From an uncultured Pirellulaceae bacterium (lineage in GTDB: Bacteria > Planctomycetota > Planctomycetia > Pirellulales > Pirellulaceae): DNA of 62,552 bases. The stretch covers positions 1 to 62,552 of the forward strand of contig CALFUT010000026.1 in NCBI GenBank assembly GCA_937929805.1. Reading direction: 5' to 3'. This document shows, in pieces, positions 1-62,552 of this stretch (the first letter of the stretch is position 1; the number at the start of each line of letters is the position of its first letter). The translations under genes were made by a program, and so were the position numbers. The notes under the pieces were generated by a model, which saw only the letters and a program-made list of their open reading frames with translations, did no database searches and was not told the origin of the DNA.

Positions 1-210
1 TCATCGGACATCAAGGCCGACGGCAGCGTCACGATCATCTGCGAAGTGCCATTGAGTGCGACGTTTGGTTACGCAACTGACCTGCGAAGTATGACTCAGG
101 GTCAGGGAACGTTCAGCATGGAGCTAAAAGGTTACCGCCCGGTGCCTCGCAACGTGCAGGAAGAGATCATCGAAGAGCGTCGCAAGGCGAAAGAGGCTGC
201 TCGTAAGTAA
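1..210 (+). CDS. fusA: Elongation factor G, C-terminal end (partial)
   Basis: The window opens inside this gene, in frame 1, and 69 codons remain before TAA at 208-210. EF-G is the GTPase that drives translocation of tRNA and mRNA on the ribosome. The visible part is the domain IV/V end: the segment [20 protein letters not shown] followed by [10 protein letters not shown] matches the conserved EF-G domain V signature ([16 protein letters not shown]). The tail after [11 protein letters not shown] is short, basic and acidic ([11 protein letters not shown]), as in many EF-G proteins. The start, G domain and switch regions are outside the window, so paralogue status (EF-G1 or EF-G2) cannot be judged. 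A terminator follows about 70 bases downstream. Confidence 0.93.
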
Positions 211-280
211 GCTAGGCGATGTTTGACGAAGCCGCTTTAACCGAGCGGTTTCTTCATCGTGAGAGCTTTTGAGAATCAAG

Positions 281-316
281 AAGCGGTCGGAGCAAGCATG
301 TTCCGGCCGCTTTTTT
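281..316 (+). terminator. Rho-independent terminator after fusA
   Basis: An 11-bp stem (AAGCGGTCGGA / TCCGGCCGCTT, one G-T pair) encloses a 10-base loop and runs into a T tract at 311-316. It lies about 70 bases after the EF-G stop and fits termination of that transcript. Nothing further is seen between here and the toxin remnant at 598. Confidence 0.8.
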
Positions 317-597
317 AATTGGTTGTGTCTTGGGTAACAGTCTCCGCCGTGCGATGCGACGCCCGCTCTGCCTAATTGGTAGGAGGCTTCTCATGCGCAA
401 CTTGGGACTGTAACCGCAATGCTTCCACTTTAGCCACGCGTGAACTTGAAACGCGGCATCGAAAAGCCGCCAACAATTTTCTGCCACGATTGCTCGCTTT
501 CCAAAATTTCCCGAACAGGCCCAAATGATGTTACCATAGCGCGGATTCCACTTCGTATTTTACGACACAATGTCGTACATGCCACTGTTATGTGCCC

Positions 598-882
598 CTA
601 GATTTGCGGTTCGTCAACATCTCCTCGAATAACGCGGACGATCTCTTAGAATCCTTCGACTCGCCGAAAGAATATCACGTAGCTGCCGACGTACGTGGAT
701 CGAATGCCATCGCCGAATTCCGGACGCGCGTCGCCCACATCAGGATGCTTGGCTATCAAACGACATTTCTCGCGCAGTTTCTGCACCCATTGTCGGGCGG
801 CGACCGGTTTGTCGCGTGCGATGAATCGAGCGATCTGCTTGAGGTCTTCTTTCGATTCCTCAGAATACCGAAGTCTCGGCAT
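598..882 (-). pseudogene. ParE/RelE-type toxin with an in-frame stop
   Basis: This is a ParE-like toxin of a type II toxin-antitoxin pair. It starts with ATG at 882, four bases after the antitoxin stop. The reading frame gives 78 residues (MPRLRYSEESKEDL..., then YVIFFRRVEGF) and hits TAA at 646-648. The same frame continues after the stop as EIVRVIRGDVDEPQI to a second stop at 598-600. That matches the intact end of the neighbouring toxin (EIIRIVRGERDLDNV). A single premature stop has therefore cut off the last beta strand and basic tail, which normally carry residues needed by ParE/RelE toxins. The total of 95 codons with the tail is the family length. Probably inactive, but a truncated protein could still be made. 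Confidence 0.82.
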
Positions 883-886
883 GTTT

Positions 887-1135
887 TCAGCTTCCTTGCT
901 GTTCGGCTTCTACCTTATCAATCTCCGCTTCGACCTCATTGAACACGGTTTCTTCATCGTAGAATTCACCGGCATCCAATTGCTGGACGCCCTTTTGAAT
1001 TTCACCCCGCAATTGTTCGCGTCCCATCAACAGCTTTACGCCCTCGACAATGGCATCCGCCTCAGAGGTGAATCTTCCTTGGGCGACAAGACCTTTCACG
1101 AAATCGTTGACTTCGCTCGGCAGATTGAGATTCAT
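887..1135 (-). CDS. ParD-like antitoxin (82 aa)
   Basis: Small antitoxin of the ParD (CC2985-like) type, which would bind the adjacent toxin and repress its own promoter through an N-terminal ribbon-helix-helix. The chosen start is ATG at 1133-1135 (MNLNLPSEVNDFVKGLVAQG), with GGAG about 8 bases upstream; the frame is open further up but has no such signal. Residues 1-45 carry the RHH-like region (FTSEADAIVEGVKLL). The rest is acidic (FYDEETVFNEVEAEIDKVEAE), typical of the toxin-neutralising tail. It is the first gene of a two-gene operon with the damaged toxin at 598-882. Homologous to the antitoxin at 1591-1833. Confidence 0.82.
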   Translation of the reverse strand: MNLNLPSEVNDFVKGLVAQGRFTSEADAIVEGVKLLMGREQLRGEIQKGVQQLDAGEFYDEETVFNEVEAEIDKVEAEQQGS

Positions 1136-1189
1136 GAGTTCACTCCAATGGGCCGGGCACATAACATGGGTTTTACGCAGAGGCCCTTC

Positions 1190-1290
1190 GGGCACAACTT
1201 CGTTGTGGTGCTGGCCTCGAGTCCATTATACAATGAGTCCCAATTCAATCCACCTTCGCTTTGGCGGGCGGTATCGTAAAAACACTTCGT
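1190..1290 (-). promoter_or_regulatory. Promoter region of the first toxin-antitoxin module
   Basis: On the minus strand a perfect TATAAT box lies at 1225-1230, upstream of the antitoxin start at 1135. No good -35 box is at the right distance. The block resembles 1880-1980, upstream of the second module (shared words include ATTGAATTGGGA and TTTTTACGATACCGCCCGCC). Conservation in both copies suggests promoter and antitoxin operator sequence. Confidence 0.5.
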
Positions 1291-1303
1291 TGGACAACGC
1301 AGC

Positions 1304-1591
1304 CTAAACGTTGTCCAGATCGCGTTCGCCTCTGACGATGCGGATAATCTCGGCGCCATCGACCAGCCCTCGAAAGAAGATCACGTAGCTACCGCAGCTG
1401 AAACTGCGACACTCTCCGTGATTCTTGGAAATTCGCCGCTGACCCATCTCTGGATTCACTGCCAACGTTTGACACGCTGCTTCAATTTTCTCTACCCAGC
1501 GGTAAGCAGCTTCAGGCTTGTCACGTGCAATGAACTCGGAGCTCTCGTATAAATCTGACGACGCCAGCTTGGAATATCTGACTTTTGCCAT
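1304..1591 (-). CDS. ParE/RelE-type toxin (95 aa), intact
   Basis: Intact ParE-superfamily toxin. Motifs run along the whole length: N-terminal VRYSKLASSDLYESSEFIARDKP, middle AAYRWVEKIEAACQ and NPEMGQRR, and C-terminal SYVIFFRGLVDGAEIIRIVRGERDLDNV. The strand-basic-loop ending IIRIVRGERD is the usual end of this fold. ParE members block DNA gyrase and RelE members cut mRNA; the sequence alone does not decide which applies. Its ATG (1589-1591) shares one base with the antitoxin TAA (1591-1593), a TAATG junction that implies translational coupling. It is the undamaged homologue of the toxin at 598-882. Confidence 0.87.
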   Translation of the reverse strand: MAKVRYSKLASSDLYESSEFIARDKPEAAYRWVEKIEAACQTLAVNPEMGQRRISKNHGECRSFSCGSYVIFFRGLVDGAEIIRIVRGERDLDNV

Positions 1592-1833
1592 TAGGACTGC
1601 TGTTCTTCAATGGCTTTGATCCGCTGTCGGGCTTCAGCGTATACCTCATGTGCATCAATTCCCTTACCACGATCTAGCTCGTCGATTCCAGCTTGAATAT
1701 CTGCATGCAGCTTTTCGCGAGCAATCACCAATCGAATGCCCTCATTGACAATTGCTTGCTCGTTTTGAAACTTTCCTTGTGCAATCAACTGTTGCACTTG
1801 GCTTCCGTAGTCGCTAGGGATATCTGTGCTCAT
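1591..1833 (-). CDS. ParD-like antitoxin (80 aa)
   Basis: Antitoxin partner of the toxin at 1304-1591. The start is ATG at 1831-1833 (MSTDIPSDYGSQVQQLIAQG), preceded by GAGGA about 6 bases upstream. The upstream extension of the frame has no start signal and runs into the promoter repeat. Residues 10-45 (QVQQLIAQGKFQNEQAIVNEGIRLV) match the RHH-type DNA-binding region of ParD proteins. The second half is a charged helix (IQAGIDELDRG, then ARQRIKAIEEQQS). Expected to repress its own promoter and neutralise the toxin. Clearly related to the antitoxin at 887-1135, with the same gene order and spacing. Confidence 0.82.
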   Translation of the reverse strand: MSTDIPSDYGSQVQQLIAQGKFQNEQAIVNEGIRLVIAREKLHADIQAGIDELDRGKGIDAHEVYAEARQRIKAIEEQQS

Positions 1834-1879
1834 ATCGTCCTCAGGGTTTGGCGACGTCCAACATGGTGTTGACGCAAAG

Positions 1880-1980
1880 TCGTTCGGCACACCTTCGCTA
1901 TGGTGCAGACGTCGCATCCATCATACATTGCATCCCAATTCAATCCACCCTCGCTTCGGCGGGCGGTATCGTAAAAACCT
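1880..1980 (-). promoter_or_regulatory. Promoter region of the second toxin-antitoxin module
   Basis: A TATGAT box on the minus strand (1920-1925) lies upstream of the antitoxin at 1833. The block is the second copy of the region at 1190-1290. It extends into a shared GC-rich part (CGCCCGCCGAAGCGAGGG) and ACGATACCG. Duplicated together with the genes. Confidence 0.45.
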
Positions 1981-2117
1981 TCCGTTGTCGGACGCAAGGG
2001 CATTGGCGGATCCCAATCCATACCGACGGCCGACTTTTGAGAAGCAACGCGGCGTTGGACGTGGCGCGCGATCCCGATGGTGTAACGGCAAAGTCCTGCC
2101 GTTTTTGCACGGTGTGC

Positions 2118-3488
2118 TTAGACCGCGTCGCGAAGCTTCATTGCGGGAGGATGGAAGTCCGCCATCTCGCGGAGCAACTGTCGCCAGTTTGAAGGACTGC
2201 CCATCGATAACCTGCCCAAGATGCGTTGCTCAGTCGCACCAGTTAGTTTGGGAAAGTTGGCCGGCATTTGGTCGATGTGAAGCAAGCCAAGAGTCGCAGC
2301 CGAAATCGCACTCGTGGAGGTGTCTGGCGTGGCACCGGAAATTGGAGGCACTCCATGGACGCGCGATTTGTCGAAGTCTGCCGCTTGGATGAATTGATTG
2401 ATTAAACAAGAGGTCAGCGGAGAATCGGTCGCGAAGTAAACATGGTCGGCACGACTTTTCGCGGGTGAAATATCCGCCAGAATCAAATCGATAACCCAAT
2501 ACACGGCGCTGCGGATCGTGTCTTTTGCCGGTACATCTTCATACGCCGCTGATTCGACGATTTGAATTAGCTTGGCATCGATCGCTTCGGTGGATTGGTG
2601 TGCGAAGGATGTGTCTTTCTGAAAATTGTTCCACGCGTTGTTCCATCGTTCGATCAAGTCGTTGTTTCGGGTGCCGTCCGCGTAAAGTCGCTCTGGGCTT
2701 AAATGCGATGATCCCGCGCTTTCGCTTTGGTGATTCAAAGTCGCGGGGTGTTTTCGCGACAGCAAGCCGTTCAAAAATTCCGTACTTGGAGCCGATCGAA
2801 TTTGAGCGATGTTGGGTAGTTCGGCATCTAAGCCGTCAGATGCCGGCAGCCAATACCCAGCCGAATGTTGGTTCAGTTGTAGCATCATTCGATGATCGGC
2901 TGCGATTTTTGGAGCCCGGTCAGCGTGCAAAAACCACAGCGGCAATGCATCCAGACAAATGCCCCGCCCTCCTGCCGCCACGTCTCTGGCTGGAAAATCG
3001 TCGACGACCGTTGTGCCCGTCAGTTGACTTAATCGCATCGGATCACAAAGGCTTGCGTACTGCTGCGAGCCGTCGAAGTCGTTCCACCAGAGGCCGGGAT
3101 CAGTCACGGCGATGGCAAGGATGCGGTCGACATACTTTCCGGCCCGGCATTTGATTTTCTCGAACAGGCTGGCTTGATGAATCGCCAGATCAGTCGCCAG
3201 TTGCCGCGTGTCTGCCAAGGACGGATTGGATTGCGACGTGAGGTCGGTCAGTTCGATCCTCAGATCGTGAGGTAGCACAAGGTGTTCTGCTTCGGAGTGT
3301 TTGATCCGCAAGTATTTTCCGTGTCCTGTTGCGACCATTAGGACAGCATCGATGCGGTCAAAATTACTAGCCATGCTCAGGCCGGCAATCAATCGGTGCC
3401 CACGATCCTCCAGCGTCCGATCAATCCGCCGAGCTGGATCTTCAAGACTGTGATCTTGGTTCGAACGTGATAAGAACGGGAGGAGCAT
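2118..3488 (-). CDS. Anhydro-N-acetylmuramic acid kinase homologue, degenerate
   Basis: 456-residue protein related to AnmK, the kinase that phosphorylates 1,6-anhydro-MurNAc during cell-wall recycling. Two family landmarks are visible. One is an N-terminal strand-loop, LIAGLSMASNFDRIDAVLM (residues 33-51), in place of the usual GLMSGTSLDGID phosphate loop. The other is VVDDFPARDVAAGGRGI (161-177), matching the SDFRxRDxAAGGQGAP motif. The phosphate loop has lost the GTSxDG core, and the usual GGIAN and DTGPGN segments cannot be found, so a catalytic role is doubtful. It is longer than ordinary AnmK (about 370). ATG at 3488 has no clear ribosome site and sits close to a terminator-like hairpin. 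It may be a repurposed sugar-kinase fold; the family assignment is moderately sure. Confidence 0.65.
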   Translation of the reverse strand: MLLPFLSRSNQDHSLEDPARRIDRTLEDRGHRLIAGLSMASNFDRIDAVLMVATGHGKYLRIKHSEAEHLVLPHDLRIELTDLTSQSNPSLADTRQLATDLAIHQASLFEKIKCRAGKYVDRILAIAVTDPGLWWNDFDGSQQYASLCDPMRLSQLTGTTVVDDFPARDVAAGGRGICLDALPLWFLHADRAPKIAADHRMMLQLNQHSAGYWLPASDGLDAELPNIAQIRSAPSTEFLNGLLSRKHPATLNHQSESAGSSHLSPERLYADGTRNNDLIERWNNAWNNFQKDTSFAHQSTEAIDAKLIQIVESAAYEDVPAKDTIRSAVYWVIDLILADISPAKSRADHVYFATDSPLTSCLINQFIQAADFDKSRVHGVPPISGATPDTSTSAISAATLGLLHIDQMPANFPKLTGATEQRILGRLSMGSPSNWRQLLREMADFHPPAMKLRDAV

Positions 3489-3512
3489 GAAAGAGATTTT
3501 CGAAAAGCAAAC

Positions 3513-3545
3513 AAAAAAAGGCTCTGCCGTATTATCGGCAGAGCC
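3513..3545 (-). terminator. Rho-independent terminator, minus strand
   Basis: A perfect 10-bp stem GGCTCTGCCG / CGGCAGAGCC with a 6-base loop (3520-3545) is followed on the minus strand by seven T. It would end the transcript of the gene at 3906-4655 and insulate it from the kinase homologue, whose start is only 25 bases further on. Confidence 0.85.
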
Positions 3546-3905
3546 ATTGGTCGCAGTTCACGTTTTAACCGGTTTGAGTAAGGCAGAAGGCAAGTTTAAA
3601 CCTACCTGTAAATGCATTGAAACGTCAAAGGATTTCCTCAATTCTGACGGCGGCTATGTTCTGCCACTTGCCTAACCGAGCACTCAAATGATTGGCTTGT
3701 TCGCAATCCGTTGCTCCGAGCGTTCCTTCGCTCAACTCAGCATCAACTTGGCTCGATCCGTCCCAGTTCTAATTTCATGCATTTATCAAATTGAAGACGC
3801 TAGCAGTCTCGGTTTCTCTAGGATCCGTCCCGGATGCAAACCGTGGCTGACTGGCAAACTTCAACTGATTCCTTGCTTGCTGCAAGATCCGTCGGTCGAC
3901 TTGAC
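3546..3905. other. No gene seen (360 bases)
   Basis: Gap between the terminator and the stop of the amidotransferase-like gene. Short open frames here have no homology signature or ribosome site. No repeat or RNA gene was recognised. Confidence 0.4.
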
Positions 3906-4655
3906 TTAGGCAGCGACTCGTAGGTCGGCACCCACTGGCTCGCGGACCAGATCGAGGAATTCTTCGAAGATTCGCAAGTCAAGTGCCGAGGCAGCGTCAT
4001 TTTCCGGATGGAACTGAGTTCCGATCGCGATCCAATCGGGCATGTCGGACTCAATGGCTTCGACGATTCCGTCGGGGCAGCGAGCGGTGACTCGGAAGCC
4101 AGCAGCAAGTTCATCAATCGCCATGTGATGACGGCTGCTGACGCGGATCTCGCCATCGCCATAGACGCGGCCCATCAATGAATCTGACACCACTTCCAGT
4201 CCATGACGATGCGCGGGGTCCAGTGGATCGCGGTGAGGAATTGCGGTTGGCACATCGTCGTTGATGTTCAAAAACAGGTTGCCGTGCATGGTAACGTTCA
4301 GCAACTGCATGCCGACTCCGATGCCGAATACAGGCAGTCGCATGTCAGCGATCAGTTGCATCAGCTTGCGGTCAAAATTCTCACGTCGAGCCGACATTGG
4401 CCGAACGGAAGGATGCAGCATGAAGCCGTCTTTTCGGGGATCAAGATCCGCGCCACCGACTAGAACAAAACCATCCAACTTATCAAGAATCGCCTGAATG
4501 TCGTCTTCTTCGGCCATCGGCGGAACAATCACTGGGATTCCACCAGCTTTCAGGATACTGTCGTAGTAGCCTGCGGTGACGACTGAGAAAGAAGGCTGCT
4601 TGCCTTCAGCTGTGCGGTAGTCTGCGTTGATTCCGATTAGTGGCTTAGTCTGCAT
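3906..4655 (-). CDS. Peptidase C26 / PuuD-like amidotransferase without its catalytic Cys
   Basis: 249-residue class I glutamine amidotransferase-fold protein closest to the gamma-glutamyl-GABA hydrolase (PuuD, peptidase C26) group. Family features in order: PLIGINADYR at the N-terminus, GGIPVIVPP (38-46), GFVLVGGADLDP (62-73), the nucleophile-elbow region PVFGIGVGMQLLN (108-120), SSRHHMAID (173-181) and TQFHPEND (213-220). The His and Glu of the triad (H216, E218) are present. The elbow reads G-I-G-V-G where active members have G-x-C-R-G, so the nucleophile Cys is Gly113 here. The protein should not hydrolyse gamma-glutamyl bonds by the normal mechanism. The start at 4655 is chosen for AGGAGAG 7 bases upstream; a terminator follows at 3513. 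Confidence 0.85.
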   Translation of the reverse strand: MQTKPLIGINADYRTAEGKQPSFSVVTAGYYDSILKAGGIPVIVPPMAEEDDIQAILDKLDGFVLVGGADLDPRKDGFMLHPSVRPMSARRENFDRKLMQLIADMRLPVFGIGVGMQLLNVTMHGNLFLNINDDVPTAIPHRDPLDPAHRHGLEVVSDSLMGRVYGDGEIRVSSRHHMAIDELAAGFRVTARCPDGIVEAIESDMPDWIAIGTQFHPENDAASALDLRIFEEFLDLVREPVGADLRVAA

Positions 4656-5179
4656 CTGGTCTCTCCTGAGAATAACGGTTACTTCGTTAACGTTCGCCAA
4701 CTTGCCTGTTAGTGTCAGGCGATTTTCGTTAGCATGTTTGAGCCCACTCCATTACAAGGTGGGTCCGAAGAAACAACCGTTTAGCTCAGCGTTGATGCTG
4801 GAAAGCGGTAGCAGGCAGGATGTTGGGTAATTTCATTGGAGCCAATCGAGACTTCCAATGCCTTTTTACCAACTTCAGCAAGTCCTGTGCTTAGTCGGAA
4901 TCCTTGGGGGCTTGAACGTGTTGCAGTCATTTGCAACAAGGCCAATTCTTATGTTTGATTTTGAACCGTCAAACGATCTCGGCTATTTCTGGGCTTGCGA
5001 GATATCAGCCACAGGATGTTGTGCAAGCAAAAAGCAAGTGCTAGCACGCGTTTTGTGAGGTGTTTCATCTTCACTCAGTTGCGACGATTTCTTGCAAGAC
5101 CAGAATTCGTCCAAATTCCCCTAAAATACAGCTATTTTCTCGTTATTGAAGCTTGGACGCCAACCTTTCGACCAGCACC
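4656..5179. other. Divergent intergenic region (524 bases)
   Basis: Lies between the minus-strand amidotransferase-like gene and the plus-strand OleA-like gene, so it must hold both promoters. No convincing paired -35/-10 boxes, repeat or RNA was picked out. Confidence 0.35.
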
Positions 5180-6259
5180 ATGAAATACAACCACGTCTGT
5201 TTGGAGTCTTTTGGTTACACGATTCCAAAAGAAATTTGGACCAGCGATGAGGTCGAGGAGAAGCTTACGCCGCTGTATGAGCGTTTGCGGCTTCCGTCTG
5301 GGCGGCTGGAATTGATGACCGGTATCCGCGAGCGTCGTTTCTGGGCACCCGGAACGCCCCCCAGCGAGTTAAGCGTTGTTAGTTGCAAAAATGCGTTGGA
5401 GGCCGCATCGTTTCCGGCAGATCGCGTCGGCAGTTTGATTCATGGTTCCGTGTGTCGAGACTTTCTGGAACCGGCGACCGCCTGCAAGGTTCATCACCAA
5501 GTTGGATTGCCTCAGCAGGCGATGATTTTCGATGTGTCCAACGCTTGCTTGGGAATCCTGACGGGGATCTCCCAAGCCGCCAACATGATCGAGCTCGGGC
5601 AAATTAAGGCCGCGCTGGTTGTTGGTAGTGAGGGTGGGCGACAACTGGTCGAAACGACCATCAACACGCTCAATCAGGATTCCGCATTGACGCGAAAGAC
5701 GATCAAGCAGGCAATCGCCAGTTTGACAATCGGCTCAGCCAGCTGTGCCGTTTTGTTGACTCACGATTCGATTAGCCAGACGGGGAATCGATTGGTTGCG
5801 GCGGCGGTCAACGCGAATACTCAGTGGCACGATTTATGTCAGAGCCATCAGGATCAGGCCGGTGCGGACATGGCTCCGTTGATGTCAACCGATTCCGAGG
5901 AGTTACTCAAGCGAGGCGTCGAAACTGGAGTCGCAACCTTGGCGGACTTCTTCGAAGCCTCCGGTTGGAACGCCGAAACGGTTGATCGTACCATTTGTCA
6001 TCAGGTGGGGATCGCGCATCAGAAACTGATGCTGGAATCGTTTGGCTTTGATCCGGTCAACGACTTCGTGACTTTCGACACCTTGGGCAACACCGGCGCT
6101 GCGGCGCTGCCGGTTTCAATGGCGATGGCGTGTGAGCAAAACTTTGTTCGGCCGGGCCACAAAGTTGCGATGCTGGGCATCGGCTCGGGGATCAACTCGA
6201 TGATGATGGCGGTCGAGTGGAATCAGACGCTGGTCAAAGGGACCACTTACGGAAAGTGA
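5180..6259 (+). CDS. oleA: OleA-like thiolase (head-to-head acyl-CoA condensation)
   Basis: 359-residue thiolase-fold enzyme. OleA joins two fatty acyl-CoAs head to head to a beta-keto acid, the first step of long-chain olefin synthesis; the FabH (KAS III) group is the alternative. Evidence for OleA: catalytic Cys123 in FDVSNACLG and Glu97 in CRDFLEPATA are 26 residues apart, the same spacing as Glu117/Cys143 of Xanthomonas OleA. The His and Asn motifs are ICHQVGIAHQ and FDTLGNTGAAALP, and GIGSGINSM lies near the C-terminus. The frame is open to TTG at 5153, but ATG at 5180 (MKYNHVCLESFGY) gives the normal N-terminus. No oleB, oleC or oleD lies in the window, so pathway membership is inferred. 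Confidence 0.8.
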   Translation: MKYNHVCLESFGYTIPKEIWTSDEVEEKLTPLYERLRLPSGRLELMTGIRERRFWAPGTPPSELSVVSCKNALEAASFPADRVGSLIHGSVCRDFLEPATACKVHHQVGLPQQAMIFDVSNACLGILTGISQAANMIELGQIKAALVVGSEGGRQLVETTINTLNQDSALTRKTIKQAIASLTIGSASCAVLLTHDSISQTGNRLVAAAVNANTQWHDLCQSHQDQAGADMAPLMSTDSEELLKRGVETGVATLADFFEASGWNAETVDRTICHQVGIAHQKLMLESFGFDPVNDFVTFDTLGNTGAAALPVSMAMACEQNFVRPGHKVAMLGIGSGINSMMMAVEWNQTLVKGTTYGK

Positions 6260-6502
6260 TCTTCGATCAGCGCTGCTTATCGCGAAATCGCCTCGCACAA
6301 ATGTTCTGGCTTATTGGGATTTTAAGCTTAGGCCATGTCTCAATTAACGGGCTGATCGCCTTGTTACTGACCGTGGCTGAAAGACTCGCGCGCGGCACCC
6401 CTGTTGAATTTGAACGCACAGGCTATTGAGAAACCTTTGCCGGAGTGAACGTCACGCTCAACGGGAATTCACTGTTGCAAACGTTCATCTAGCGTAGGCC
6501 GC

Positions 6503-6530
6503 TTGACGGTATTGAACGAGCAACTAGACT
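6503..6530 (+). promoter_or_regulatory. Candidate sigma-70-type promoter for the PEP-CTERM gene
   Basis: TTGACG (6503-6508) and TAGACT (6525-6530) are separated by 16 bases and lie about 60 bases before the ATG at 6591. Boxes were judged by eye only. The rest of 6260-6590 shows nothing else. Confidence 0.4.
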
Positions 6531-6590
6531 CGATTCCAAGTCGATAATGACAGTGATTCTGCTTAGCCGTACCGGATAGGATTATTGCAA

Positions 6591-7355
6591 ATGCTGATCA
6601 AGCTCTCTGCAAAAACTCTTCAATTGATCATTCTTCTCGCTGTTTCCATTGGGCTTGCAGATATGGCAAATGCTCAGCGGGGGGTGCAAATCACTCTTGG
6701 GGGATCACTGGATGAAATTGCGGCGACAAATGTTGCTGGAGGCGATGATACCGCAGCCTTTGAGTCGATACTTCCGTTCAGCCACGGGGCACCAGTCACC
6801 GCCACTGTGAGATATTTGTTTGGCGTCGAAGACCGGGACGATAGAGAAACTGTTGGCAGGTTCTTAACTGGATCAATGGAGATAAATGTCGCGGGAACTG
6901 TCTTTGAACCAATCGCGATCCTCATCGATATTCTCAATGAAGACTCTTCCCCAGGCTTCCCATTATTCGACCAGTTCCGAGCATTCGGTGCCGCGCCTTG
7001 GAATGCTGCTGGCTGGGACTTTGAGTTTGTCCGTTCATCGGGCGTGTTCAATGGAGTTGAGCTTACCGACCTCTCTGGAAGTGTATTTGATTCCGACGAC
7101 TTACCCGTCGAGCCATTTGCGATTGATGATTTCGGAGCTGTAAGCTTCACGATCTCTGACGATGTTGGCGAAGGCAATATCGACTCCGGCCCCAACACCG
7201 TTGTTTCGCCGCTTGGTTCCCATGTCGGGGACTCGCACAGGATCAGCGGAAGCTTTTCCAGTCTGAAATTCCAAACCATTCCTGAACCAGCATCCGAATT
7301 TTTGCTGAAGTTGGCAGCCTTGGGGCTGCCGCTAAAACGCCGTCGTTCGGCCTGA
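6591..7355 (+). CDS. PEP-CTERM exported protein of unknown function
   Basis: 254-residue exported protein. An N-terminal signal peptide (basic LIKLSAKTLQ, hydrophobic LIILLAVSIGLADM, cleavage after ANA) is followed by a beta-rich acidic body. The C-terminus has the PEP-CTERM sorting signal: a proline-glutamate-proline motif (TIPEPASEF), a hydrophobic stretch (LLKLAALGLPL) and a basic end (KRRRSA). Such proteins are handled by exosortase and are often linked to exopolysaccharide. The body contains repeated DD/DE-rich loops but no domain that I recognise. ATG at 6591 is preferred over TTG at 6585 because of AGGA 9 bases upstream. No exosortase gene is in the window. Confidence 0.8.
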   Translation: MLIKLSAKTLQLIILLAVSIGLADMANAQRGVQITLGGSLDEIAATNVAGGDDTAAFESILPFSHGAPVTATVRYLFGVEDRDDRETVGRFLTGSMEINVAGTVFEPIAILIDILNEDSSPGFPLFDQFRAFGAAPWNAAGWDFEFVRSSGVFNGVELTDLSGSVFDSDDLPVEPFAIDDFGAVSFTISDDVGEGNIDSGPNTVVSPLGSHVGDSHRISGSFSSLKFQTIPEPASEFLLKLAALGLPLKRRRSA

Positions 7356-7469
7356 ATCGGCCAAGTCAGAGTCGCTATACATCGGATCGGCGACTACCGG
7401 CGGCTCAATACGAAATTGAAGCTCCGGGGCATGCTCCGCCACTCTGTTTCAAGCGATCGCGATACGATC

Positions 7470-8639
7470 CTATCGAAAGTTCCACTGTCCGTAGCCGGGA
7501 AACACGCTGCGAAGCATTTCTTTGGCCAGTGGCTTCATGGGGATTCCTTTGAGCCGCTGTCGTAAGAAATAGCGATTTCGAGCAAGGTGAAAGCGAATCT
7601 TGCTGGACGTGATATGTCCACACGAAACGACCTCGCGGCCGTTGCAAAAACGGAATTTGTAAGGGTCGTCCCCGTAGCCAAGATCCACTTTGGTGACTCC
7701 ATGGCTGTTGGCGACTCGAGCAACTTCCAACAGCAACTCCGTTCCGGGCGAATACCGATGAAACTCTGGATCGTAGACGGGGAACCAGTAGTGCAAGATG
7801 TCGTCGGTCAGCATCCCAAAGTGAATCGCGACCAAGCGGTCACCAGCAAAAATCGCAGACAAAATTCCTTTGAACCCGGGCTGGTTGATACGTTCAATCT
7901 TACGCAGCAGGTTGCTGGCCCAATCGACCGAAAGAATGTCAAACGTGTTGGATCTTTGGTACTTGCTCCGCTTCATTGCGATCAATTGTTCCAGCATTTC
8001 GGCCGACTGACAATCAAACTCGAATCGGACCGGCCCAACCTCGCGAGCCATTTTTCGTGTTTTTTGTTTCTGTCGCTTAATGGCAACGCTGTTTTTTCGA
8101 GCCCACTGGTAATACGCATCCCACCCGTCCGACAGATCAAGGTGATGAGATCCTAGCTCAGTGAACTGGCATCGACGGAGACTTGGGTCGAGCTGCGACA
8201 TCGCATGAAACTTGAAAGAATCAAGATTGGCAGTCGCCATTACCTGCTCGATTAGCTCGCGGGCAGCAAGGTGTTTTTTGTCATCAGGGTGACACAGAAT
8301 TCCGTGCGAGTCGTTTAAGCGACCACCAACGGGAACTCCTTGGCCGGAACGTGAACGCTGAAACGGCAACAGAGCGACGGTTCTTCCTTCGCTTGAGAAC
8401 ACCGCAACCTCGACGTCGTCTCGGACTTCCGCGACAGATCGAGTGAACTCAAGATCAAAGTACGGACTGGTCAGGCTGGTGTTGCTCGACCGGATCGAAC
8501 GCCATGAATCGGCAAGCTCATGACCGATCATCGACGGGGCAATGATCTGCAAATCTAGTGATGACGGGGGCCGATTCATTTGCTGGGGGCCAGTTGAAAT
8601 CGGTTCCATCTTCACAGCCAAGTTGCTGTTCGAAGACAT
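7470..8639 (-). CDS. CelD/BcsL-family GNAT acetyltransferase
   Basis: 389 residues, the usual size of the family with a C-terminal GNAT_6 domain often found in polysaccharide clusters. The N-terminal half holds SPYFDLEFTRSVAEVRDDVEV and LLPFQRSRSG, as in CelD proteins. The second half has the GNAT-like core: LSAIFAGDRLVAIHFGML (strands 4-5), HYWFPVYDPEFHRYSPGTELL (acyl-CoA region) and VDLGYGDDPYKFRF, the typical end motif. It probably acylates a sugar or lipid in the cytoplasm. It faces the same way as the radical SAM and glycosyltransferase genes upstream but is 212 bases from them, so operon membership is uncertain. The start (ATG 8639) has no clear ribosome site; Met11 and Met21 are alternatives. 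Confidence 0.83.
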   Translation of the reverse strand: MSSNSNLAVKMEPISTGPQQMNRPPSSLDLQIIAPSMIGHELADSWRSIRSSNTSLTSPYFDLEFTRSVAEVRDDVEVAVFSSEGRTVALLPFQRSRSGQGVPVGGRLNDSHGILCHPDDKKHLAARELIEQVMATANLDSFKFHAMSQLDPSLRRCQFTELGSHHLDLSDGWDAYYQWARKNSVAIKRQKQKTRKMAREVGPVRFEFDCQSAEMLEQLIAMKRSKYQRSNTFDILSVDWASNLLRKIERINQPGFKGILSAIFAGDRLVAIHFGMLTDDILHYWFPVYDPEFHRYSPGTELLLEVARVANSHGVTKVDLGYGDDPYKFRFCNGREVVSCGHITSSKIRFHLARNRYFLRQRLKGIPMKPLAKEMLRSVFPGYGQWNFR

Positions 8640-8851
8640 GGGCGGGCGAGTGAAAAAAACGGGGAATTAGCCTAGTTCGCGAAAAACACATTTTGATCTC
8701 TAGCCGATCGTTTGTATAGATTCTCGCAGCGCCTAAAAGCTCGGATTTTTCGTCGCGGGGGCCCGTCTAGCAGAGTTATCCGGGCTCTAACCCGCAAATC
8801 ATCGCGACGGTCAAAGGATTTCTTGGCACCCGTATAATCAATGCTCGTTAG

Positions 8852-10261
8852 TTAAGCTGCCGCTGAGCGTGCGCGGGTGGTGGCTGAACCCGAATCAGAG
8901 CCCTTTGACGCGTTGTTTAGATTTGGCCGACTTAGTCGCGGATGGGCGAACCGTTTCAGGCCGGGCCAAAGCAGCAAGCCGTTTTCTTTGAGGTACCGAC
9001 TCCGGAAGTAGAACTTAGAAAAGCACTCGCCGTGTAACTTGGATACCTCTTCGGCGGTCAGGTTCGAGTACTTCATCACGGGTTGGTAGACGCTGTATTT
9101 TGACAGGTCGTGGTCCGCGATTTGGTCTTTCACGGATTCGTAAAACGCAGTCCCCGGATAAGGGGTCACGATATTAAAGTTGGCGTAGGTTGGGTTGACC
9201 GAGCGGGCGTAATTCAAGACGTGTCGAATCGAGGCCTCGGTGTCTTCCGGAAAGCCCACCATGAACCCGGCGACGGTGCGAATCCCTAGCGACCGACACA
9301 AGGCGACAAAATCACGTTGGCGATCGTCGTTGATCGCGACGCGACTGTATCGTTTTAGGGTTGCTTCGTCCGGTGTTTCGATTCCAATCGTGATGCTGGT
9401 CAGTCCAGCACCTTTCAACGCGCGTAGGGTGTCTTCTTTCATTAGATCGACGCGTGTTTCCACGGAGAATTGGATCGGGCGATCCAGCCTGCGAATTCCC
9501 TCGGTAAGCTCGAGAGCCTTTTTGCGATTCAGGCCAAACAACGGGTCACGAAACTTGAATGACTCAAACCCGTAACGCTTCATTCCAAACCGCATTTCGT
9601 CCGTGATCGCGGCTGGGTCGCGAAATCGAGTCTTGCTTTCGATCATGATATACGGGCAATAGTTGCACTTGAATGTGCAGCCCCGACTTTGCTGGATGTA
9701 CGTTGATGGAAAGCGATGGAAGTCGTACTTGATGCGGAATTTCTTGTAGTTGAAAAGCGACCAGTCGGGGATTGGCAACGAATCCAGATCCGCAACCGTT
9801 CCAACGTCGACCACGGGCGTTTCTGCATTGAGCACATCGTCCCACTTGAACAGCAATTGCTCGGCTTCTCCTTTGACGACCGTGACACCTGAATCGGCAA
9901 AGAAGTCCCCCATCGCAAAAGCAACCTGACCCACGACCAGAATTTTTGCGTTCGGCTGTTGCTTTCGGATCGATTGCATCACCCGTCGTTCGGCATCAAC
10001 GGTTTGCAGTGCTGGGTTAAAGATGAAGACGTCCGCCTGAGGAGTTTCATCTAGGCTGTACGAAACGTTGTGTCCCAGCTTTTTAACAATCGCCGCAAGG
10101 TAGGCGAAGTTCATCGCCACCGGCCGGTAGTCTTGCTTGTAGAGATGGCGAACGATTTTTCCTCGCCAGCCACCCGTTCCCGGATGCATCCCCACGCCCA
10201 TGCCACCGGCAAAGTCTTTTTGCACGTCATTACGACGCGTGTCCCAAAGTACAACGTTCAT
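8852..10261 (-). CDS. B12-binding-type radical SAM protein
   Basis: 469-residue radical SAM enzyme with an N-terminal cobalamin-binding-like domain. Residues 1-140 form a Rossmann-type segment (MNVVLWDTRR, FAYLAAIVKKLGHNV, ADVFIFNPAL, AKILVVGQVAF, VVKGEAEQLL). The 4Fe-4S/SAM motif is SRGCTFKCNYCPY with Cys195, Cys199 and Cys202. Later motifs are FKFRDPLFGLNRKK, ITIGIETPDEATL and VAGFMVGFPEDTEAS, standard for this class. The substrate is unknown; relatives methylate or rearrange lipids, sugars and cofactors. The start is ATG 10261, with AGGA about 9 bases upstream; the longer frame only adds residues overlapping the next gene. It follows the glycosyltransferase with a 65-base gap and likely shares its transcript. 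Confidence 0.85.
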   Translation of the reverse strand: MNVVLWDTRRNDVQKDFAGGMGVGMHPGTGGWRGKIVRHLYKQDYRPVAMNFAYLAAIVKKLGHNVSYSLDETPQADVFIFNPALQTVDAERRVMQSIRKQQPNAKILVVGQVAFAMGDFFADSGVTVVKGEAEQLLFKWDDVLNAETPVVDVGTVADLDSLPIPDWSLFNYKKFRIKYDFHRFPSTYIQQSRGCTFKCNYCPYIMIESKTRFRDPAAITDEMRFGMKRYGFESFKFRDPLFGLNRKKALELTEGIRRLDRPIQFSVETRVDLMKEDTLRALKGAGLTSITIGIETPDEATLKRYSRVAINDDRQRDFVALCRSLGIRTVAGFMVGFPEDTEASIRHVLNYARSVNPTYANFNIVTPYPGTAFYESVKDQIADHDLSKYSVYQPVMKYSNLTAEEVSKLHGECFSKFYFRSRYLKENGLLLWPGLKRFAHPRLSRPNLNNASKGSDSGSATTRARSAAA

Positions 10262-10326
10262 GAACTGATTCCTTGATGAGGTGTCTAGGCTGAGCCGGGC
10301 TCGGCTGGGTTGCTCGGATGGGTTGG

Positions 10327-11697
10327 TTACGCAGCGTCTTGACGACGTTGGGATGTGGTGACGTTTGCGTCGGAGGTTTTGGGGAATGGAAGGGTGGTTG
10401 GGGTTTGGTCTGAAGGGCTTGGTGCCGACATTGGACTGTCCCCGGAGCTGATTGCCGCAATTGGCCAAGTGTCTCCGATCGATTTCCCCAGCAGCCGCAC
10501 TGCCCCACCCTGCCCGATGTGATAGTGGTAGCCTCGCCATCGGATCGTGTTTCCGATGCAAGACGCGATCAGTGCCGACAGCATGAACAGACCGGTTAGA
10601 GGCGCGGCAAAAAGGTCGAAATTGCGAGCCGTTTTTTTGCGCTTCCAGCCACGGTCAATCCTGCGGCCCATGCTTTGACGAATCGCGGCTCGAGCGACAG
10701 ATGCTGTGTACAGTCCGATCACCGAGATTTGAAACGCGTTGGACCAGAATTGATTTCCGGCAGCGGTGGCGTAGACGGCTGCGACGATTCCACCCCAGAA
10801 AGCGACTTGGCCGGCGATCGTTGTGGCCAAGGTAGTGGCCCAGTACGTGGGAGCGTAACGGCGGGCGATTAGCAGCTGCCTACGAAAGAACTCGAACAGG
10901 CTGGTCCACGTGTACTTGACCGTTGTCGTGCTTAGGCATTTTGGATCAAACACGATCTTCAGATTGGACAATTTCAGCGCCGTGGTCGCCACTAAATCGT
11001 CGCTCACCGATCCGTCCCACGCTTGCCGAATGCCGGTGGATCTGAAAACGCTTCGATGAATCGCCCATGATCCTCCCCAGATCAGGTGGTGGCCGCCTCG
11101 TCCCATCATTGCGGCGATGGCGTTGTTGGCCGTGCAAGCCAACAAAGTGGGAAGGCGACGGTTGCCGGGCTTCATCCAGCGATAACCGGTTCTAGCCCCA
11201 ACGCCTTCGCGGCCAATGCAGTCGACCAACCACTGAAGCCAGTTGCTTCCGGTTGCCGCGTCGCAATCGGCAAACGCATAAATGTCGATGTCGTCGGTCA
11301 ACGAGTCGACAGCAAAGCACAGATTGTGCACTTTCTGTCCGCTGTTGTTTGCTTGGTGGGCAACGAGGACTTTCGCGCTGGTGGTCCAGTGTTCTCGCAT
11401 GACTTGGTGGATCAGTTTAACCGCCGGGTCGTGCCCAGATTCAACGATAAATAGGACTTGAAAATTCGGGTGATCCTGTTGCAGAAACGAGCGAACGTTT
11501 TGCTCCATGCCCGGCTCGATTCCTTTGCATGGAACCATCACGCAAACGCGCGGGTGATTCTGGCCTGCCGGGACCTTGGTTCGCAACGTGCACTTCCAAA
11601 ACCGCCGGTTCTCCAACGCGAGAATCAGGAACGAAGCGGAGTAAAGCCAAGCCGCGACGGTGAAAGCAATAAAGACGTAGTTGCAAATCGTGATCAT
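10327..11697 (-). CDS. Membrane glycosyltransferase, ceramide-glucosyltransferase-like (GT21/GT2)
   Basis: 456-residue membrane glycosyltransferase. An N-terminal membrane helix (YVFIAFTVAAWLYSASFLIL, residues 7-26) leads into a GT-A domain: VCVMVPCKGIEPGMEQNV (51-68), the DxD-type YAFADCDAATGSNW (140-153), WGGSWAIHR (207-215), SDDLVATTALK (232-242) and RRQLLIARR (272-280), which fits the (Q/R)xxRW position. Two or more C-terminal helices follow (for example LATTIAGQVAFWGGIVAAVY), then a Pro/Ser/Thr-rich tail. PCKGIEPG and SDD point to the ceramide/hopanoid glucosyltransferase-like group, so a lipid acceptor is likely. ATG 11697 is preferred to the TTG at 11766. First gene of a pair with the radical SAM enzyme. 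Confidence 0.8.
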   Translation of the reverse strand: MITICNYVFIAFTVAAWLYSASFLILALENRRFWKCTLRTKVPAGQNHPRVCVMVPCKGIEPGMEQNVRSFLQQDHPNFQVLFIVESGHDPAVKLIHQVMREHWTTSAKVLVAHQANNSGQKVHNLCFAVDSLTDDIDIYAFADCDAATGSNWLQWLVDCIGREGVGARTGYRWMKPGNRRLPTLLACTANNAIAAMMGRGGHHLIWGGSWAIHRSVFRSTGIRQAWDGSVSDDLVATTALKLSNLKIVFDPKCLSTTTVKYTWTSLFEFFRRQLLIARRYAPTYWATTLATTIAGQVAFWGGIVAAVYATAAGNQFWSNAFQISVIGLYTASVARAAIRQSMGRRIDRGWKRKKTARNFDLFAAPLTGLFMLSALIASCIGNTIRWRGYHYHIGQGGAVRLLGKSIGDTWPIAAISSGDSPMSAPSPSDQTPTTLPFPKTSDANVTTSQRRQDAA

Positions 11698-12184
11698 GAA
11701 GCGTATCGGTTCTCGCGTAGTCAGGTTCGGCCAAGGTTGCTTGAGCCAGAGCGGCGACAAAATCAAGCGAACGAATGACCGGCGTCTTTTTTAGTAAGCT
11801 GGCCTATTCCGATGTCAGGTCTATCGATTTTCACACTAGGTAAACTTTAGCGATTGTTCTGATGGCTTGGCTTTGAGCTAGATCAATTGATTGTCGAGCG
11901 ACAAACCGGCTGCTAGCACTTTTGGCGAATGTTTCTAGCCATCCGCTATTGCGCGTCGGTGTCGTTTGAAAGATCGCGAGGCACAGATTGAACGATTGAT
12001 CGTGAGTAAGATTGCTGCGTGAAGATTTGAATCCAAACTGTTTTCACACGGTTTGGAATTTTCGTGCAAACTCAATCTTGGCTTCGTTTTTCGCTTCTGC
12101 TAATCTTCGCTCAACTGGTAAGGAAACCAACATTTGGGCGACCGAGATTTACCACGGGTTGCTTAACGACAAAGGAAGTCATTG
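11698..12184. other. Divergent intergenic region (487 bases)
   Basis: Separates the minus-strand glycosyltransferase from plus-strand rimI. It holds a small hairpin (TCCAAAC ... GTTTGGA, about 12032-12056) without a long T tract. No gene or repeat was seen. Confidence 0.35.
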
Positions 12185-12706
12185 ATGGACGCGACTACTG
12201 ATTTTGAGATCAATGTTCATATTCGCTGGATGATCCGACGCGATATGCCAGAGGTGCTAAGCATTGAAAACAACAGCTTTGAGTTTTCGTGGTCGGAGGA
12301 TGATTTTATTCGTTGCTTACGTCAGCGAAACTGCATCGGAATGGTTGCCGAGTACGACGAGCGAGTCGTTGGGTTCATGATTTACGAATTGCACAAAGAT
12401 CAGCTACACGTGTTAAATTTCGCCGTTCGTCCTGACGTCCGGCGAAGAGGTGTCGGTCGCCAGATGGTGGAGAAGCTGATCGGCAAACTTTCACAGCAGC
12501 GTCGAACCCGAGTCCTGTTGGAGATTCGTGAGACAAATCTTGCGGCTCAGGTGTTCTTCCGCAATCTCGGATTCATGGCAACAACCGTTTTGCGGGACTA
12601 CTACGACGACACAACCGAAGACGCTTACGTGATGCAGTATCGCTTCCGCGAGCAGGACGCAGAACGAGTCGAAGCGACCAACCGGATTACTCGACTGGCT
12701 GGTTAA
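12185..12706 (+). CDS. rimI: Ribosomal protein S18-alanine N-acetyltransferase (RimI)
   Basis: 173-residue GNAT protein; RimI acetylates the N-terminal alanine of ribosomal protein S18 in the cytoplasm. Recognised by IRWMIRRDMPEVLSIENNSF at the N-terminus, FSWSEDDFIRCL, VVGFMIYEL, LNFAVRPDVRRRGVGRQMVE (acetyl-CoA loop RRRGVG), and LLEIRETNLAAQVFFRNLGF, a RimI signature with ExN. The ending YYDDTTEDAYVMQY also matches. The start is ATG at 12185 with AGGAAG 8 bases upstream (TTG at 12182 is one codon earlier). A monocistronic gene; no usual partner such as tsaB or tsaD is adjacent. Confidence 0.88.
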   Translation: MDATTDFEINVHIRWMIRRDMPEVLSIENNSFEFSWSEDDFIRCLRQRNCIGMVAEYDERVVGFMIYELHKDQLHVLNFAVRPDVRRRGVGRQMVEKLIGKLSQQRRTRVLLEIRETNLAAQVFFRNLGFMATTVLRDYYDDTTEDAYVMQYRFREQDAERVEATNRITRLAG

Positions 12707-12808
12707 GCCCCGCGTTTAGCGGATACAGTGGGCCATCTGTTCAGTTTGGATTCGTCGAAACGCTGCCTCTGGCGAGGCTACTTCATGCGATTTAGCGGTG
12801 CGAATCGA

Positions 12809-12976
12809 TCAAGCTTGCGCCGCGAAACGAACGAACGGTTCGACAATGTCTCGATTGATCCAATTGGCAAGCGATCCGTAAATCGCGACCACTAAAAACG
12901 TGTTACCAACGCCGGTGGTATCTATCATTGAGCAAATGGCGCGCATGGGGTCTGCGATTTCCAAAACAGATCTCAC
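12809..12976 (-). CDS. Possible small protein (55 aa)
   Basis: Not recognised. A GTG start (12974-12976) has GGAG 7 bases upstream and opens 55 codons to TGA at 12809-12811. The product begins MRSVLEIADPMRAICSMIDT, contains a mildly hydrophobic stretch (TGVGNTFLVVAIYGSLANWI), and ends RDIVEPFVRFAAQA. Codon use resembles neighbouring genes. Evidence is limited to the ribosome site and composition; no homologue is known to me, and it could be a remnant. Confidence 0.35.
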   Translation of the reverse strand: MRSVLEIADPMRAICSMIDTTGVGNTFLVVAIYGSLANWINRDIVEPFVRFAAQA

Positions 12977-13329
12977 GGATGATCTCCAATGGACGAAGGG
13001 CGCTAAGCAAAGTTTTTATTCGGCGGCATCAGTGAATCGGTGACGAACAGTAGCCAGCGATCAGCGTTCGTGATCATAAGACCGTGCAACGTAGCCGCTT
13101 TGTCGTGGTCCAGTTTCAATCCTTGAAGCAACACAAGTTCACGTTGACTCGATCTATTGACTGGACCTTCCGCATTTGCGATCCCCTTTTCGATATCAAA
13201 CACGATTGGCTCAGCTTGCTAGGCCAAATTGCATCAAGCGCTCATGTAGAATTGTTAGCCTGCTAACACGAAGCCAGAGTCCACAAGTCGTAGGAGACCG
13301 CGTTTGGCTCGTGCCTAACGCGGTAAAGA
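12977..13329. other. No gene seen upstream of the IS element (353 bases)
   Basis: No homologous reading frame was recognised. The sequence leads directly into the 9-base target duplication of the insertion sequence. Confidence 0.35.
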
Positions 13330-13338
13330 GCGGTGTCC

Positions 13339-13355
13339 CAATACAGTTCGGCACG
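13339..13355 (+). repeat. Left terminal inverted repeat of the IS
   Basis: 17 bases, perfectly complementary to 14802-14818. The target duplication GCGGTGTCC lies directly outside at 13330-13338. Confidence 0.88.
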
Positions 13356-13426
13356 AGATTTGCTAGCCGGAAATTATTTCCGTACTGGTCTGGCTAGCTG
13401 CAGCTTTTTGTGGCATCTTGGTTTGC

Positions 13427-14656
13427 ATGGCCGGGAAGGAACGTCAGCAATCGAAACTCAAAGAGTCGGATGTCACGGGATTAAAGTACTTCGACAAGCT
13501 TTCGCCGATGTTGCGGCGACTGCACGACGATGGCTGCCAGCGTGACACTGCCGGCAATCGCGAACTGCACTATGATCAGTACTGCATGTTGATCTTGCTG
13601 TATCTGTTCAACCCGATCGTGACTTCACTGCGAGGTATTCAGCAGGCCAGTGAGCTGCAGAAGGTGCAACGCAAACTCGGCTGCCCGCGAGCGTCGCTTG
13701 GCTCGCTTTCCGAAGCAACGGACGTTTTCGACGCTAGGCGACTGCAAGAGATCATCTCCGAGCTTGGTGATCAGTTGCAGCCCATCGCTGCCGACAGTCG
13801 GCTCAAAGATATCAAACAGACCCTCACTTTGGTTGATGGATCGCTGATTTCTGCTTTACCTCAGATGATGGAGGCGTCATGGCGAAAATCGGACACCGGT
13901 AGTGGCATGGTCAAGTGGCGTCTGCACACGCATTTCGAAGCCGCCAAATCGATTCCCGTCCGGATCGATGTCACGCCCGACGGAGGAGGAGAACACGACG
14001 AACGTGCGGTCTTTGAGAAAACCATTGAGCCCGACCGGCTTTACGCGTTTGATCGTGGCTATGCCAAGTTCGAGCTTTTCAACAAGGTCGCTGCCTCCGG
14101 GAGCAGCTATGTCTGTCGCTTGCGAGACAACGCGGTATGGCAGGAGGTCGAAAAGCACAGCGCTCATCTTGATGCTCAGCACGCTGAGATGGGAGACATT
14201 CTGAGCGATCAAACCGTTGAAATGGGCTCCAGCAAAAGCCGTGTCGACCATCCCGTTCGCGTGATTTGTGTCAAATGCAATCCGCATACAACACGCGGCA
14301 AGTACCGAGGTGGTTCCAGCGGCGTGGACAGCGACGGCGTCTTGCGTATCGCGACCAATCTGATCGACGTTCCGGCTGAAATCATCGCGTTGATTTTCTC
14401 GCATCGCTGGGCGATCGAGATCTTCTTTCGTTTCTTCAAGCACATGCTTGGCTGCCGCCACTTGCTCAGCCGAAACCAGAACGGCATCGAGATCCAAACC
14501 TACTGCGCGATCATTGCTTGTTTATTGATCAGCCTCTGGACGGGCAAGCAACCAACACTTCGCACGTACGAAATGATTTGCTTCTACTTCTGCGGTATGG
14601 CCAATGAAGACGAGCTGATTCACCACATCAAAAAATTGACGCCCCACTCAGCGTAA
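13427..14656 (+). CDS. IS4-family DDE transposase
   Basis: 409-residue transposase inside the IS element. It catalyses cut-and-paste transposition with an RNase H-like DDE triad. Visible motifs: TLTLVDGSLISALP (Asp137), EPDRLYAFDRGYAKF (Asp209), and FSHRWAIEIFFRFFKHMLG with Glu331, which fits the R-3-E-6-K part of the IS4 YREK signature; the usual Tyr before it is not conserved. The N-terminal region (LDKLSPMLRRL-like, then YCMLILLYLFNP) resembles the IS4-type helper domain. The frame is open from TTG at 13418, but ATG at 13427 (MAGKERQQSK) is the likely start. Full length, no frameshift, therefore potentially active. Confidence 0.9.
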   Translation: MAGKERQQSKLKESDVTGLKYFDKLSPMLRRLHDDGCQRDTAGNRELHYDQYCMLILLYLFNPIVTSLRGIQQASELQKVQRKLGCPRASLGSLSEATDVFDARRLQEIISELGDQLQPIAADSRLKDIKQTLTLVDGSLISALPQMMEASWRKSDTGSGMVKWRLHTHFEAAKSIPVRIDVTPDGGGEHDERAVFEKTIEPDRLYAFDRGYAKFELFNKVAASGSSYVCRLRDNAVWQEVEKHSAHLDAQHAEMGDILSDQTVEMGSSKSRVDHPVRVICVKCNPHTTRGKYRGGSSGVDSDGVLRIATNLIDVPAEIIALIFSHRWAIEIFFRFFKHMLGCRHLLSRNQNGIEIQTYCAIIACLLISLWTGKQPTLRTYEMICFYFCGMANEDELIHHIKKLTPHSA

Positions 14657-14801
14657 GGATTCCGCAGCAAGCCTTCACGCCGCTTGATGCTGCGCGGTAC
14701 TTGCCCCGTAACCAACCCGCTCGATACGAAGATCAACTCCATCCCCGACCGATAACAGAAAAAGCGACGGCAAATGCGTGCAAAAAAGTAATGTCCAATA
14801 C

Positions 14802-14818
14802 CGTGCCGAACTGTATTG
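14802..14818 (-). repeat. Right terminal inverted repeat of the IS
   Basis: 17-base complement of the left end, followed by the second copy of the target duplication at 14819-14827. Confidence 0.88.
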
Positions 14819-15035
14819 GCGGTGTCCCGCTTCTAACCGTATTTTTCCGATCGATGGTGCTCGGTTAACCGAGTGTAACCGTAGGTTTTTGGGTAACTGC
14901 CGCTTAATTGCGGGAGATTTTATGCTATGCTTAAGGAGCATGATCCGCCGATATCAATCGAGTCGGTGGCATTATGTCCCCGTCCCTCCCTGCGTTTCTG
15001 CCCCCCCGTCCCTCGCTTCTTTTCGAGAGATCCCC

Positions 15036-16949
15036 ATGAGTTTGCGTTTTTCTTTGGTCGTGCTGGTCTTATCATTGATGTTCCTGAACGTGGAAGATGT
15101 GTCCGCTCAGCAGACCAGTCTTTACCGCGAGGATTTCACAACGAACCAAGTGTTACGTTACAGCTTTGATTCGTTCGACGTTTCTAACAATCCGTCAGCC
15201 GTCTCGTTTTCGGCGTTAGGAGTCTCGGCGGACGTTCCCGCCAGTGCCAATTCTTTCGGTGGTTTGGGGGTCGATCCAACGATCCCTTTGGTTGACATCA
15301 CGGGGACGACATCGATTGAAGTTGTGGCTCGAGCTGAACCGGGGAACCAGAGCGATCTGGTGATCTCAATCCGCGAAGCCGAAAACAACGGGCAAGATTT
15401 GGGCGAATTTTTTTCCTACACCGTTCCAGCGAGCAACTTTCCCGTGGGGGGCGGTTTTGTCACGGTGTCCATTGATCCAGCTTCAGGTTTCAACGGTGAT
15501 CGTGTTGACGGTGTGCTCAACGGCTCACTCAACGATACCGGAATCCAGTCACCTTTCGACGGAACCAACGCTTTTCACTACACGGTCCAAAGCGTCGAGT
15601 TCTTTGGGTCTGGGCAGACTCCAGACACCGATGACGAATGTGTCGCTCCGGTTTCGATTCACGGTGCGCTAAGTGTTAACGGAACGAACATTGTCGATGA
15701 GGATGGCGATATCGTGCGGTTTGCGGGCAACAGCTTGTTTTGGTCCAACACCGGATTTGGGGCAGAGAAATATTACACCGCCAACGTGGTGCAGTGGCTT
15801 CAAGAGGATTGGAATTCGACGATCGTCAGAGCGGCCATGGGGGTAGACGAATTTGGTGGCTATCTGCAAGATCCTCAAGGGAACCTCGATCGCGTCACGA
15901 CGGTGGTAGATGCTGCGATCGCTAATGATATGTACGTTATCATCGATTGGCACTCCCATCACGCTGAAGATTTCGAATCGGCAGCCGTTCAGTTTTTTAC
16001 ACAGATGGCTCAGCAATACGGAAATACGCCTAACGTTATTTACGAAATCTACAACGAACCGATCACGCGGGACTGGTCCAACACGATCAAGCCTTATTCG
16101 GAGTCTGTGATTTCTGCGATTCGCGCTATTGATCCCGATAATTTGATCATCGTGGGGACCCCATTTTTCTCTCAGGATGTCGACGTGGTTTCGCAAGATC
16201 CCATCACCGGTTTCAATAATCTTGCTTACACGCTGCACTTTTACGCTGGGACGCATGGAAACAATCTCCGACAGCGAGCAAGAACGGCGATCCAAAATGG
16301 CCTTCCGCTGATGGTGACGGAGTGGGGCACAGTCAATGCAACTGGCGACGGGGCGGTCGATCGGACTTCCACGGAGGAATGGTTGGCATTCATGGCTGAG
16401 AATAATCTTTCTCATTTGAATTGGTCGGTCCACGACAAAGTCGAGGGAGCTTCCGTGCTTCGTCCGGGTGCCAGTCCTCAAGGCGGCTGGCCAGATTCTG
16501 ATTTGACAGAGTCAGGACTGTTTGTGCGAGGCATCGTGAGGGACTGGCACGTCTGTGTCGATCCTTCAACGTCAGTAATCGGAGATCACGATCTTGATGG
16601 CGTCGTTACATGTGCGGATATCGATGCGTACGCGGGCATGCTCGGGGCGTCGGCAGCTGTTGATGAAGGTCTCGATCTGGTGGCCGACGGAGTCATTGAT
16701 CTGGCCGATGTTGCGTTGCTGATCGAAAACTTAGTCGTTACCAGCAATGACCAAGTAGGGACAGCCTTCGGAGATATCAACTGCGATGGTCGAGTGGATG
16801 TTCTTGGCGATGCCTTTGGTTTGATCGCCAACTTGGGGACATCCTCCAACCGCTACCGCGATGGTGATCTCAATCTCGACGGCGTAGTCAACGTTTTGGG
16901 TGACGCATTTTTGCTGATCAGTAATCTTGGATATTCAAACGGACCTTAG
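15036..16949 (+). CDS. Secreted GH5 endoglucanase with dockerin-like repeats
   Basis: 637-residue secreted glycoside hydrolase. A signal peptide (MSLRFSLVVLVLSLMFLNVE, cleavage near VSAQ) is followed by a beta-rich module (about 25-200), perhaps carbohydrate-binding. The GH5 cellulase barrel (about 205-505) shows SIHGALSVNG, FAGNSLFWSNTGF, VIIDWHSHHAED, the acid/base Glu341 in IYEIYNEPI, HFYAGTHG and the nucleophile Glu429 in LMVTEWGT. The tail has three Asp-rich dockerin-like/EF-hand segments (GDHDLDGVVTCADI, GDINCDGRVDVLGDAF, GDLNLDGVVNVLGDAF). The start is ATG 15036 with GAGAGA upstream; the frame runs open back into the IS end, which is not coding. It hydrolyses beta-1,4-glucan or a similar polymer outside the cytoplasm. 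Confidence 0.9.
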   Translation: MSLRFSLVVLVLSLMFLNVEDVSAQQTSLYREDFTTNQVLRYSFDSFDVSNNPSAVSFSALGVSADVPASANSFGGLGVDPTIPLVDITGTTSIEVVARAEPGNQSDLVISIREAENNGQDLGEFFSYTVPASNFPVGGGFVTVSIDPASGFNGDRVDGVLNGSLNDTGIQSPFDGTNAFHYTVQSVEFFGSGQTPDTDDECVAPVSIHGALSVNGTNIVDEDGDIVRFAGNSLFWSNTGFGAEKYYTANVVQWLQEDWNSTIVRAAMGVDEFGGYLQDPQGNLDRVTTVVDAAIANDMYVIIDWHSHHAEDFESAAVQFFTQMAQQYGNTPNVIYEIYNEPITRDWSNTIKPYSESVISAIRAIDPDNLIIVGTPFFSQDVDVVSQDPITGFNNLAYTLHFYAGTHGNNLRQRARTAIQNGLPLMVTEWGTVNATGDGAVDRTSTEEWLAFMAENNLSHLNWSVHDKVEGASVLRPGASPQGGWPDSDLTESGLFVRGIVRDWHVCVDPSTSVIGDHDLDGVVTCADIDAYAGMLGASAAVDEGLDLVADGVIDLADVALLIENLVVTSNDQVGTAFGDINCDGRVDVLGDAFGLIANLGTSSNRYRDGDLNLDGVVNVLGDAFLLISNLGYSNGP

Positions 16950-17311
16950 TGGGCGATCGCGTGTTTTTCGATCGCTTAGTGCGCGTCATCGGGCACTGTA
17001 GCGCGTCCGGCGAGAAAAGGGATAGAAAAAAGCGGACGCAGCCAATCGTGTTGCGCCCGGCTTGTCCTTGGTTTGGATGCCAAAGAAATAGCTGTTGCAA
17101 GGCATGATGGATGGTCTTTTCGCCGCCTGAGAAACAATTTGTTGCCGTATGGAACCACAAAGCCTCACGCAACATTCAGGCTAGGCCTACCGCTGTTACG
17201 TTTCGTTCTGGCGATTGCCGATGAGTGAAACACAAGGAGAGTTGCCCCGGTCGCGCGAGTTCATCGTTTAAGAACCGTTGACTTTCGGCGCGGGGGCAGG
17301 CTGACCGAAGT
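16950..17311. other. Convergent intergenic region (362 bases)
   Basis: Lies between the stop of the GH5 gene and the stop of rsmA. No clear terminator stem with T tract, repeat or gene was identified. Confidence 0.35.
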
Positions 17312-18259
17312 TCAGGGAGCTTGATTTTCCATCACCGGTTTCTCAACACCGGTGACTTCGATCACTTTCTGACGAAAATGTTCGCATAGTTCCTGCAGTT
17401 GTTCGAGCGTCAGCTGTTCTGTCCGGGCGTCTGCCCCAAGATCCATCGCCTGCAGCACTTGATCCACGTGGGGTTTCTCCAGCTGCCGCTTAAAGGCGCT
17501 GACGGCGACTGATCGCATAAACTTGCGGCGGTGAAAGAACATCGCTCGGACGAAGGCGTAAAAGAAATCCACGTCAGGAAGCGCCGCCCGCTTCTCTGGG
17601 CGATGCTCAATATGAATGATCGCCGATTCGACCTTCGGGCGGGGCCAGAAAACCTTCGGTGACATGATGCGAACGATTTCACAATCGCACATGCTCTGCA
17701 TCCAAATGCTCAGCGAACCATAGTCCTTGCTGCCGGGTTTGGCGACGATGCGGTCGGCCAGTTCTTTCTGAATCGTTACCGTCATCGATGCCGGGACGAC
17801 TTCGCAACGAAGCAGGTTCGCGATGATCGGCGTCGCCACGTTGTAAGGCAGGTTCGCCGCCAGTTTGAAGACTCGGTTTTCGTCCACCGCTAGGTGCCGC
17901 TTGATCGCGTCGATGACCTCGGGGGCAAAGTTGTTCTTGTTCTTCAAGCAGTCTTGCTTGAGCATTTCGATGTTTTCGTACTCTTCCAGTTCTTCCCGAG
18001 CCATTTGGTGCAAGTATTGATCGATCTCGACCGTGATCACTTGAGCCGCTTCGTCAGCCAGCATGCCGGTTAGTGACCCCATCCCCGTTCCAATCTCTAG
18101 AACGACATCATTGGCGGTTAGCTTGGCGCTGCGAGCCAACAGCTGGATCAGATTCAGATCGATCAAAAAGTTCTGCCCGTGCCGCTTGTTCGGGTTCAAG
18201 CCCACTTCTTCGAAGCGACTGGAGAGGTAGGAGATCGTTTGTCGGTTTTGTTTGGCCAT
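17312..18259 (-). CDS. rsmA: 16S rRNA A1518/A1519 dimethyltransferase (KsgA/RsmA)
   Basis: 315-residue SAM-dependent rRNA dimethylase that modifies two adjacent adenines near the 3' end of 16S rRNA during small-subunit assembly. Hallmarks: GLNPNKRHGQNFLIDLNLI (N-terminal signature), motif I VLEIGTGMGSLTGML, motif II VITVEID, the catalytic motif IV NLPYNVATP, and VFWPRPKVESAI. FHRRKFMRSV near residue 240 is also typical. The C-terminal 20 residues are an extra tail. It starts MAKQNRQTIS with ATG at 18259 and no strong ribosome site. ribE lies 74 bases upstream in the same direction, so co-transcription is likely. Confidence 0.95.
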   Translation of the reverse strand: MAKQNRQTISYLSSRFEEVGLNPNKRHGQNFLIDLNLIQLLARSAKLTANDVVLEIGTGMGSLTGMLADEAAQVITVEIDQYLHQMAREELEEYENIEMLKQDCLKNKNNFAPEVIDAIKRHLAVDENRVFKLAANLPYNVATPIIANLLRCEVVPASMTVTIQKELADRIVAKPGSKDYGSLSIWMQSMCDCEIVRIMSPKVFWPRPKVESAIIHIEHRPEKRAALPDVDFFYAFVRAMFFHRRKFMRSVAVSAFKRQLEKPHVDQVLQAMDLGADARTEQLTLEQLQELCEHFRQKVIEVTGVEKPVMENQAP

Positions 18260-18333
18260 GGAAAAAGAGTGGGAGGTCGGAATTCGGAGGTCGGAATGTT
18301 GCGTCTTCGTAAACGGGACGTGTTTGATTTGGC

Positions 18334-18948
18334 TTACGGTTGGTCTTTGTGGGCCAACTGTGCCTGAACGTATTTGGCAAGGACATCGGTCTCGATATTG
18401 ACTTGGTCGCCAACTTGGCGATTGCCCAGCGTAGTCACGTCCAGCGTGTGAGGAATCAAGGCGACGCTAAAACGATCGGGTTCTACGCCGACGAGCGTCA
18501 AACTGATTCCATCGACGGTGACCGATCCCTTGGGAGCCATCTGTCGCGTCAGTTCAGACGGCACACGAAACCAGAACTCGGCCCATTCGCCATCGTCATT
18601 TCGTTCGTCAACGGTTCCGAGTGCATCCACGTGCCCCGAAACGTAGTGACCACCCATTCGCTGCCCGATCTGAAGCGATCGCTCTAAATTGACGTGGCTT
18701 TCTACCTCAAGTTGACCAAGATTGGTCCGGCTAAGCGTTTCCGAGCCCGCTTGAAAGGTGAGCAACGTTTTGTCGATGGCGACCACAGTCAGGCAGCACC
18801 CGTTGATGGCGATGCTGTCGCCAATCGAAACATCCTCTGACACCAGCGGGGCTTCGATGGAAAGATCGCAAGCACTATCGGACATTTTAAGTTGCCGAAC
18901 CGTGCCTTTTTCTTCGATGAGTCCGGTAAACAAAATCGGGCCGTTCAT
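18334..18948 (-). CDS. ribE: Riboflavin synthase, alpha chain
   Basis: 204 residues, the normal size. The enzyme converts two 6,7-dimethyl-8-ribityllumazine molecules into riboflavin and a pyrimidine. Two tandem lumazine-binding repeats are visible: FTGLIEEKGTVRQL (about 7-20) with SIAINGCCLTVV (45-56), and HYVSGHVDALGTV (about 101-113) with GSVTVDGISLTLV. MGGHYVSGHVD and SVTVDGISLT are diagnostic. The N-terminus has four residues (MNGP) before the usual Ile-Leu-Phe-Thr-Gly start, so an internal initiation is possible but no better ribosome site is seen. Other rib genes are not in the window. Confidence 0.94.
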   Translation of the reverse strand: MNGPILFTGLIEEKGTVRQLKMSDSACDLSIEAPLVSEDVSIGDSIAINGCCLTVVAIDKTLLTFQAGSETLSRTNLGQLEVESHVNLERSLQIGQRMGGHYVSGHVDALGTVDERNDDGEWAEFWFRVPSELTRQMAPKGSVTVDGISLTLVGVEPDRFSVALIPHTLDVTTLGNRQVGDQVNIETDVLAKYVQAQLAHKDQP

Positions 18949-19221
18949 GAACAGGAAATGGGAGCTTGGGGTTCAGTTAGAACCTGAAAATAAGTGCGCT
19001 AACCTAATCATTAAGTGCCTTCAAAAAAGGCTCTTCGTTGTGACTACTCAAATTGTAAGCGATTGCCGGGCGACTAAGCAGGCGTCGTGCTGAGGCAAGT
19101 GGCAGAATTAAACTCGCCGACAATTCAGGCGACCCCGCCGAGGTTTTAGAATCTCTCGCGTTGGGTTCAAAACTGACTCGTGCCATAAACCGCAAAACCA
19201 GCGAGGCCAACACCTTCCCAA

Positions 19222-19401
19222 CTAGTTGGACAGCGCCAGTTTTGCAATTTCACCGTTGTTTTTGCCGCAGTGTGTCGTCGGGAGGGCGAGGCTCCGTCCG
19301 AGCCGCGCGGAGCAAAAAAGCTCAACCATCCACATGGGGCGGACGGAGCCTTCCCCTCCCAACATCGGTTCCATTCATCGAAAGTGGCGCTGTCCAACTA
19401 G
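19222..19401. repeat. 180-bp inverted-repeat element (MITE-like) with a nested palindrome
   Basis: Outer perfect 17-bp inverted repeats CTAGTTGGACAGCGCCA (19222-19238) and their complement (19385-19401) flank a second palindromic element at 19280-19360. No coding capacity and no clear target duplication. It looks like a non-autonomous mobile element, or one repeat inserted into another. Confidence 0.7.
19280..19360 (-). repeat. 80-bp interspersed palindromic repeat, copy 1
   Basis: Ends GGGAGGGCGAGGCTCCGTCC and the near-complement GGACGGAGCCTTCCCCTCCC. In reverse complement it aligns over its whole length with 28518-28597, and more weakly with 52438-52517. A REP-like family dispersed in this genome. 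Confidence 0.75.
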
Positions 19402-19453
19402 GGAGCGAGGGCTTGCCCCGAAACTGCCGTCGTAGGCAGGAGATAGAAGACAG

Positions 19454-19525
19454 AAACGCAGAGCCGCTGAGTACGCAGAGTTCCCACTCGCGCACCGTCT
19501 CTGCGCTCTCAGCGGCTCCGCGTTT
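19454..19525. repeat. Second inverted repeat (27-bp arms)
   Basis: Arms at 19454-19480 and 19499-19525 pair at 24 of 27 positions (core AGCCGCTGAG / CTCAGCGGCT), with an 18-base loop. No T tract and no coding. The gap 18949-19777 holds only this and the element just upstream. Confidence 0.65.
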
Positions 19526-19777
19526 AAAAAGCGCTTCCCCAGAGCATGGCTACGTGCTTACGCTCGGGCGCACTGCTCGCGTTGAAGAGGTGGAAGACGA
19601 TGGCGACTCGCTGATCGAAACATCGTCGGTTACCATCGGTTTCATGGCGACCCGAAACCGTCCACGTTACTATGATCGCGGCTGACAATTCTGACGAAGG
19701 GGTTGTTCGGGAACGTCGACACATAAAATGCCGCGGCAATTGCAACCCCGCAGCGCCGCGCACGAAAAGGATACAAA

Positions 19778-20080
19778 ATGATCGTCTTGGCCGGTACGCT
19801 ACGAATTCTGAACCGTGACCGTGAGAAAGTTTTGCGAACGCTAAAAACGCTGGTCACAGCCTCAAAGGCGGAAGTCAATGGACCGACTGCGTATCACTTC
19901 GGTGTCGACATCGAAGACGAGAACTTGATTCACGTCTATGAAGAGTGGGATCAGGTAGAACATCTGAAAGCTCATGGGCAGCGGGATCACATGCGCGTGT
20001 ATCGCTCCCTTCGCACCGACAACAAGATCGAGGTGGTTCGGTTCAGCCGTTGGCGAGCAGAAGAATTGGGCGAGTTTTAG
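19778..20080 (+). CDS. Antibiotic biosynthesis monooxygenase (ABM) domain protein
   Basis: 100-residue small dimeric alpha-beta barrel protein of the ABM/YgiN type. Recognised by MIVLAGTLRILNRDREKVLR, ASKAEVNGPTAYHFGVDIEDE and the typical LIHVYEEWDQVEHLKAHGQ followed by DHMRVYR. Members are cofactor-free monooxygenases or act on quinones; many have no known substrate, and the sequence does not settle it. The start at ATG 19778 has AAGGA 7 bases upstream. The next gene on the same strand starts 287 bases later, so it is probably expressed alone. Confidence 0.82.
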   Translation: MIVLAGTLRILNRDREKVLRTLKTLVTASKAEVNGPTAYHFGVDIEDENLIHVYEEWDQVEHLKAHGQRDHMRVYRSLRTDNKIEVVRFSRWRAEELGEF

Positions 20081-20367
20081 AGAGCTCGACTTCAGGACTG
20101 GTCCGTATTGAGGAGCTTGCCCTCGTGGGGTTGAATTGTTCGTCCCCGGCCAACCGCAGTATGATTTTCCGCATTTTCGCTACGATGCTCACCTCGACGG
20201 GACCGTTTATCCTGAACCAATCGAGTAGACATCACGAAAACCACAAAGCTCCAAAACAGGTAGTAGTTTTGCAGAAACATTTGCCACTTTTTGCGCACTA
20301 CTTTTTGCGCACCAATTCGTGTCATCCACGCGTCACTCTGTTTAGCAGACTTTGCTCAGGTCGATTC

Positions 20368-21186
20368 ATGTCGCTGTTTACCAAAATCAAAAAAGCCAAA
20401 GCCCAAGGGTACTATCGCACCTTCGAACTGTTATTTTGTCGGTTTGTGCCGCCGTGGATTTTTCGATACTCAAAAGGCGACATCTACGATTTTGACTTTG
20501 AGAAACTCAAATCTGTTGCCGACTCTTTAAGCTCGGAAGCATCCAACAGCCTTGTCACCAAATGCCTAGAAGGCACCACCGGCAGTGAACAACCGGACGA
20601 TGATGAGCGCATGCGATTGCGTGATTTCACCTACAGTTGTGTTCCACTAGAATCGACCGCGAATGATTTGGCGTACGCAATCTACGATGCCAACGAGCCA
20701 TCAAAGCTGCTGGGTGGCGTTTGGATCGCTCTGGATAGTTTCAGTGAAGACAATCTTGGACTCGAATTTCAATTTGGCAAGAATCAAGCTTGGTTGTATT
20801 GTGCATTCGTTGCCCCAAGTGCACGCGGGCGCGGGGTGTACAAAAAACTTGTTTCGTTTGTCGCCAGTGATCTCGAGCAACGAGGCTATTCCCAGCTGTT
20901 GGCGATCATTCAACCATGGAATCGAATTTCACGGATGATGCATCAAAAACCAAGTCAAGGAATCATCGGAACACTGTCATCCATTCGCGTCTTCGGATGG
21001 GCTTGGATTTCCCACCGCGGAAACCTGAAAGTGGACAAACGTTTGGTAACCAATGTGAAGGCGAGGCCAGCAAACATCGCGATTGGCAAACTGGGTTATC
21101 CATCAGTTGCAAACACAAGCGGCAAGGCAGCTTTCAACCATTCTTCGCGTGTATCGCCCACAACCTCGAAACATCCAGCAACGTAA
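20368..21186 (+). CDS. GNAT-family acetyltransferase
   Basis: 272 residues. The C-terminal half has the GNAT fold: LLGGVWIALDSFSEDN, then QAWLYCAFVAPSARGRGVYK containing the acetyl-CoA loop ARGRGVY, and QRGYSQLLAIIQPWNRIS. The N-terminal 100 residues (start MSLFTKIKKAKAQGYYRTFE) contain a hydrophobic aromatic patch (LLFCRFVPPWIFRYSKGDIY) and are not recognised; similar N-termini occur in acetyltransferases near polysaccharide genes. The last 40 residues are low-complexity Ser/Thr/Lys. The frame is open far upstream, but ATG 20368 with a CAGG element before it gives a sensible protein. Substrate unknown. Confidence 0.75.
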   Translation: MSLFTKIKKAKAQGYYRTFELLFCRFVPPWIFRYSKGDIYDFDFEKLKSVADSLSSEASNSLVTKCLEGTTGSEQPDDDERMRLRDFTYSCVPLESTANDLAYAIYDANEPSKLLGGVWIALDSFSEDNLGLEFQFGKNQAWLYCAFVAPSARGRGVYKKLVSFVASDLEQRGYSQLLAIIQPWNRISRMMHQKPSQGIIGTLSSIRVFGWAWISHRGNLKVDKRLVTNVKARPANIAIGKLGYPSVANTSGKAAFNHSSRVSPTTSKHPAT

Positions 21187-21317
21187 TTCCGCGACAAACC
21201 ATTTTCGACGCTAAGAATCGGACGGAGCCAATTTCCGGCCGCCGTTTTGGATAACCACCAGTTGGCCCAACGTTCCACGATCATCTGCTTCCATGGACCG
21301 CTTGCTTCGAAAGCACT

Positions 21318-24086
21318 TCAGTCCCGCAGCGTTACTCGTTCGAGGTGCTTTTCCGCGAGCCAAGCAGACTCTCCATTTGGCAGTTCGATCCGTACCCATC
21401 GCTGCCGCTCGTTGGACACGTTGACTGCGATCCCGGCACTCGATTCGACCTTGGTCAAAACAGGGAACTCATCCCCATCCCCACTGCGAAGCTCGATCGC
21501 GTCGGAAGTCACAATGGCGAGGTTACTATAGCTTGAGCCGCTCAAAAACAAAGCCAGCCCACTGGTGACCATCAACAACAGCGGCACCACCGCCAAGCCG
21601 ATCGCTCGCACGCGAGGTTTAACAATTTTCAGAGCAACTAGACCCCAGAACAAAAAAGACGCAACAGCAAACATCACAACCACGGTGTTCCAGCCGATCA
21701 CGTTGAGCCCCGACAACAGTAGCCGTTTCAAACCATCGTACGACAATAGGTTTCGGCTTTCTGGGTTATCCGAAAGCCCGCCCAGTTCTTCTTGCTTGCT
21801 CAAAAGGCTTAGGTTCTTTCTCGCTTTTTGCATCGTCGGATTTAACCACAAGGACCGGTGGTAGTTGACGATCGCCAAGGCCGGATCTCCACTTTGATAA
21901 CAAGCGTTCCCAAGATTGAAAAACAGCTTGCTGTTTCGAACTCCTTGATCAACAAGCTGCTGATACAATCCAGCCGCATTTCGAAACTGGTCACGTGACT
22001 TCGCAGCATCCGATTGAGCGAGATCACTTGCCTCCTGATAAGCTTTGTTCGCCTTCGTTAGTACCGAAACGAGCGAGTGCTGCTCTGCAGCACCCGCCTG
22101 AGCCAAATTCAGGCCGGTGATCGCCAGAAACAAGGACATTGTTGTCAAGTTACGATTTCCTGCGTTACGACTCCGCTTTCCAAACGTGCGATGGTCGCGA
22201 GATGCTTGCTGAATATCTGAGATCATTTGGTGACAATCAGTTTTTAGCTGATCCAGCGAAGAAACCGACTCAGAATCAGACAAAGACGCTGCGGGCTGAT
22301 CGATTCGCCGAATCTTGTGGAACAACGACTCCAACGCGTTCGCCGTCGCGTAGTCGCCATTGCCTCTTAGTTGACCGACCGCATGCTCGTCCGTTTGGCA
22401 TGGCGACTTAGTCAAGCTGGCAACGAAGCTTCGCAATGCAGCCGAAAGTTCATTGGCAGAACTCGCATCCTGAATCGCTTGCGTGGCCTGAGCGAAAGGC
22501 GACTGAAATCGGCCGAGAACGACCGGCAGGGAAAATGCAAGCTTCCCGGCCAGCAAAATCAGCCAGCCGATCGCAGGAACGATCGCGTAGTAAACCCAAT
22601 TAGCTCTCGCCGAGCCACTCTCTTGCCTCAAAACGTCTTTCGAAAAGTCATTTTGCAGAGAAAGAGTCAAAGCGGTTGCGTTTGTGGCGTTTTCTTGCCC
22701 GTCATCCAGAGAGTCATCTCCCTGAGTCACGTTGCTGACAACGGAGTCGAGCTGAAACGTCTCCGCCTTTTCCACGTTGATCGAAATTGGCTGTGAGTAA
22801 ACGGTGGCATACGCCTTCTCGTCTGGATCGAAAAAGCTAAACGGGATCTCGGGAATTTGGGTCACGCCTTCAGAACGTGGGCGGATCGTTGTCACAAAGA
22901 ACTTCGTTTCGTCCTGCACGAAGCCCGCCAGCGATTGGTTAGACACTTGAAACTCGTTCGCGAGGCTCTCGATTTTGTGCAGCGGCGGAGCTTGAACAAG
23001 CTCCATCGGTCCATCACCGGTGATGCCTAAACGTAGTGTGATCGGATCTCCTGCCGCGACACTCTTTGGCTCTGCTTCGGCAACCATTTGATATCGTCCA
23101 ACCGCCCCGCGGTAATGAACAGGTTGGCCGGAAGTGGGCACTGCTAAAACTTTCGTCGAGTTCACTTTGGCGACCGCGGACACGGGGCGTGAATCGGTGA
23201 TCGCCAAGCGTTGCCCAAACGGGCTGCCGCCAAATGCGCTACCACCAAACATGCTGCCAAAAGGACTGTTTCGAACACCCAAAGAAATTGGGTAGTTGAC
23301 AATGATCTGCAAATCACTGGCATCGATTTTTCCGGGCTTCGTTGGGTACACCGTGCCTTCAATCTCATACAGGTAGTATTCACGACTTTGGCCATCGTGG
23401 TTTTCTCGCAGCACCGACTTGCCGCTTGGACGTTGCCGGTTATCGGCAAGTTCCTGCAACCGGTCTCGGAAAGTGCCCCAAGAAGTTTCCTCCGAAAGCA
23501 TTTGCCACATGTGGGATTCAGTCAGTTTGATCTTATTATCGCGATCAGCAAAAGGCTTAATCACAATCTTCAACGTCAAATCAAGTGGTTCGCCAACGAA
23601 GACCGCTTCTTTCTTGCCTTCGACTTCAACAAACAAAAGGTCTCCGGTTTCGCTTTGAGTAGCCACAAAGCTGATTGAGCGAGTCCGCTTGGTTTCACCA
23701 TCGACTTTAATTTCTAGTGCTGGGATCTGGAACTTCCCTTCACGACGAGGAGTGATCAGATACTGCTGCGTAACACTTCTGTTTTCGCTTCGACGCCCGT
23801 TAACGATCATGATTTGAGAAGACTGCGAAGGACTGCCTGCACTGCGGACGTCGCAACCATCGATTTCAAATTCGTCCGGTAGCGAGTACTTTTTTGCGTT
23901 TCGAACTTGAACCTGCAAGACAATCGGCGAACCAACCCAAGCTTCGCGCGATGAAATTTGTGTGCTTACTTCTTGAGCGTAAATCGTCCCACACCAAGCC
24001 AAGCAGGCTACAGCCAGCACCGCAAAAAACAGGCTACGCTTCATTACGATCTTCGGAACGGTTTTCATGTAATGGTCGTTAAGCAC
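21318..24086 (-). CDS. BatD-BatE fusion protein
   Basis: 922-residue envelope protein that joins two Bat (Bacteroides aerotolerance) components. After a signal peptide (MKRSLFFAVLAVACLAWCGT... to YAQ), residues about 40-470 match BatD: AWVGSPIVLQVQVRNAKKY, QQYLITPRREGKFQIPALEI, YYLYEIEGTVYPTKPGKI. A helix follows (WVYYAIVPAIGWLILLAGKL). The second part is BatE-like: a TPR pair (FFNLGNACYQSGDPALAIVN), helices (VVVMFAVASFLFWGLVALKI; GLAVVPLLLMVTSGLALFL) and a C-terminal SH3-like domain (AIELRSGDGDEFPVL ... ESAWLAEKHLERV). GTG 24086 directly follows the previous stop and has AGGA upstream; ATG 24068 is the alternative. Last gene of the moxR-bat operon. Confidence 0.82.
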   Translation of the reverse strand: MLNDHYMKTVPKIVMKRSLFFAVLAVACLAWCGTIYAQEVSTQISSREAWVGSPIVLQVQVRNAKKYSLPDEFEIDGCDVRSAGSPSQSSQIMIVNGRRSENRSVTQQYLITPRREGKFQIPALEIKVDGETKRTRSISFVATQSETGDLLFVEVEGKKEAVFVGEPLDLTLKIVIKPFADRDNKIKLTESHMWQMLSEETSWGTFRDRLQELADNRQRPSGKSVLRENHDGQSREYYLYEIEGTVYPTKPGKIDASDLQIIVNYPISLGVRNSPFGSMFGGSAFGGSPFGQRLAITDSRPVSAVAKVNSTKVLAVPTSGQPVHYRGAVGRYQMVAEAEPKSVAAGDPITLRLGITGDGPMELVQAPPLHKIESLANEFQVSNQSLAGFVQDETKFFVTTIRPRSEGVTQIPEIPFSFFDPDEKAYATVYSQPISINVEKAETFQLDSVVSNVTQGDDSLDDGQENATNATALTLSLQNDFSKDVLRQESGSARANWVYYAIVPAIGWLILLAGKLAFSLPVVLGRFQSPFAQATQAIQDASSANELSAALRSFVASLTKSPCQTDEHAVGQLRGNGDYATANALESLFHKIRRIDQPAASLSDSESVSSLDQLKTDCHQMISDIQQASRDHRTFGKRSRNAGNRNLTTMSLFLAITGLNLAQAGAAEQHSLVSVLTKANKAYQEASDLAQSDAAKSRDQFRNAAGLYQQLVDQGVRNSKLFFNLGNACYQSGDPALAIVNYHRSLWLNPTMQKARKNLSLLSKQEELGGLSDNPESRNLLSYDGLKRLLLSGLNVIGWNTVVVMFAVASFLFWGLVALKIVKPRVRAIGLAVVPLLLMVTSGLALFLSGSSYSNLAIVTSDAIELRSGDGDEFPVLTKVESSAGIAVNVSNERQRWVRIELPNGESAWLAEKHLERVTLRD

Positions 24087-26363
24087 TTACCAATCCTTTT
24101 CAACCGGAACTCGTTGTTGACGTTGTCTCTGACGTTGGCGATACCGCCGAATCATGTCACGGTCTCGAACGGCCTGCAGCAGCTTCAAAGCCTCCTGCCG
24201 AGTCATCATCCCGTTTTCCGATCCCGGCTGTTGAGCAACAGCGCCGGATGCATTTTCTTGTTCGGGACTGTCTTCTGACGCCGATGGGTTAACGCTAGAG
24301 AGTTCTCCCTCGCGCGGCTGATTGCCTCCGCTTTCGTCTTCGTCTTCGTCGCCGGAAGCGTTTTGCGATTCATCCTCGGACGCACCGCTTTCTTGTTTGG
24401 AAGTTGGTGAGTTTTCCGCGTCACGCTGAGAACCTGTCTCGTTCTGCTTTCCTTGCATCGAGTCGCTTTCCGAATTCGACCCATCTTCCGCGTCAGATTG
24501 CTCGCCTTGCGGGCCTGAATCTTGTTGATCCGAAGTTTGATCGGCATTCTCACCGTCGGCTTTGGCACTAGATTGCGAATCAGATTGCTCCTCTTGGGAG
24601 GAACCGTCATCCTGCGACTGGTCTCCGCGATCAGACTCTTGCTTGTCTTGAGATTTAGTTTGGTCCGATTTCTGTTGTTGCTGCGAATCCGTTTCTTTGT
24701 TCGACTTCTGATCTTCGTTAGATTTTTGCCCTTCTTGATCATTGTCCTGCGACTGCTGATCTTCGTTTTGCTGCTGCTGTTCTTTTAGCTGCTGTTTCAA
24801 TTGTTGGATCAGCTTTGTCGCCCGCTCCAGATTCTCGCGTGCATCGGACAGGCTTCGATCAAGCCGCAACGCACTACGAAAATACTGGGATGCCTGCTGA
24901 AGCTCCACGATCGCCGCCTCGGGTTCTTGCTGAGCCAGCGGGAGTGCTTTCGCGTAGCAGCAGTTGCCCAAGTTGTAGCGACTGTGGCTGGCGATCTGAG
25001 TGTTTGAAGACGCGGCGGTCTCCGAAAACAGGGCGAGTGCCGCATCAATATCGGAGTTGCGATAGTGAGCGTTAGCAAGATTGTAGTTTAACGCGTCTTG
25101 ATGCTCAGCATTTGAGCTCCCGATCGCGTTGTGGGCTTCGATTGCGTTGTAAGCTTCGATGGCCTCCGTTGTTTTATTTTCTCGTACCAATTCGTTGGCG
25201 GCATTGATTCGATCGGCTACCGTTTCGTCACGCCGGTCGGTTGCTTGGCCGCTCGCCACAGCCGGAAAACACATGCACATCAACAAGGCGGCTTGAGCAA
25301 CTTTCGAAACTCGTTCACGTCGCGGCGAGCTAACGATACGCTTCGACGCAGAATCGACCTTGCGATTGGCCGACGCACCGCTCAACCAGACATGCAGCAA
25401 TAAGCACACGAACGCCGGAAACGCGAACCACTGAAAGCGAGGAACGAACGCGTTGATCTTAGCCGTTTCGAACTCAGATTTTTCCACATTGGCGATGTAT
25501 CTGTGGTACACCTCCGCCATGTTGACTCGTTTGGTTCCTGCTGGGATGTAAGCCGCGTCCGATTCGGTCGCAATCCGTTTCAATATGTCACCGTTAAGCT
25601 TTGACCAGACCTGTTGACCGTTGTGCTGGACGAATTGCTCGCGACGCCTGCCCTGCCCTCCTCCATCGTTCGGAATTCGGGCCCCCTCGGCGACGTCCCC
25701 AAGTCCAACGGTAAAAATTCTTAACCCATTCTCTTCGTGAAGTTGCTTGGTAAGCTCGACCGGCTTGCTTTCCTGATCTTCGCCGTCGGTAAATAGGACG
25801 ATCGTTTTATGGTCATTCGTTTTCGAAAGAAACGCCTCCGACGCCGCCTTTATCGCAACGCCCAATCGCGATCCTCCCACCGAAACAAAATCGGGGCCGA
25901 CCGAGTCCAACTTTTGCTGAAAATCATGGTAATGATTCGTCAATGGAACGGCTTGCTTGGCATCACCTGCGAAAGCGACTAAACCAACTCGATCGCCTGC
26001 CATTTCAGCAAGCATGTCCTTGATCTGTTGTTTGGCACGCGAGAGACGATTCGGTTTCGCGTCCTGAGCCAACATGCTGCGGGACACGTCGAGTGCAAAC
26101 ACAACCTCGAGTCCTCGCTGGGGAACTTCGCGTGTCGTCTTGCCCCAACGAATGTCCATGCAAGCCAACGCCAAAAGTGCTACGCCTGAAGTAAGCAGCG
26201 TCGTGGAAACAAAATTCGCAAGCCCGCGAGCCTGTCGTTCTGGACCACCGAACTGCCGCCGACACCGTCGGTTCAGCCACGCGCTGCGGACGCACAACAG
26301 CACAACCACCGGAACCGCGGCCAGCAGCCAAGCCATTTCTGGGTTGCCAATTTCGTAATTCAT
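24087..26363 (-). CDS. BatB-BatC fusion: VWA domain plus TPR and acidic tail
   Basis: 758 residues. The N-terminal part is BatB-like: two membrane helices (MAWLLAAVPVVVLLCV; LLTSGVALLALACMDI), then a von Willebrand A domain (about 90-290) with MIDAS motif FALDVSRSMLAQD, GDRVGLVAFAGDA, SVGGSRLGVAI and IVLFTDGEDQES. A third helix (WFAFPAFVCLLLHVWLSG) is followed by BatC-like TPR repeats (ALNYNLANAHYRNSDIDAAL; SRYNLGNCCYAKALPL). Residues about 555-740 are a long Gln/Ser/Glu/Asp tract, unusually extended. ATG 26363 overlaps the batA stop as ATGA and has GAGG upstream, so the genes are translationally coupled. Probably a MoxR-linked complex at the inner membrane. Confidence 0.87.
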   Translation of the reverse strand: MNYEIGNPEMAWLLAAVPVVVLLCVRSAWLNRRCRRQFGGPERQARGLANFVSTTLLTSGVALLALACMDIRWGKTTREVPQRGLEVVFALDVSRSMLAQDAKPNRLSRAKQQIKDMLAEMAGDRVGLVAFAGDAKQAVPLTNHYHDFQQKLDSVGPDFVSVGGSRLGVAIKAASEAFLSKTNDHKTIVLFTDGEDQESKPVELTKQLHEENGLRIFTVGLGDVAEGARIPNDGGGQGRRREQFVQHNGQQVWSKLNGDILKRIATESDAAYIPAGTKRVNMAEVYHRYIANVEKSEFETAKINAFVPRFQWFAFPAFVCLLLHVWLSGASANRKVDSASKRIVSSPRRERVSKVAQAALLMCMCFPAVASGQATDRRDETVADRINAANELVRENKTTEAIEAYNAIEAHNAIGSSNAEHQDALNYNLANAHYRNSDIDAALALFSETAASSNTQIASHSRYNLGNCCYAKALPLAQQEPEAAIVELQQASQYFRSALRLDRSLSDARENLERATKLIQQLKQQLKEQQQQNEDQQSQDNDQEGQKSNEDQKSNKETDSQQQQKSDQTKSQDKQESDRGDQSQDDGSSQEEQSDSQSSAKADGENADQTSDQQDSGPQGEQSDAEDGSNSESDSMQGKQNETGSQRDAENSPTSKQESGASEDESQNASGDEDEDESGGNQPREGELSSVNPSASEDSPEQENASGAVAQQPGSENGMMTRQEALKLLQAVRDRDMIRRYRQRQRQRQQRVPVEKDW

Positions 26364-27427
26364 GCCACTTCCCTCAACCACGAATGTTGCAAGATCACGC
26401 CGGCCAGCATCAGCGAGAACGAAATCAACAAGGTCGCGGGCAGCTTCAACCAAGACGAACGCCACGGCTGGACAGCCAGTTCAAGGTAGTCAACATAAGT
26501 CTCTGTTTCGACTTTCGTCTTTTCCAGCTGATCGATTTCAGCGTAGATCGAGGCAAGCGAATCCGTGTCGGTTGCTCGGAAGTATTTGCCACCGGTGACT
26601 TCGGCGATCTTTTTCAGCGTGGCCTCATCAATGTTTACCTCCATCATCCGGACTCGTCGCCGCCCGAACGCGTCTTGCACAGGGACCGGCGCCTGCCCCT
26701 TCGTTCCAATGCCGATCGCGTAGATCCTGATACCCAGCGTTTGAGCCACCTCGGCTGCCGCAATCGGTTCCAGCTCGCCGGCGGTGTTTTCTCCGTCGGT
26801 CAGGAGAATCATGATCTTGCTTTTGACTTTCTGCTCGCGTCTCTCATCAAGTGCATTCAGCTTTTCGACCGCCAGCGCGATTGCGTCACCGATTGCGGTC
26901 CCGTCTTCACTTCTCACGTCGACAATCTGGGTATTGTCTAAGCTGGAAGTCAAAAATCCATGATCGAGCGTCGGTGGTGTGACGCCGTCGGCATAGCCGG
27001 CAAACGTAATCAGCCCGACGAGGTCACTGAATCGCCCGTCCAATGATTCGTCACCAAGAATAAACTTCGCTGCAACATTTTTGATAGCCGTCAAACGGTC
27101 CACATGTTCGCCATCGATCTTGAAATCAAGTGCTCTCATACTGCCACTGCGGTCAACGACCATTTCAATGGCGATGCCTTCGCTTTCGGTGGTGGTTTGG
27201 TCGCGGCCTTCACGCGGTCGAGCAAGGCTGATAATCAGAAACAGTAACGCAAGCAGCGTCAGCAACTTTGGCAGCCAAAGAATTCGCTGCCGAAATGTTG
27301 GCGTCAACTGACTGGCGAGCGAAGTGCTGCTAAAGTCGATCGCCCGACTATCGCGAGATTTAAAAAGTCGCCAACCTATTAGCACAAGCAGAGGCAACAG
27401 CAGAAACCACAACGGAGAATGGAACAT
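26360..27427 (-). CDS. batA: BatA, membrane-anchored von Willebrand A protein
   Basis: 355 residues. N-terminal membrane helix (LWFLLLPLLVLIGWRLF), second helix (LPKLLTLLALLFLIISLARP), then a VWA domain with complete MIDAS: MVVDRSGSMRALDF, DLVGLITFAGYADG, DGTAIGDAIALAV and MILLTDGENTAGE. A C-terminal helix (LPATLLISFSLMLAGVILQH) anchors the end. It works with BatB and the MoxR ATPase as a chaperone-like or surface-assembly module, a role known only in outline. ATG 27427 shares one base with the preceding stop (TGATG), showing coupling. The frame begins one codon earlier with TTG. Confidence 0.9.
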   Translation of the reverse strand: MFHSPLWFLLLPLLVLIGWRLFKSRDSRAIDFSSTSLASQLTPTFRQRILWLPKLLTLLALLFLIISLARPREGRDQTTTESEGIAIEMVVDRSGSMRALDFKIDGEHVDRLTAIKNVAAKFILGDESLDGRFSDLVGLITFAGYADGVTPPTLDHGFLTSSLDNTQIVDVRSEDGTAIGDAIALAVEKLNALDERREQKVKSKIMILLTDGENTAGELEPIAAAEVAQTLGIRIYAIGIGTKGQAPVPVQDAFGRRRVRMMEVNIDEATLKKIAEVTGGKYFRATDTDSLASIYAEIDQLEKTKVETETYVDYLELAVQPWRSSWLKLPATLLISFSLMLAGVILQHSWLREVA

Positions 27428-28734
27428 CAAGCCACCTCCTTCTGCCGCGCAGGTAGATCGAGATCTTGCTTATTAAGCGTCAAGTCATCCAATTGGCTGA
27501 TTAGCGAACGTGCGTTATCGAGCAGCTTAGCTTCCTCGCCCTGCGAGATCGAAAAGCCCCCAAACTTCACTTTTTCGGACATTGCAAAGGCCTGCTCAAC
27601 CCCCGAAACAAGAGACGGGCTGACGCCAATTTGCAAAAGCTGATCAGTGATCGCGTTGGCCGATAAGCTAGTTGCTGGGAACGCAAATCGCTCCTCCAGA
27701 TAGCGGCGCACGACGGATTCTACTCGAACGAAGTCAGTTTCTTGATCGCTCAATTGAGCCAATGCCCAGTCGCGGGCTGACAGTGACGTTTTTTGGCGTT
27801 TGGCGATCAGCAAACCGCCGGCTAACAGGGCCAATACGAATCCGGCAGCCAACGAAACCCAAACGGCACTCGTCGAGGATGACTCCGACTGATCGACATC
27901 AACTAGGTCGGCAATGTCAGCAAACTTGGTTAGATCCGCTGATGACTCAACAACGCTCACTACCGAGATCTCAACCGGGTCGGTCCCGAGCAGCTTTGCG
28001 CTGCCGCCTTTCTCTTTGACCGAAATTTCAATTTCCGGAACACGCTGGTCACCGGTTTCGACCGTTTCGAGAAGAAGCGTTCTCGTCCAAACGCTACCGC
28101 TGGAGTCACCGACAATCGCCTGCCCAACACGATCCTTGATTTCCAGCACGTCAAACGAGCCAAGCTTATCCTCAATTTCTTGAAAGTTGACTTTTGTGTC
28201 GCGAGGTCCGGTGACCGTGATCACGAATTCGAACGGGTCTGCAATTTGGACTTCGGCCCGGGCGGCGTTTGCGGTTAGTTCAATCGCTTGTGCCTGCGAA
28301 GCACAGGGCAGCACAAACATTCCAGCCAAAGTAGGTATGACAAACAAAAAATGACCTAGATGGCCAGTCACACTTTTTCCGCGTGACACCGACGCTCGGG
28401 AGGGGAACGCTCCGTCCGCACCCAATTGATGATTCAACGTTTTCCTCCGCACGGCCCGGGAGGGGAAGGCTCCGTCCGCCCCCAATCGATGATTCAACGT
28501 TTTCCTCCGCACGGCGCGGGAGGGGAAGGCTCCGTCCGCCCCACTTGGATGGCTACGCGTTTTCCTCCGCGCGGCTCGGGCGGAGCCTCGCCCTCCCGAT
28601 GATGCGAAAACCATTGAACCAAGCGACACCGTTGCCATCACAATAGATGAGACGACGGCTTTTAATACATCAGTGCAACTGCAAGACCGCCGTTGCCCAG
28701 CTGGAACCCATTTGCAAAAACTGGTTAACCTCAT
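27427..28734 (-). CDS. BatD-like membrane protein with repeat-derived N-terminus
   Basis: 435 residues from ATG 28734, whose ATGA overlaps the stop of the DUF58 gene. The conserved part starts near residue 125: a signal-like segment (LFVIPTLAGMFVLPCASQAQ), a BatD-like beta domain (IADPFEFVITVTGPRDTKVN, LLETVETGDQRVPEIEI), a helix (VWVSLAAGFVLALLAGGLLI) and a cytoplasmic helical end (VVRRYLEERFAFPATSLSAN). Residues 46-112 are three 20-residue copies of translated intergenic repeat (ADGAFPSRAVRRKTLNH). Either the repeat has been read into the protein, or translation really starts at GTG 28371 (GGA about 7 bases upstream), giving 314 residues with a clean signal peptide. Membership of the moxR-bat operon is firm. 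Confidence 0.75.
   Translation of the reverse strand: MRLTSFCKWVPAGQRRSCSCTDVLKAVVSSIVMATVSLGSMVFASSGGRGSARAARRKTRSHPSGADGAFPSRAVRRKTLNHRLGADGAFPSRAVRRKTLNHQLGADGAFPSRASVSRGKSVTGHLGHFLFVIPTLAGMFVLPCASQAQAIELTANAARAEVQIADPFEFVITVTGPRDTKVNFQEIEDKLGSFDVLEIKDRVGQAIVGDSSGSVWTRTLLLETVETGDQRVPEIEISVKEKGGSAKLLGTDPVEISVVSVVESSADLTKFADIADLVDVDQSESSSTSAVWVSLAAGFVLALLAGGLLIAKRQKTSLSARDWALAQLSDQETDFVRVESVVRRYLEERFAFPATSLSANAITDQLLQIGVSPSLVSGVEQAFAMSEKVKFGGFSISQGEEAKLLDNARSLISQLDDLTLNKQDLDLPARQKEVA
28398..28597 (+). repeat. Interspersed palindromic repeat, copy 2, with two 60-bp tandem partial copies
   Basis: Units 28398-28457 and 28458-28517 (56 of 60 identical) precede a full 80-bp copy (28518-28597). 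Each begins GGGAGGGGAA(G/C)GCTCCGTCC; the full copy ends in the near-complement GGCGGAGCCTCGCCCTCCC. All lengths keep the minus-strand reading frame open. Confidence 0.85.
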
Positions 28735-29603
28735 CGCTGCTCCCTTCGATGGAAGTAACGTCGTAGCGGATCAACAATGTCTTGGCCGGTTGTCAGTTGG
28801 ATCGGCTCCAACTGGAGTCGGCGAAACATGGCAACTCGATCCGATTCTTGGCGAGCGTAAATCTCTTGGAAGCGATTGCGGTTTTTGCTGCTGGATATGT
28901 CCACCATCACAAGCTGACCGGTTTCATTGTCGCGTAAACGTACCAATCCAACGTTGGGAAGTTCTCGCTCGCGAGGATCGCCGACGGTGATGGGGACAAT
29001 GTCGTGGCGTCGAGTGGCTACCTTCAGCACGGACTCGAACCCGGAATCGAAAAAATCGCTGACCAAAAACACAACGCTTCGCCGTTTGCTCGTTCGATTA
29101 AGATGCTCAAGCGCGGTGCGAATGCACGTCCCGGTCCCTACCGGCTGGCAGTACAAAAGTTCGCGAATGATTCTCAACACGTGACGACTGCCCTTGCGTG
29201 GCGGGATTGATTTTTCAATCTGGTCGGTGAACAACGTCACGCCAATTTTGTCATTGTTCTTGGTCGCTGACATCGCCAGCGTCGCACCAAGTTCCGCGAT
29301 CAAATCACGTTTTGTTTGCGACTGGGTCCCGAACTCGACAGACCGGCTCAAGTCAATCATCAACAGCACGGACATTTCACGTTCTTCACGGAAGAGCTTG
29401 ACGAACGGCTGATCGCTTCGGGCCGTCACATTCCAATCGATTGTGCGGACATCGTCGCCGACTTGATATGGCCGCACCTCTTCGAACTCGATGCCTCGGC
29501 CCTTGAACGCCGAATTCCACGACCCCGCCAATAGCTCATTCACTTGGTGTGAGCTGCGAATTTGAATGCGGCGTATTTTCTGAAAAACTTCTTTAGAAAT
29601 CAT
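28731..29603 (-). CDS. DUF58 (MoxR-associated) VWA-like protein
   Basis: 290 residues, the usual length. DUF58 proteins always accompany MoxR ATPases and have a VWA-like fold; their direct function is unsettled. Motifs: SSHQVNELLAGSWNSAFKGR followed by GIEFEEVRPYQVGDDVRTID and WNVTARSDQPFVKLFREERE, the DUF58 core; then VLLMIDLSRSVEFG (degenerate MIDAS DxSxS), IGVTLFTDQ and VFLVSDFFDSG. No membrane helix. It follows moxR by 70 bases and overlaps the next gene by 4 bases. Confidence 0.92.
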   Translation of the reverse strand: MISKEVFQKIRRIQIRSSHQVNELLAGSWNSAFKGRGIEFEEVRPYQVGDDVRTIDWNVTARSDQPFVKLFREEREMSVLLMIDLSRSVEFGTQSQTKRDLIAELGATLAMSATKNNDKIGVTLFTDQIEKSIPPRKGSRHVLRIIRELLYCQPVGTGTCIRTALEHLNRTSKRRSVVFLVSDFFDSGFESVLKVATRRHDIVPITVGDPRERELPNVGLVRLRDNETGQLVMVDISSSKNRNRFQEIYARQESDRVAMFRRLQLEPIQLTTGQDIVDPLRRYFHRREQR

Positions 29604-29673
29604 GAAAGTAGGATGGATTCTCAGTCAGACCCGGAATGAGGTAAACAGCAAGCCAAGCGGGAACAAACTGGTA

Positions 29674-30669
29674 TCAGGGCATCGCGATACGATCGAGAAT
29701 CTGCCCGACGATTGACTCCGATGTCAACTCTTCCGCTTCCGCTTCGTAAGTGATCGCGACTCGATGCCGCAAAATGTCCATGGCTAGGTCTCGCACATCC
29801 GACGGAGTCACATAAGCCCGGCCTGCCAAGAATGCATTCGCCTTGGATGCAAGAGCCAAGTTGATCGTGGCGCGTGGCGATCCGCCAAACTGAATCATGG
29901 GCGACAGATTCATGCCGTACGATTCCGGTGAGCGCGTCGCCATGATCAGATCGACGATGTAGCCCTCGACTTTTTCGTCAAGGTAGATTTCATCAACCAG
30001 CTTTCTGGCCTCAAGGATTTCGGCGGGACTTGTCACCGCCGTGATACTCACGCTAGTTTCTGTTTTGCTCATCCGCCGGAGGATTTGCAATTCTTCGTCG
30101 CGGTTTGGATAGTCAACAATGACTTTCAGCATGAAGCGATCGGTCTGAGCCTCGGGCAATGGATAGGTCCCTTCTTGTTCGACAGGGTTCTGCGTCGCCA
30201 TCACCAAAAACGGATTGTCCAGCTCAAACGTTTCCGAACCGATCGTCACTTGACGCTCTTGCATCGCCTCAAGGAGAGCACTTTGCACTTTCGCCGGCGC
30301 GCGATTGATCTCATCGGCAAGAATTAGGTTCGAAAAGATCGGTCCCTTCTGGACGACAAACGTTTGCTCTTGTGGGCGATAGACCTGAGTCCCGATCAAG
30401 TCGGCCGGCAGCAAGTCGGGCGTGAACTGAATTCGTTGGAAACCTGTATCGATGGCTTTCGCGAGGCTGGCGACGGCGGTTGTTTTAGCGAGCCCCGGAA
30501 CGCCCTCGATCAGCAGATGCCCGCCCGTCAGCAAGCCGATTAGCATGCGATGAACCAGCTGCTCCTGCCCAACCAGCACGCGATTGACTTCGCCCACGAT
30601 CCGGCGAAACGGTTCGCTATCCAGCTTGATTCTCTCGGACGCCTGTTCGATTTCCACTTGGCGGTTCAT
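29674..30669 (-). CDS. moxR: MoxR-family AAA+ ATPase
   Basis: 331-residue AAA+ ATPase of the MoxR/APE2220 group, which assists maturation or assembly of partner proteins, usually VWA proteins encoded next to it. Walker A is GVPGLAKTTA (about 56-65), Walker B LILADEINRAPAK, sensor 1 MATQNPVEQEGTYPLPEAQ with the conserved QTDRF, and sensor 2 GGSPRATINLALASKANAFL. The full length matches the family. It is the first gene of the six-gene minus-strand operon ending at 21318. A weak promoter candidate lies at 30706-30734. Confidence 0.95.
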   Translation of the reverse strand: MNRQVEIEQASERIKLDSEPFRRIVGEVNRVLVGQEQLVHRMLIGLLTGGHLLIEGVPGLAKTTAVASLAKAIDTGFQRIQFTPDLLPADLIGTQVYRPQEQTFVVQKGPIFSNLILADEINRAPAKVQSALLEAMQERQVTIGSETFELDNPFLVMATQNPVEQEGTYPLPEAQTDRFMLKVIVDYPNRDEELQILRRMSKTETSVSITAVTSPAEILEARKLVDEIYLDEKVEGYIVDLIMATRSPESYGMNLSPMIQFGGSPRATINLALASKANAFLAGRAYVTPSDVRDLAMDILRHRVAITYEAEAEELTSESIVGQILDRIAMP

Positions 30670-30705
30670 GTGCGGCTGTCTTTCATGGATTGACTGGTAG
30701 TTCGA

Positions 30706-30734
30706 TACTTAGGCAATGATTTAGTCGCTGCCAA
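30706..30734 (-). promoter_or_regulatory. Weak candidate promoter for the moxR-bat operon
   Basis: On the minus strand TTGGCA (30729-30734) and TAAGTA (30706-30711) are 17 bases apart, about 37 bases before the moxR start. The -10 is a poor match; judged by eye. Confidence 0.28.
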
Positions 30735-30953
30735 CAAGCTGTTCGGTGTGGAATTTTTGAATATTTCCCGGAGATTACCGAAAACTTTCGGCTTGGGCAA
30801 TGCACATGCCCCGGTACACGAGTCACGTGCACCTCGCTAACTGGAACGGTGCAGACGACATGATCATTGCTGGTTTAGCAAGCTGGCGACTGATTGGCTG
30901 GGCTCGTGCAAGACATCGCAACCGAGCATTTCCGAATTCCACAAAAATAATGA

Positions 30954-30984
30954 TTGAGTTATCGAAATATCCCGATATATTGAT
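30954..30984 (+). promoter_or_regulatory. Promoter with overlapping ArsR-type operator
   Basis: TTGAGT (30954-30959) and TATATT (30976-30981) are 16 bases apart. An imperfect inverted repeat ATCGAAATAT-CCCG-ATATATTGAT (30961-30984, 8 of 10 pairs) covers the spacer and -10 box. It lies 22 bases upstream of the ArsR-family start, so autorepression of this gene and the transporter genes is the simplest reading. Confidence 0.6.
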
Positions 30985-31005
30985 TCGCGAAAGGGATACG
31001 GATCC

Positions 31006-31314
31006 ATGAACAGGCCTAGAAAAACGAAACCGCTCGACATTGAAGCGCTAACCGCTGCCGCAGAATGCTTGAAGACGCTTGCACATCCGCATCGTCTACA
31101 AATCGTGCAGTTGTTGCTTTCAGGTAAAGAGCTGTCGGTCAACGAAATCGCCGAAGAGTGCGACTTGAATCAGCCAACCACTTCGGATCACCTGCGATTG
31201 ATGCAGCGATGTGGTTTTCTGCAAAGCCAAAGAAGCGGACGAGCCGTTTTCTATTCGGTGTCAGAACCGCATCTTCAAGACATCATGACCTGCATCCAAA
31301 ATCGTTTTGGTTAG
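31006..31314 (+). CDS. ArsR-family transcriptional regulator
   Basis: 102-residue winged-helix repressor. The family core is plain: AECLKTLAHPHRLQIVQLLL, SVNEIAEECDLNQPTTSDHL (recognition helix) and MQRCGFLQSQRSGRAVFYSV (wing). Cysteines are at 21, 52, 69 and 96. They do not form the CxCxxC arsenic site of ArsR, and they do not clearly match the two-Cys pattern of SqrR/BigR sulfide sensors. Linkage to YeeE/YedE genes nevertheless suggests a sulfur-species signal. A palindrome overlaps its promoter at 30961-30984. A small hairpin (CACGTTGT / ACAACGTG, 31317-31339) follows the stop. Confidence 0.88.
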   Translation: MNRPRKTKPLDIEALTAAAECLKTLAHPHRLQIVQLLLSGKELSVNEIAEECDLNQPTTSDHLRLMQRCGFLQSQRSGRAVFYSVSEPHLQDIMTCIQNRFG

Positions 31315-31410
31315 CACACGTTGTTTTTTTGACAACGTGCTGACAAACGTCTTGCAGCTGTCCGGCAACAAACTTCAGACTTAACTGCTTGAATCATTTG
31401 GGGAAACAAG

Positions 31411-31893
31411 ATGGACTTCATTCTACAACCGTGGCCGTGGTGGTTTTCGGGTGTCTTGGTTGGCTTAACGGTTCCGCTGCTTTACCTCCTTACAGGACAA
31501 GGCTTTGGGATTTCAACCAGCTTTCAACAAATCGGCGCGATGTGTTCACCCAACTCCAAGCTGGCGTACCTTCGCGACTTCAACAAGCGTAAAGGAATGT
31601 GGACGCTGATGTTCGTGATCGGGATCGCAGCCGGAGGCTTTATTGCGAACCGGTTTCTATCAGCTGAGCGGATCGAATTTTTCCCTGAGTCGTACACGTC
31701 CGTGGGCGGAGCGATTCGACTGCTCGTTGGTGGGATTCTGATTGGGTTTGGGACTCGCTACGCAGGCGGCTGCACTTCGGGCCATGCGATCACTGGAATC
31801 GCGAACCTCAACTGGCCCAGTCTTGTCGCCACGATCTTCTTCTTTGTGGGCGGTTTAGGAGTGACTTGGGGACTTGGCAGCTTGATCTTTTAG
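31411..31893 (+). CDS. YeeE/YedE (sulf_transp) membrane protein, first half
   Basis: 160-residue membrane protein with four hydrophobic helices. It matches the YeeE/YedE family, which takes up thiosulfate or related sulfur compounds. Signatures: WWFSGVLVGLTVPLLYLLTG (helix 1), FGISTSFQQIGAMCSPNSK with Cys, LLVGGILIGFGTRYAGGCTS followed by GHAITGIANL, with the conserved GGCTSGH cysteine. Many genomes encode the transporter as two short proteins, as here. It starts 97 bases after the regulator and 11 bases separate it from the second half; the three probably share one promoter. Confidence 0.87.
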   Translation: MDFILQPWPWWFSGVLVGLTVPLLYLLTGQGFGISTSFQQIGAMCSPNSKLAYLRDFNKRKGMWTLMFVIGIAAGGFIANRFLSAERIEFFPESYTSVGGAIRLLVGGILIGFGTRYAGGCTSGHAITGIANLNWPSLVATIFFFVGGLGVTWGLGSLIF

Positions 31894-31903
31894 GAGAATC
31901 CAA

Positions 31904-32398
31904 ATGGAAGTAAAAACTCAAAACGAAATCAATTTAAATCCAGCTTCTGAACATGCAGCTGACATTCCTACCGCCGGCATTTCAGGTTTGACTTTGGCCA
32001 TGTCCCTGTTGATGGGAACCTATTTTGGCATCGTGCTCACCAAGTCCGAAGTCGTTCGCTGGCAACGGGTGCATGACATGTTCCTGTTTAAGGAACCTCA
32101 CATGTATTTGATCATTGGCGTGGGAGTCGTCGTCGCGATGGTTTCGATGTTGATCATCCAATCAGTTCAAGCGAAATCAATCGAAGGCAAACCGATCAAG
32201 TACAAGCCCAAGCCATTTCACAAAGGTGTAGTGATTGGAGGTACGATCTTTGGTGCCGGCTGGGCCATCACCGGAGCATGTCCCGGTCCAATCTACGCTC
32301 AAGTTGGTGCAGGGGCATGGATGGGCCTGTTTACGTTAATCGGAGCACTCATCGGAATGTTTGCTTACGCCGCTCTCAAGCCGAAGCTTCCACATTGA
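31904..32398 (+). CDS. YeeE/YedE (sulf_transp) membrane protein, second half
   Basis: 164 residues. Helices are ISGLTLAMSLLMGTYFGIVL, LIIGVGVVVAMVSMLIIQSV, VIGGTIFGAGWAITGACPGP and MGLFTLIGALIGMFAYAAL. GAGWAITGACPGPIYAQVGA is the conserved Cys-containing motif of the second half of YeeE/YedE transporters. The N-terminal 30 residues are soluble. Start ATG 31904 follows AGGAGA, 7 bases upstream. It would pair with the preceding protein to make a complete pore for a sulfur compound; the exact substrate is not shown by the sequence. Confidence 0.87.
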   Translation: MEVKTQNEINLNPASEHAADIPTAGISGLTLAMSLLMGTYFGIVLTKSEVVRWQRVHDMFLFKEPHMYLIIGVGVVVAMVSMLIIQSVQAKSIEGKPIKYKPKPFHKGVVIGGTIFGAGWAITGACPGPIYAQVGAGAWMGLFTLIGALIGMFAYAALKPKLPH

Positions 32399-32661
32399 TC
32401 AGCAGTGACTCAGTACTCCAGAGCTTTCACGAGAAACTGAAAGCCTTCATCAATCGGCCTCGGGTGCGACAAGCATGCGTCTTTGACGATCGGATAAGCA
32501 AGGCGTTAGACTGGGCGGACGAAAGAACTTTTCCAAGTCTGCTGCGGGTGTTGGGTCGCAGAATGCGTTGCCGCGCAGCTTGGACATGCAACCGAGCGGA
32601 TATGTGAATTGGATTATTCCCAAACGAAACACGCGTCCTAATCCTTTTAACTCACTTTCAA

Positions 32662-33408
32662 ATGCCACTTAGCGAAATCACCGCCATGCACGTCTTGATC
32701 GCCTCAAGCGTAACGGCGTTGTGTACCGGACTGGGAGTGATTCCGTTCTTCTTTGTTTCAAACATCAGCAAAATGATGTTGGGCGTTGGCAACGCGATTG
32801 CGGCTGGCTTGATGCTGGGGGCAAGCATCGGGTTGAGCTGGGAAGCGGGTTCGATCAGCATGGGCAAGCTTGCGATCGGGTTGGCACTCGGAGTCGCGCT
32901 TGTTCTGCTAACCGACGCGTTGCTACCGGTCGCAGAACCCGGTCAGCATTTGGGACAGCTTTCGGCGGTGGATTTTCGAAAAGTGTTGATCATTCTTGTC
33001 GTGATGACGGCACACTCGTTTGCCGAGGGTATCGGTGTGGGCGTTTCCTTCGGCGGCCGCGATGGTCTGGGCGACCTAATTTCGACCGCAATTGCAATCC
33101 ACAATATTCCTGAAGGCATCGCGATTTCGCTAGTGTTGATTCCTCGGGGGTTCTCAAAATTGAAAGCCAGCTTATGGAGCATTTTCTCCAGTTTGCCGCA
33201 ACCGCTAATGGCCGTGCCCGCGTTCTTGTTTGTTCTTATGTTCAAGCCTTTGCTTCCCATCGGTTTGGGCTTAGCGGCGGGAGCAATGTTTTACATGGTG
33301 TTTTTCGAGCTATTGCCCGAGTCGATCCAGAACACAAGCAGGTTGACCGCCGGCGGAGTACTCGTTGCTTCAACGGCCGCGATGCTGCTGTTTCAAAGCT
33401 TGCTTTAG
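32662..33408 (+). CDS. ZIP-family divalent metal transporter
   Basis: 248 residues with about eight membrane helices. ZIP proteins move zinc, iron or manganese into the cytoplasm. The two diagnostic helices are present: TAHSFAEGIGVGVSFGG (helix 4, His-Ser-x-x-Glu-Gly) and AIHNIPEGIAISLVLI (helix 5, HNxPEG). Both carry the metal-site His, Asn and Glu residues. The His-rich cytoplasmic loop of many ZIPs is short (PVAEPGQHLGQL). Start at ATG 32662 or ATG 32686 (MHVLIASSVTALC); neither has a strong ribosome site. 263 bases separate it from the YeeE operon, so a separate promoter is likely. Confidence 0.88.
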   Translation: MPLSEITAMHVLIASSVTALCTGLGVIPFFFVSNISKMMLGVGNAIAAGLMLGASIGLSWEAGSISMGKLAIGLALGVALVLLTDALLPVAEPGQHLGQLSAVDFRKVLIILVVMTAHSFAEGIGVGVSFGGRDGLGDLISTAIAIHNIPEGIAISLVLIPRGFSKLKASLWSIFSSLPQPLMAVPAFLFVLMFKPLLPIGLGLAAGAMFYMVFFELLPESIQNTSRLTAGGVLVASTAAMLLFQSLL

Positions 33409-33846
33409 TTTCGTTCATTTTTAACATCTTTCGCACTGCAAAAGAGCTTTGCTTTCAATGCGCGAAAGGTGACGCCTGTTAACACAGATGTTTGCGCTTT
33501 CGATCGTACCCGCGATCCCCCGCAATGGCATGATCGTGAGCCACGAAGGCTCAAAACAGAGTTCGGGGGCGACGCTACTGTGAAAGGCTCCCGAGGACGG
33601 CGCGGCAGCGACAGCTTGCGTAAAATGGGCGCTTCTACCATACTGCCGCCTGTAGTTCGCGTGGACTCGGACCTCCGATGCCTCGACTGTCAGCGTGCTC
33701 GCCGCGAAGATTCGGATAACGGCCTGACAAATAATGCGGCTCGGAGCTGTCGAACTGGTTGCTCCGCCAAGATTTGAAATGCAACCCGTCGTCGACAGCA
33801 TCCCTTCAATGAAGTTTGCCGCAAGGATGTTGATGGCCGCTTTGAC
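33409..33846. other. Noncoding region before the helicase (438 bases)
   Basis: GC-rich with several open frames on both strands, none of which resembles a protein. I looked for the conserved sequences of tmRNA, RNase P RNA and SRP RNA and found none. It could hold a long 5' leader, as cold-shock helicase genes often do. Confidence 0.3.
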
Positions 33847-35364
33847 TTGAAGGAACCTGTGCAAAATTTTAACGACATCGATCTGATCGAACCCATTCGC
33901 CGCGCGCTTGCGGACGAAAACTACGAAACGCCAACGCCAATTCAGGCTCAGACAATTCCCGCTGCCTTGGAAGGCGACGATGTGCTGGGCTGTGCTCAAA
34001 CCGGCACCGGCAAAACGGCCGCTTTCGCGTTGCCGATCTTAGATTATCTAGGGCGGCTGAATGAAAAAGCGATACCGAATCGGCCAATGGCGTTGGTGCT
34101 TGCTCCGACGCGTGAACTGGCGATCCAAATTGGCGAAAGCTTTGAGATCTACGGAAGATACTTGAAGCTGCGAATTGCTCTGGTGTTTGGAGGAGTCAAA
34201 CAAGGCGCTCAGGTCCGCACCCTCAATCAAGGCGCTCATGTGCTGGTGGCAACGCCGGGGCGTTTGCTGGACTTGATGGAGCAAGGTTACATCAAGCTGA
34301 ACGAGTTGGACACGTTCGTGCTGGACGAAGCGGATCGAATGATGGACATGGGTTTCATGCCCGACCTAAAGCGAATCATCCGCGAACTGCCGCATGACCG
34401 ACAATCGTTGTTTTTCTCGGCGACAGTGCCTCCCAAGATTCGCGAATTGGCTGAGCGATTGTTGACCGATCCTGTCAGCGTGAATGTGACGCCGAAGAAG
34501 AAAAGCGTTAGCTTGATCGAGCAACAGTTGATGTATGTCGATCGAGCAGAAAAGATTCAGACGCTTGTTGACATCTTTAGCGATCAGCAAGTTGATCAAG
34601 CAATCGTTTTCACTCGTACCAAACGCGGTGCCAACATGGTGATGCAGCGATTGGAGAGAAAACGGATCAGTGCCGTGGCGATCCACGGGAACAAATCTCA
34701 GAACGCTCGGCAAAGAGCCCTACTCGCGTTCCGAGAAAATAAAGTTCAGGTGATGGTGGCAACCGACGTTGCGGCTCGTGGCATCGATATCGAGGGTGTT
34801 ACGCACGTGATCAACTACGACGTGCCGACCGACCCTGAAAGCTACGTCCATCGGATTGGGCGAACCGGAAGGGCGGGAGCTCAGGGGGTTGCCATCACTT
34901 TTTGCACGACGGACGAGCGAAGTGAGTTGCGTGACATCGAGCGTTTGATCGGATCGAAAATCCCGTTGGGTGAAGGCCAGCAGGAGCCAACTGGTCCGAT
35001 CGTCAAAACGAAAAAAGCTCAAGGTCGCTCCGGTGGTGGCCGTCAGGGCTCAAGCGGACGAAGTGGTCGCGGCGGCGGTGGCTCCCGTGGCGCGTCCAGT
35101 GGCCGCAGTGGAAGCGGCGGCGGGTCCGGCGCACGCAATCGAAAGCGAAGCCCATCTGGTGGTAGTTCCGGTCGTCGTGGTGGTGGAAGTGGTGGCGTGC
35201 GTAGCGAAAGTCGCTCAGGGGGAGGTGGTGCTGGCTCCTCAACCGGTCAATCCGCCAGAAGTCGCTCCTCCGAGGGCTCGTCTGCTCAAGCGAAACGGCC
35301 TTCTCGACGCCCCGGGAAAAATGCTCGAAAACGCAACGATCGTCCCAATCGGTCTGGCGAATAG
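33847..35364 (+). CDS. DEAD-box RNA helicase, RhlE-like, with Gly/Ser/Arg-rich tail
   Basis: 505 residues. All DEAD-box motifs are present: Q motif TPIQAQTIP, I AQTGTGKT, Ia PTRELA, Ib TPGRLLD, II VLDEADRM, III SAT, IV IVFTRTKRGAN, V ATDVAARGID and VI HRIGRTGRAG. It unwinds RNA secondary structure, for example in ribosome assembly or mRNA decay. The core ends near residue 375; residues about 395-490 are almost only Gly, Ser and Arg (repeated SGR, RGGG, SGGG), an RNA-binding low-complexity tail. TTG 33847 gives the longest form; GTG 33859 behind AAGGAA is the alternative (MQNFNDIDLIEPI). Confidence 0.92.
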   Translation: MKEPVQNFNDIDLIEPIRRALADENYETPTPIQAQTIPAALEGDDVLGCAQTGTGKTAAFALPILDYLGRLNEKAIPNRPMALVLAPTRELAIQIGESFEIYGRYLKLRIALVFGGVKQGAQVRTLNQGAHVLVATPGRLLDLMEQGYIKLNELDTFVLDEADRMMDMGFMPDLKRIIRELPHDRQSLFFSATVPPKIRELAERLLTDPVSVNVTPKKKSVSLIEQQLMYVDRAEKIQTLVDIFSDQQVDQAIVFTRTKRGANMVMQRLERKRISAVAIHGNKSQNARQRALLAFRENKVQVMVATDVAARGIDIEGVTHVINYDVPTDPESYVHRIGRTGRAGAQGVAITFCTTDERSELRDIERLIGSKIPLGEGQQEPTGPIVKTKKAQGRSGGGRQGSSGRSGRGGGGSRGASSGRSGSGGGSGARNRKRSPSGGSSGRRGGGSGGVRSESRSGGGGAGSSTGQSARSRSSEGSSAQAKRPSRRPGKNARKRNDRPNRSGE

Positions 35365-35546
35365 CGTCGCTGGCGTCACCATTGCTCGTTTGCAGGGCAT
35401 TGGGACAGGAACGGGTCACGTTTTGAGCCGAAATTGCCGAAAAACGTTGGGTTCCCCGTTTTCCCCGTCGTTCGTTTTGGCTACAATCTCCGGCTCGAAT
35501 CGAATTCAGACGAAAATTTTGAACTAAACGTATAGAGTGCATTGCG

Positions 35547-35825
35547 ATGAAATCTGATATCCACCCCGACTATCGCCCGGTTGTTTTCAAGGACAAAACT
35601 GCGGACTTCGCAATCCTGACTCGTTCGACCATTCCGACCAAAGAGACGATCAAATGGGAAGACGGAAACGAATACCCGGTCTATTTCGTTGACATCTCCA
35701 GTGCCTCGCACCCGTTCTACACCGGCAAGCAGCAGTTTGTTGACACAATGGGTCGCGTCGAGAAGTTCAAGAAGAAGTTCGGTGGCAATTACAACTCGGC
35801 CAAGAAGAAGGCCAAAAAGAAATAG
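35547..35825 (+). CDS. rpmE2: 50S ribosomal protein bL31, type B
   Basis: 92 residues. [20 protein letters not shown] and [20 protein letters not shown] followed by EKFKKKFG are the bL31 signature. The CxxC zinc motif of type A is missing, so this is the zinc-independent type B form (YkgM-like), which in many bacteria replaces the zinc form under zinc starvation. The C-terminus is a lysine-rich tail (KKKAKKK). It is 182 bases after the helicase and ends in a strong terminator, so it can be its own transcription unit. Confidence 0.95.
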
Positions 35826-35868
35826 CCTTTAACTTCGATGTTATGCATCCGGCAAACGAAAATTCATC

Positions 35869-35901
35869 AAGCGACTTGGTTATCCGCCAAGTCGCTTTTT
35901 T
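35869..35901 (+). terminator. Rho-independent terminator after rpmE2
   Basis: A perfect 11-bp stem AAGCGACTTGG / CCAAGTCGCTT with a 7-base loop is followed by a T run. It lies 43 bases after the bL31 stop. Confidence 0.9.
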
Positions 35902-36233
35902 CGTGGTTTCTACGTCGTTCTGCCGACCCGATCACGTTCGAAACAGCGCAAAGACGAGCAAACGCCGAGCATTGAAGCTTGAGTCAAGGTTCACAACCAG
36001 CTTATAATGGGACCGTTCCCAAATGGGGCCTAGCCAGTCATTCTGTGGAACAAGCAGCAGGTTCCTCTGGCTCATTCGCACATTTGTTCTCCGTCTCTTA
36101 CCTGCCAGCCCTTGGCTGCTTCGGCCAGTCCGACGCGAGGCTTTCGTTTTCTCAATTACGTCCGTTATCGTGAAGAGCAGGCATCACGGTTGACGAACCC
36201 GCCCGCCCTAATGCGCTAACAGGATTCATTGGT
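35902..36233. other. Intergenic region before the CotH protein (332 bases)
   Basis: No gene or repeat seen. It should contain the promoter of the large secreted protein at 36234; no boxes stood out. Confidence 0.35.
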
Positions 36234-39200
36234 ATGAGATCACGCTTGAAGTTTAGTTCGGGAAGCGGAAACACCTCAGATGATCTCACCGAGCCGTATG
36301 ATGCTTCCCGGCGAGCTACGAGCGAAGTCAGCATGACGAGCCGGGCGACAAAAAACAGACGACCAGCGAATCGCGGCCGACAGACTCAACTGCGATATCA
36401 ATCACTGGAACCCCGTCAGCTGTTGGTCGCCAACTTTTTAATCACTGAGTTTCAGGCTTCCAATGACAGTACGCTGGTGGATGACAGCGGTCGCAACAGC
36501 GACTGGATCGAAATTTACAACGCTGGCGACACGGCAGGTAACCTTTCGGGGTATTCATTGACGGACGATGCAAGTGATCCGACGAAGTGGACGTTTCCAT
36601 CGGCGGTTCTGCAACCGAATGACTTTCTGATCGTGTTTGCAGAAGACGATGTAAACCTTGGCTCTGGCAGTGACTTCTACACCGGCTTCAAGCTAAACGC
36701 TTCCGGTGAATACCTTGGTTTGTTTGATCCGTCGGGAAACGTCGTTTCCCAGTACGACAGCAATGCGGGGGAGTATCCTGCTCAACAGTCCGACGGCTCT
36801 TATGGCTTGGGTTTCACGTCCGGCGGTAGTCGATCACTGGTGCAACCAATCGTTGAAGGATACTTCGTTGACCCAACTCCCGGCGAAGCCAACTCGTTGC
36901 AGTTTCAGGGCGTTGTCGCGCCAGTAAACGTCAGCGTTGATGCTGGATTCTACGAAACACAGTTCCCTTTAACGCTAACAACGGCCACACCGGGAGCCAA
37001 TATTCGGTTCACGATCGACGGTAGCACACCGACACAAACCAATGGCTTCAACTACAACTCTGCTGTGGCGATCCCTTCTTCCGTGAATTTGCGAGCAATT
37101 GCATTCAAAGATGGCTTCATTCCGTCGCCCATTGCCACGCGAACGTATCTGTTTTTGGATGACGTACTGGATCAATCCAACAACGAGTCCGCTCCACCTG
37201 GGTGGCCGTCTTTCTGGGGCGGGAATGATGTCGACTATGGCATGGACCCACAAGTGATCGCAATCGAAGGAGAGCAGGCGGTCAAAGATGCTCTGCTATC
37301 GATTCCGACATGGTCAATCACAACGGATCTGGACAATCTTTTTGATCCGAGTACGGGCATCTACTCCAACGCGACCGAAGACGGGCGAGAATGGGAACGC
37401 CCTGCGTCCGTCGAGCTGATCAATCCCGATGGAGAAGAAGGGTTTCAGATCGATGCCGGCATACGAATTCGCGGCGGCTACAGCCGAAATGACTTCAACC
37501 CCAAGCACTCGTTTCGACTATTTTTTCGCAGCGAGTATGGCCAATCGACGTTGAACTATCCAATTCACGGGGACGAAGGCGTCGATGAATTCCGCAAAAT
37601 CGACTTGCGCACGGCTCAAAACTACTCGTGGAGCTCTGAAGGTGATTCGCGGAACAACTTTGTTCAGGATGTCCTAGCACGCTACGCCCAGAGAGAGCTT
37701 GGACAACCCTATACTCGAAGTTCGTGGTTGCATCTGTATCTGAACGGCCAGTATTGGGGTTTGTTCCAGACTCAAGAACGGGCAGAGGCAAACTACGCGG
37801 CCAGCTATTTTGGTGGCGATCCGGATGACTACGATGTCATCAAAGCGGAATGGTTTGCAGCCAACCCAACCGACGGAAACCTTGCTGCCTACCACCGGCT
37901 TTCCGATCAAGCCCATGCACGAGCGTCTGACGGAGTGACTCCTGCGTTTGTTGACAACGCCGCCTACTACAGGGCTCAAGGTTTAAACACGGACGGAACC
38001 GTCAACCCAGATTTCGAACCTTTGTTGGATGTCGACAATCTGATCACCTACATGATGATCGTTCTGGCGGGCGGGAATCTTGACGCGCCCATCTCCAACT
38101 TTGGAAACAACGAACACATCAACAACTTTTACACGATTCGAAATCGAAACGGAAACGAGGGTTTCAAGTTTCTTGTGCACGACTCTGAGCACACACTATT
38201 GAACGTGAACGAAAATCGAAACGGACCGTTTAACAGCCCGAATTTCGACAATGGAAATAGTTACTTTAATCCCCAATGGTTGCACCAGCAGCTAATGGCG
38301 AACGACGAGTACCGGATTCAGTTTGCTGACCGCGTTCAAGCGGCATTCTTCAATGGCGGCCCGCTTTCGGCTGAAGCTCAGATTGCTAGGCTGGACGAAG
38401 AAGCCGCGAAAATTGATCAAGCCATTATTGCGGAATCCGTTCGGTGGGGTGACTCCAAACGTTCGAACCCATACTTACGCAGCGATTGGGTCAACGCGAT
38501 TAACAATATCCGTAACAACTTTCTTCCGAATCGAAATGCCGTCTTACTGGAGCAGTTCCGCAACACCGAACTGCGACTCAAAACGTCAAGCAACAGCTAC
38601 AACAACGTTGTTGACGCACCTTTGTTTCCAGACGTAGACGCCCCGGATTTTTTGGTCAATGGAACGCCAACGGTTGGCGGAAATGTGGCGACAGGAACAA
38701 ACGTTGTCCCGTCGGCAAATGAGGGGACCATCTGGTACACGACCGACGGCAGTGATCCTCGACTTGTGGGAGGAGCCGTGAATGCTGACGCGGCGTCATT
38801 TGATGGTTCCACAAACGATGTGAGTGTCGTGTCGGCTGGTTCGAATTGGCGATACCACGACTCTGGCATCGACTTGGGAACCGCGTGGCGATCGCCAAAC
38901 TACAACGACAGCAGCTGGAGCCAAGGCGATGCTCAGCTTGGCTACGGCGACGGAGACGAGGCAACCGTTGTTTCATTTGGCGGGAACGATAGCGACAAAC
39001 ATCCCACGACTTACTTTCGTCGGCAGTTTACGGCCCCGGCAGGAGACATCGTTTCGGTCAAGCTGCGCGTTGTGCGCGATGATGGAATTGTCGTTTATCT
39101 CAATGGATCAGAGATCGCACGCGACAACTTACCCGGCGGCACGATCAGCTACGGCACCACGGCCAGTACTTTCGTTGCAGACGAGAACGAGTCGGCATTC

Positions 39201-41873
39201 TTTGAATTTGATGTACCTTTAACCGCGCTGTTACCGGGTGCAACGAATACGCTGGCGGTCGAAGTTCATCAGTACGCAGGTACTCAAGGTGGTTCGGTCA
39301 GCAGCAGCGATCTGTCGTTCGATGCGGAATTGGTAGTCAGCCTTGCGTCGACAGGCTCAGGGCCGATCGTGATTAACGAGTCAACGACCCTGAAGGCACG
39401 AACCCGGGGGAATGACGGCACATGGTCCGCTTTGCAGGTCGCCAGTTTGGTTGTTCCAAGTGAAGCCGCTTCATCAGACAACCTTCGCGTCACGGAATTG
39501 CAATATCACTCACGAGATAGCGGCGTTGAGTACATCGAAATCCAGAACATCACTTCAGGAACGAGTGCAACGAGTATCGATCTTGGCGGCGTCACCATAA
39601 CCGACGGACCAAGTTCGCCGTTTCAGTTTGATGCACTTGCCACGTTGGCTCCTCAGCAGTATGGATTGATCGTGAACGATGTCGCCGCTTTTCAAGCCGC
39701 TTACCCCGAGGTTGATTCAAATCTCATCATGGGCGAGTTCGCAGGATCACTATCGAACGGCGGCGAACAAATTCGCTTTGAAGCAGCCGACGGTCAAAAG
39801 ATTCTTGATTTTACCTACAACGACTCAGACCCTTGGCCGATCGCGGCCGATGGGGCCGGACCAAGTTTACAGTTGGTCGATCCGTCAGGGACACCTGCTG
39901 ACCAGTTGAACAAACCCTATCGCTGGCAAACCAGTTGGGAGTTTGCAGGAACCCCCGGAACTGCCGGCGTTTCCCCTTCGGGCATCGTGATCAATGAAGT
40001 GCTGGCCAACAGCGATGCATCGCAGGTTGATTCGATCGAACTCTACAATCCGACCGGCCAACCCATCGACATTGGCGGCTGGTATTTAAGTGATTCGAAA
40101 AACGCGCTAACTGACTTTCAGATAGCAACCGGCACTGTTCTTGCGGCTGGCGGATACATTGTGTTCGATGAGAGCGACTTCAACCCGACGCCGTCTGTTC
40201 CGGGCCCCCATGATTTTGCTTTAAGCGGCTCATCGGGAGATCAGGTTTACTTGACTCGGATCGTGATAACGTCGGATGGTTTGTCTCTTAACTTCGAGGA
40301 TGCGGTTGAGTTTGGTGCAACCTTCTCAGGTGAGTCAATCGGTCGATTGAATGATGGAGTCGGCCGGCTTGTGCGATTGCAACAGCCCACGTTGGGATCG
40401 ACAAACTCGCAAGGAAGGGCGGGCCCATTGGTGATCTCGGAAGCGAATTACCATCCGCCAGATCCTACTGCCGCTGCTTTGGCCATCGATCCAACGTTCC
40501 AACATAACGACCTCGAGTTTATCGAAATCCATAATCCGACGGGCACGGCGATTGACCTAACCGATTGGCGGCTGCGAGGAGACGTCGATTTTGATTTTGC
40601 TCCTTCCAGCTTAAGCGGTGGCCAGTCGTTGATTGCTGTTTCGTTCGATCCGAGTGACACAAACGCCGTCGCAGCTTTTCGAGAGCACTACGGTATCACA
40701 GGTGGTAGTTTCATCGGACCGTGGAGCGGTTCATTGTCAAACGGTTACGGCAGAGTCGCCCTGCAAAGCCCCGACACCCCCTCGCCAGACGCCCCTTCGG
40801 TTGTTCCTCACGTCGTCGTTGATGAATTGCTGTACGACGATGTTACCGCCGCACTTGGTACTGACGGCGGTGGAGCAAGCCTTACCCGCATCGCAAATGC
40901 TCGTAATGGAAACGCCCCGGATGAATGGTTTGCGGACAATCCGACTCCCGGCAGCGTTGATGTCCAAGCAAACGCACCCACCATTGTCAGTTTCGTAAGA
41001 GACGGAAGCAGTGAGGTTCGGCCGGATCGGTTGACGACCGTTGAAGTGGCATTTAGCGAAGATGTTTCGGTGTCAGCTTCTTCGCTGAGCTTGCTCAATG
41101 AGTCGGCAGGTGGCAGTTCTGTTGATTTGAGTGGAATTGGATTCGCCTACGACGTAGCAAATCATACGGCGACTTGGGATTTTTCGACGTTGCCCAATCT
41201 AGACGCTGCGTTTTACTCGGCGGTCCTTGACGCTGGTCAGGTCCAGAGTTCAGCCAGTGGTTTGCTGCTTGACGGTAACAATAACGGCAGTAGCGGAGGA
41301 GTTTACGAATCTGAAATCTATGTTGCGATCCCGGGTGACACCAACTTGGATGGTCGCGTTAACGTTCTTGTTGATGGTTTCCAGCTAGTCCAGAACCTAG
41401 GTTCGACCACTGGAATGACTTGGGCAGATGGTGACTTTGACGGCGATGGCGATGTTGACATCCTCGATTCGAACCCCTCCATCGGCGATGGCTTCCTCTT
41501 CGTTGCAAACATTGGCGATGACGTACGCCCTGAAGCGGCAACCGTTTTTCGGTCTATGGAAGACATATCCAGCCCAATCGCCCAAGCTCGTCAACAAACG
41601 TCAGAAGCTGACGCCGCAGCACTCGATTTCGTAACGCAGGCGAATTCTGATTTCGCATCTGTGAACGATGAAACTCGTCGCCAATCGCAATCGAAGACCG
41701 CAGTCGTCGACACGCCAATGCTGACGCTCAGCGGTATGGCCGACACGGCGTCGCCGGACAAGGAATCCACCAACTTTTCGGGTTCCAACTTACGCACGTA
41801 CGACGCGGCCAGATCAGAAGCGACGGAAAGTCTGGATCAAGTCTTTGCAGATCCGTTTGACCCATTCGCATAA
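36234..41873 (+). CDS. Giant secreted CotH / lamin-tail / dockerin-like protein
   Basis: 1,879 residues. Residues 54-64 (RYQSLEPRQLL) carry the LEPRxLL motif, an N-terminal export feature of planctomycete surface proteins. Then come, in order: a lamin-tail domain (NFLITEFQASNDSTLVDD ... SDWIEIYNAGD), a chitobiase-like C-terminal domain (GANIRFTIDGSTPTQT), a CotH kinase-like domain in the region 390-760 (IRIRGGYSRNDFNPKHSFRL, WLHLYLNGQYWGLFQTQERA, FKFLVHDSEHTLLN), a second chitobiase-like motif (GTIWYTTDGSDPR) and more lamin-tail domains (IVINEVLANSDASQVDSIEL; LVISEANYHPPDPTAAALAI). A dockerin-like region (GDTNLDGRVNVLVDGFQLVQ; DGDFDGDGDVDILDSN) comes last. ATG 36234 has AGGA 9 bases upstream. 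Function is unknown; CotH members phosphorylate spore-coat proteins. Confidence 0.88.
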   Translation: MRSRLKFSSGSGNTSDDLTEPYDASRRATSEVSMTSRATKNRRPANRGRQTQLRYQSLEPRQLLVANFLITEFQASNDSTLVDDSGRNSDWIEIYNAGDTAGNLSGYSLTDDASDPTKWTFPSAVLQPNDFLIVFAEDDVNLGSGSDFYTGFKLNASGEYLGLFDPSGNVVSQYDSNAGEYPAQQSDGSYGLGFTSGGSRSLVQPIVEGYFVDPTPGEANSLQFQGVVAPVNVSVDAGFYETQFPLTLTTATPGANIRFTIDGSTPTQTNGFNYNSAVAIPSSVNLRAIAFKDGFIPSPIATRTYLFLDDVLDQSNNESAPPGWPSFWGGNDVDYGMDPQVIAIEGEQAVKDALLSIPTWSITTDLDNLFDPSTGIYSNATEDGREWERPASVELINPDGEEGFQIDAGIRIRGGYSRNDFNPKHSFRLFFRSEYGQSTLNYPIHGDEGVDEFRKIDLRTAQNYSWSSEGDSRNNFVQDVLARYAQRELGQPYTRSSWLHLYLNGQYWGLFQTQERAEANYAASYFGGDPDDYDVIKAEWFAANPTDGNLAAYHRLSDQAHARASDGVTPAFVDNAAYYRAQGLNTDGTVNPDFEPLLDVDNLITYMMIVLAGGNLDAPISNFGNNEHINNFYTIRNRNGNEGFKFLVHDSEHTLLNVNENRNGPFNSPNFDNGNSYFNPQWLHQQLMANDEYRIQFADRVQAAFFNGGPLSAEAQIARLDEEAAKIDQAIIAESVRWGDSKRSNPYLRSDWVNAINNIRNNFLPNRNAVLLEQFRNTELRLKTSSNSYNNVVDAPLFPDVDAPDFLVNGTPTVGGNVATGTNVVPSANEGTIWYTTDGSDPRLVGGAVNADAASFDGSTNDVSVVSAGSNWRYHDSGIDLGTAWRSPNYNDSSWSQGDAQLGYGDGDEATVVSFGGNDSDKHPTTYFRRQFTAPAGDIVSVKLRVVRDDGIVVYLNGSEIARDNLPGGTISYGTTASTFVADENESAFFEFDVPLTALLPGATNTLAVEVHQYAGTQGGSVSSSDLSFDAELVVSLASTGSGPIVINESTTLKARTRGNDGTWSALQVASLVVPSEAASSDNLRVTELQYHSRDSGVEYIEIQNITSGTSATSIDLGGVTITDGPSSPFQFDALATLAPQQYGLIVNDVAAFQAAYPEVDSNLIMGEFAGSLSNGGEQIRFEAADGQKILDFTYNDSDPWPIAADGAGPSLQLVDPSGTPADQLNKPYRWQTSWEFAGTPGTAGVSPSGIVINEVLANSDASQVDSIELYNPTGQPIDIGGWYLSDSKNALTDFQIATGTVLAAGGYIVFDESDFNPTPSVPGPHDFALSGSSGDQVYLTRIVITSDGLSLNFEDAVEFGATFSGESIGRLNDGVGRLVRLQQPTLGSTNSQGRAGPLVISEANYHPPDPTAAALAIDPTFQHNDLEFIEIHNPTGTAIDLTDWRLRGDVDFDFAPSSLSGGQSLIAVSFDPSDTNAVAAFREHYGITGGSFIGPWSGSLSNGYGRVALQSPDTPSPDAPSVVPHVVVDELLYDDVTAALGTDGGGASLTRIANARNGNAPDEWFADNPTPGSVDVQANAPTIVSFVRDGSSEVRPDRLTTVEVAFSEDVSVSASSLSLLNESAGGSSVDLSGIGFAYDVANHTATWDFSTLPNLDAAFYSAVLDAGQVQSSASGLLLDGNNNGSSGGVYESEIYVAIPGDTNLDGRVNVLVDGFQLVQNLGSTTGMTWADGDFDGDGDVDILDSNPSIGDGFLFVANIGDDVRPEAATVFRSMEDISSPIAQARQQTSEADAAALDFVTQANSDFASVNDETRRQSQSKTAVVDTPMLTLSGMADTASPDKESTNFSGSNLRTYDAARSEATESLDQVFADPFDPFA

Positions 41874-41979
41874 CCCTGCCCCTGTCGGCACGACTAAGAA
41901 ACGTGCCGGGCAAGGTGTAATCAGATTTGGCCCGGCTTTAATCGGTCGTTCTGGGATTACTTCGTTGCCGAATGAACGC

Positions 41980-42615
41980 TTACATTCTTTTGCGTCGAAC
42001 GTTTGTCACTGCGACACACATGCCTGCGATCACGATGATCGCCCCCGGTTCAGGAACGGAGGATGTCGGCGCTGCGATTGGCTCAAACTCGATGCTCCCG
42101 TTCCAGACGCGAGGACTAAAGGTCGCGCCAAAGTTTGCGGCGTTGCCGGTTCCTTCAAAAATTTCCACGCTGGCGTTTGAGGCAACTAGGTTGCCTACAC
42201 CAGTTCCGTTGGAGTAGTTCAACGCAACCCCATTGGTCACGTTGATGTAGAATGCACTCAGGCCAGAATCGAGCGTAAAGTCTGTAATGTCCCAAGGAGT
42301 GGCCAGATTCGGTGCGATGCTGGTCACGCCGGTTGAGCTTTGTCGCAGTGTCCAGTCTCCCGGAGTGTTCTCACTACCGACATGAGTTCCGCTTCTTGTG
42401 TACAGCTCGATATCCCAGCTGCCTGCGTCGAGATTCAGCTCCAGTTGAGAAATCTCAATTCCCGACGGCGCTAAGACATTCAAGTCGAACATGTTCCCGG
42501 CTTGACCATTGTTAGCGTTGAAAAAGGTTGTGATCAAATCGCCGTGAGCAATCCCTAGATCGCCCCAAAGCATAATCAGTGCCGCGAGTGTAAGTTTTGT
42601 AATGAAACGGTTCAT
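41980..42615 (-). CDS. PEP-CTERM exported protein of unknown function
   Basis: 211 residues. Signal peptide (MNRFITKLTLAALIMLWGDL, cleavage near AHG-D), a beta-rich body containing IEISQLELNLDAGSWDIELY and WNGSIEFEPIA, then the PEP-CTERM signal: SVPEPGAIIVIAGMCVAVTN followed by RRKRM. The body looks like a single jelly-roll-type domain; no enzyme motif was seen. It faces the CotH gene convergently, 106 bases away, with a weak hairpin (CGGCACG / CGTGCCG, about 41889-41911) between them. The other PEP-CTERM protein, at 6591, shares only the sorting signal. Confidence 0.82.
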   Translation of the reverse strand: MNRFITKLTLAALIMLWGDLGIAHGDLITTFFNANNGQAGNMFDLNVLAPSGIEISQLELNLDAGSWDIELYTRSGTHVGSENTPGDWTLRQSSTGVTSIAPNLATPWDITDFTLDSGLSAFYINVTNGVALNYSNGTGVGNLVASNASVEIFEGTGNAANFGATFSPRVWNGSIEFEPIAAPTSSVPEPGAIIVIAGMCVAVTNVRRKRM

Positions 42616-43282
42616 AGGTGTGAGCCTTAGCCAAAATCGGATGGGAGCGGTGACACAGCAGATTCCTAGGCGGATCGCTATAACCTGAAGAACTCAATCG
42701 ACCGTCTTGACGCGTATCCTCAGATTCACGGAAAGAACTGGCAGGCATTACGCAAGGGGAGCAACTTTGGCAATCGACAAACTTTAACTTAAACGTTCCG
42801 AGTCAAGTCCGTCCTGCCGGAACTTCCGTCTCTAGTCAGAGGTAGCTTCGAATCACAGACTGTTTTCAAGCATCATGAGTTTGCACAGTTACGGAAGTGC
42901 TTGGCAGTGTTTTCAAGACCGTGTTACCGGCCTACGAAATATCCGGGCTAGTGCGTGTTGCACTTAACTATCGCGTCTGTGGCGTTGTGGAAACCGAGTT
43001 CAAAGCAGCGAAAAACCGCTAGACTTAAACGGAATGCGCTCTAGAGCAAACGCTCCCGAAATAGATGGGCAGACACAAATCGAGCATGCTGACTTCAAAC
43101 TCGCGCCCGTGGCGTCGGAAAAACGACGTTGAACATGGTCGACAGGTTGCCAGACCTACGCGGAACGCGATGCAAGGCCGACTCGCGAACGCTCGAATGG
43201 GCGACGGCTTCCGTCACCCAAAGGTTGCCAATGGCGGCAGATTGCCAATGCCGACCTGCCGAACGTTTGCTCTCAAGCGCGT
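42616..43282. other. Intergenic region with one interspersed repeat (667 bases)
   Basis: Upstream of the PEP-CTERM gene (minus) and downstream of the coiled-coil gene (minus). It contains the 99-bp repeat at 42945-43043. Open frames here show no protein signature. Confidence 0.4.
42945..43043 (+). repeat. 99-bp interspersed repeat, copy A
   Basis: Begins GGGCTAGTGCGTGTTGCACT and ends near AATGCGCTCTA. It is almost 90% identical to the reverse complement of 52286-52384. Noncoding at both places. Confidence 0.8.
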
Positions 43283-45325
43283 TTAAGCAGCAAACTTTTC
43301 TTGGTTGGCGTGCTTTTGATCGTAGAAGTAGCGTGCCTGATGCTGCCAATCGTCGCGTTGGATTCGGTCACGGAAGGTCAACAAGTTTGAAAACTCGTCG
43401 ATCGACTCTTCGGACCATTCCATGATTTGCTTGAAGGTATAGATTCCATAATCGTTCAATCGAGCTTCCAACACTTCCGCGATTCCAGAGATCCGCTTGA
43501 GGTCATCGCGAGTTTCTGGCTCAGAGACGTAAATTAAACCTCGTTTGGCATGAATTGTCGTGTGGCCACCATATTCTTCGTCGTACGATTCCGACTGCTT
43601 CTTTTGCAACTCCATCGCCTGAGTAAACGAAATCACGGCTCGGTCCGGCTCAACAATGGTCCGGTAGTTCGCAAGACGTGCCAGCACCGCAGCTCTTTCT
43701 CTGCGGAGCGTGCGAATCGTATCGGCACTAGCAGCAAGCTTGGTTTGGTACTGCTCCAGTTCGGCTCGATAGTTATCCTCGGTTGCTTGGTCATGCTGCC
43801 GCTCGTTTTGACGGCGTTCAAGATTCGCTTCAAGCTCAACTTGTCGTCGCCGCGCGATCGCGTATTGATCCTGCAGGCTGGAGAACTGCTCGCGTAGCAA
43901 CTGAGCTTCGCCCGAAGTGACGTTTAGCTCCTGCATTTCGGACTCTCGCCGTTCGAGCAATGCTTCAAGCTCGCGAATTCTGACTTGCAAGGTGCCCGCT
44001 TCTTCGACTTCAAGCTCTAGCTGATTAATCGCTTTTTCTCGTTCGGCGACAGTGTTCGCCACCTGATCCAACTGCGATGTTAGTTCAGACAACTGTGCAG
44101 CCAGAGCATCACGTTCGGCAGAGACTCGGCGGAGAGACTGGTCGTTATCGGCCAGCTTTGACTCCAACGCTTCTCGTTGACGACGCTGATTGGAAACTTG
44201 CTGATGCGACTGCTGCGTCAACGTCTCCGCCTGAATCTTCAACTGAGCTTGCAGATCGATCGAACGTTGTGCGAGGTCTGTTTCTAGCTGTGAACAAATC
44301 AATTCTTTTTGCTTTACGGTGCTGGCAAGTTCCGCACGACTGTCTCGCAACCCGTGAATGGTCGCTTCTTGGTTATCAAGCCTTGCTTGCAATCCAGACG
44401 CCTTCGTCATGGCAGACTGATAATTCTGCATCGCTTCGTCACGCTGTGTCACCACGCGACGAAGTTCTTCTCGAAGTCCAACGATCGATTCTTTGAGCGA
44501 TTCGTTCTGACGGCCAACTTCTTCAGCGGCCGCTAGTCGCATGCGAACTTCCTCGTACTTGGACTGCAAATTGTCCTGTCGTTCTTGCAATGTTTTTAGT
44601 GACTCTTCGGAAACCTTCCGCACCGAAACTGCTTCGGCACGTTCGCGACGAGCTTCATTAAGCAACTCGCTGCTCTCGCGCATCGATGTTTCCAACGTTA
44701 CATATTCTTTTTCTAGGCCGCTCGCATTCTTCTGAGCCGTCTCAAGCGTACGCTCATTGATCTTGATTTGCGATTCAAGTTCAGCCACTCGCGCCTGCGA
44801 CTTGTGAAGCTGAGCCGTGAGACGCTCGTTTTCAGAAGTCTTTGATGTCAGCTCGCCCTGTCGTTGCAGCAGCGAAGATTCAACTTCAGCGTGTTGCGTT
44901 CGCCACTGTGATTCAAGCGACGAGATTTTCTCGAGGTTTGACTGGGTTTGGCTATGAAGCCGGTCTTCAAGCGTGATTCGCTTTTGTTTTTCCAGCTCCA
45001 AGTCGGCTGCAAACTTGTCTGCCTGTCCCTTATGAGTTCCCACATCGCTCTCAAGCTGCGCCCGTAGTCGTTCGCTCTTTTCGCGAGTCGCCGACCAATC
45101 GTCGCACAGTTGCTGCAAGACGTTCAGCTGTCCCTTTTGACGAGAACATTGCTCATCCAGACGTGTATGCTGACCGCTCAACTGGGATACTTCGCCACGA
45201 AGTTCCTCGTTCTCCCGAATCAAGGCCAACCGAGCCTCTTCTTCTCCAGCGCGATCGCCGCCGGAAAGAAAATGGCGGATCAACATCCCCGCGAAAACAA
45301 GAAAGAGACCAATTATGTAACTCAT
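43283..45325 (-). CDS. Membrane-anchored coiled-coil protein with helix-hairpin-helix-like C-terminus
   Basis: 680 residues. One N-terminal membrane helix (MSYIIGLFLVFAGMLIRHFL) is followed by about 550 residues of nearly uninterrupted coiled coil (heptad-rich LIRENEELRGEVSQLSGQ ... ELEAL). Near the C-terminus, RDDLKRISGIAEVLEARLND and YGIYTFKQIMEWSEESIDEF match the HhH-like helical domain (LxxIxGIGxxxxxxLxxxGI) found at the end of many envelope-linked coiled-coil proteins, sometimes annotated as a flap-endonuclease-like domain. It may link the membrane to DNA or ribosomes, but this is inference. The start at 45325 is chosen for GGAG 7 bases upstream. No operon partner. Confidence 0.75.
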   Translation of the reverse strand: MSYIIGLFLVFAGMLIRHFLSGGDRAGEEEARLALIRENEELRGEVSQLSGQHTRLDEQCSRQKGQLNVLQQLCDDWSATREKSERLRAQLESDVGTHKGQADKFAADLELEKQKRITLEDRLHSQTQSNLEKISSLESQWRTQHAEVESSLLQRQGELTSKTSENERLTAQLHKSQARVAELESQIKINERTLETAQKNASGLEKEYVTLETSMRESSELLNEARRERAEAVSVRKVSEESLKTLQERQDNLQSKYEEVRMRLAAAEEVGRQNESLKESIVGLREELRRVVTQRDEAMQNYQSAMTKASGLQARLDNQEATIHGLRDSRAELASTVKQKELICSQLETDLAQRSIDLQAQLKIQAETLTQQSHQQVSNQRRQREALESKLADNDQSLRRVSAERDALAAQLSELTSQLDQVANTVAEREKAINQLELEVEEAGTLQVRIRELEALLERRESEMQELNVTSGEAQLLREQFSSLQDQYAIARRRQVELEANLERRQNERQHDQATEDNYRAELEQYQTKLAASADTIRTLRRERAAVLARLANYRTIVEPDRAVISFTQAMELQKKQSESYDEEYGGHTTIHAKRGLIYVSEPETRDDLKRISGIAEVLEARLNDYGIYTFKQIMEWSEESIDEFSNLLTFRDRIQRDDWQHQARYFYDQKHANQEKFAA

Positions 45326-45757
45326 TTTAAAACTCCATGTCCGTCGGGCGGGAGCCCATAATGGGGACAACATTCAGCCGTTCCGGTTCTAACGCAGGAC
45401 ACGCGAACCACGTTGGAATGACTTAAATTTCTATTCCGATTAATCGGTTCGGATCGAAATGACCAGTTTCTTCAACAGAAGTGATTCAACCGGCAAGGTT
45501 TAACACGGTTGTGACCTGCTAGCGGAATAAATTGCGGATTGCCCAATCTCTAGAGCCCCGCCATCCAACACGCGCCCTCCGCCGCAACACCCTTTCCCAC
45601 CGGACAACGCCACGAGATACTGACGGCTGCTCGAATCAGATTTGGCTGAGCGTGAGGTTGCGACGACCTCCATTTCACGGTTTGCAGGCGATTTAGGTGG
45701 TTTGTTACCTACTCCGATTTCACGAATTTTCTGCTGCAAGTTCAAACGATTTACCAA
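45326..45757. other. Divergent intergenic region (432 bases)
   Basis: Between the coiled-coil gene and the PQQ-repeat gene; must carry both promoters. A minus-strand open frame across 45500-45907 has no protein-like features. No repeat recognised. Confidence 0.35.
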
Positions 45758-47056
45758 ATGAGGAAGCAGCACATGTTTCATGTCCCGATGGGTTTTGACC
45801 AGTTCGCCCGTTTCAATCGAGTCATGCTTAGTCCAGTAATTCTCGCTGCGTTGATCAGCCTTTTTACTTTGACAGCTCCCACACCGGCACAAAGTGACTG
45901 GCCCCAATGGCGAGGCCCAAGTCGCGACGGGTTGGTAAATCTGCCTTGGCCGGACAGCGTGTCAGAGGATGTGCTCGTTGAGGAGCAATCGATACCACTG
46001 CAACCAAGCTACAGCGGTCCGATCGTGGTGGCAGACCGAGTGTTTGTCACCGAAACACAAGACAAAAAGAATGAAGTGGTCACCGCCTTTGAGGTCTCCA
46101 CAGGCAAAAAGCTCTGGTCGACTGGCTGGAAAGGCTCAATGCGTGTGCCCTTTTTCGCTGCGTCCAACGGTAGCTGGATTCGTGCAACTCCGGCGTATGA
46201 CGACGGTCGACTTTATGTCGCAGGCATCAGAGACGTCTTGGTGTGCCTCGATGCAAGAACCGGCGACACGATTTGGAAACGCGACTTTCCCAACGAAACC
46301 CAGTCCTCGGTACCTAGCTTTGGCTTCGTGTGCAGCCCGCTGATCGAGGGCGACTTCTTGTTCGTCCAAGCCGGTGGCGGATTGCAAAAACTTGACAAGC
46401 GAACGGGCAAGACGATCTGGAAAGTGCTGGATGATGGCGGCGGAATGAGCGGCAGCGCGTTTTCGTCACCTTATCTGGCCACGATCGTGGGGCGACCGCA
46501 ATTGATTGTTCAGACGCGAAAAACTTTGCACGGCGTCGATCCGAATCACGGAACAATTCTCTGGTCCCAAGACATTCCAGCGTTTCGGGGGATGAACATT
46601 CTGACTCCGACGGTCTTCAAAAACAGCATCTTTGTTTCGACCTACGGTGGAACGACTCAGGCACTTTCCCTGACGCCGGCGGGCAATAAGTTTGATGTGA
46701 AACAGAAGTGGAACGTCGGCTTGCAAGGCTACATGACTTCGCCGGTGGTGATCGATGGATTTGCCTATTGGCGTTTGAAGAACCAACGCTTTGCTTGCAT
46801 CAACCTAGAAACCGGCAATATACAGTGGCGTTCCAAACCGTTCGGCAAGTATGCCAGCTTGATTGCGTCGGGCAACAAGATCCTCGCTTTGGACGAAACG
46901 GGAACGCTCATGCTGCTGCGAGCCAATCCCGAAGAATTCGAATTGATTGACAAGCGAAAAGTGGGCGACGACACGTGGGCTCATCTCGCCGTCACCCAAG
47001 ACCGTCTGTTTATCCGAGACCTGCGTGCCTTGAAGATCTACCGCTGGAAACGATAA
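45758..47056 (+). CDS. Exported PQQ-like beta-propeller repeat protein
   Basis: 432 residues. A signal sequence (MLSPVILAALISLFTLTAPT, cleavage near PAQS) is followed by the planctomycete-typical DWPQWRGPSRDG opening. A chain of propeller blades follows with the pattern A-x-D-x-x-TG-x-x-x-W: VTAFEVSTGKKLWST, LVCLDARTGDTIWKR, LQKLDKRTGKTIWKV, LHGVDPNHGTILWSQ and FACINLETGNIQWRS. This suggests about eight blades. No PQQ or calcium ligand set is obvious, so it is likely structural or a binding protein rather than a dehydrogenase. Start ambiguous: ATG 45758, 45773, or the Met that opens the signal peptide. Confidence 0.85.
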   Translation: MRKQHMFHVPMGFDQFARFNRVMLSPVILAALISLFTLTAPTPAQSDWPQWRGPSRDGLVNLPWPDSVSEDVLVEEQSIPLQPSYSGPIVVADRVFVTETQDKKNEVVTAFEVSTGKKLWSTGWKGSMRVPFFAASNGSWIRATPAYDDGRLYVAGIRDVLVCLDARTGDTIWKRDFPNETQSSVPSFGFVCSPLIEGDFLFVQAGGGLQKLDKRTGKTIWKVLDDGGGMSGSAFSSPYLATIVGRPQLIVQTRKTLHGVDPNHGTILWSQDIPAFRGMNILTPTVFKNSIFVSTYGGTTQALSLTPAGNKFDVKQKWNVGLQGYMTSPVVIDGFAYWRLKNQRFACINLETGNIQWRSKPFGKYASLIASGNKILALDETGTLMLLRANPEEFELIDKRKVGDDTWAHLAVTQDRLFIRDLRALKIYRWKR

Positions 47057-47102
47057 CAAGTTTCAATGTGGCTTTGGTCTGCGCCTCCACCGACGCAAAC
47101 AA

Positions 47103-47133
47103 AAAGCCGCCTCGATCGAATCGAGACGGCTTT
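47103..47133. terminator. Bidirectional terminator between convergent genes
   Basis: 14-bp stem with one mismatch (AAAGCCGCCTCGAT / ATCGAGACGGCTTT) and a CGA loop. A and T flanks on both sides serve the PQQ gene (plus) and the HU gene (minus). Confidence 0.75.
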
Positions 47134-47194
47134 GATGGTTCGGAAGTTCATGGAACGAGCCATGAGCTTGCCTGATACGCTAAAACATTGAGTT

Positions 47195-47524
47195 TTAGGC
47201 AATCATGTCTTTCAGACCCTTCAGAGGTCGGATCTTTACTTGGCGGCTGGCTGGCTTTGGAGCCGCCCAAACCATTTCGCCGGTGCCCGGGTTACGGACC
47301 TGACGACGAGGCAGAGCAGGCTTGTCTTTGACGACAATCTTGCAAAGGCCAGGGATGGTGAACATTCCAGCGCTGCTCTTCTTGGCGATGTTCTTTTCGA
47401 TTTCTGCGGTCAAGGCGTCAAAGAAAGTTGCAACTTCTTTCTTTGACATCTCGGTTGCTTCCGCGATGTTATTCATGATTTCGGACTTTGTCGGGGGTTT
47501 CGGCGCCGAGCTTGCTTTTGCCAT
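47195..47524 (-). CDS. HU-family DNA-binding protein
   Basis: 109 residues. Histone-like HU fold: TKSEIMNNIAEATEMSKKEV and FFDALTAEIEKNIAK (dimer helices), SAGMFTIPGLCKIVVKDKPA (beta saddle), then RRQVRNPGTGEMVWAAPKPA, the DNA arm with the conserved RNPxTG motif. The N-terminal extension MAKASSAPKPP and the C-terminal LKGLKDMIA fit variants found in planctomycetes and relatives. It compacts or bends DNA. AGGAGAAG lies 8 bases before the ATG. It is convergent with the PQQ gene and ends at the shared terminator. Confidence 0.9.
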   Translation of the reverse strand: MAKASSAPKPPTKSEIMNNIAEATEMSKKEVATFFDALTAEIEKNIAKKSSAGMFTIPGLCKIVVKDKPALPRRQVRNPGTGEMVWAAPKPASRQVKIRPLKGLKDMIA

Positions 47525-47939
47525 CTTTACACTTCTCCTGAGAGCGGGGTGTTAAATTGTAAGTTTAGAAATTTGTAGGGAAAACGGACGTTCCAATTGC
47601 CAGTTCGCGGAAATTAGAATGATTCGTGCCCACATTTCAAGATAGTTTGACCCGAAAACACGGCCAAAACAGTTAATTTTGCCTAAAAACACGCGTTTAG
47701 CACTGCATCGGTACCCATTCTGACCGTTTTTCCCGGAAAATGAGCCGATCAGGGGCTCTGGGATGCCCTCAAATGATGATTGGGTTAATGGAGTGGAACC
47801 CGACGATTGTCACATTTTTACCATTTGAATCCACTAATTTCGGTTTTGCGCTGCGATCCGCAGACAATGACCGTAGGTTTCAACGGTAACGATAGAACCA
47901 AGACTGACCGCGTGCTCGGGTACCTCGCTACTGAACTAG
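47525..47939. other. Upstream region of the HU gene (415 bases)
   Basis: A and T rich near the HU start, with a possible -10 TACAAT on the minus strand at about 47557-47562 but no clear -35. No gene seen. Confidence 0.35.
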
Positions 47940-48047
47940 GCTTTGTCCCAAAAGGCAAGTTTCGGGAACGTTTGTGTAGCCGGAGTCCCCAGACTTCGGG
48001 AAATCGACCGAACTCTGGCGAGTCCGGCTACGGTTTTGGGACAAAGC
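47940..48047. repeat. 108-bp MITE-like element with perfect 14-bp terminal inverted repeats
   Basis: Ends GCTTTGTCCCAAAA (47940-47953) and its exact complement (48034-48047). Inside, a second palindrome (GTAGCCGGAGTC ... GAGTCCGGCTAC) makes the whole element able to fold as one stem. No coding and no clear target duplication. Confidence 0.75.
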
Positions 48048-48196
48048 ACAGCAGGCCGACTGCGGTTCTAAGTCTGCGGCTGGCCCAAGTCTGCGGTCAG
48101 CTTCTATGATACCCCCTCTTGCGGCTTTGTTTTTCGACCTTGAACTCGCGATCCTGACCATACGCCACAAACCGACCCGTCACCGTCAAAAACGAA

Positions 48197-50614
48197 ATGA
48201 TTGCACCGTCCAACTATTCGATAATTCGTCAAACGGATGTCACCAATCAACTGGCCAAAGCGGCTGTCAGTTGGGATTCGCTGGTACCGTGTCATGCTTG
48301 GATTTTCGCGATGCTGGTCATGATCTGCGGCACAACGCAAACGGTGCTCGCTCAAGAGCAGCCGGCTGACCGATTGGTGCGTGTTCAACAGCAGTTCACG
48401 AACCAGATCCGCCCCATTTTGGAGAAGTCATGCGGCGATTGTCATTGGGGCGACAACGATGATGCAGGCGTGAACCTTGAGCCATTTAAAACGATGGACC
48501 AATTGCTGGACTCACGGAAGTTATGGCGAAAAGTTTTGACCCGCGTAGCCGCCCGTGAGATGCCGCCCGAGGATTCCGAACCGCTGTCTGACGAAGAACA
48601 CCAAGCGGTTACTGCGTGGGTGGATGATTTACTTAATAGCGTCGACTGCACGAACATCAACGCGGGCCGCATCACGATCCGTCGGCTCAATCGAACCGAG
48701 TACCGCAACACGATCCGCGACTTGCTTGGTTACGACTATCTACCGGCAAAAAGCTTTCCGGGCGACGACGTTGGATACGGCTTTGACAACATTGCCGATG
48801 TACTTTCACTGCCGCCCCGTTTGATGGAAAAATATTTGGATGCGGCTGAACTGATTACAACACGAACGATTATCGACCCCAACCTTGGCCAGTATCGCAA
48901 GAGAATCGCGGGTTTAGAATTTCGCGGTTCGGATGCCTCAGAAGCATTTGGAAATCACCACATGATTTTTTCCAATGGAAGCATCTCGCATGCGATCAAT
49001 GTGCCTATCGCTGGGTTGTATCGGGTCAAAGTCGTCTTGTATGCCAGTCCGGGCGATGATGAACCCGCGAGACTTGGAATTAGCGCTGGTGGACAGCTCG
49101 CGATCGAAGTCGATGTGCCTGAAACGGGCGACCAGCTAGTCACTAAATCTGTCGATCTTCAGCTAAAATCCGGCAGGCAACGATTGACACTCTCTTTGCT
49201 GAACGATTACTACGCTCCCCCAAACAAAGAACGGAAAGCAGTTGACCGTAATCTGTTCATTTCCAGTGCCACGATCCACGGCCCTATCAATGCAGAGGGA
49301 AATTTTGCCAGTAAGTGGCTATCGAATTTGCCCACGAAGCAAAAGCCTGGAGCAAAGGACGCAAAACGCGTCCTGAACAGATTGGCGAGTCACGCGTGGC
49401 GGCGCCCGGCAACAGAACGCGAACTGAGACGTCTGATGCGTCTGTATCGCGTAGCCACCCAAACAAACGCGACGTTCTATGATGGGCTACGCACGTGCGT
49501 TCAAGCCATTCTAGTTTCGCCTCATTTTCTGTTTAAAGTGGAATCGCCGTTAGAAGGTGATCGCTCGCCTGAAGACCGATCGCTGACCGACTTTCAGTTG
49601 GCGACTCGGCTCAGCTATTTCTTGTGGAGCACCATGCCCGACAAGGAACTTTTTCAACTGGCGTCGAAAGGGCAACTCCGTCGACCCGACGTGCTGGTCG
49701 CTCAAGTGAACCGCATGCTGGCAGACCCAAAAGCCACCGCACTGGTCGATAATTTTGTGGCTCAATGGTTGCAGCTGCCAAAACTGACCAAAGTCCGACC
49801 CGACCCCGATCTTTTTCCCGGAATCGACGCGGCCATGCGACGGGACATGGCAACCGAAACGCGGCTGTTGGTAAAAGATTTAATCCAACGCAATGCAAAC
49901 GTGCTTGAGTTGCTGCAGGTGGATTACTCATTCGTCAATCAACGGCTGGCTGAGCATTATGGGATCGAAGGGATTACCGGAAGCGGTTTCCAAAAAGTTA
50001 GTTTGAACAAAACTGGGCGAAACGGAATCATTGGACACGCAAGCATCCTAACGCTCACCTCAAACCCGACACGTACTTCGCCGGTGAAACGCGGCAAGTG
50101 GATCATGGAGAACCTGCTTGGAGATGAACCGCCTCCACCAGATCCAGACGCCGTTCCTCTCGAAAACCAAGAACAGTTGACCGGGACAACACGCGAGCGA
50201 ATGATTCAGCACCGCGAGGATCCCAACTGCGCGGTTTGTCACAAAGTCATGGACGAACTTGGGTTTGCATTGGAAAACTTTGACGCCGTGGGGCGCTGGC
50301 GTGACCAAGACGAAGGCCTGCCGGTCGATGCACGTGGTGAATTGCCTGACGGAACAAACTTTGACGGCGCGATTGCGATGCAGGCAGTGATTGCGTCAAA
50401 CATGAAACAGAAATTTGTTCGTTGCCTGACAGAAAAGATGCTCATTTATGCTTTGGGACGTGGCTTAGAGTATTATGACGAGTGCACGACCGATCTGATT
50501 ATCAAACATTTGGCGGACAAGGACTATCGTTTTTCAGAACTGGTGACTCAGGTTGTCCTGAGCAAGCCGTTTCAAGAGCGTTCGCAGGCCGGGCCTCGTC
50601 GACTGTCGCCCTAG
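48197..50614 (+). CDS. Planctomycete cytochrome-type DUF1587/1592/1588/1585 protein
   Basis: 805 residues. A signal-like helix (HAWIFAMLVMICGTTQTVLA) precedes a cytochrome-like domain with heme motif CGDCH (Cys79, Cys82, His83) in FTNQIRPILEKSCGDCHWGD. Next come RITIRRLNRTEYRNTIRDLL (DUF1587), a carbohydrate-binding-like middle (GLYRVKVVLYASPGDD), then SHAWRRPATERELRRL, ATRLSYFLWSTMPD, VDYSFVNQRLAEHYGI (DUF1592), TSPVKRGKWIMENLLGDEPP with CAVCHKVMDELGFALENFDA (DUF1588), and FVRCLTEKMLIYALGR (DUF1585). The second CxxCH (CAVCH) may also bind heme. Always paired with DUF1552, as here, and of unknown role in the envelope. Confidence 0.9.
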   Translation: MIAPSNYSIIRQTDVTNQLAKAAVSWDSLVPCHAWIFAMLVMICGTTQTVLAQEQPADRLVRVQQQFTNQIRPILEKSCGDCHWGDNDDAGVNLEPFKTMDQLLDSRKLWRKVLTRVAAREMPPEDSEPLSDEEHQAVTAWVDDLLNSVDCTNINAGRITIRRLNRTEYRNTIRDLLGYDYLPAKSFPGDDVGYGFDNIADVLSLPPRLMEKYLDAAELITTRTIIDPNLGQYRKRIAGLEFRGSDASEAFGNHHMIFSNGSISHAINVPIAGLYRVKVVLYASPGDDEPARLGISAGGQLAIEVDVPETGDQLVTKSVDLQLKSGRQRLTLSLLNDYYAPPNKERKAVDRNLFISSATIHGPINAEGNFASKWLSNLPTKQKPGAKDAKRVLNRLASHAWRRPATERELRRLMRLYRVATQTNATFYDGLRTCVQAILVSPHFLFKVESPLEGDRSPEDRSLTDFQLATRLSYFLWSTMPDKELFQLASKGQLRRPDVLVAQVNRMLADPKATALVDNFVAQWLQLPKLTKVRPDPDLFPGIDAAMRRDMATETRLLVKDLIQRNANVLELLQVDYSFVNQRLAEHYGIEGITGSGFQKVSLNKTGRNGIIGHASILTLTSNPTRTSPVKRGKWIMENLLGDEPPPPDPDAVPLENQEQLTGTTRERMIQHREDPNCAVCHKVMDELGFALENFDAVGRWRDQDEGLPVDARGELPDGTNFDGAIAMQAVIASNMKQKFVRCLTEKMLIYALGRGLEYYDECTTDLIIKHLADKDYRFSELVTQVVLSKPFQERSQAGPRRLSP

Positions 50615-50631
50615 TCACCCAAAGTAAAAGC

Positions 50632-50715
50632 GAACACCAGAATAAACGCGAACCCCAAACTAAACGCGGACCCCAAACTAAACGCGAACGCCAAACTAAA
50701 CGCGGACGTAAGCGC
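50632..50715 (+). repeat. 18-bp tandem repeat between the DUF1592 and DUF1552 genes
   Basis: Four full units (50632-50649, 50650-50667, 50668-50685, 50686-50703) and a partial fifth, consensus GAACCCCAAACTAAACGC with GGAC/GAAC variation. It begins 18 bases after the first stop and ends 22 bases before the next ATG. Confidence 0.85.
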
Positions 50716-50737
50716 ACCCTCACGTGACGGAGAAAAA

Positions 50738-52126
50738 ATGAACAGTCAACCCAGAACCGAACCACTTTCGCGCCGCACCATGTTGCGCGGCATCGGTGCC
50801 GCCATTGCCTTGCCGTGGCTGGAAGCCATGTCTGGCCCGTCGCCGTTGATTTCCAGTGTCGCAAGTGCTGCGGTTACCCCGACTGCGGATGGGCCGCCTG
50901 TACGAATGGGATTCTTATACGTGCCCAACGGGATGCACATGCCCGATTGGAAACCTCGCGGCCCGAGCGAAACGAAGTTCGAACTGCCCAAAATTCTGCA
51001 GCCCTTAAAAGCTCACCGAAAGCAGATGAACGTCATTACCGGCCTAGCGCTCGACGGAGCCAAAGCACACGGTGACGGCGGCGGTGATCACGCGCGCAGT
51101 GTTGCGGCGTTTCTAACCGGCGCTCATCCTCGCAAAACGCACGGCAGTGAAATTCGCAACGGAATCTCCGTGGACCAGGTCGCAGCAGAACGGATCGGGC
51201 ATCTGACTCGGCTGAAGTCGCTGGAACTTGGGACCGAGGACAGCGCCTTGGGAGGAGACTGCGACACCGGCTACAGTTGTTTATACACCTCAAATATTTC
51301 ATGGCGAACCGAAACGTCTCCGCTAGGAAAAGAGGTGGATCCGGCAGCCGTCTTTGAAAGGTTGTTCGGAACCGATCGCGGACACGGGACCAAAGCGATG
51401 GCTGCTCGTGAAAAACGCCGCAAGAGCATCCTAGATTTTGTGCTGAGCGATGCGAAAAAACTAAGCGGCGACCTTGGAGTCAACGATCGCCGCAAGTTCG
51501 ACGAATACTTATACGCCGTGCGTGACATTGAACGCCGGTTGCAGAAAACGGACAAGCTTGAACAGCGTGAGCAGGGCGTTCCCGACTATCCGCGGCCCGT
51601 TGGCGTTCCCGAAAACTATGGCGAACACGTTCGGCTGTTGCTCGACATGATGGCGTTAGCGTTCCAGACCGACTCGACCCGCGTTAGCAGTTTCATGTTT
51701 GCCAACGCCGGCAGTAATCGCAGCTATCGAAACCTGTCCATCAGTGGCGGCCACCACAATATCTCGCACCATGGAAACGCTCACGACAAACAGCAGAAGA
51801 TCAGCCGGATCAATCAGTATCACGCCAGCCTCGTCACGCACTTGATTGATCGGCTGGCCGGCATTCGCGAGGGCAACGGCACGCTATTGGACAACTGCAT
51901 GATCGTTTACGGCAGCGGAATTTCCGACGGGAATCGCCACAGCCATACCGATCTTCCGATCGCATTGTTCGGTGGCGGTGGCGGCAGCATCAAAACAGGC
52001 CGTCACATTCGCGTCCGTACCGGGACACCGTTGACCAACCTGTATCGCTCGATGCTAGAACGTGTCGGCGCGCCTGTTGAGAAATTCTCTGACTCCAACG
52101 GCGTGATACGAGAACTGAAGTCGTAA
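50738..52126 (+). CDS. DUF1552 exported protein
   Basis: 462 residues. A Tat-type signal (PLSRRTMLRGIGAAIALPWL, twin Arg at 12-13) precedes the family body: VRMGFLYVPNGMHMPDWKP, GDHARSVAAFLTGAHPRKTH, SCLYTSNISWRTETSPLGKE, MMALAFQTDSTRVSSFMFAN and MIVYGSGISDGNRHSHTDLP. This resembles the alkaline-phosphatase-like DUF1501/DUF1552 group; His and Asp residues in DGNRHSHTDLP could bind metal. GGAG lies 6 bases before the ATG. It is the standard partner of the preceding cytochrome-type gene in planctomycetes; the joint function is unknown. Confidence 0.92.
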   Translation: MNSQPRTEPLSRRTMLRGIGAAIALPWLEAMSGPSPLISSVASAAVTPTADGPPVRMGFLYVPNGMHMPDWKPRGPSETKFELPKILQPLKAHRKQMNVITGLALDGAKAHGDGGGDHARSVAAFLTGAHPRKTHGSEIRNGISVDQVAAERIGHLTRLKSLELGTEDSALGGDCDTGYSCLYTSNISWRTETSPLGKEVDPAAVFERLFGTDRGHGTKAMAAREKRRKSILDFVLSDAKKLSGDLGVNDRRKFDEYLYAVRDIERRLQKTDKLEQREQGVPDYPRPVGVPENYGEHVRLLLDMMALAFQTDSTRVSSFMFANAGSNRSYRNLSISGGHHNISHHGNAHDKQQKISRINQYHASLVTHLIDRLAGIREGNGTLLDNCMIVYGSGISDGNRHSHTDLPIALFGGGGGSIKTGRHIRVRTGTPLTNLYRSMLERVGAPVEKFSDSNGVIRELKS

Positions 52127-52285
52127 GGTTGAAGTTGTGGAACTGTAGATACAAACTACCCTCGTCGCAAATTCACTGGCCGGCGATTTTTTTGTGTTGC
52201 ACTAATACAAGCCCGAAGCGCAAGCGAGTGGATCTCCGTGGTGCTTTCCAATTCCCTCGCTCGCGCCCCGGCCGTTTAGTTTATA

Positions 52286-52384
52286 TAGAGCGCATTTCGT
52301 TTAAGCCTAGCGGCTTTTCGCTACGTTCAACTCGGTTTTTACAACGCCACAGACGCTACAGTTAAGTGCAACATGCACTAGCCC
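52286..52384 (-). repeat. 99-bp interspersed repeat, copy B
   Basis: Reverse-orientation partner of 42945-43043. Directly upstream (about 52207-52275) is another imperfect palindrome of the type CCCGAAGCGCAAGCGAG ... CTCGCTCGCG. The whole gap 52127-52731 is repeat debris without a gene. Confidence 0.8.
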
Positions 52385-52437
52385 AGCTTGACGAGCCGGA
52401 ACCGAATTCAAACGGGAAACGAAAAGGGCAGCGTCCC

Positions 52438-52517
52438 GGGAGTGGAAGGCTCCGCCCGCCCCACTTTGATACTTGTCCCTTTCATGCCGCACGACTCGTG
52501 AGGCATCTCGTCCTCAC
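52438..52517 (+). repeat. Interspersed palindromic repeat, copy 3 (diverged)
   Basis: 80 bp, aligning without gaps to 28518-28597 at about 70% identity; the left part (GGAAGGCTCCGCCCGCCCCA) is best kept. The right half has lost the palindromic match. Confidence 0.6.
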
Positions 52518-52731
52518 GGCAACACGCTGCTTCAACATAGCGGCGAAATGAAAAAGGCCGTTCTTCGACGAAGCAACCAGCCAAAACGCAAACGGTCGGG
52601 GCTTCCAGCGTTGTGCGAGCATGCAACTAATCACGCATCCTTTCGGGCTGAGCAAATAAATTCATCCGCACTGACCAGATGTGTCACGCCGGGAATAGAA
52701 TCTGTGAAAACAACAGTTAGCAACAAAAAGT

Positions 52732-52759
52732 TTGCATCTATCTCGTGAATCGATATATT
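52732..52759 (+). promoter_or_regulatory. Candidate promoter of the cas operon
   Basis: TTGCAT (52732-52737) and TATATT (52754-52759) are 16 bases apart, 76 bases before the ATG at 52835. If real, it rules out the upstream GTG at 52745 as the cas3 start. Judged by eye. Confidence 0.4.
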
Positions 52760-52834
52760 GCTCGGTTTGCAAACGGGGTAGACGCTTTCAACTTTCGCGA
52801 CAACTTTCAGTTTTTGTTACATCGAGCCTATTGC

Positions 52835-55144
52835 ATGACGCACTACGCCCACTCACTGCCAAACGAGCCCGATCGAAGCAAATGGGAAACCATGCAAGAG
52901 CATGAAGAATTGGTATCTAAATATTGCTGTGAGCTCCTTTCGCGGATCGATCCGTCGCTGGAACGCTGGGGTGACTTGCTCGGTCGATGGCATGATTTGG
53001 GAAAGTACCATCCCGAATTTCAGAAAAAGCTGGAGGGGAAGCGAGTCCAAATTGAACATGCGGGCGCTGGTGCAAGATTGGCTTTCGAAAAGAACCAACA
53101 GAATGCAATCCCGATTTCATTTGCGATCGCTGGACATCACGCGGGACTGGCCAACCTGAAAACCAATTCGCCTCATGGTGGCAGGCTTCCGTTACTCGAT
53201 CGCTTGGCGAATAACGAGACCTTGTTGGGTGCATTCCGAAGCGTTTTACCAAGCGGTTTGGTTGACAATGAAATTCCACCGCTGCCAAGCTGGATTGATC
53301 CGGCCGACGCGAGATCGTTCAAATCATTAGAATTTTTCACACGCTTGCTGTTCTCTGCATTGGTTGATGCAGACAGACTCGCTACAGAATCGTTTTACGA
53401 CCAAGCAGAAGGGCGAGAATCTCGCACCAAGAAACTGAAATACGATGCGATTCAGCAGCTACGGGATCGAATTGATCACAGTATTGATCAGCTGTGCAAT
53501 GATGCAGCCAAGGATCTATCCGACGTCAATCAGTTTCGAAAATCTGTTTTGGATGACTGCCGTGCTGCTGCCGATTTGCAGACTGGCTTGTTCTCGTTGA
53601 CGGTGCCAACAGGTGGAGGAAAAACACTTTCTGCACTCAGTTTCGCGCTCAATCATGCCATCGAGAATAAACTCGATCGTGTCATCATTGTCATCCCGTA
53701 CACCAGTATCATTCGCCAAAATGCAAACGCATATCGAAAGGCACTTAGCCGTGATGACGCTCTGGACTGGCTAAACGTCGTCGAGCATCATTCGGGAATC
53801 GACGAACAGAAGGCAATGAAAGAAAGCAGCGAATCTCGGGAAGCGGAAATTCGCAGGCGGATCGCCGTGGAAAACTGGGACGCGCCGATTGTTGTCACCA
53901 CAGCAGTGCAGTTTTTCGAATCGCTTTTTACAGACCATCCGTCACAAGCCCGTAAGCTTCATCGAATCGCAAAAAGCGTGGTGATTCTTGACGAAGTTCA
54001 AACGTTGCCGCCTTCGTTGCTGACGCCGATCCTCGATGGAATCAATGAACTGGCAACGAACTATCGAACGTCCGTTGTTCTTTCTACCGCTACACCACCG
54101 TCACTTGCTAAACGAACTGATTTTCCACAAGGCTTGAGCAACATTCAACCAATCATCAAAGACGCGAAAGCGCTTGCTGCCTCGAAAGCCGCACGACGCG
54201 TAAAAGTCGAATGGCGAGTAGATGAAGAAACAACCTTCGAAGCACTGGCAAACGAAATCAAAGCCCTTCCCGAAAGACAGGCACTTGCAATTGTTCATCG
54301 CCGCAAGGATGCATTGGCACTGGCGCGATTGCTTCCAGAGTCTGACCGTGTTCATCTTTCCGCTCAAATGTGCCCGGCTCATAGAATCGCGGCGATTGCA
54401 GAAATTAATGATCGACTCGAATCTGGCAATCCTTGCTTGGTCGTTTCAACGCAATTGATCGAAGCGGGCGTTGATATTGATCTTCCAATCGTTTACCGGG
54501 CACTTGCCGGTTTGGACAGTCTCGCACAAGCTGCCGGTCGTTGTGACCGAGAGGGGCACAGAACAGAGAAGCTGGGGCGACCCGCCGGAAAACTGATTGC
54601 CTTCCTCGCCAAAACAACGCCACCAACAGAAACCCTGAAAAAGGCGATGGCTTGGACGATCCAACTTTACAAAGAGAAACAGGAAGAAGGGGCTGAACTC
54701 GATATCTTCGATCCGGATCACTGCAATGAGTTCTTCGCTCGGTTTTACAGATCAGAGTCGCTCGACGCCAAGGACATTCAGCAAAGCCGATCGTCTCTGA
54801 ATTTCAATGACGTCGGTTACAAGTTCCGCATGATCGAGAACGACTGGAGTTTCCCAATTGTCGCTCCGTGGCCAATGACGGGCACAGAACAAGGCGAAGG
54901 TATGAAGCGCGCTGAAGCGTTTCGAGAAGATCCCAATCGTGAAACGGCTCGCGCGTTGCAGCCGTATATCGTGCAAGTCCCCAAGCAAGCTGCACGTCAA
55001 ATGGAGCTGGATGGAATCGTCACGATCGAAGATGGCTCGTTGGGCCTGCCAACCGATATGTTTGATTCCAACTGGTACAGCGAAGAGTTTGGGCTTTCGT
55101 TTGAAACGCCTTCAGAAACAACAAACGTATTTTTCACGGAGTAA
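52835..55144 (+). CDS. cas3: Cas3, type I-C HD nuclease-helicase
   Basis: 769 residues from ATG 52835 (MTHYAHSLPNEPDRSKW), which matches the usual I-C Cas3 N-terminus; the frame is open to GTG 52745. Cas3 is recruited by Cascade to degrade target DNA. HD nuclease: His53-Asp54 (RWHDLGKYHP), His75 (IEHAGAGA), His101-His102 (AGHHAGL) and Asp178 (ALVDADR). Helicase: Walker A TVPTGGGKT (256-264), DEVQ box (386-389), STAT (417-420), VVSTQLIEAGVDIDLP, and QAAGRCDREG. All catalytic motifs are intact, so the effector should be active. First gene of the cas operon; cas5c begins 2 bases after its stop. Confidence 0.93.
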   Translation: MTHYAHSLPNEPDRSKWETMQEHEELVSKYCCELLSRIDPSLERWGDLLGRWHDLGKYHPEFQKKLEGKRVQIEHAGAGARLAFEKNQQNAIPISFAIAGHHAGLANLKTNSPHGGRLPLLDRLANNETLLGAFRSVLPSGLVDNEIPPLPSWIDPADARSFKSLEFFTRLLFSALVDADRLATESFYDQAEGRESRTKKLKYDAIQQLRDRIDHSIDQLCNDAAKDLSDVNQFRKSVLDDCRAAADLQTGLFSLTVPTGGGKTLSALSFALNHAIENKLDRVIIVIPYTSIIRQNANAYRKALSRDDALDWLNVVEHHSGIDEQKAMKESSESREAEIRRRIAVENWDAPIVVTTAVQFFESLFTDHPSQARKLHRIAKSVVILDEVQTLPPSLLTPILDGINELATNYRTSVVLSTATPPSLAKRTDFPQGLSNIQPIIKDAKALAASKAARRVKVEWRVDEETTFEALANEIKALPERQALAIVHRRKDALALARLLPESDRVHLSAQMCPAHRIAAIAEINDRLESGNPCLVVSTQLIEAGVDIDLPIVYRALAGLDSLAQAAGRCDREGHRTEKLGRPAGKLIAFLAKTTPPTETLKKAMAWTIQLYKEKQEEGAELDIFDPDHCNEFFARFYRSESLDAKDIQQSRSSLNFNDVGYKFRMIENDWSFPIVAPWPMTGTEQGEGMKRAEAFREDPNRETARALQPYIVQVPKQAARQMELDGIVTIEDGSLGLPTDMFDSNWYSEEFGLSFETPSETTNVFFTE

Positions 55145-55146
55145 TT

Positions 55147-55809
55147 ATGGCAAAAATCATCGTCTCTGGTCCGCTGGCAATTTTTTCGCGGCCGGAACTC
55201 AAAGTCGAACGGGTTTCTTACCCAGTTATTACGCCCTCGGCGGCTCGCGGCGTTTTTGAGGCCATCCTTTGGAAACCTGCCATTCGCTGGAACGTTCATC
55301 GAATTGCTGTGCTTAACGAAATTCAATGGACTGCTTTTCGACGAAACGAAGTCAGCAAACGAGCTCCTGAGCCATCAATGGCACTGGTCGATTCCGGTGG
55401 CACCGCTCCGGTGCTGTTTGCAGATAGCGAACGGGCGCAACGCAACACGGTCGCGCTGCGAGAGGTCAAATACGAAATCGAAGCCTCTTTCGAAATGACC
55501 TCTCGCGCTGGCAAAGGTGACAACCCTGCCAAATTCGCTGACATGTTTCGTCGTCGAGTCGAAGGCGGCCAGCATTTTCACCAGCCTTATCTTGGCTGCC
55601 GAGAGTGTGTCGCTGATGTCGAGCCATCTGACGGCAAGCAAACCCCAATCGGACAATCGCAAGACCTTGGCTTGATGCTATTCGATATTGATTACGCCAG
55701 CGACAAAAAAAAACCGTTGTTCTTCGACGCGGTGATGAAGAACGGAGTCATCGAAGTCCCCAGTTACCAACAAATCAAATCACAACAAAAAGCGAGGAAA
55801 GCGAAATGA
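55147..55809 (+). CDS. cas5c: Cas5c (Cas5d), type I-C pre-crRNA processing subunit
   Basis: 220 residues. In type I-C, Cas5 cuts the pre-crRNA and caps the 5' handle. Family motifs: SYPVITPSAARGVFEAILWK, WNVHRIAVLNEIQWTAFRRN, EVKYEIEASFEM and QHFHQPYLGCRECVADVEP. Compared from memory with Bacillus halodurans Cas5d (catalytic Tyr46, Lys116, His117), the first position is Leu41 (EAILWKP versus EAIYWKP type) and the Lys-His pair reads Lys-Phe (PAKFADMF). So only the Lys appears kept. Other I-C proteins may vary here too. ATG two bases after the cas3 stop; its TGA overlaps the cas8c ATG (ATGA). Confidence 0.92.
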   Translation: MAKIIVSGPLAIFSRPELKVERVSYPVITPSAARGVFEAILWKPAIRWNVHRIAVLNEIQWTAFRRNEVSKRAPEPSMALVDSGGTAPVLFADSERAQRNTVALREVKYEIEASFEMTSRAGKGDNPAKFADMFRRRVEGGQHFHQPYLGCRECVADVEPSDGKQTPIGQSQDLGLMLFDIDYASDKKKPLFFDAVMKNGVIEVPSYQQIKSQQKARKAK

Positions 55810-57806
55810 TCCTTCAAGCACTCGCACAGCTTACAAAAACTGAAAACCTGTTGGCTGGTGAACCCGACTATGAATTTCGCCGTGTCGCATGGGGTATCAG
55901 CATTAGCACAACGGGCAAGTTTCAAAAGCTGATTTCGTATCGCATCGACCGAAACGCAAACAACGATCGAAAAGAAGATTACGTTGGCAAATGGTCACTC
56001 GTTCCGAAACAGCCAATCAGGACCAGCGGTGCAAAGTCGTTTTTCCTTGTCGATAAATGTGAATACGCTCTCGGGCTCGACCCCACAGGTAAGCGAGGAA
56101 AAGACGCGCTTACCGAGCGTTCAGGTTTGTTTCTGGAACAGGTCAAGGCTTGGCACGACGAGACGGGCGACAAGACAGCAAATTCTTTGCTGGCGTTCCT
56201 GACTGATATCAAAAAGTACCAACCCGAAATTCAAAAAGACAAGAGCTTTGGCGAAATCGAACCCAATGATCTGATGGGTTTTTTGGTGAAAACGGATTGG
56301 ATTCACAGAGTAGAAGGGGCAAAAAAATTCTGGTCTACACTTCGTTTGCAAGAGGATGTCGATGAAGACGCACCGACCTATCAATGCCTCGTTTCCGGAG
56401 AGGAAATTTCTGACATTCCACTCTTTCCGCTGGTCAAACGTGTCCCTGGTGGAACCTCCAGCGGGGTAGCACTGGTTTCTCACAATGCCAACGCGTTTAA
56501 CTCTTACGGCTTGGACGGCAACGAAAATGCTCCTGTGTCTCGCGAAATCAGCGAAGCGTGCGGAATTGCTTTGGCTAGGTTGCTTGATCCGCAGTTTCCC
56601 AACCCAGACAACTTGGATGCGACACTGGAACCTAGATTCATTCGACTTGGATCGAACACTGCCGTTTGCTATTGGACACGTGAGAAAAACAACGAAGCCG
56701 AGAGCGCCCTCAACGCACTCGGGAATTTGATTTCCGGCGAAGACGAAGCTTCCGTTGAGAAAAACCTGAAGTCAATCTGGTACGGACGCCCGGCCAAACT
56801 CAACAAGCCAAACGCCTTCTACGCATTGACCATTTCCGGTACACAAGGCCGCGCCATCATTCGTGACTGGCTGGAAACTTCGCTCAACGAGGTCAATGAA
56901 AATCTCGCTCAGCACTTCGCCGATTTGGCCATCTGCCGCAACACTCAACCAAAGAAAAGAACCGCTGAAAGCCCTGCGGTCCCTATGAATTGGTTGCTCA
57001 AATCACTCGCCGCCGAAGGACGTTCAGATCCCGTTCCACCAACGGTGGAATCTGGATTCATTCGCTCGGCCTTCCAAGGCAAACCGTACCCTTTGCAAAT
57101 GTTGCAGCGGGCTTTGGTTCGCAGCCGAGCCGAAGCCGGTGGCGACGAGTGGACTGATTCGATGCGTCGCGACGCGAGGGCATCAGTCCTTAAGGCTGTA
57201 TTGAATCGACGCAAACGAAAGCAACTGAACTTTACTGACTATCCTGAGGTGACAATTGATATGAATCCAGAATCCAGAAACACAGGTTACGCGCTCGGCA
57301 TGTTGATCGCGGTGCTGGAGCAACTGCAACGATTGGCGCTCGATGACGTAAATGCATCGGTGGTTGACCGTTATTTCAGCGCGGCTTCGGCAAGTCCCAA
57401 GAGCGTCTTTGTCCGGCTATTGAAAAACAGCCTTCATCACTACCGCAAGGCAAGCAAGTCTGAAAAGAAGCAAAATCGAAGTAGCGCTCGCTACATGGAA
57501 CGCGTCAAAGACGAAATTCTATCGTGGCTGAAAGTGGACGCACCAAAAACTCAAGAACCCGAAAAGCGAAAGAGGCCGTTGCCGTACCCGGCCAGCATGA
57601 CGACACCGTTTGGAATTCCTTCCAGCCTGTCCTTGGAAGACCAAGGCCTTTTCGTGCTCGGATACCACCAAATGCGTCATTGGATCTTCATGAAGAAAGA
57701 GCCACGTGCTGAATGGGAAAAGCAGTATCCAAACGCACCAGCAGTTTTCCTGCGAAAGAAGCAAGACGAGATTGAAAAGGAAGAACTCGAAGCGGGGACT
57801 GCCTAA
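55806..57806 (+). CDS. cas8c: Cas8c (Csd1), large subunit of I-C Cascade
   Basis: 666 residues, a little longer than typical Csd1 (about 590). It recognises the PAM and recruits Cas3. Family features: MILQALAQLTKTENLLAGEP start, WGISISTTGKFQKLISYR, LVDKCEYALGLDP, LVSGEEISDIPLFPLVKRVP, LVSHNANAFNSYGLDGNENA, NTAVCYWTREKN, FYALTISGTQGRAIIRDWLE, and NTGYALGMLIAVLEQLQRLA near the C-terminus. I-C systems also make a small subunit (Cas11c) from an internal start in this gene; a candidate Met lies in the last third (ATG 57589 region, or Met at RYMERVKDEI), not proven. ATGA overlap with cas5c; a repeat follows before cas7c. Confidence 0.93.
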   Translation: MILQALAQLTKTENLLAGEPDYEFRRVAWGISISTTGKFQKLISYRIDRNANNDRKEDYVGKWSLVPKQPIRTSGAKSFFLVDKCEYALGLDPTGKRGKDALTERSGLFLEQVKAWHDETGDKTANSLLAFLTDIKKYQPEIQKDKSFGEIEPNDLMGFLVKTDWIHRVEGAKKFWSTLRLQEDVDEDAPTYQCLVSGEEISDIPLFPLVKRVPGGTSSGVALVSHNANAFNSYGLDGNENAPVSREISEACGIALARLLDPQFPNPDNLDATLEPRFIRLGSNTAVCYWTREKNNEAESALNALGNLISGEDEASVEKNLKSIWYGRPAKLNKPNAFYALTISGTQGRAIIRDWLETSLNEVNENLAQHFADLAICRNTQPKKRTAESPAVPMNWLLKSLAAEGRSDPVPPTVESGFIRSAFQGKPYPLQMLQRALVRSRAEAGGDEWTDSMRRDARASVLKAVLNRRKRKQLNFTDYPEVTIDMNPESRNTGYALGMLIAVLEQLQRLALDDVNASVVDRYFSAASASPKSVFVRLLKNSLHHYRKASKSEKKQNRSSARYMERVKDEILSWLKVDAPKTQEPEKRKRPLPYPASMTTPFGIPSSLSLEDQGLFVLGYHQMRHWIFMKKEPRAEWEKQYPNAPAVFLRKKQDEIEKEELEAGTA

Positions 57807-57828
57807 ACAACGAGCACTCAACCGTTCG

Positions 57829-57886
57829 TAGCACCGCCTTTAGGTGGAATCGTCCAACAACTTATTCCGGTGGAAGCCGGGACTAC
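57829..57886. repeat. REP-like palindrome between cas8c and cas7c
   Basis: Arms starting GTAGCACCGCC and ending GGTGGAAGCCGGGACTAC form an imperfect inverted repeat of about 58 bp. It lies in the 126-base gap between two genes that are normally almost contiguous in I-C operons. Confidence 0.6.
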
Positions 57887-57932
57887 AAACAAAAACGAAC
57901 CAGATTCAATTTTTTATTCGAAAGCAAACCTC

Positions 57933-58880
57933 ATGGCAAAGAAATCAACTGTCGCCGAACCATCAACCGGTGAACTCGCCAAAAAAGCAATCAAAAACCG
58001 TTACGAATTCGTACTGTTGTATGACGTAAAAAACGGCAACCCCAACGGAGATCCGGACGCCGGAAACGCTCCACGCGTCGATCCAGAAACTGGACATGGA
58101 CTTGTTTCTGACGTTTGTCTAAAGCGGAAGATTCGCAACTTCATCACACTCGTCAAACGCGATGCCGAAGGTAAACCGGATGATGGTTTTGACATTTACG
58201 TCAAAGAGAAAGCGATTCTCAACGAGCAGCACCAGCGGGGATACGATGCACTGGGACTCGATCCAAAGAAAAAGGAGGGAAAGCTCAAAGAAGGTGAAAG
58301 CCCAAAGGAGGAACGCGTTCGCCGCTGGATGTGCAACACGTTCTTTGACGTACGCATGTTCGGCGCTGTCATGAGCACCAAGGTCAACGCAGGCCAAGTC
58401 CGCGGCCCAGTCCAGATTTCCTTTTCACGCAGCATCGAGCCGATCGTTTCGCTTGAGCAGTCAATCACGCGGATGGCTGTTACAACTGAAAAAGAATCAC
58501 AAGCCCAAGACGGAGGCAACCGAACGATGGGGCGTAAGGAGATCGTGCCCTACGCTCTCTATCGAGTCCACGGATACGTCAGCCCATTTTTGGCAGAACA
58601 AACCGGCTTCAGCGATAAAGATCTTGAATTGCTTCTAAATTCATTGGTTCAAATGTTCGACCATGATCGCTCGGCATCACGAGGCGAGATGAACCCTTGT
58701 GCTCTGGTCGTGTTCAAACATGAAAGCAAACTTGGCAACGCACCAGCAAAGAAACTCTTCGATCTAGTCGAAGTGGATCCGAAGAACCCCGGCACTCCAG
58801 CCCGGTCGTTCGATGACTATGAGGTCACGGTGAACAAAGACGCTACACCCAAAGGCGTAGAACTCGACGAGCGACTCTAA
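57933..58880 (+). CDS. cas7c: Cas7c (Csd2), backbone of I-C Cascade
   Basis: 315 residues from ATG 57933 (MAKKSTVAEPSTGEL); GTG 57870 would add 21 residues inside the preceding palindrome. Several copies coat the crRNA spacer. Characteristic I-C motifs: EFVLLYDVKNGNPNGDPDAG followed by NAPRVDPETGHGLVSDVCLK, RKIRNFI, WMCNTFFDVRMFGAVMSTK, VRGPVQISFSRSIEPIVSLE, MGRKEIVPYALYRVHGYVSP, and FDHDRSASRGEMNPCALVVF. N-terminal 20 residues are extra compared with the shortest homologues. Its stop overlaps by three bases the stop of the minus-strand gene that follows. Confidence 0.94.
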   Translation: MAKKSTVAEPSTGELAKKAIKNRYEFVLLYDVKNGNPNGDPDAGNAPRVDPETGHGLVSDVCLKRKIRNFITLVKRDAEGKPDDGFDIYVKEKAILNEQHQRGYDALGLDPKKKEGKLKEGESPKEERVRRWMCNTFFDVRMFGAVMSTKVNAGQVRGPVQISFSRSIEPIVSLEQSITRMAVTTEKESQAQDGGNRTMGRKEIVPYALYRVHGYVSPFLAEQTGFSDKDLELLLNSLVQMFDHDRSASRGEMNPCALVVFKHESKLGNAPAKKLFDLVEVDPKNPGTPARSFDDYEVTVNKDATPKGVELDERL

Positions 58881-59131
58881 CCAAGTCCCTCAAACTCAAA
58901 CCGCTTCGTCGATCCGTCCAATTTCGTTGTAATCCGGATCGGCCAGCGGGTGACTTTTTCATCCACGATCGTTTCAATCTCGCCCTCGGTCGCATCGACC
59001 GCCTGAGCATCGCCCAGCAACGCAAATCCGGGACCAAGGTGGCCTAATTCATATCGCTGATTACCAATATGCAGATTCAATTTAACGTCAGCCGAAAACG
59101 TTCCGTTTTCATTTTGAGCATTCGAAATCAT
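58877..59131 (-). CDS. Unknown 84-residue protein, antisense inside the cas operon
   Basis: Not recognised. 84 residues from ATG 59129-59131 (MISNAQNENG...), preceded by GGGAG 5 bases upstream; GTG 59137 would add two residues. The body is soluble and beta-rich: TFSADVKLNLHIGNQRYELG, HLGPGFALLGDAQAVDATEG, TRWPIRITTKLDGSTKRFEF. The repeated TFSADV/KLN and IRIT/KLDG patterns suggest a small beta barrel or sandwich. Its ATG overlaps the ATG of the plus-strand kinase-like gene in a shared CATG, and its TAG overlaps the cas7c TAA. A gene running against a cas operon with no free base at either end is unusual. A similar arrangement with the kinase-like gene elsewhere would show they are a unit. Confidence 0.6.
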   Translation of the reverse strand: MISNAQNENGTFSADVKLNLHIGNQRYELGHLGPGFALLGDAQAVDATEGEIETIVDEKVTRWPIRITTKLDGSTKRFEFEGLG

Positions 59132-59636
59132 GGCCACTCCCGAAATTGAACAACGAACCCAACACTACTGCGATCGCCGAGGATGCTCGATCGATTCACG
59201 TTTGGGCGTTGGAACTCAGGGTAGTGTATACGCGGTCAATATTCCATCCCAATCGCCCAACCATTTTGATCAGGTTGCCGTGAAATTTCACGATCGGGAA
59301 GTCGCCTACGACCGCGAACTTGCAGTCTTTTTAAGGCTAAAAGACCTCAACATTGACAACGTTTGTGGACACCGCGTTCCGCTTCTAACCAATCACGACG
59401 ACGAACTCTTAGCACTCGAAATGACCATCGTAGGCCCTCCATTCTGCCTCGACTTTGGCGGAGCCTATCTCGATCGCCCACCCGATTACTCGCCCGAAGT
59501 TTGGCGCGATTGGGAAGAAATGAAATCCATGGCCTTTGAAGACAACTGGCCCCACGTGAAAAAAATCCTCTCGACGCTGGAAACCTACGGAGTCTACGTT
59601 GCCGACGTGAACCCCGCAAATATCAAGTTTCGTTGA
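59130..59636 (+). CDS. Protein-kinase-like small protein between cas7c and cas4
   Basis: 168 residues with a protein-kinase-like N-lobe and catalytic loop: glycine-rich loop SRLGVGTQGSVYAV (23-36), likely ATP Lys52 (VAVKFHD), Glu63 (AYDRELAVFL), hinge-like LLALEMTIVGPPF, and the catalytic-loop-like VYVADVNPANIKF with Asp159 and Asn164. It ends four residues later, at Arg168, so the DFG/activation segment and most of the C-lobe are absent. It may be a minimal kinase, a degenerate one, or an ADP/ATP-binding regulator. There is no good ribosome site; the start shares CATG with the divergent gene at 58877-59131. Not a known Cas protein to my knowledge. Confidence 0.65.
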   Translation: MATPEIEQRTQHYCDRRGCSIDSRLGVGTQGSVYAVNIPSQSPNHFDQVAVKFHDREVAYDRELAVFLRLKDLNIDNVCGHRVPLLTNHDDELLALEMTIVGPPFCLDFGGAYLDRPPDYSPEVWRDWEEMKSMAFEDNWPHVKKILSTLETYGVYVADVNPANIKFR

Positions 59637-59673
59637 GAGAGTACAGTTTTTAGTTTTCAGGGTTCTGAAGCAA

Positions 59674-59708
59674 TTCCGCATTCCGCATTCCGCCTTCCGC
59701 CTTCCGAC
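59674..59708 (+). repeat. 7-bp tandem repeat upstream of cas4
   Basis: Five units of TTCCGCA/TTCCGCC/TTCCGAC, starting at 59674, 59681, 59688, 59695 and 59702. They end 9 bases before the cas4 ATG, where a ribosome site is expected; unit number could affect expression. Confidence 0.8.
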
Positions 59709-59717
59709 CTCAAAAAC

Positions 59718-60383
59718 ATGTTCGACGAAAACCAACTTCTCCCCATCTCAGCCCTCCAGCACCTGATCTTCTGCGAGCGACAGTGCGCCTTGATCCATGT
59801 CGAACAACTCTGGGCCGAAAACGTGCTGACCGTCGAAGGAAAACAGCTGCACGAAAAAGCCCATGAAGGGAAATCAGAAACCGCGGGCAGCATTCGCATC
59901 GCCCGCTCACTATGGCTCAAGTCAAACCAACTCGGCTTGATCGGACAGGCCGACATCGTCGAATTTCACGATGACGGGCAAGTCATTCCCGTCGAATACA
60001 AACGCGGCAAACCCAAAAAGGACGATTCCGATCGCGTCCAAATCTGCGCCCAAGCAATGTGCCTCGAAGAAATGCTCAACGTATCAATCGATCAAGCGTT
60101 TTTATTCTACGGCACCAAACAAAGACGCACCGAAGTCGCCATCGACCAGCCGCTGCGAGAAATCACGCGTTCCAAAATCGATCGCCTGCGGCAGATGATC
60201 GACCAACGCGAAACACCCATCGCGGCCCGAATGCCCAAGTGTGACAAATGCTCGCTGGTCGAGCTATGCATGCCCGATTCTCAGCGGCTCAGCCGGGGCG
60301 TCAAGGCGTGGAACGAGCGGCAATACTCGCTGGCCAGCAAATCCGGCGTACCCGAATCCGATATGTTCTCGATTTATGAATAG
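59718..60383 (+). CDS. cas4: Cas4, Fe-S RecB-family nuclease
   Basis: 221 residues. Cas4 trims prespacers and helps select PAM-containing ends for Cas1-Cas2. RecB nuclease residues: GQADIVEFHD (Asp79) and IPVEYKRGKPK (Glu93, Lys95), with the downstream Gln motif in RVQICAQAMCLEEML. The Fe-S cluster has its N-terminal Cys19 in LIFCERQCAL and C-terminal Cys175, Cys178 and Cys184 in KCDKCSLVELC. Complete. Start ATG 59718; the preceding 9 bases are just after a 7-bp tandem repeat. Separated by 225 bases from cas1, longer than usual. Confidence 0.93.
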   Translation: MFDENQLLPISALQHLIFCERQCALIHVEQLWAENVLTVEGKQLHEKAHEGKSETAGSIRIARSLWLKSNQLGLIGQADIVEFHDDGQVIPVEYKRGKPKKDDSDRVQICAQAMCLEEMLNVSIDQAFLFYGTKQRRTEVAIDQPLREITRSKIDRLRQMIDQRETPIAARMPKCDKCSLVELCMPDSQRLSRGVKAWNERQYSLASKSGVPESDMFSIYE

Positions 60384-60475
60384 GCTCAAGGGTTGATGCG
60401 AACAGGTATGACTTTCAGGAACATCGCACGCTGGTTCAGAGCTTGTTTTAACAGAATGTACGAGAGGAACAGGAT

Positions 60476-60505
60476 TCATGACACTTTCAATCATGACACT
60501 TTCAA
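60476..60505 (+). repeat. 15-bp tandem duplication between cas4 and cas1
   Basis: TCATGACACTTTCAA occurs at 60476-60490 and again at 60491-60505. It sits in the 225-base cas4-cas1 gap, which holds no other feature that I can see. Confidence 0.7.
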
Positions 60506-60608
60506 TCAAATCAAAAATCTTCAAGCATCATCAGGCTAAACCCTGTTCAACCTGTCTGAAAACCGTTTCCTCTGGTCTTGCCTCGATCGACAACTGAAAG
60601 CCTCCACC

Positions 60609-61640
60609 ATGAAACGCCACTTAAACACATTGTTCGTGACCACCGAAGGAGCCTACCTGAAGAAAGACGGACAAGCGGTTGTCGTTTCCATTGAGAAGGA
60701 AAACAAGCTGCGGCTGCCGCTGCACAACCTTGACGGCATCGTCTGTTTTGGCAACATCATGTGCAGTCCGTTTCTGATGGGAGCCTGTGCCAAGGCCGGA
60801 GTTTCAATCTCCTTCCTGACCATGTACGGCGGGTTTATCGCAGCAGTCAATGGTTACTCGCCGGGCAACGTGCTGCTGCGACGCGAGCAATACCGTTGGG
60901 CAGACGTGCCCGAGCAGACCCTAAAGCTAGCCCAGCATTTTGTGGCAGCCAAGATCGCCAACAGCCGCAACACATTGCTTCGAGCCGCCCGCGACTGTTC
61001 GAATTCTGAATCCAAGAACATCATGCAAAAAATCGCCAAACGAATGGCACACGATGTCGAAGCCGCCCGGCAGTCGACCAACCTTGATTCGCTACGAGGA
61101 ATCGAGGGCGAGAGTGCCAATACCTACTTCTCCGTCTTCAACCACATGATCGCATCTCGAGCCGAAGGGTTTGAGTTCACCGGCCGATCCCGACGACCGC
61201 CGTTGGACCGCATTAACGCCCTGCTCTCTTTTCTTTACTCGATGTTGACTCATGATGCCCGCAGTGCGTGTGAAGCGACAGGACTGGACGCGGCCGTCGG
61301 CTTCCTACATCGTGATCGGCCGGGCCGCCCAGGTTTATCGTTAGACCTGATCGAGGAATTTCGTGCCTTCATCGCCGATCGATTGGCTCTTTCCTTGATC
61401 AATCGAAAACAGATTCAGGCCAAAGATTTTGAGATTACTGAAAATGGAGCCGTCCTTCTTAAGGACAAACCTCGCAAAGCCGTTTTGGCCGCCTATCAGA
61501 AACGAAAGCAAGACACGATCACCCACCCATTCCTTGGTGAGAAAACCACAGTCGGCCTTCTGATCCATCTGCAGGCACGTTTACTGGCCCGTCATCTGCG
61601 AGGAGACCTCGACGACTATCCTCCTTTTCTTTGGAAATAA
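60609..61640 (+). CDS. cas1: Cas1, CRISPR integrase
   Basis: 343 residues of the I-C Cas1 group. Integrates new spacers as a complex with Cas2. N-terminal beta domain: [57 protein letters not shown]. Helical catalytic domain: [20 protein letters not shown] (metal Glu in EGESA), [20 protein letters not shown] (His and Asp), and [20 protein letters not shown] (third acidic ligand). All are intact. Start ATG 60609 follows CCACC; no strong ribosome site. Cas2 starts 3 bases after the stop. Confidence 0.96.
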
Positions 61641-61643
61641 CCC

Positions 61644-61934
61644 ATGTACGTATTGGTCACCTACGACGTCAGCACTCAAGACAAAGCTGGCCGTCGACGT
61701 TTACGCCGAATCGCAAAGACCTGCCTTGATTATGGGCAACGTGTCCAGAACTCAGTGTTCGAGCTACTGGTCGATCCGACTCAGTGGGCCGAATGCAAAG
61801 CCAAGCTAATCAAAGAGTACAAACCAGAAGAGGACAGCCTTCGATTCTATTTTCTTGGTTCGAAGTGGAAACGAAAGGTCGAGCACCACGGGACTAAGCC
61901 ATCCACTGACATGGAGGGTCCATTGATCATCTGA
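61644..61934 (+). CDS. cas2: Cas2, adaptation endonuclease-like subunit
   Basis: 96 residues. MYVLVTYDVSTQDKAGRRRL (conserved N-terminal Asp after YDV) and RIAKTCLDYGQRVQNSVFEL are the Cas2 signatures; LRFYFLGSKWKRKVEHHG follows. Bridges two Cas1 dimers in the integration complex. Starts 3 bases after cas1 and is the last cas gene; the leader and array follow directly. Confidence 0.95.
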   Translation: MYVLVTYDVSTQDKAGRRRLRRIAKTCLDYGQRVQNSVFELLVDPTQWAECKAKLIKEYKPEEDSLRFYFLGSKWKRKVEHHGTKPSTDMEGPLII

Positions 61935-62169
61935 TGGCGTCCAGCTGTCAGATGGCATCCGGCTTGATGGTCGATTCACGGAATTTAATCCGTCGCGAAC
62001 GACAAGCGATGCCCAAAAAGGCGGCCGGTTCGCGATTTCATTATTCCTCGATGTTCTTTGACAATTGAATCAATGATTGAAATTGTGTGCGTATTTTAAG
62101 GCACGAACGAGTCATGTTCGCGAATCAGCCACTCTTGGCCCTTGGCGTGCAAGGACTTACACTAACGCT
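61935..62169 (+). promoter_or_regulatory. CRISPR leader
   Basis: 235 bases between the cas2 stop and the first repeat. TTGACA occurs at 62058-62063, with a weak -10 region (AATTGT, 62081-62086) 17 bases on; it could drive the array. An AT-rich stretch (62050-62100) is as expected for a leader. The proximal 50 bases next to repeat 1, where integration signals lie, show no obvious motif. Confidence 0.7.
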
Positions 62170-62552
62170 GTCGCGCCCTCACGGGCGCGTGGATTGAAAC
62201 AGAACCGTTACGCTTAAAGACCCATTTGTCTTGTAGCGTCGCGCCCTCACGGGCGCGTGGATTGAAACATCCCGCCAAAGTTTTCAGAGAATGACAATGC
62301 AGGTCGCGCCCTCACGGGCGCGTGGATTGAAACATCTGCTTGACTTGATCGATCTCGCCCATCTTTGTCGCGCCCTCACGGGCGCGTGGATTGAAACGGC
62401 TGCCGAAGCAAACGTCGGTGACTCTTCGCCGGTCGCGCCCTCACGGGCGCGTGGATTGAAACTCTCGATTGCGTCCAGTAGTTTCTTACCAAGCAAGTCG
62501 CGCCCTCACGGGCGCGTGGATTGAAACGGTTGGTTGGGTTTTTCTTCGCCAT
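62170..62552 (+). CRISPR. Type I-C CRISPR array, leader-proximal part
   Basis: Six identical 31-bp repeats start at 62170, 62238, 62303, 62367, 62432 and 62497. The repeat begins GTCGCGCCC and ends GCGTGGATTGAAAC, typical of type I-C, with a 7-bp hairpin CGCGCCC-TCAC-GGGCGCG. Spacers are 37, 34, 33, 34 and 34 bases; the sixth is cut by the window end at 62552. The cas genes are directly upstream, so this is the leader end with the newest spacers. No match of a spacer to other parts of the window was noticed. Confidence 0.98.

What the first reader, a model, noticed from the sequence alone, without database searches (positions are those of the whole stretch)
58877..59636. Two non-Cas genes with overlapping divergent starts sit inside a type I-C cas operon
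Between cas7c and cas4 lie an 84-residue minus-strand protein and a 168-residue protein-kinase-like protein. Their ATG codons overlap in one CATG (minus 59129-59131, plus 59130-59132). The minus gene's stop overlaps the cas7c stop. The kinase-like protein has a Gly loop, Lys52, Glu63 and an ADVNPANI loop but ends before any DFG segment. No I-C operon I know of has such genes, so they may form a linked accessory or regulatory pair (for example a phosphorylation-dependent control of Cascade), or be a passenger insertion. The antisense gene could also affect the cas transcript.
Basis: partly seen in the sequence, partly recalled or inferred. Interest (0 to 1): 0.72.

Follow-up and report, generated by a model that had tools for sequence, protein, structure and literature searches.

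The report
Interlocked kinase gene pair in CRISPR loci
Two small genes that point away from each other and share their start signal form a real, conserved unit in planctomycete-like bacteria; it behaves like a poison-and-antidote pair built around a tiny kinase and has settled several times inside CRISPR immune operons, which matters because it could be a new kind of guard for that immunity.

Summary
Both genes are under purifying selection (dN/dS 0.04-0.25 where computable) and form a conserved head-to-head unit: 80 of 92 non-redundant pairs share the same in-phase CATG; no other ATG/ATG offset exceeds 5 of 92. The plus gene is a minimal kinase with nearly invariant catalytic residues; the minus gene is a PilZ-like barrel, a weak match. 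The kinase alone is already in PADLOC-DB (PDLC01137, "ST_Kinase ... next to I-C systems in Rhodopirellula"). My paper searches showed no description of the partner, the shared start or the wider family. In 5 of 17 same-family I-C operons the pair lies between cas7c and cas4; related copies sit in I-G and V-B loci; most copies show no cas genes. The minus gene often survives without an intact kinase; of 110 kinase loci one lacks the minus gene with the kinase nearly whole, and its ATG start is gone. Most likely: a toxin-antitoxin-like module (kinase toxin, minus-strand antitoxin) that repeatedly nested in CRISPR loci. Toxicity, phosphorylation and a CRISPR-guarding role are inferred, not shown. 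Cascade phosphorylation has no support here.

The parts
58877..59131 (-). MINUS: 84-aa PilZ-like beta-barrel protein, proposed antitoxin
   Evidence: ORF; homologues head-to-head with the kinase; dN/dS 0.14 against same-genus L219; AF2 pLDDT 85.2, six strands; Foldseek best hits are PilZ domains, best E 0.053, none at E <= 0.001
59130..59636 (+). KIN: 168-aa minimal protein kinase, proposed toxin (PADLOC ST_Kinase)
   Evidence: PDLC01137 E 1.1e-63; AF2 pLDDT 94.6; Foldseek to protein kinases; catalytic residues nearly invariant
59129..59132 (.). CATG: overlapping ATGs of both genes
   Evidence: 80 of 92 non-redundant pairs share it; no other offset exceeds 5 of 92
52745..55144 (+). cas3
   Evidence: Pfam and NCBIfam
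55147..55809 (+). cas5c
   Evidence: TIGR01876
55806..57806 (+). cas8c/csd1
   Evidence: TIGR01863
57870..58880 (+). cas7c/csd2 (the true start is probably downstream of this GTG)
   Evidence: TIGR02589
59718..60383 (+). cas4
   Evidence: TIGR00372 and PDLC01773
60609..61640 (+). cas1c
   Evidence: TIGR03640
61644..61934 (+). cas2
   Evidence: TIGR01573
62169..62527 (.). CRISPR array, cut by the window end (6 repeats seen)
   Evidence: direct repeats

Best explanation
The two genes are one toxin-antitoxin-like module. KIN is a minimal ATP-dependent kinase whose activity harms the cell unless MINUS, a small PilZ-like barrel protein made from the same spot on the other strand, is present and holds it back, most simply by binding it. 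Because the start codons interlock, any mRNA leader and ribosome-binding site of one gene must lie inside the other gene and be complementary to the other mRNA, so the two genes cannot be separated at the 5' end and may damp each other's expression. The module turns up at many different sites, mostly away from cas genes, and has lodged repeatedly in CRISPR loci (I-C, I-G, V-B), where it would make loss of the locus costly or add a cell-stalling response. Shown here: both genes real, linked, under selection; shared start conserved; kinase residues conserved; cas enrichment; one-sided loss of KIN. Inferred: toxicity, direct inhibition, target, benefit to CRISPR.
For: Pairing and loss, 110 KIN loci: 88 both intact by HMM span; 14 KIN broken with MINUS intact (one of them, L081's second copy, is counted with its neighbour's MINUS) and 1 more cut by a contig end; 4 KIN fragments without MINUS; 1 KIN broken with MINUS partial; 1 KIN intact with a partial MINUS match (L104, open frame with CATG); 1 KIN scored intact without MINUS (L089), which has lost its ATG and first residues, a TTG remaining in frame. 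MINUS without intact KIN: of 20 such places that I picked, 13 have no KIN match at E <= 0.5, 5 have KIN pieces and 2 are at contig ends. Two natural deletions between same-genus genomes: L238 against L121 (flanks 92-97% identical, KIN body replaced by about 200 unrelated bases, MINUS and CATG kept) and L241 against L144, both in I-C operons at 88-92% nucleotide identity (about 350 bp missing from KIN, MINUS kept); short KIN ends remain in both. Purifying selection: ratios 0.07-0.25 for KIN (11 of 15 pairs) and 0.04-0.23 for MINUS (9 of 15); the rest were saturated. Catalytic K52 98/99, E63 99/99, D159 92/93, N164 93/93. CATG in 80 of 92. Sporadic distribution: KIN in 80 of 397 and MINUS in 97 of 397 class genomes at E <= 0.001, a few of each weak matches in long unrelated frames. 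Cas linkage: 17 of 103 non-redundant loci.
Against: Nothing shows toxicity. KIN is about twice as long as MINUS, so it should break about twice as often by chance; 13 clean cases to none gives about (2/3)^13 = 0.005, the loci are not independent, and L089 may be one counter-case if its TTG is used. MINUS surviving alone could mean that it has another job. Known type II modules are usually co-directional with a DNA-binding antitoxin (recalled). No KIN match was found in viral contigs, plasmids or phages (MINUS was not searched there), where toxin-antitoxin modules are often common (recalled). KIN lacks a DFG after the catalytic loop, so activity is not certain. An SD-like word before the ATG was seen in only 19 of 80 KIN and 26 of 80 MINUS starts, with no background control.
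Confidence: 0.55

Rival explanations
1. A signalling pair: KIN is a regulator that phosphorylates a partner (Cas proteins in cas-linked copies, other proteins elsewhere) and MINUS is its adaptor, activator or sensor.
For: Kinase fold and nearly invariant catalytic residues; PilZ-like partner fold, weak match; presence in 5 of 17 same-family I-C operons.
Against: Cas genes were seen near 17 of 103 loci only, and KIN is broken in L205, L219 and L220 although long cas matches stand around it (whether those cas genes are intact was not checked). A needed activator should decay when KIN is lost, yet MINUS stays.
Confidence: 0.2
2. A selfish toxin-antitoxin element with no benefit to CRISPR: cas loci are just tolerant or defence-rich landing sites.
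For: Most copies show no cas genes nearby; position and orientation in cas loci vary; KIN is lost in several cas loci while cas matches remain.
Against: A common toxin family is not seen there: 0 of the 150 listed ParE places lie within 15 kb of a Cas1 hit in the same 80 genomes (one search lists the best part of a longer list; read by eye), against 6 of about 92 KIN loci (my merge by eye of rows). A well-supported KIN clade (99) of 6 is wholly at cas genes or cas fragments, though 4 of the 6 loci were fetched because of cas genes.
Confidence: 0.3
3. An anti-phage abortive-infection pair that works beside CRISPR: phage attack frees KIN from MINUS and the cell stalls.
For: Apart from the pair itself, Cas1 is in the commonest neighbour cluster (14 of 108 loci, the ones fetched through cas genes included); sporadic distribution and frequent decay.
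Against: The other recurrent neighbour clusters were not annotated, so a link to other defence genes was not tested beyond PADLOC on 8 proteins; no phage assay exists.
Confidence: 0.2
4. The minus frame is a chance ORF.
For: No Pfam, NCBIfam or PADLOC match at E <= 1; no Pfam family matches more than 1 of 37 relatives.
Against: Homologues in 97 of 397 class genomes; dN/dS 0.04-0.23 in the 9 of 15 pairs where computable; fairly confident fold.
Confidence: 0.01

Closest known systems
PADLOC-DB PDLC01137 ST_Kinase
   Same: Same kinase family: E 1.1e-63 over nearly the whole protein, described as sitting with an adaptation module next to I-C systems in Rhodopirellula.
   Different: The entry's text names only the kinase. 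The minus-strand partner, the shared start, the stand-alone copies and the I-G and V-B copies are not in it.
CreTA (type VIII toxin-antitoxin nested in CRISPR loci)
   Same: A poison-antidote module inside CRISPR loci that makes loss of CRISPR costly (PMC12737573, passages read).
   Different: CreTA is RNA based and is repressed by Cascade through a CRISPR-like guide. Here both parts look like proteins, and no repeat-like guide stood out in the window's cas operon (best match 21 of 31, inside cas8, against 17-20 in 15 simple shuffles).
HipBA / HipBST kinase toxin-antitoxin systems
   Same: A Ser/Thr kinase toxin held in check by a partner protein (titles and abstract openings in the listing).
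   Different: No HipA family was matched in Pfam or NCBIfam; KIN is 168 aa and ends after the catalytic loop; the partner is PilZ-like and the genes are head-to-head.
PilZ domain proteins
   Same: The MINUS model's best fold hits are PilZ: 4 of the top 8 are named PilZ and 3 more are PilZ-containing as I recall.
   Different: Best E 0.053. Of the c-di-GMP motifs (recalled), [DN]xSxxG is in 0 of 37 rows and RxxxR is in 14 of 37 at any place, not a fixed N-terminal site.

Membership tests
PADLOC ST_Kinase PDLC01137 | Profile match over the whole length | tested here: met
   E 1.1e-63, residues 5-167 on profile 4-162 of 162
PADLOC ST_Kinase PDLC01137 | Next to an I-C adaptation module | tested here: met
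   Between cas7c and cas4-cas1-cas2
Protein kinase-like fold | Kinase N-lobe with Gly-rich loop, Lys and alphaC Glu | tested here: met
   AF2 pLDDT 94.6; six Foldseek hits with E <= 0.001, five CK2 and one PsiK, TM by query 0.40-0.50; K52 98/99, E63 99/99. In Pfam the window KIN matches nothing; 3 of 37 relatives match APH and 1 Pkinase at E <= 0.1
Protein kinase-like fold | Catalytic Asp and Asn loop | tested here: met
   D159 92/93, N164 93/93
Protein kinase-like fold | DFG motif after the catalytic loop | tested here: not met
   Protein ends after the loop; D108-F109 (98 of 98) with A or G next (94 of 98) lies 50 residues earlier
Toxin-antitoxin module | Two genes adjacent | tested here: met
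   88 of 110 KIN loci with both intact; 5 of 110 without MINUS, 4 KIN fragments and L089 with its ATG lost
Toxin-antitoxin module | One gene tolerated alone, the other not | tested here: met
   MINUS without intact KIN: 14 of 110 KIN loci and the 20 places; the reverse only L089
Toxin-antitoxin module | Toxicity alone, relieved by the partner | not testable with these tools
   Needs expression in cells
CreTA | RNA guide resembling CRISPR repeats near the module | tested here: inconclusive
   Best match of the array repeat in the window's cas operon is 21 of 31, inside cas8, against 17-20 in 15 simple shuffles; one operon only
PilZ c-di-GMP receptors | RxxxR and [DN]xSxxG motifs | tested here: not met
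   [DN]xSxxG in 0 of 37 rows of A4; RxxxR in 14 of 37 at any place; motif recalled
HipA family | HipA profile match | tested here: not met
   No Pfam or NCBIfam HipA match at E <= 1 for KIN

The most novel reading that the evidence does not exclude
A protein-based counterpart of CreTA: a kinase toxin and a PilZ-like antitoxin with interlocked start codons that has entered I-C, I-G and V-B loci and works there as a guard, stalling or killing cells whose CRISPR locus is lost or disabled. The kinase would also have a rearranged active site, with the DFG-type motif moved in front of the catalytic loop.
Probability: 0.18. Interest if true: 0.9.

Novelty: new variant of a known kind. Interest (0 to 1): 0.72.

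Why it matters
[quoted passage not shown] The nearly fixed CATG overlap across a large family is an unusual natural case where two genes share one start site, which lets one test how overlapping 5' ends set a toxin-antitoxin balance. The minimal kinase, with its catalytic Asp and Asn but no following DFG, would also show how small a working kinase can be.

Tried and rejected
Ideas dropped: (1) chance minus ORF, rejected by homologues and dN/dS. (2) I-C-specific accessory, rejected because most copies showed no cas genes and others are in I-G and V-B. (3) Leaderless mRNAs starting at CATG: no AT-rich promoter-like signal just upstream of either ATG, rather a weak G-rich stretch about 7-13 bases before each, so leadered mRNAs are favoured, weakly. 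(4) CreTA-like RNA guide near the pair: nothing convincing. (5) Known structured RNA: no Rfam match in 52000-62552. (6) Phage or plasmid origin: no KIN match. (7) Consensus promoters and terminators: no more than in shuffles. (8) The first genome-contig scan with the single window protein found nothing; the alignment scan found 47 loci. (9) L121's helicase hit was judged by eye not to be Cas3 and was not counted, so 18 loci with a cas hit became 17.

Limits: 'intact' means HMM span in one open frame, not a proven gene. Non-redundant means different KIN segments, so close relatives remain. The 20 MINUS-only places were picked by me from the rows; not all were fetched. Cas genes were sought with my own profiles grown from the window's I-C genes, so other types can be missed, and 39 of 108 loci have under 5 kb on one side. 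L082 and L083 are called cas-linked on helicase hits alone, L075 on Cas3 alone, L147 on cas fragments; L205 was found by KIN but fetched with the cas loci. I-G was confirmed with PADLOC only in L080 and, for one gene, L085; other I-G calls rest on similarity to these.

Full report
What is there. The finding is correct in sequence. The minus ORF is 58877-59131 (84 aa from ATG) and the plus ORF 59130-59636 (168 aa), sharing CATG 59129-59132. The minus stop overlaps the cas7c stop. The operon is an I-C system: cas3, cas5c, cas8c, cas7c, then the pair, then cas4, cas1, cas2 and an array. I call the minus gene MINUS and the plus gene KIN.

What is already known. KIN has no Pfam match and only a weak NCBIfam one (E 0.19), but it matches PADLOC-DB PDLC01137 at 1.1e-63: 'Serine/Threonine Kinase present with a putative adaptation module operon next to I-C systems in Rhodopirellula species'. 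MINUS has no such entry. Nine paper searches showed no description of the pair in the titles and abstract openings listed; passages of two papers were read, on toxin-antitoxin and CRISPR coupling and on rare CRISPR genes, and a third was searched without a hit. The library is open-access papers only.

A conserved pair. Homologues were collected from 392 phylum genomes, 397 class genomes and GTDB contigs (47 loci, mostly titled as Planctomycetota, with one Chthoniobacter and one Deltaproteobacteria title). MINUS lies head-to-head with KIN in nearly all. Of 92 non-redundant pairs with near-full KIN, 80 have both ATGs interlocked in CATG; the next commonest offset has 5; the relative phase is right in 88. 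Flanks show only a weak G-rich stretch about 7-13 bases before each ATG; an SD-like word is present in 19 of 80 KIN and 26 of 80 MINUS starts, with no background measured. This hints at ribosome-binding sites inside the other gene. In 15 pairs of relatives dN/dS was 0.07-0.25 for KIN (11 computable) and 0.04-0.23 for MINUS (9 computable); the others were saturated.

What the proteins are. The KIN model is confident (pLDDT 94.6) and is closest to protein kinases (six Foldseek hits at E <= 0.001: five CK2, one PsiK; TM by query 0.40-0.50). Profile search against PDB sequences gave kinases at both the N-lobe and catalytic-loop ends (best E 0.0027). K52, E63, D159 and N164 are nearly invariant; the protein stops before a normal DFG, but D108-F109 is invariant (98 of 98), followed by A in 54 and G in 40 of 98, between hinge and the long helix. 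That this is a relocated DFG is my inference; no coordinates were available to test it. MINUS is a six-stranded barrel (pLDDT 85.2) whose best fold hits are PilZ domains, at E 0.053 or worse, without the PilZ [DN]xSxxG motif in any of 37 rows.

Link to CRISPR. Among 17 I-C operons over the Cas7c cut-off in 149 same-family genomes, 5 carry the pair between cas7c and cas4: the window, L204 and L206 with both genes whole, and L205 and L219 with KIN broken; 12 do not, one of which (L217) shows no cas4 in the stretch held and one (L209) has an unexplained gap of about 660 bases there. In L219, of the same genus, the pair and the adaptation genes are 73-85% identical to the window while cas7 is 43.5% and cas8 24%, so the pair has gone with the adaptation module. 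Of 103 non-redundant KIN loci, leaving out the window and four fetched through cas genes, 17 lie near cas genes: I-C, I-G (Cas7g, Cas5-6g, Cas3g, Cas8g confirmed in L080) and V-B (Cas12b in L091). My rough expectation for random placement is below 1 of 103. As a control, 0 of the 150 listed ParE toxin places lie within 15 kb of a Cas1 hit in the same 80 genomes, against 6 of about 92 KIN loci by my merge. In the KIN tree (quick method) the window sits in a clade of six (support 99) all at cas genes or cas fragments, four of them fetched because of cas genes, and a weaker clade (85) of 28 rows holds 19 of the 23 cas-linked rows. Most copies show no cas genes.

How it most likely works. The losses are one-sided. 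By KIN, 88 of 110 loci have both genes, 14 have KIN broken with MINUS intact, 6 others have KIN broken or cut (4 without MINUS), one has a partial MINUS match, and one (L089) has KIN nearly whole without MINUS but with its ATG lost and only a TTG left in frame. By MINUS, of 20 places without an intact KIN, 13 show no KIN match. Two same-genus comparisons show most of KIN removed while MINUS and its surroundings stay, one of them inside an I-C operon. This is what a toxin and antitoxin would leave behind, so I propose that KIN is toxic and MINUS restrains it. Against this, KIN is twice as long, MINUS may have its own job, and toxicity is untested. A benefit to CRISPR is possible but not shown; KIN is broken in several cas loci that still give long cas matches, so it may not be needed there.

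Verdict. Observation confirmed; interpretation partly supported. A new variant of a known kind (kinase toxin-antitoxin, here head-to-head and nested in CRISPR loci), with the kinase alone already catalogued.

Noticed in passing
L091:492-6155: A Cas12b-like ORF of 1888 aa matches Cas12b profiles of about 1000-1130 positions over residues 10-1868, so it may hold large insertions.
   Followed up: partly
L219 against window 52745-61934: Same-genus I-C operons share the pair and adaptation genes (73-85% identity) but have very different effector genes (cas7 43.5%, cas8 24%): an effector-module swap.
   Followed up: partly
L037, L075, L085, L106, L136, L137, L144, L169: One cluster of WYL-type regulator genes recurs near the pair in 8 loci; two members (L075, L106) were confirmed as WYL by PADLOC.
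   Followed up: partly
L083 and L081: Two copies of the kinase lie close together at each locus, in L083 with two MINUS genes; the second L083 copy has lost the catalytic Lys and Asp.
   Followed up: no
window 50618-50707: Tandem 18-base repeats just after the end of an 805-aa ORF.
   Followed up: no
rows matching Cas1 positions about 3-255 at roughly 80-115 bits: Many of the 80 genomes hold a shorter, weaker Cas1-like protein that is not beside the pair; its nature was not checked.
   Followed up: no
12 pairs without CATG: Of the 12 non-redundant pairs that lack the CATG, six are in cas-linked loci (L075, L081, L083 second copy, L136, L143, L144); whether cas linkage relaxes the overlap was not tested.
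   Followed up: no
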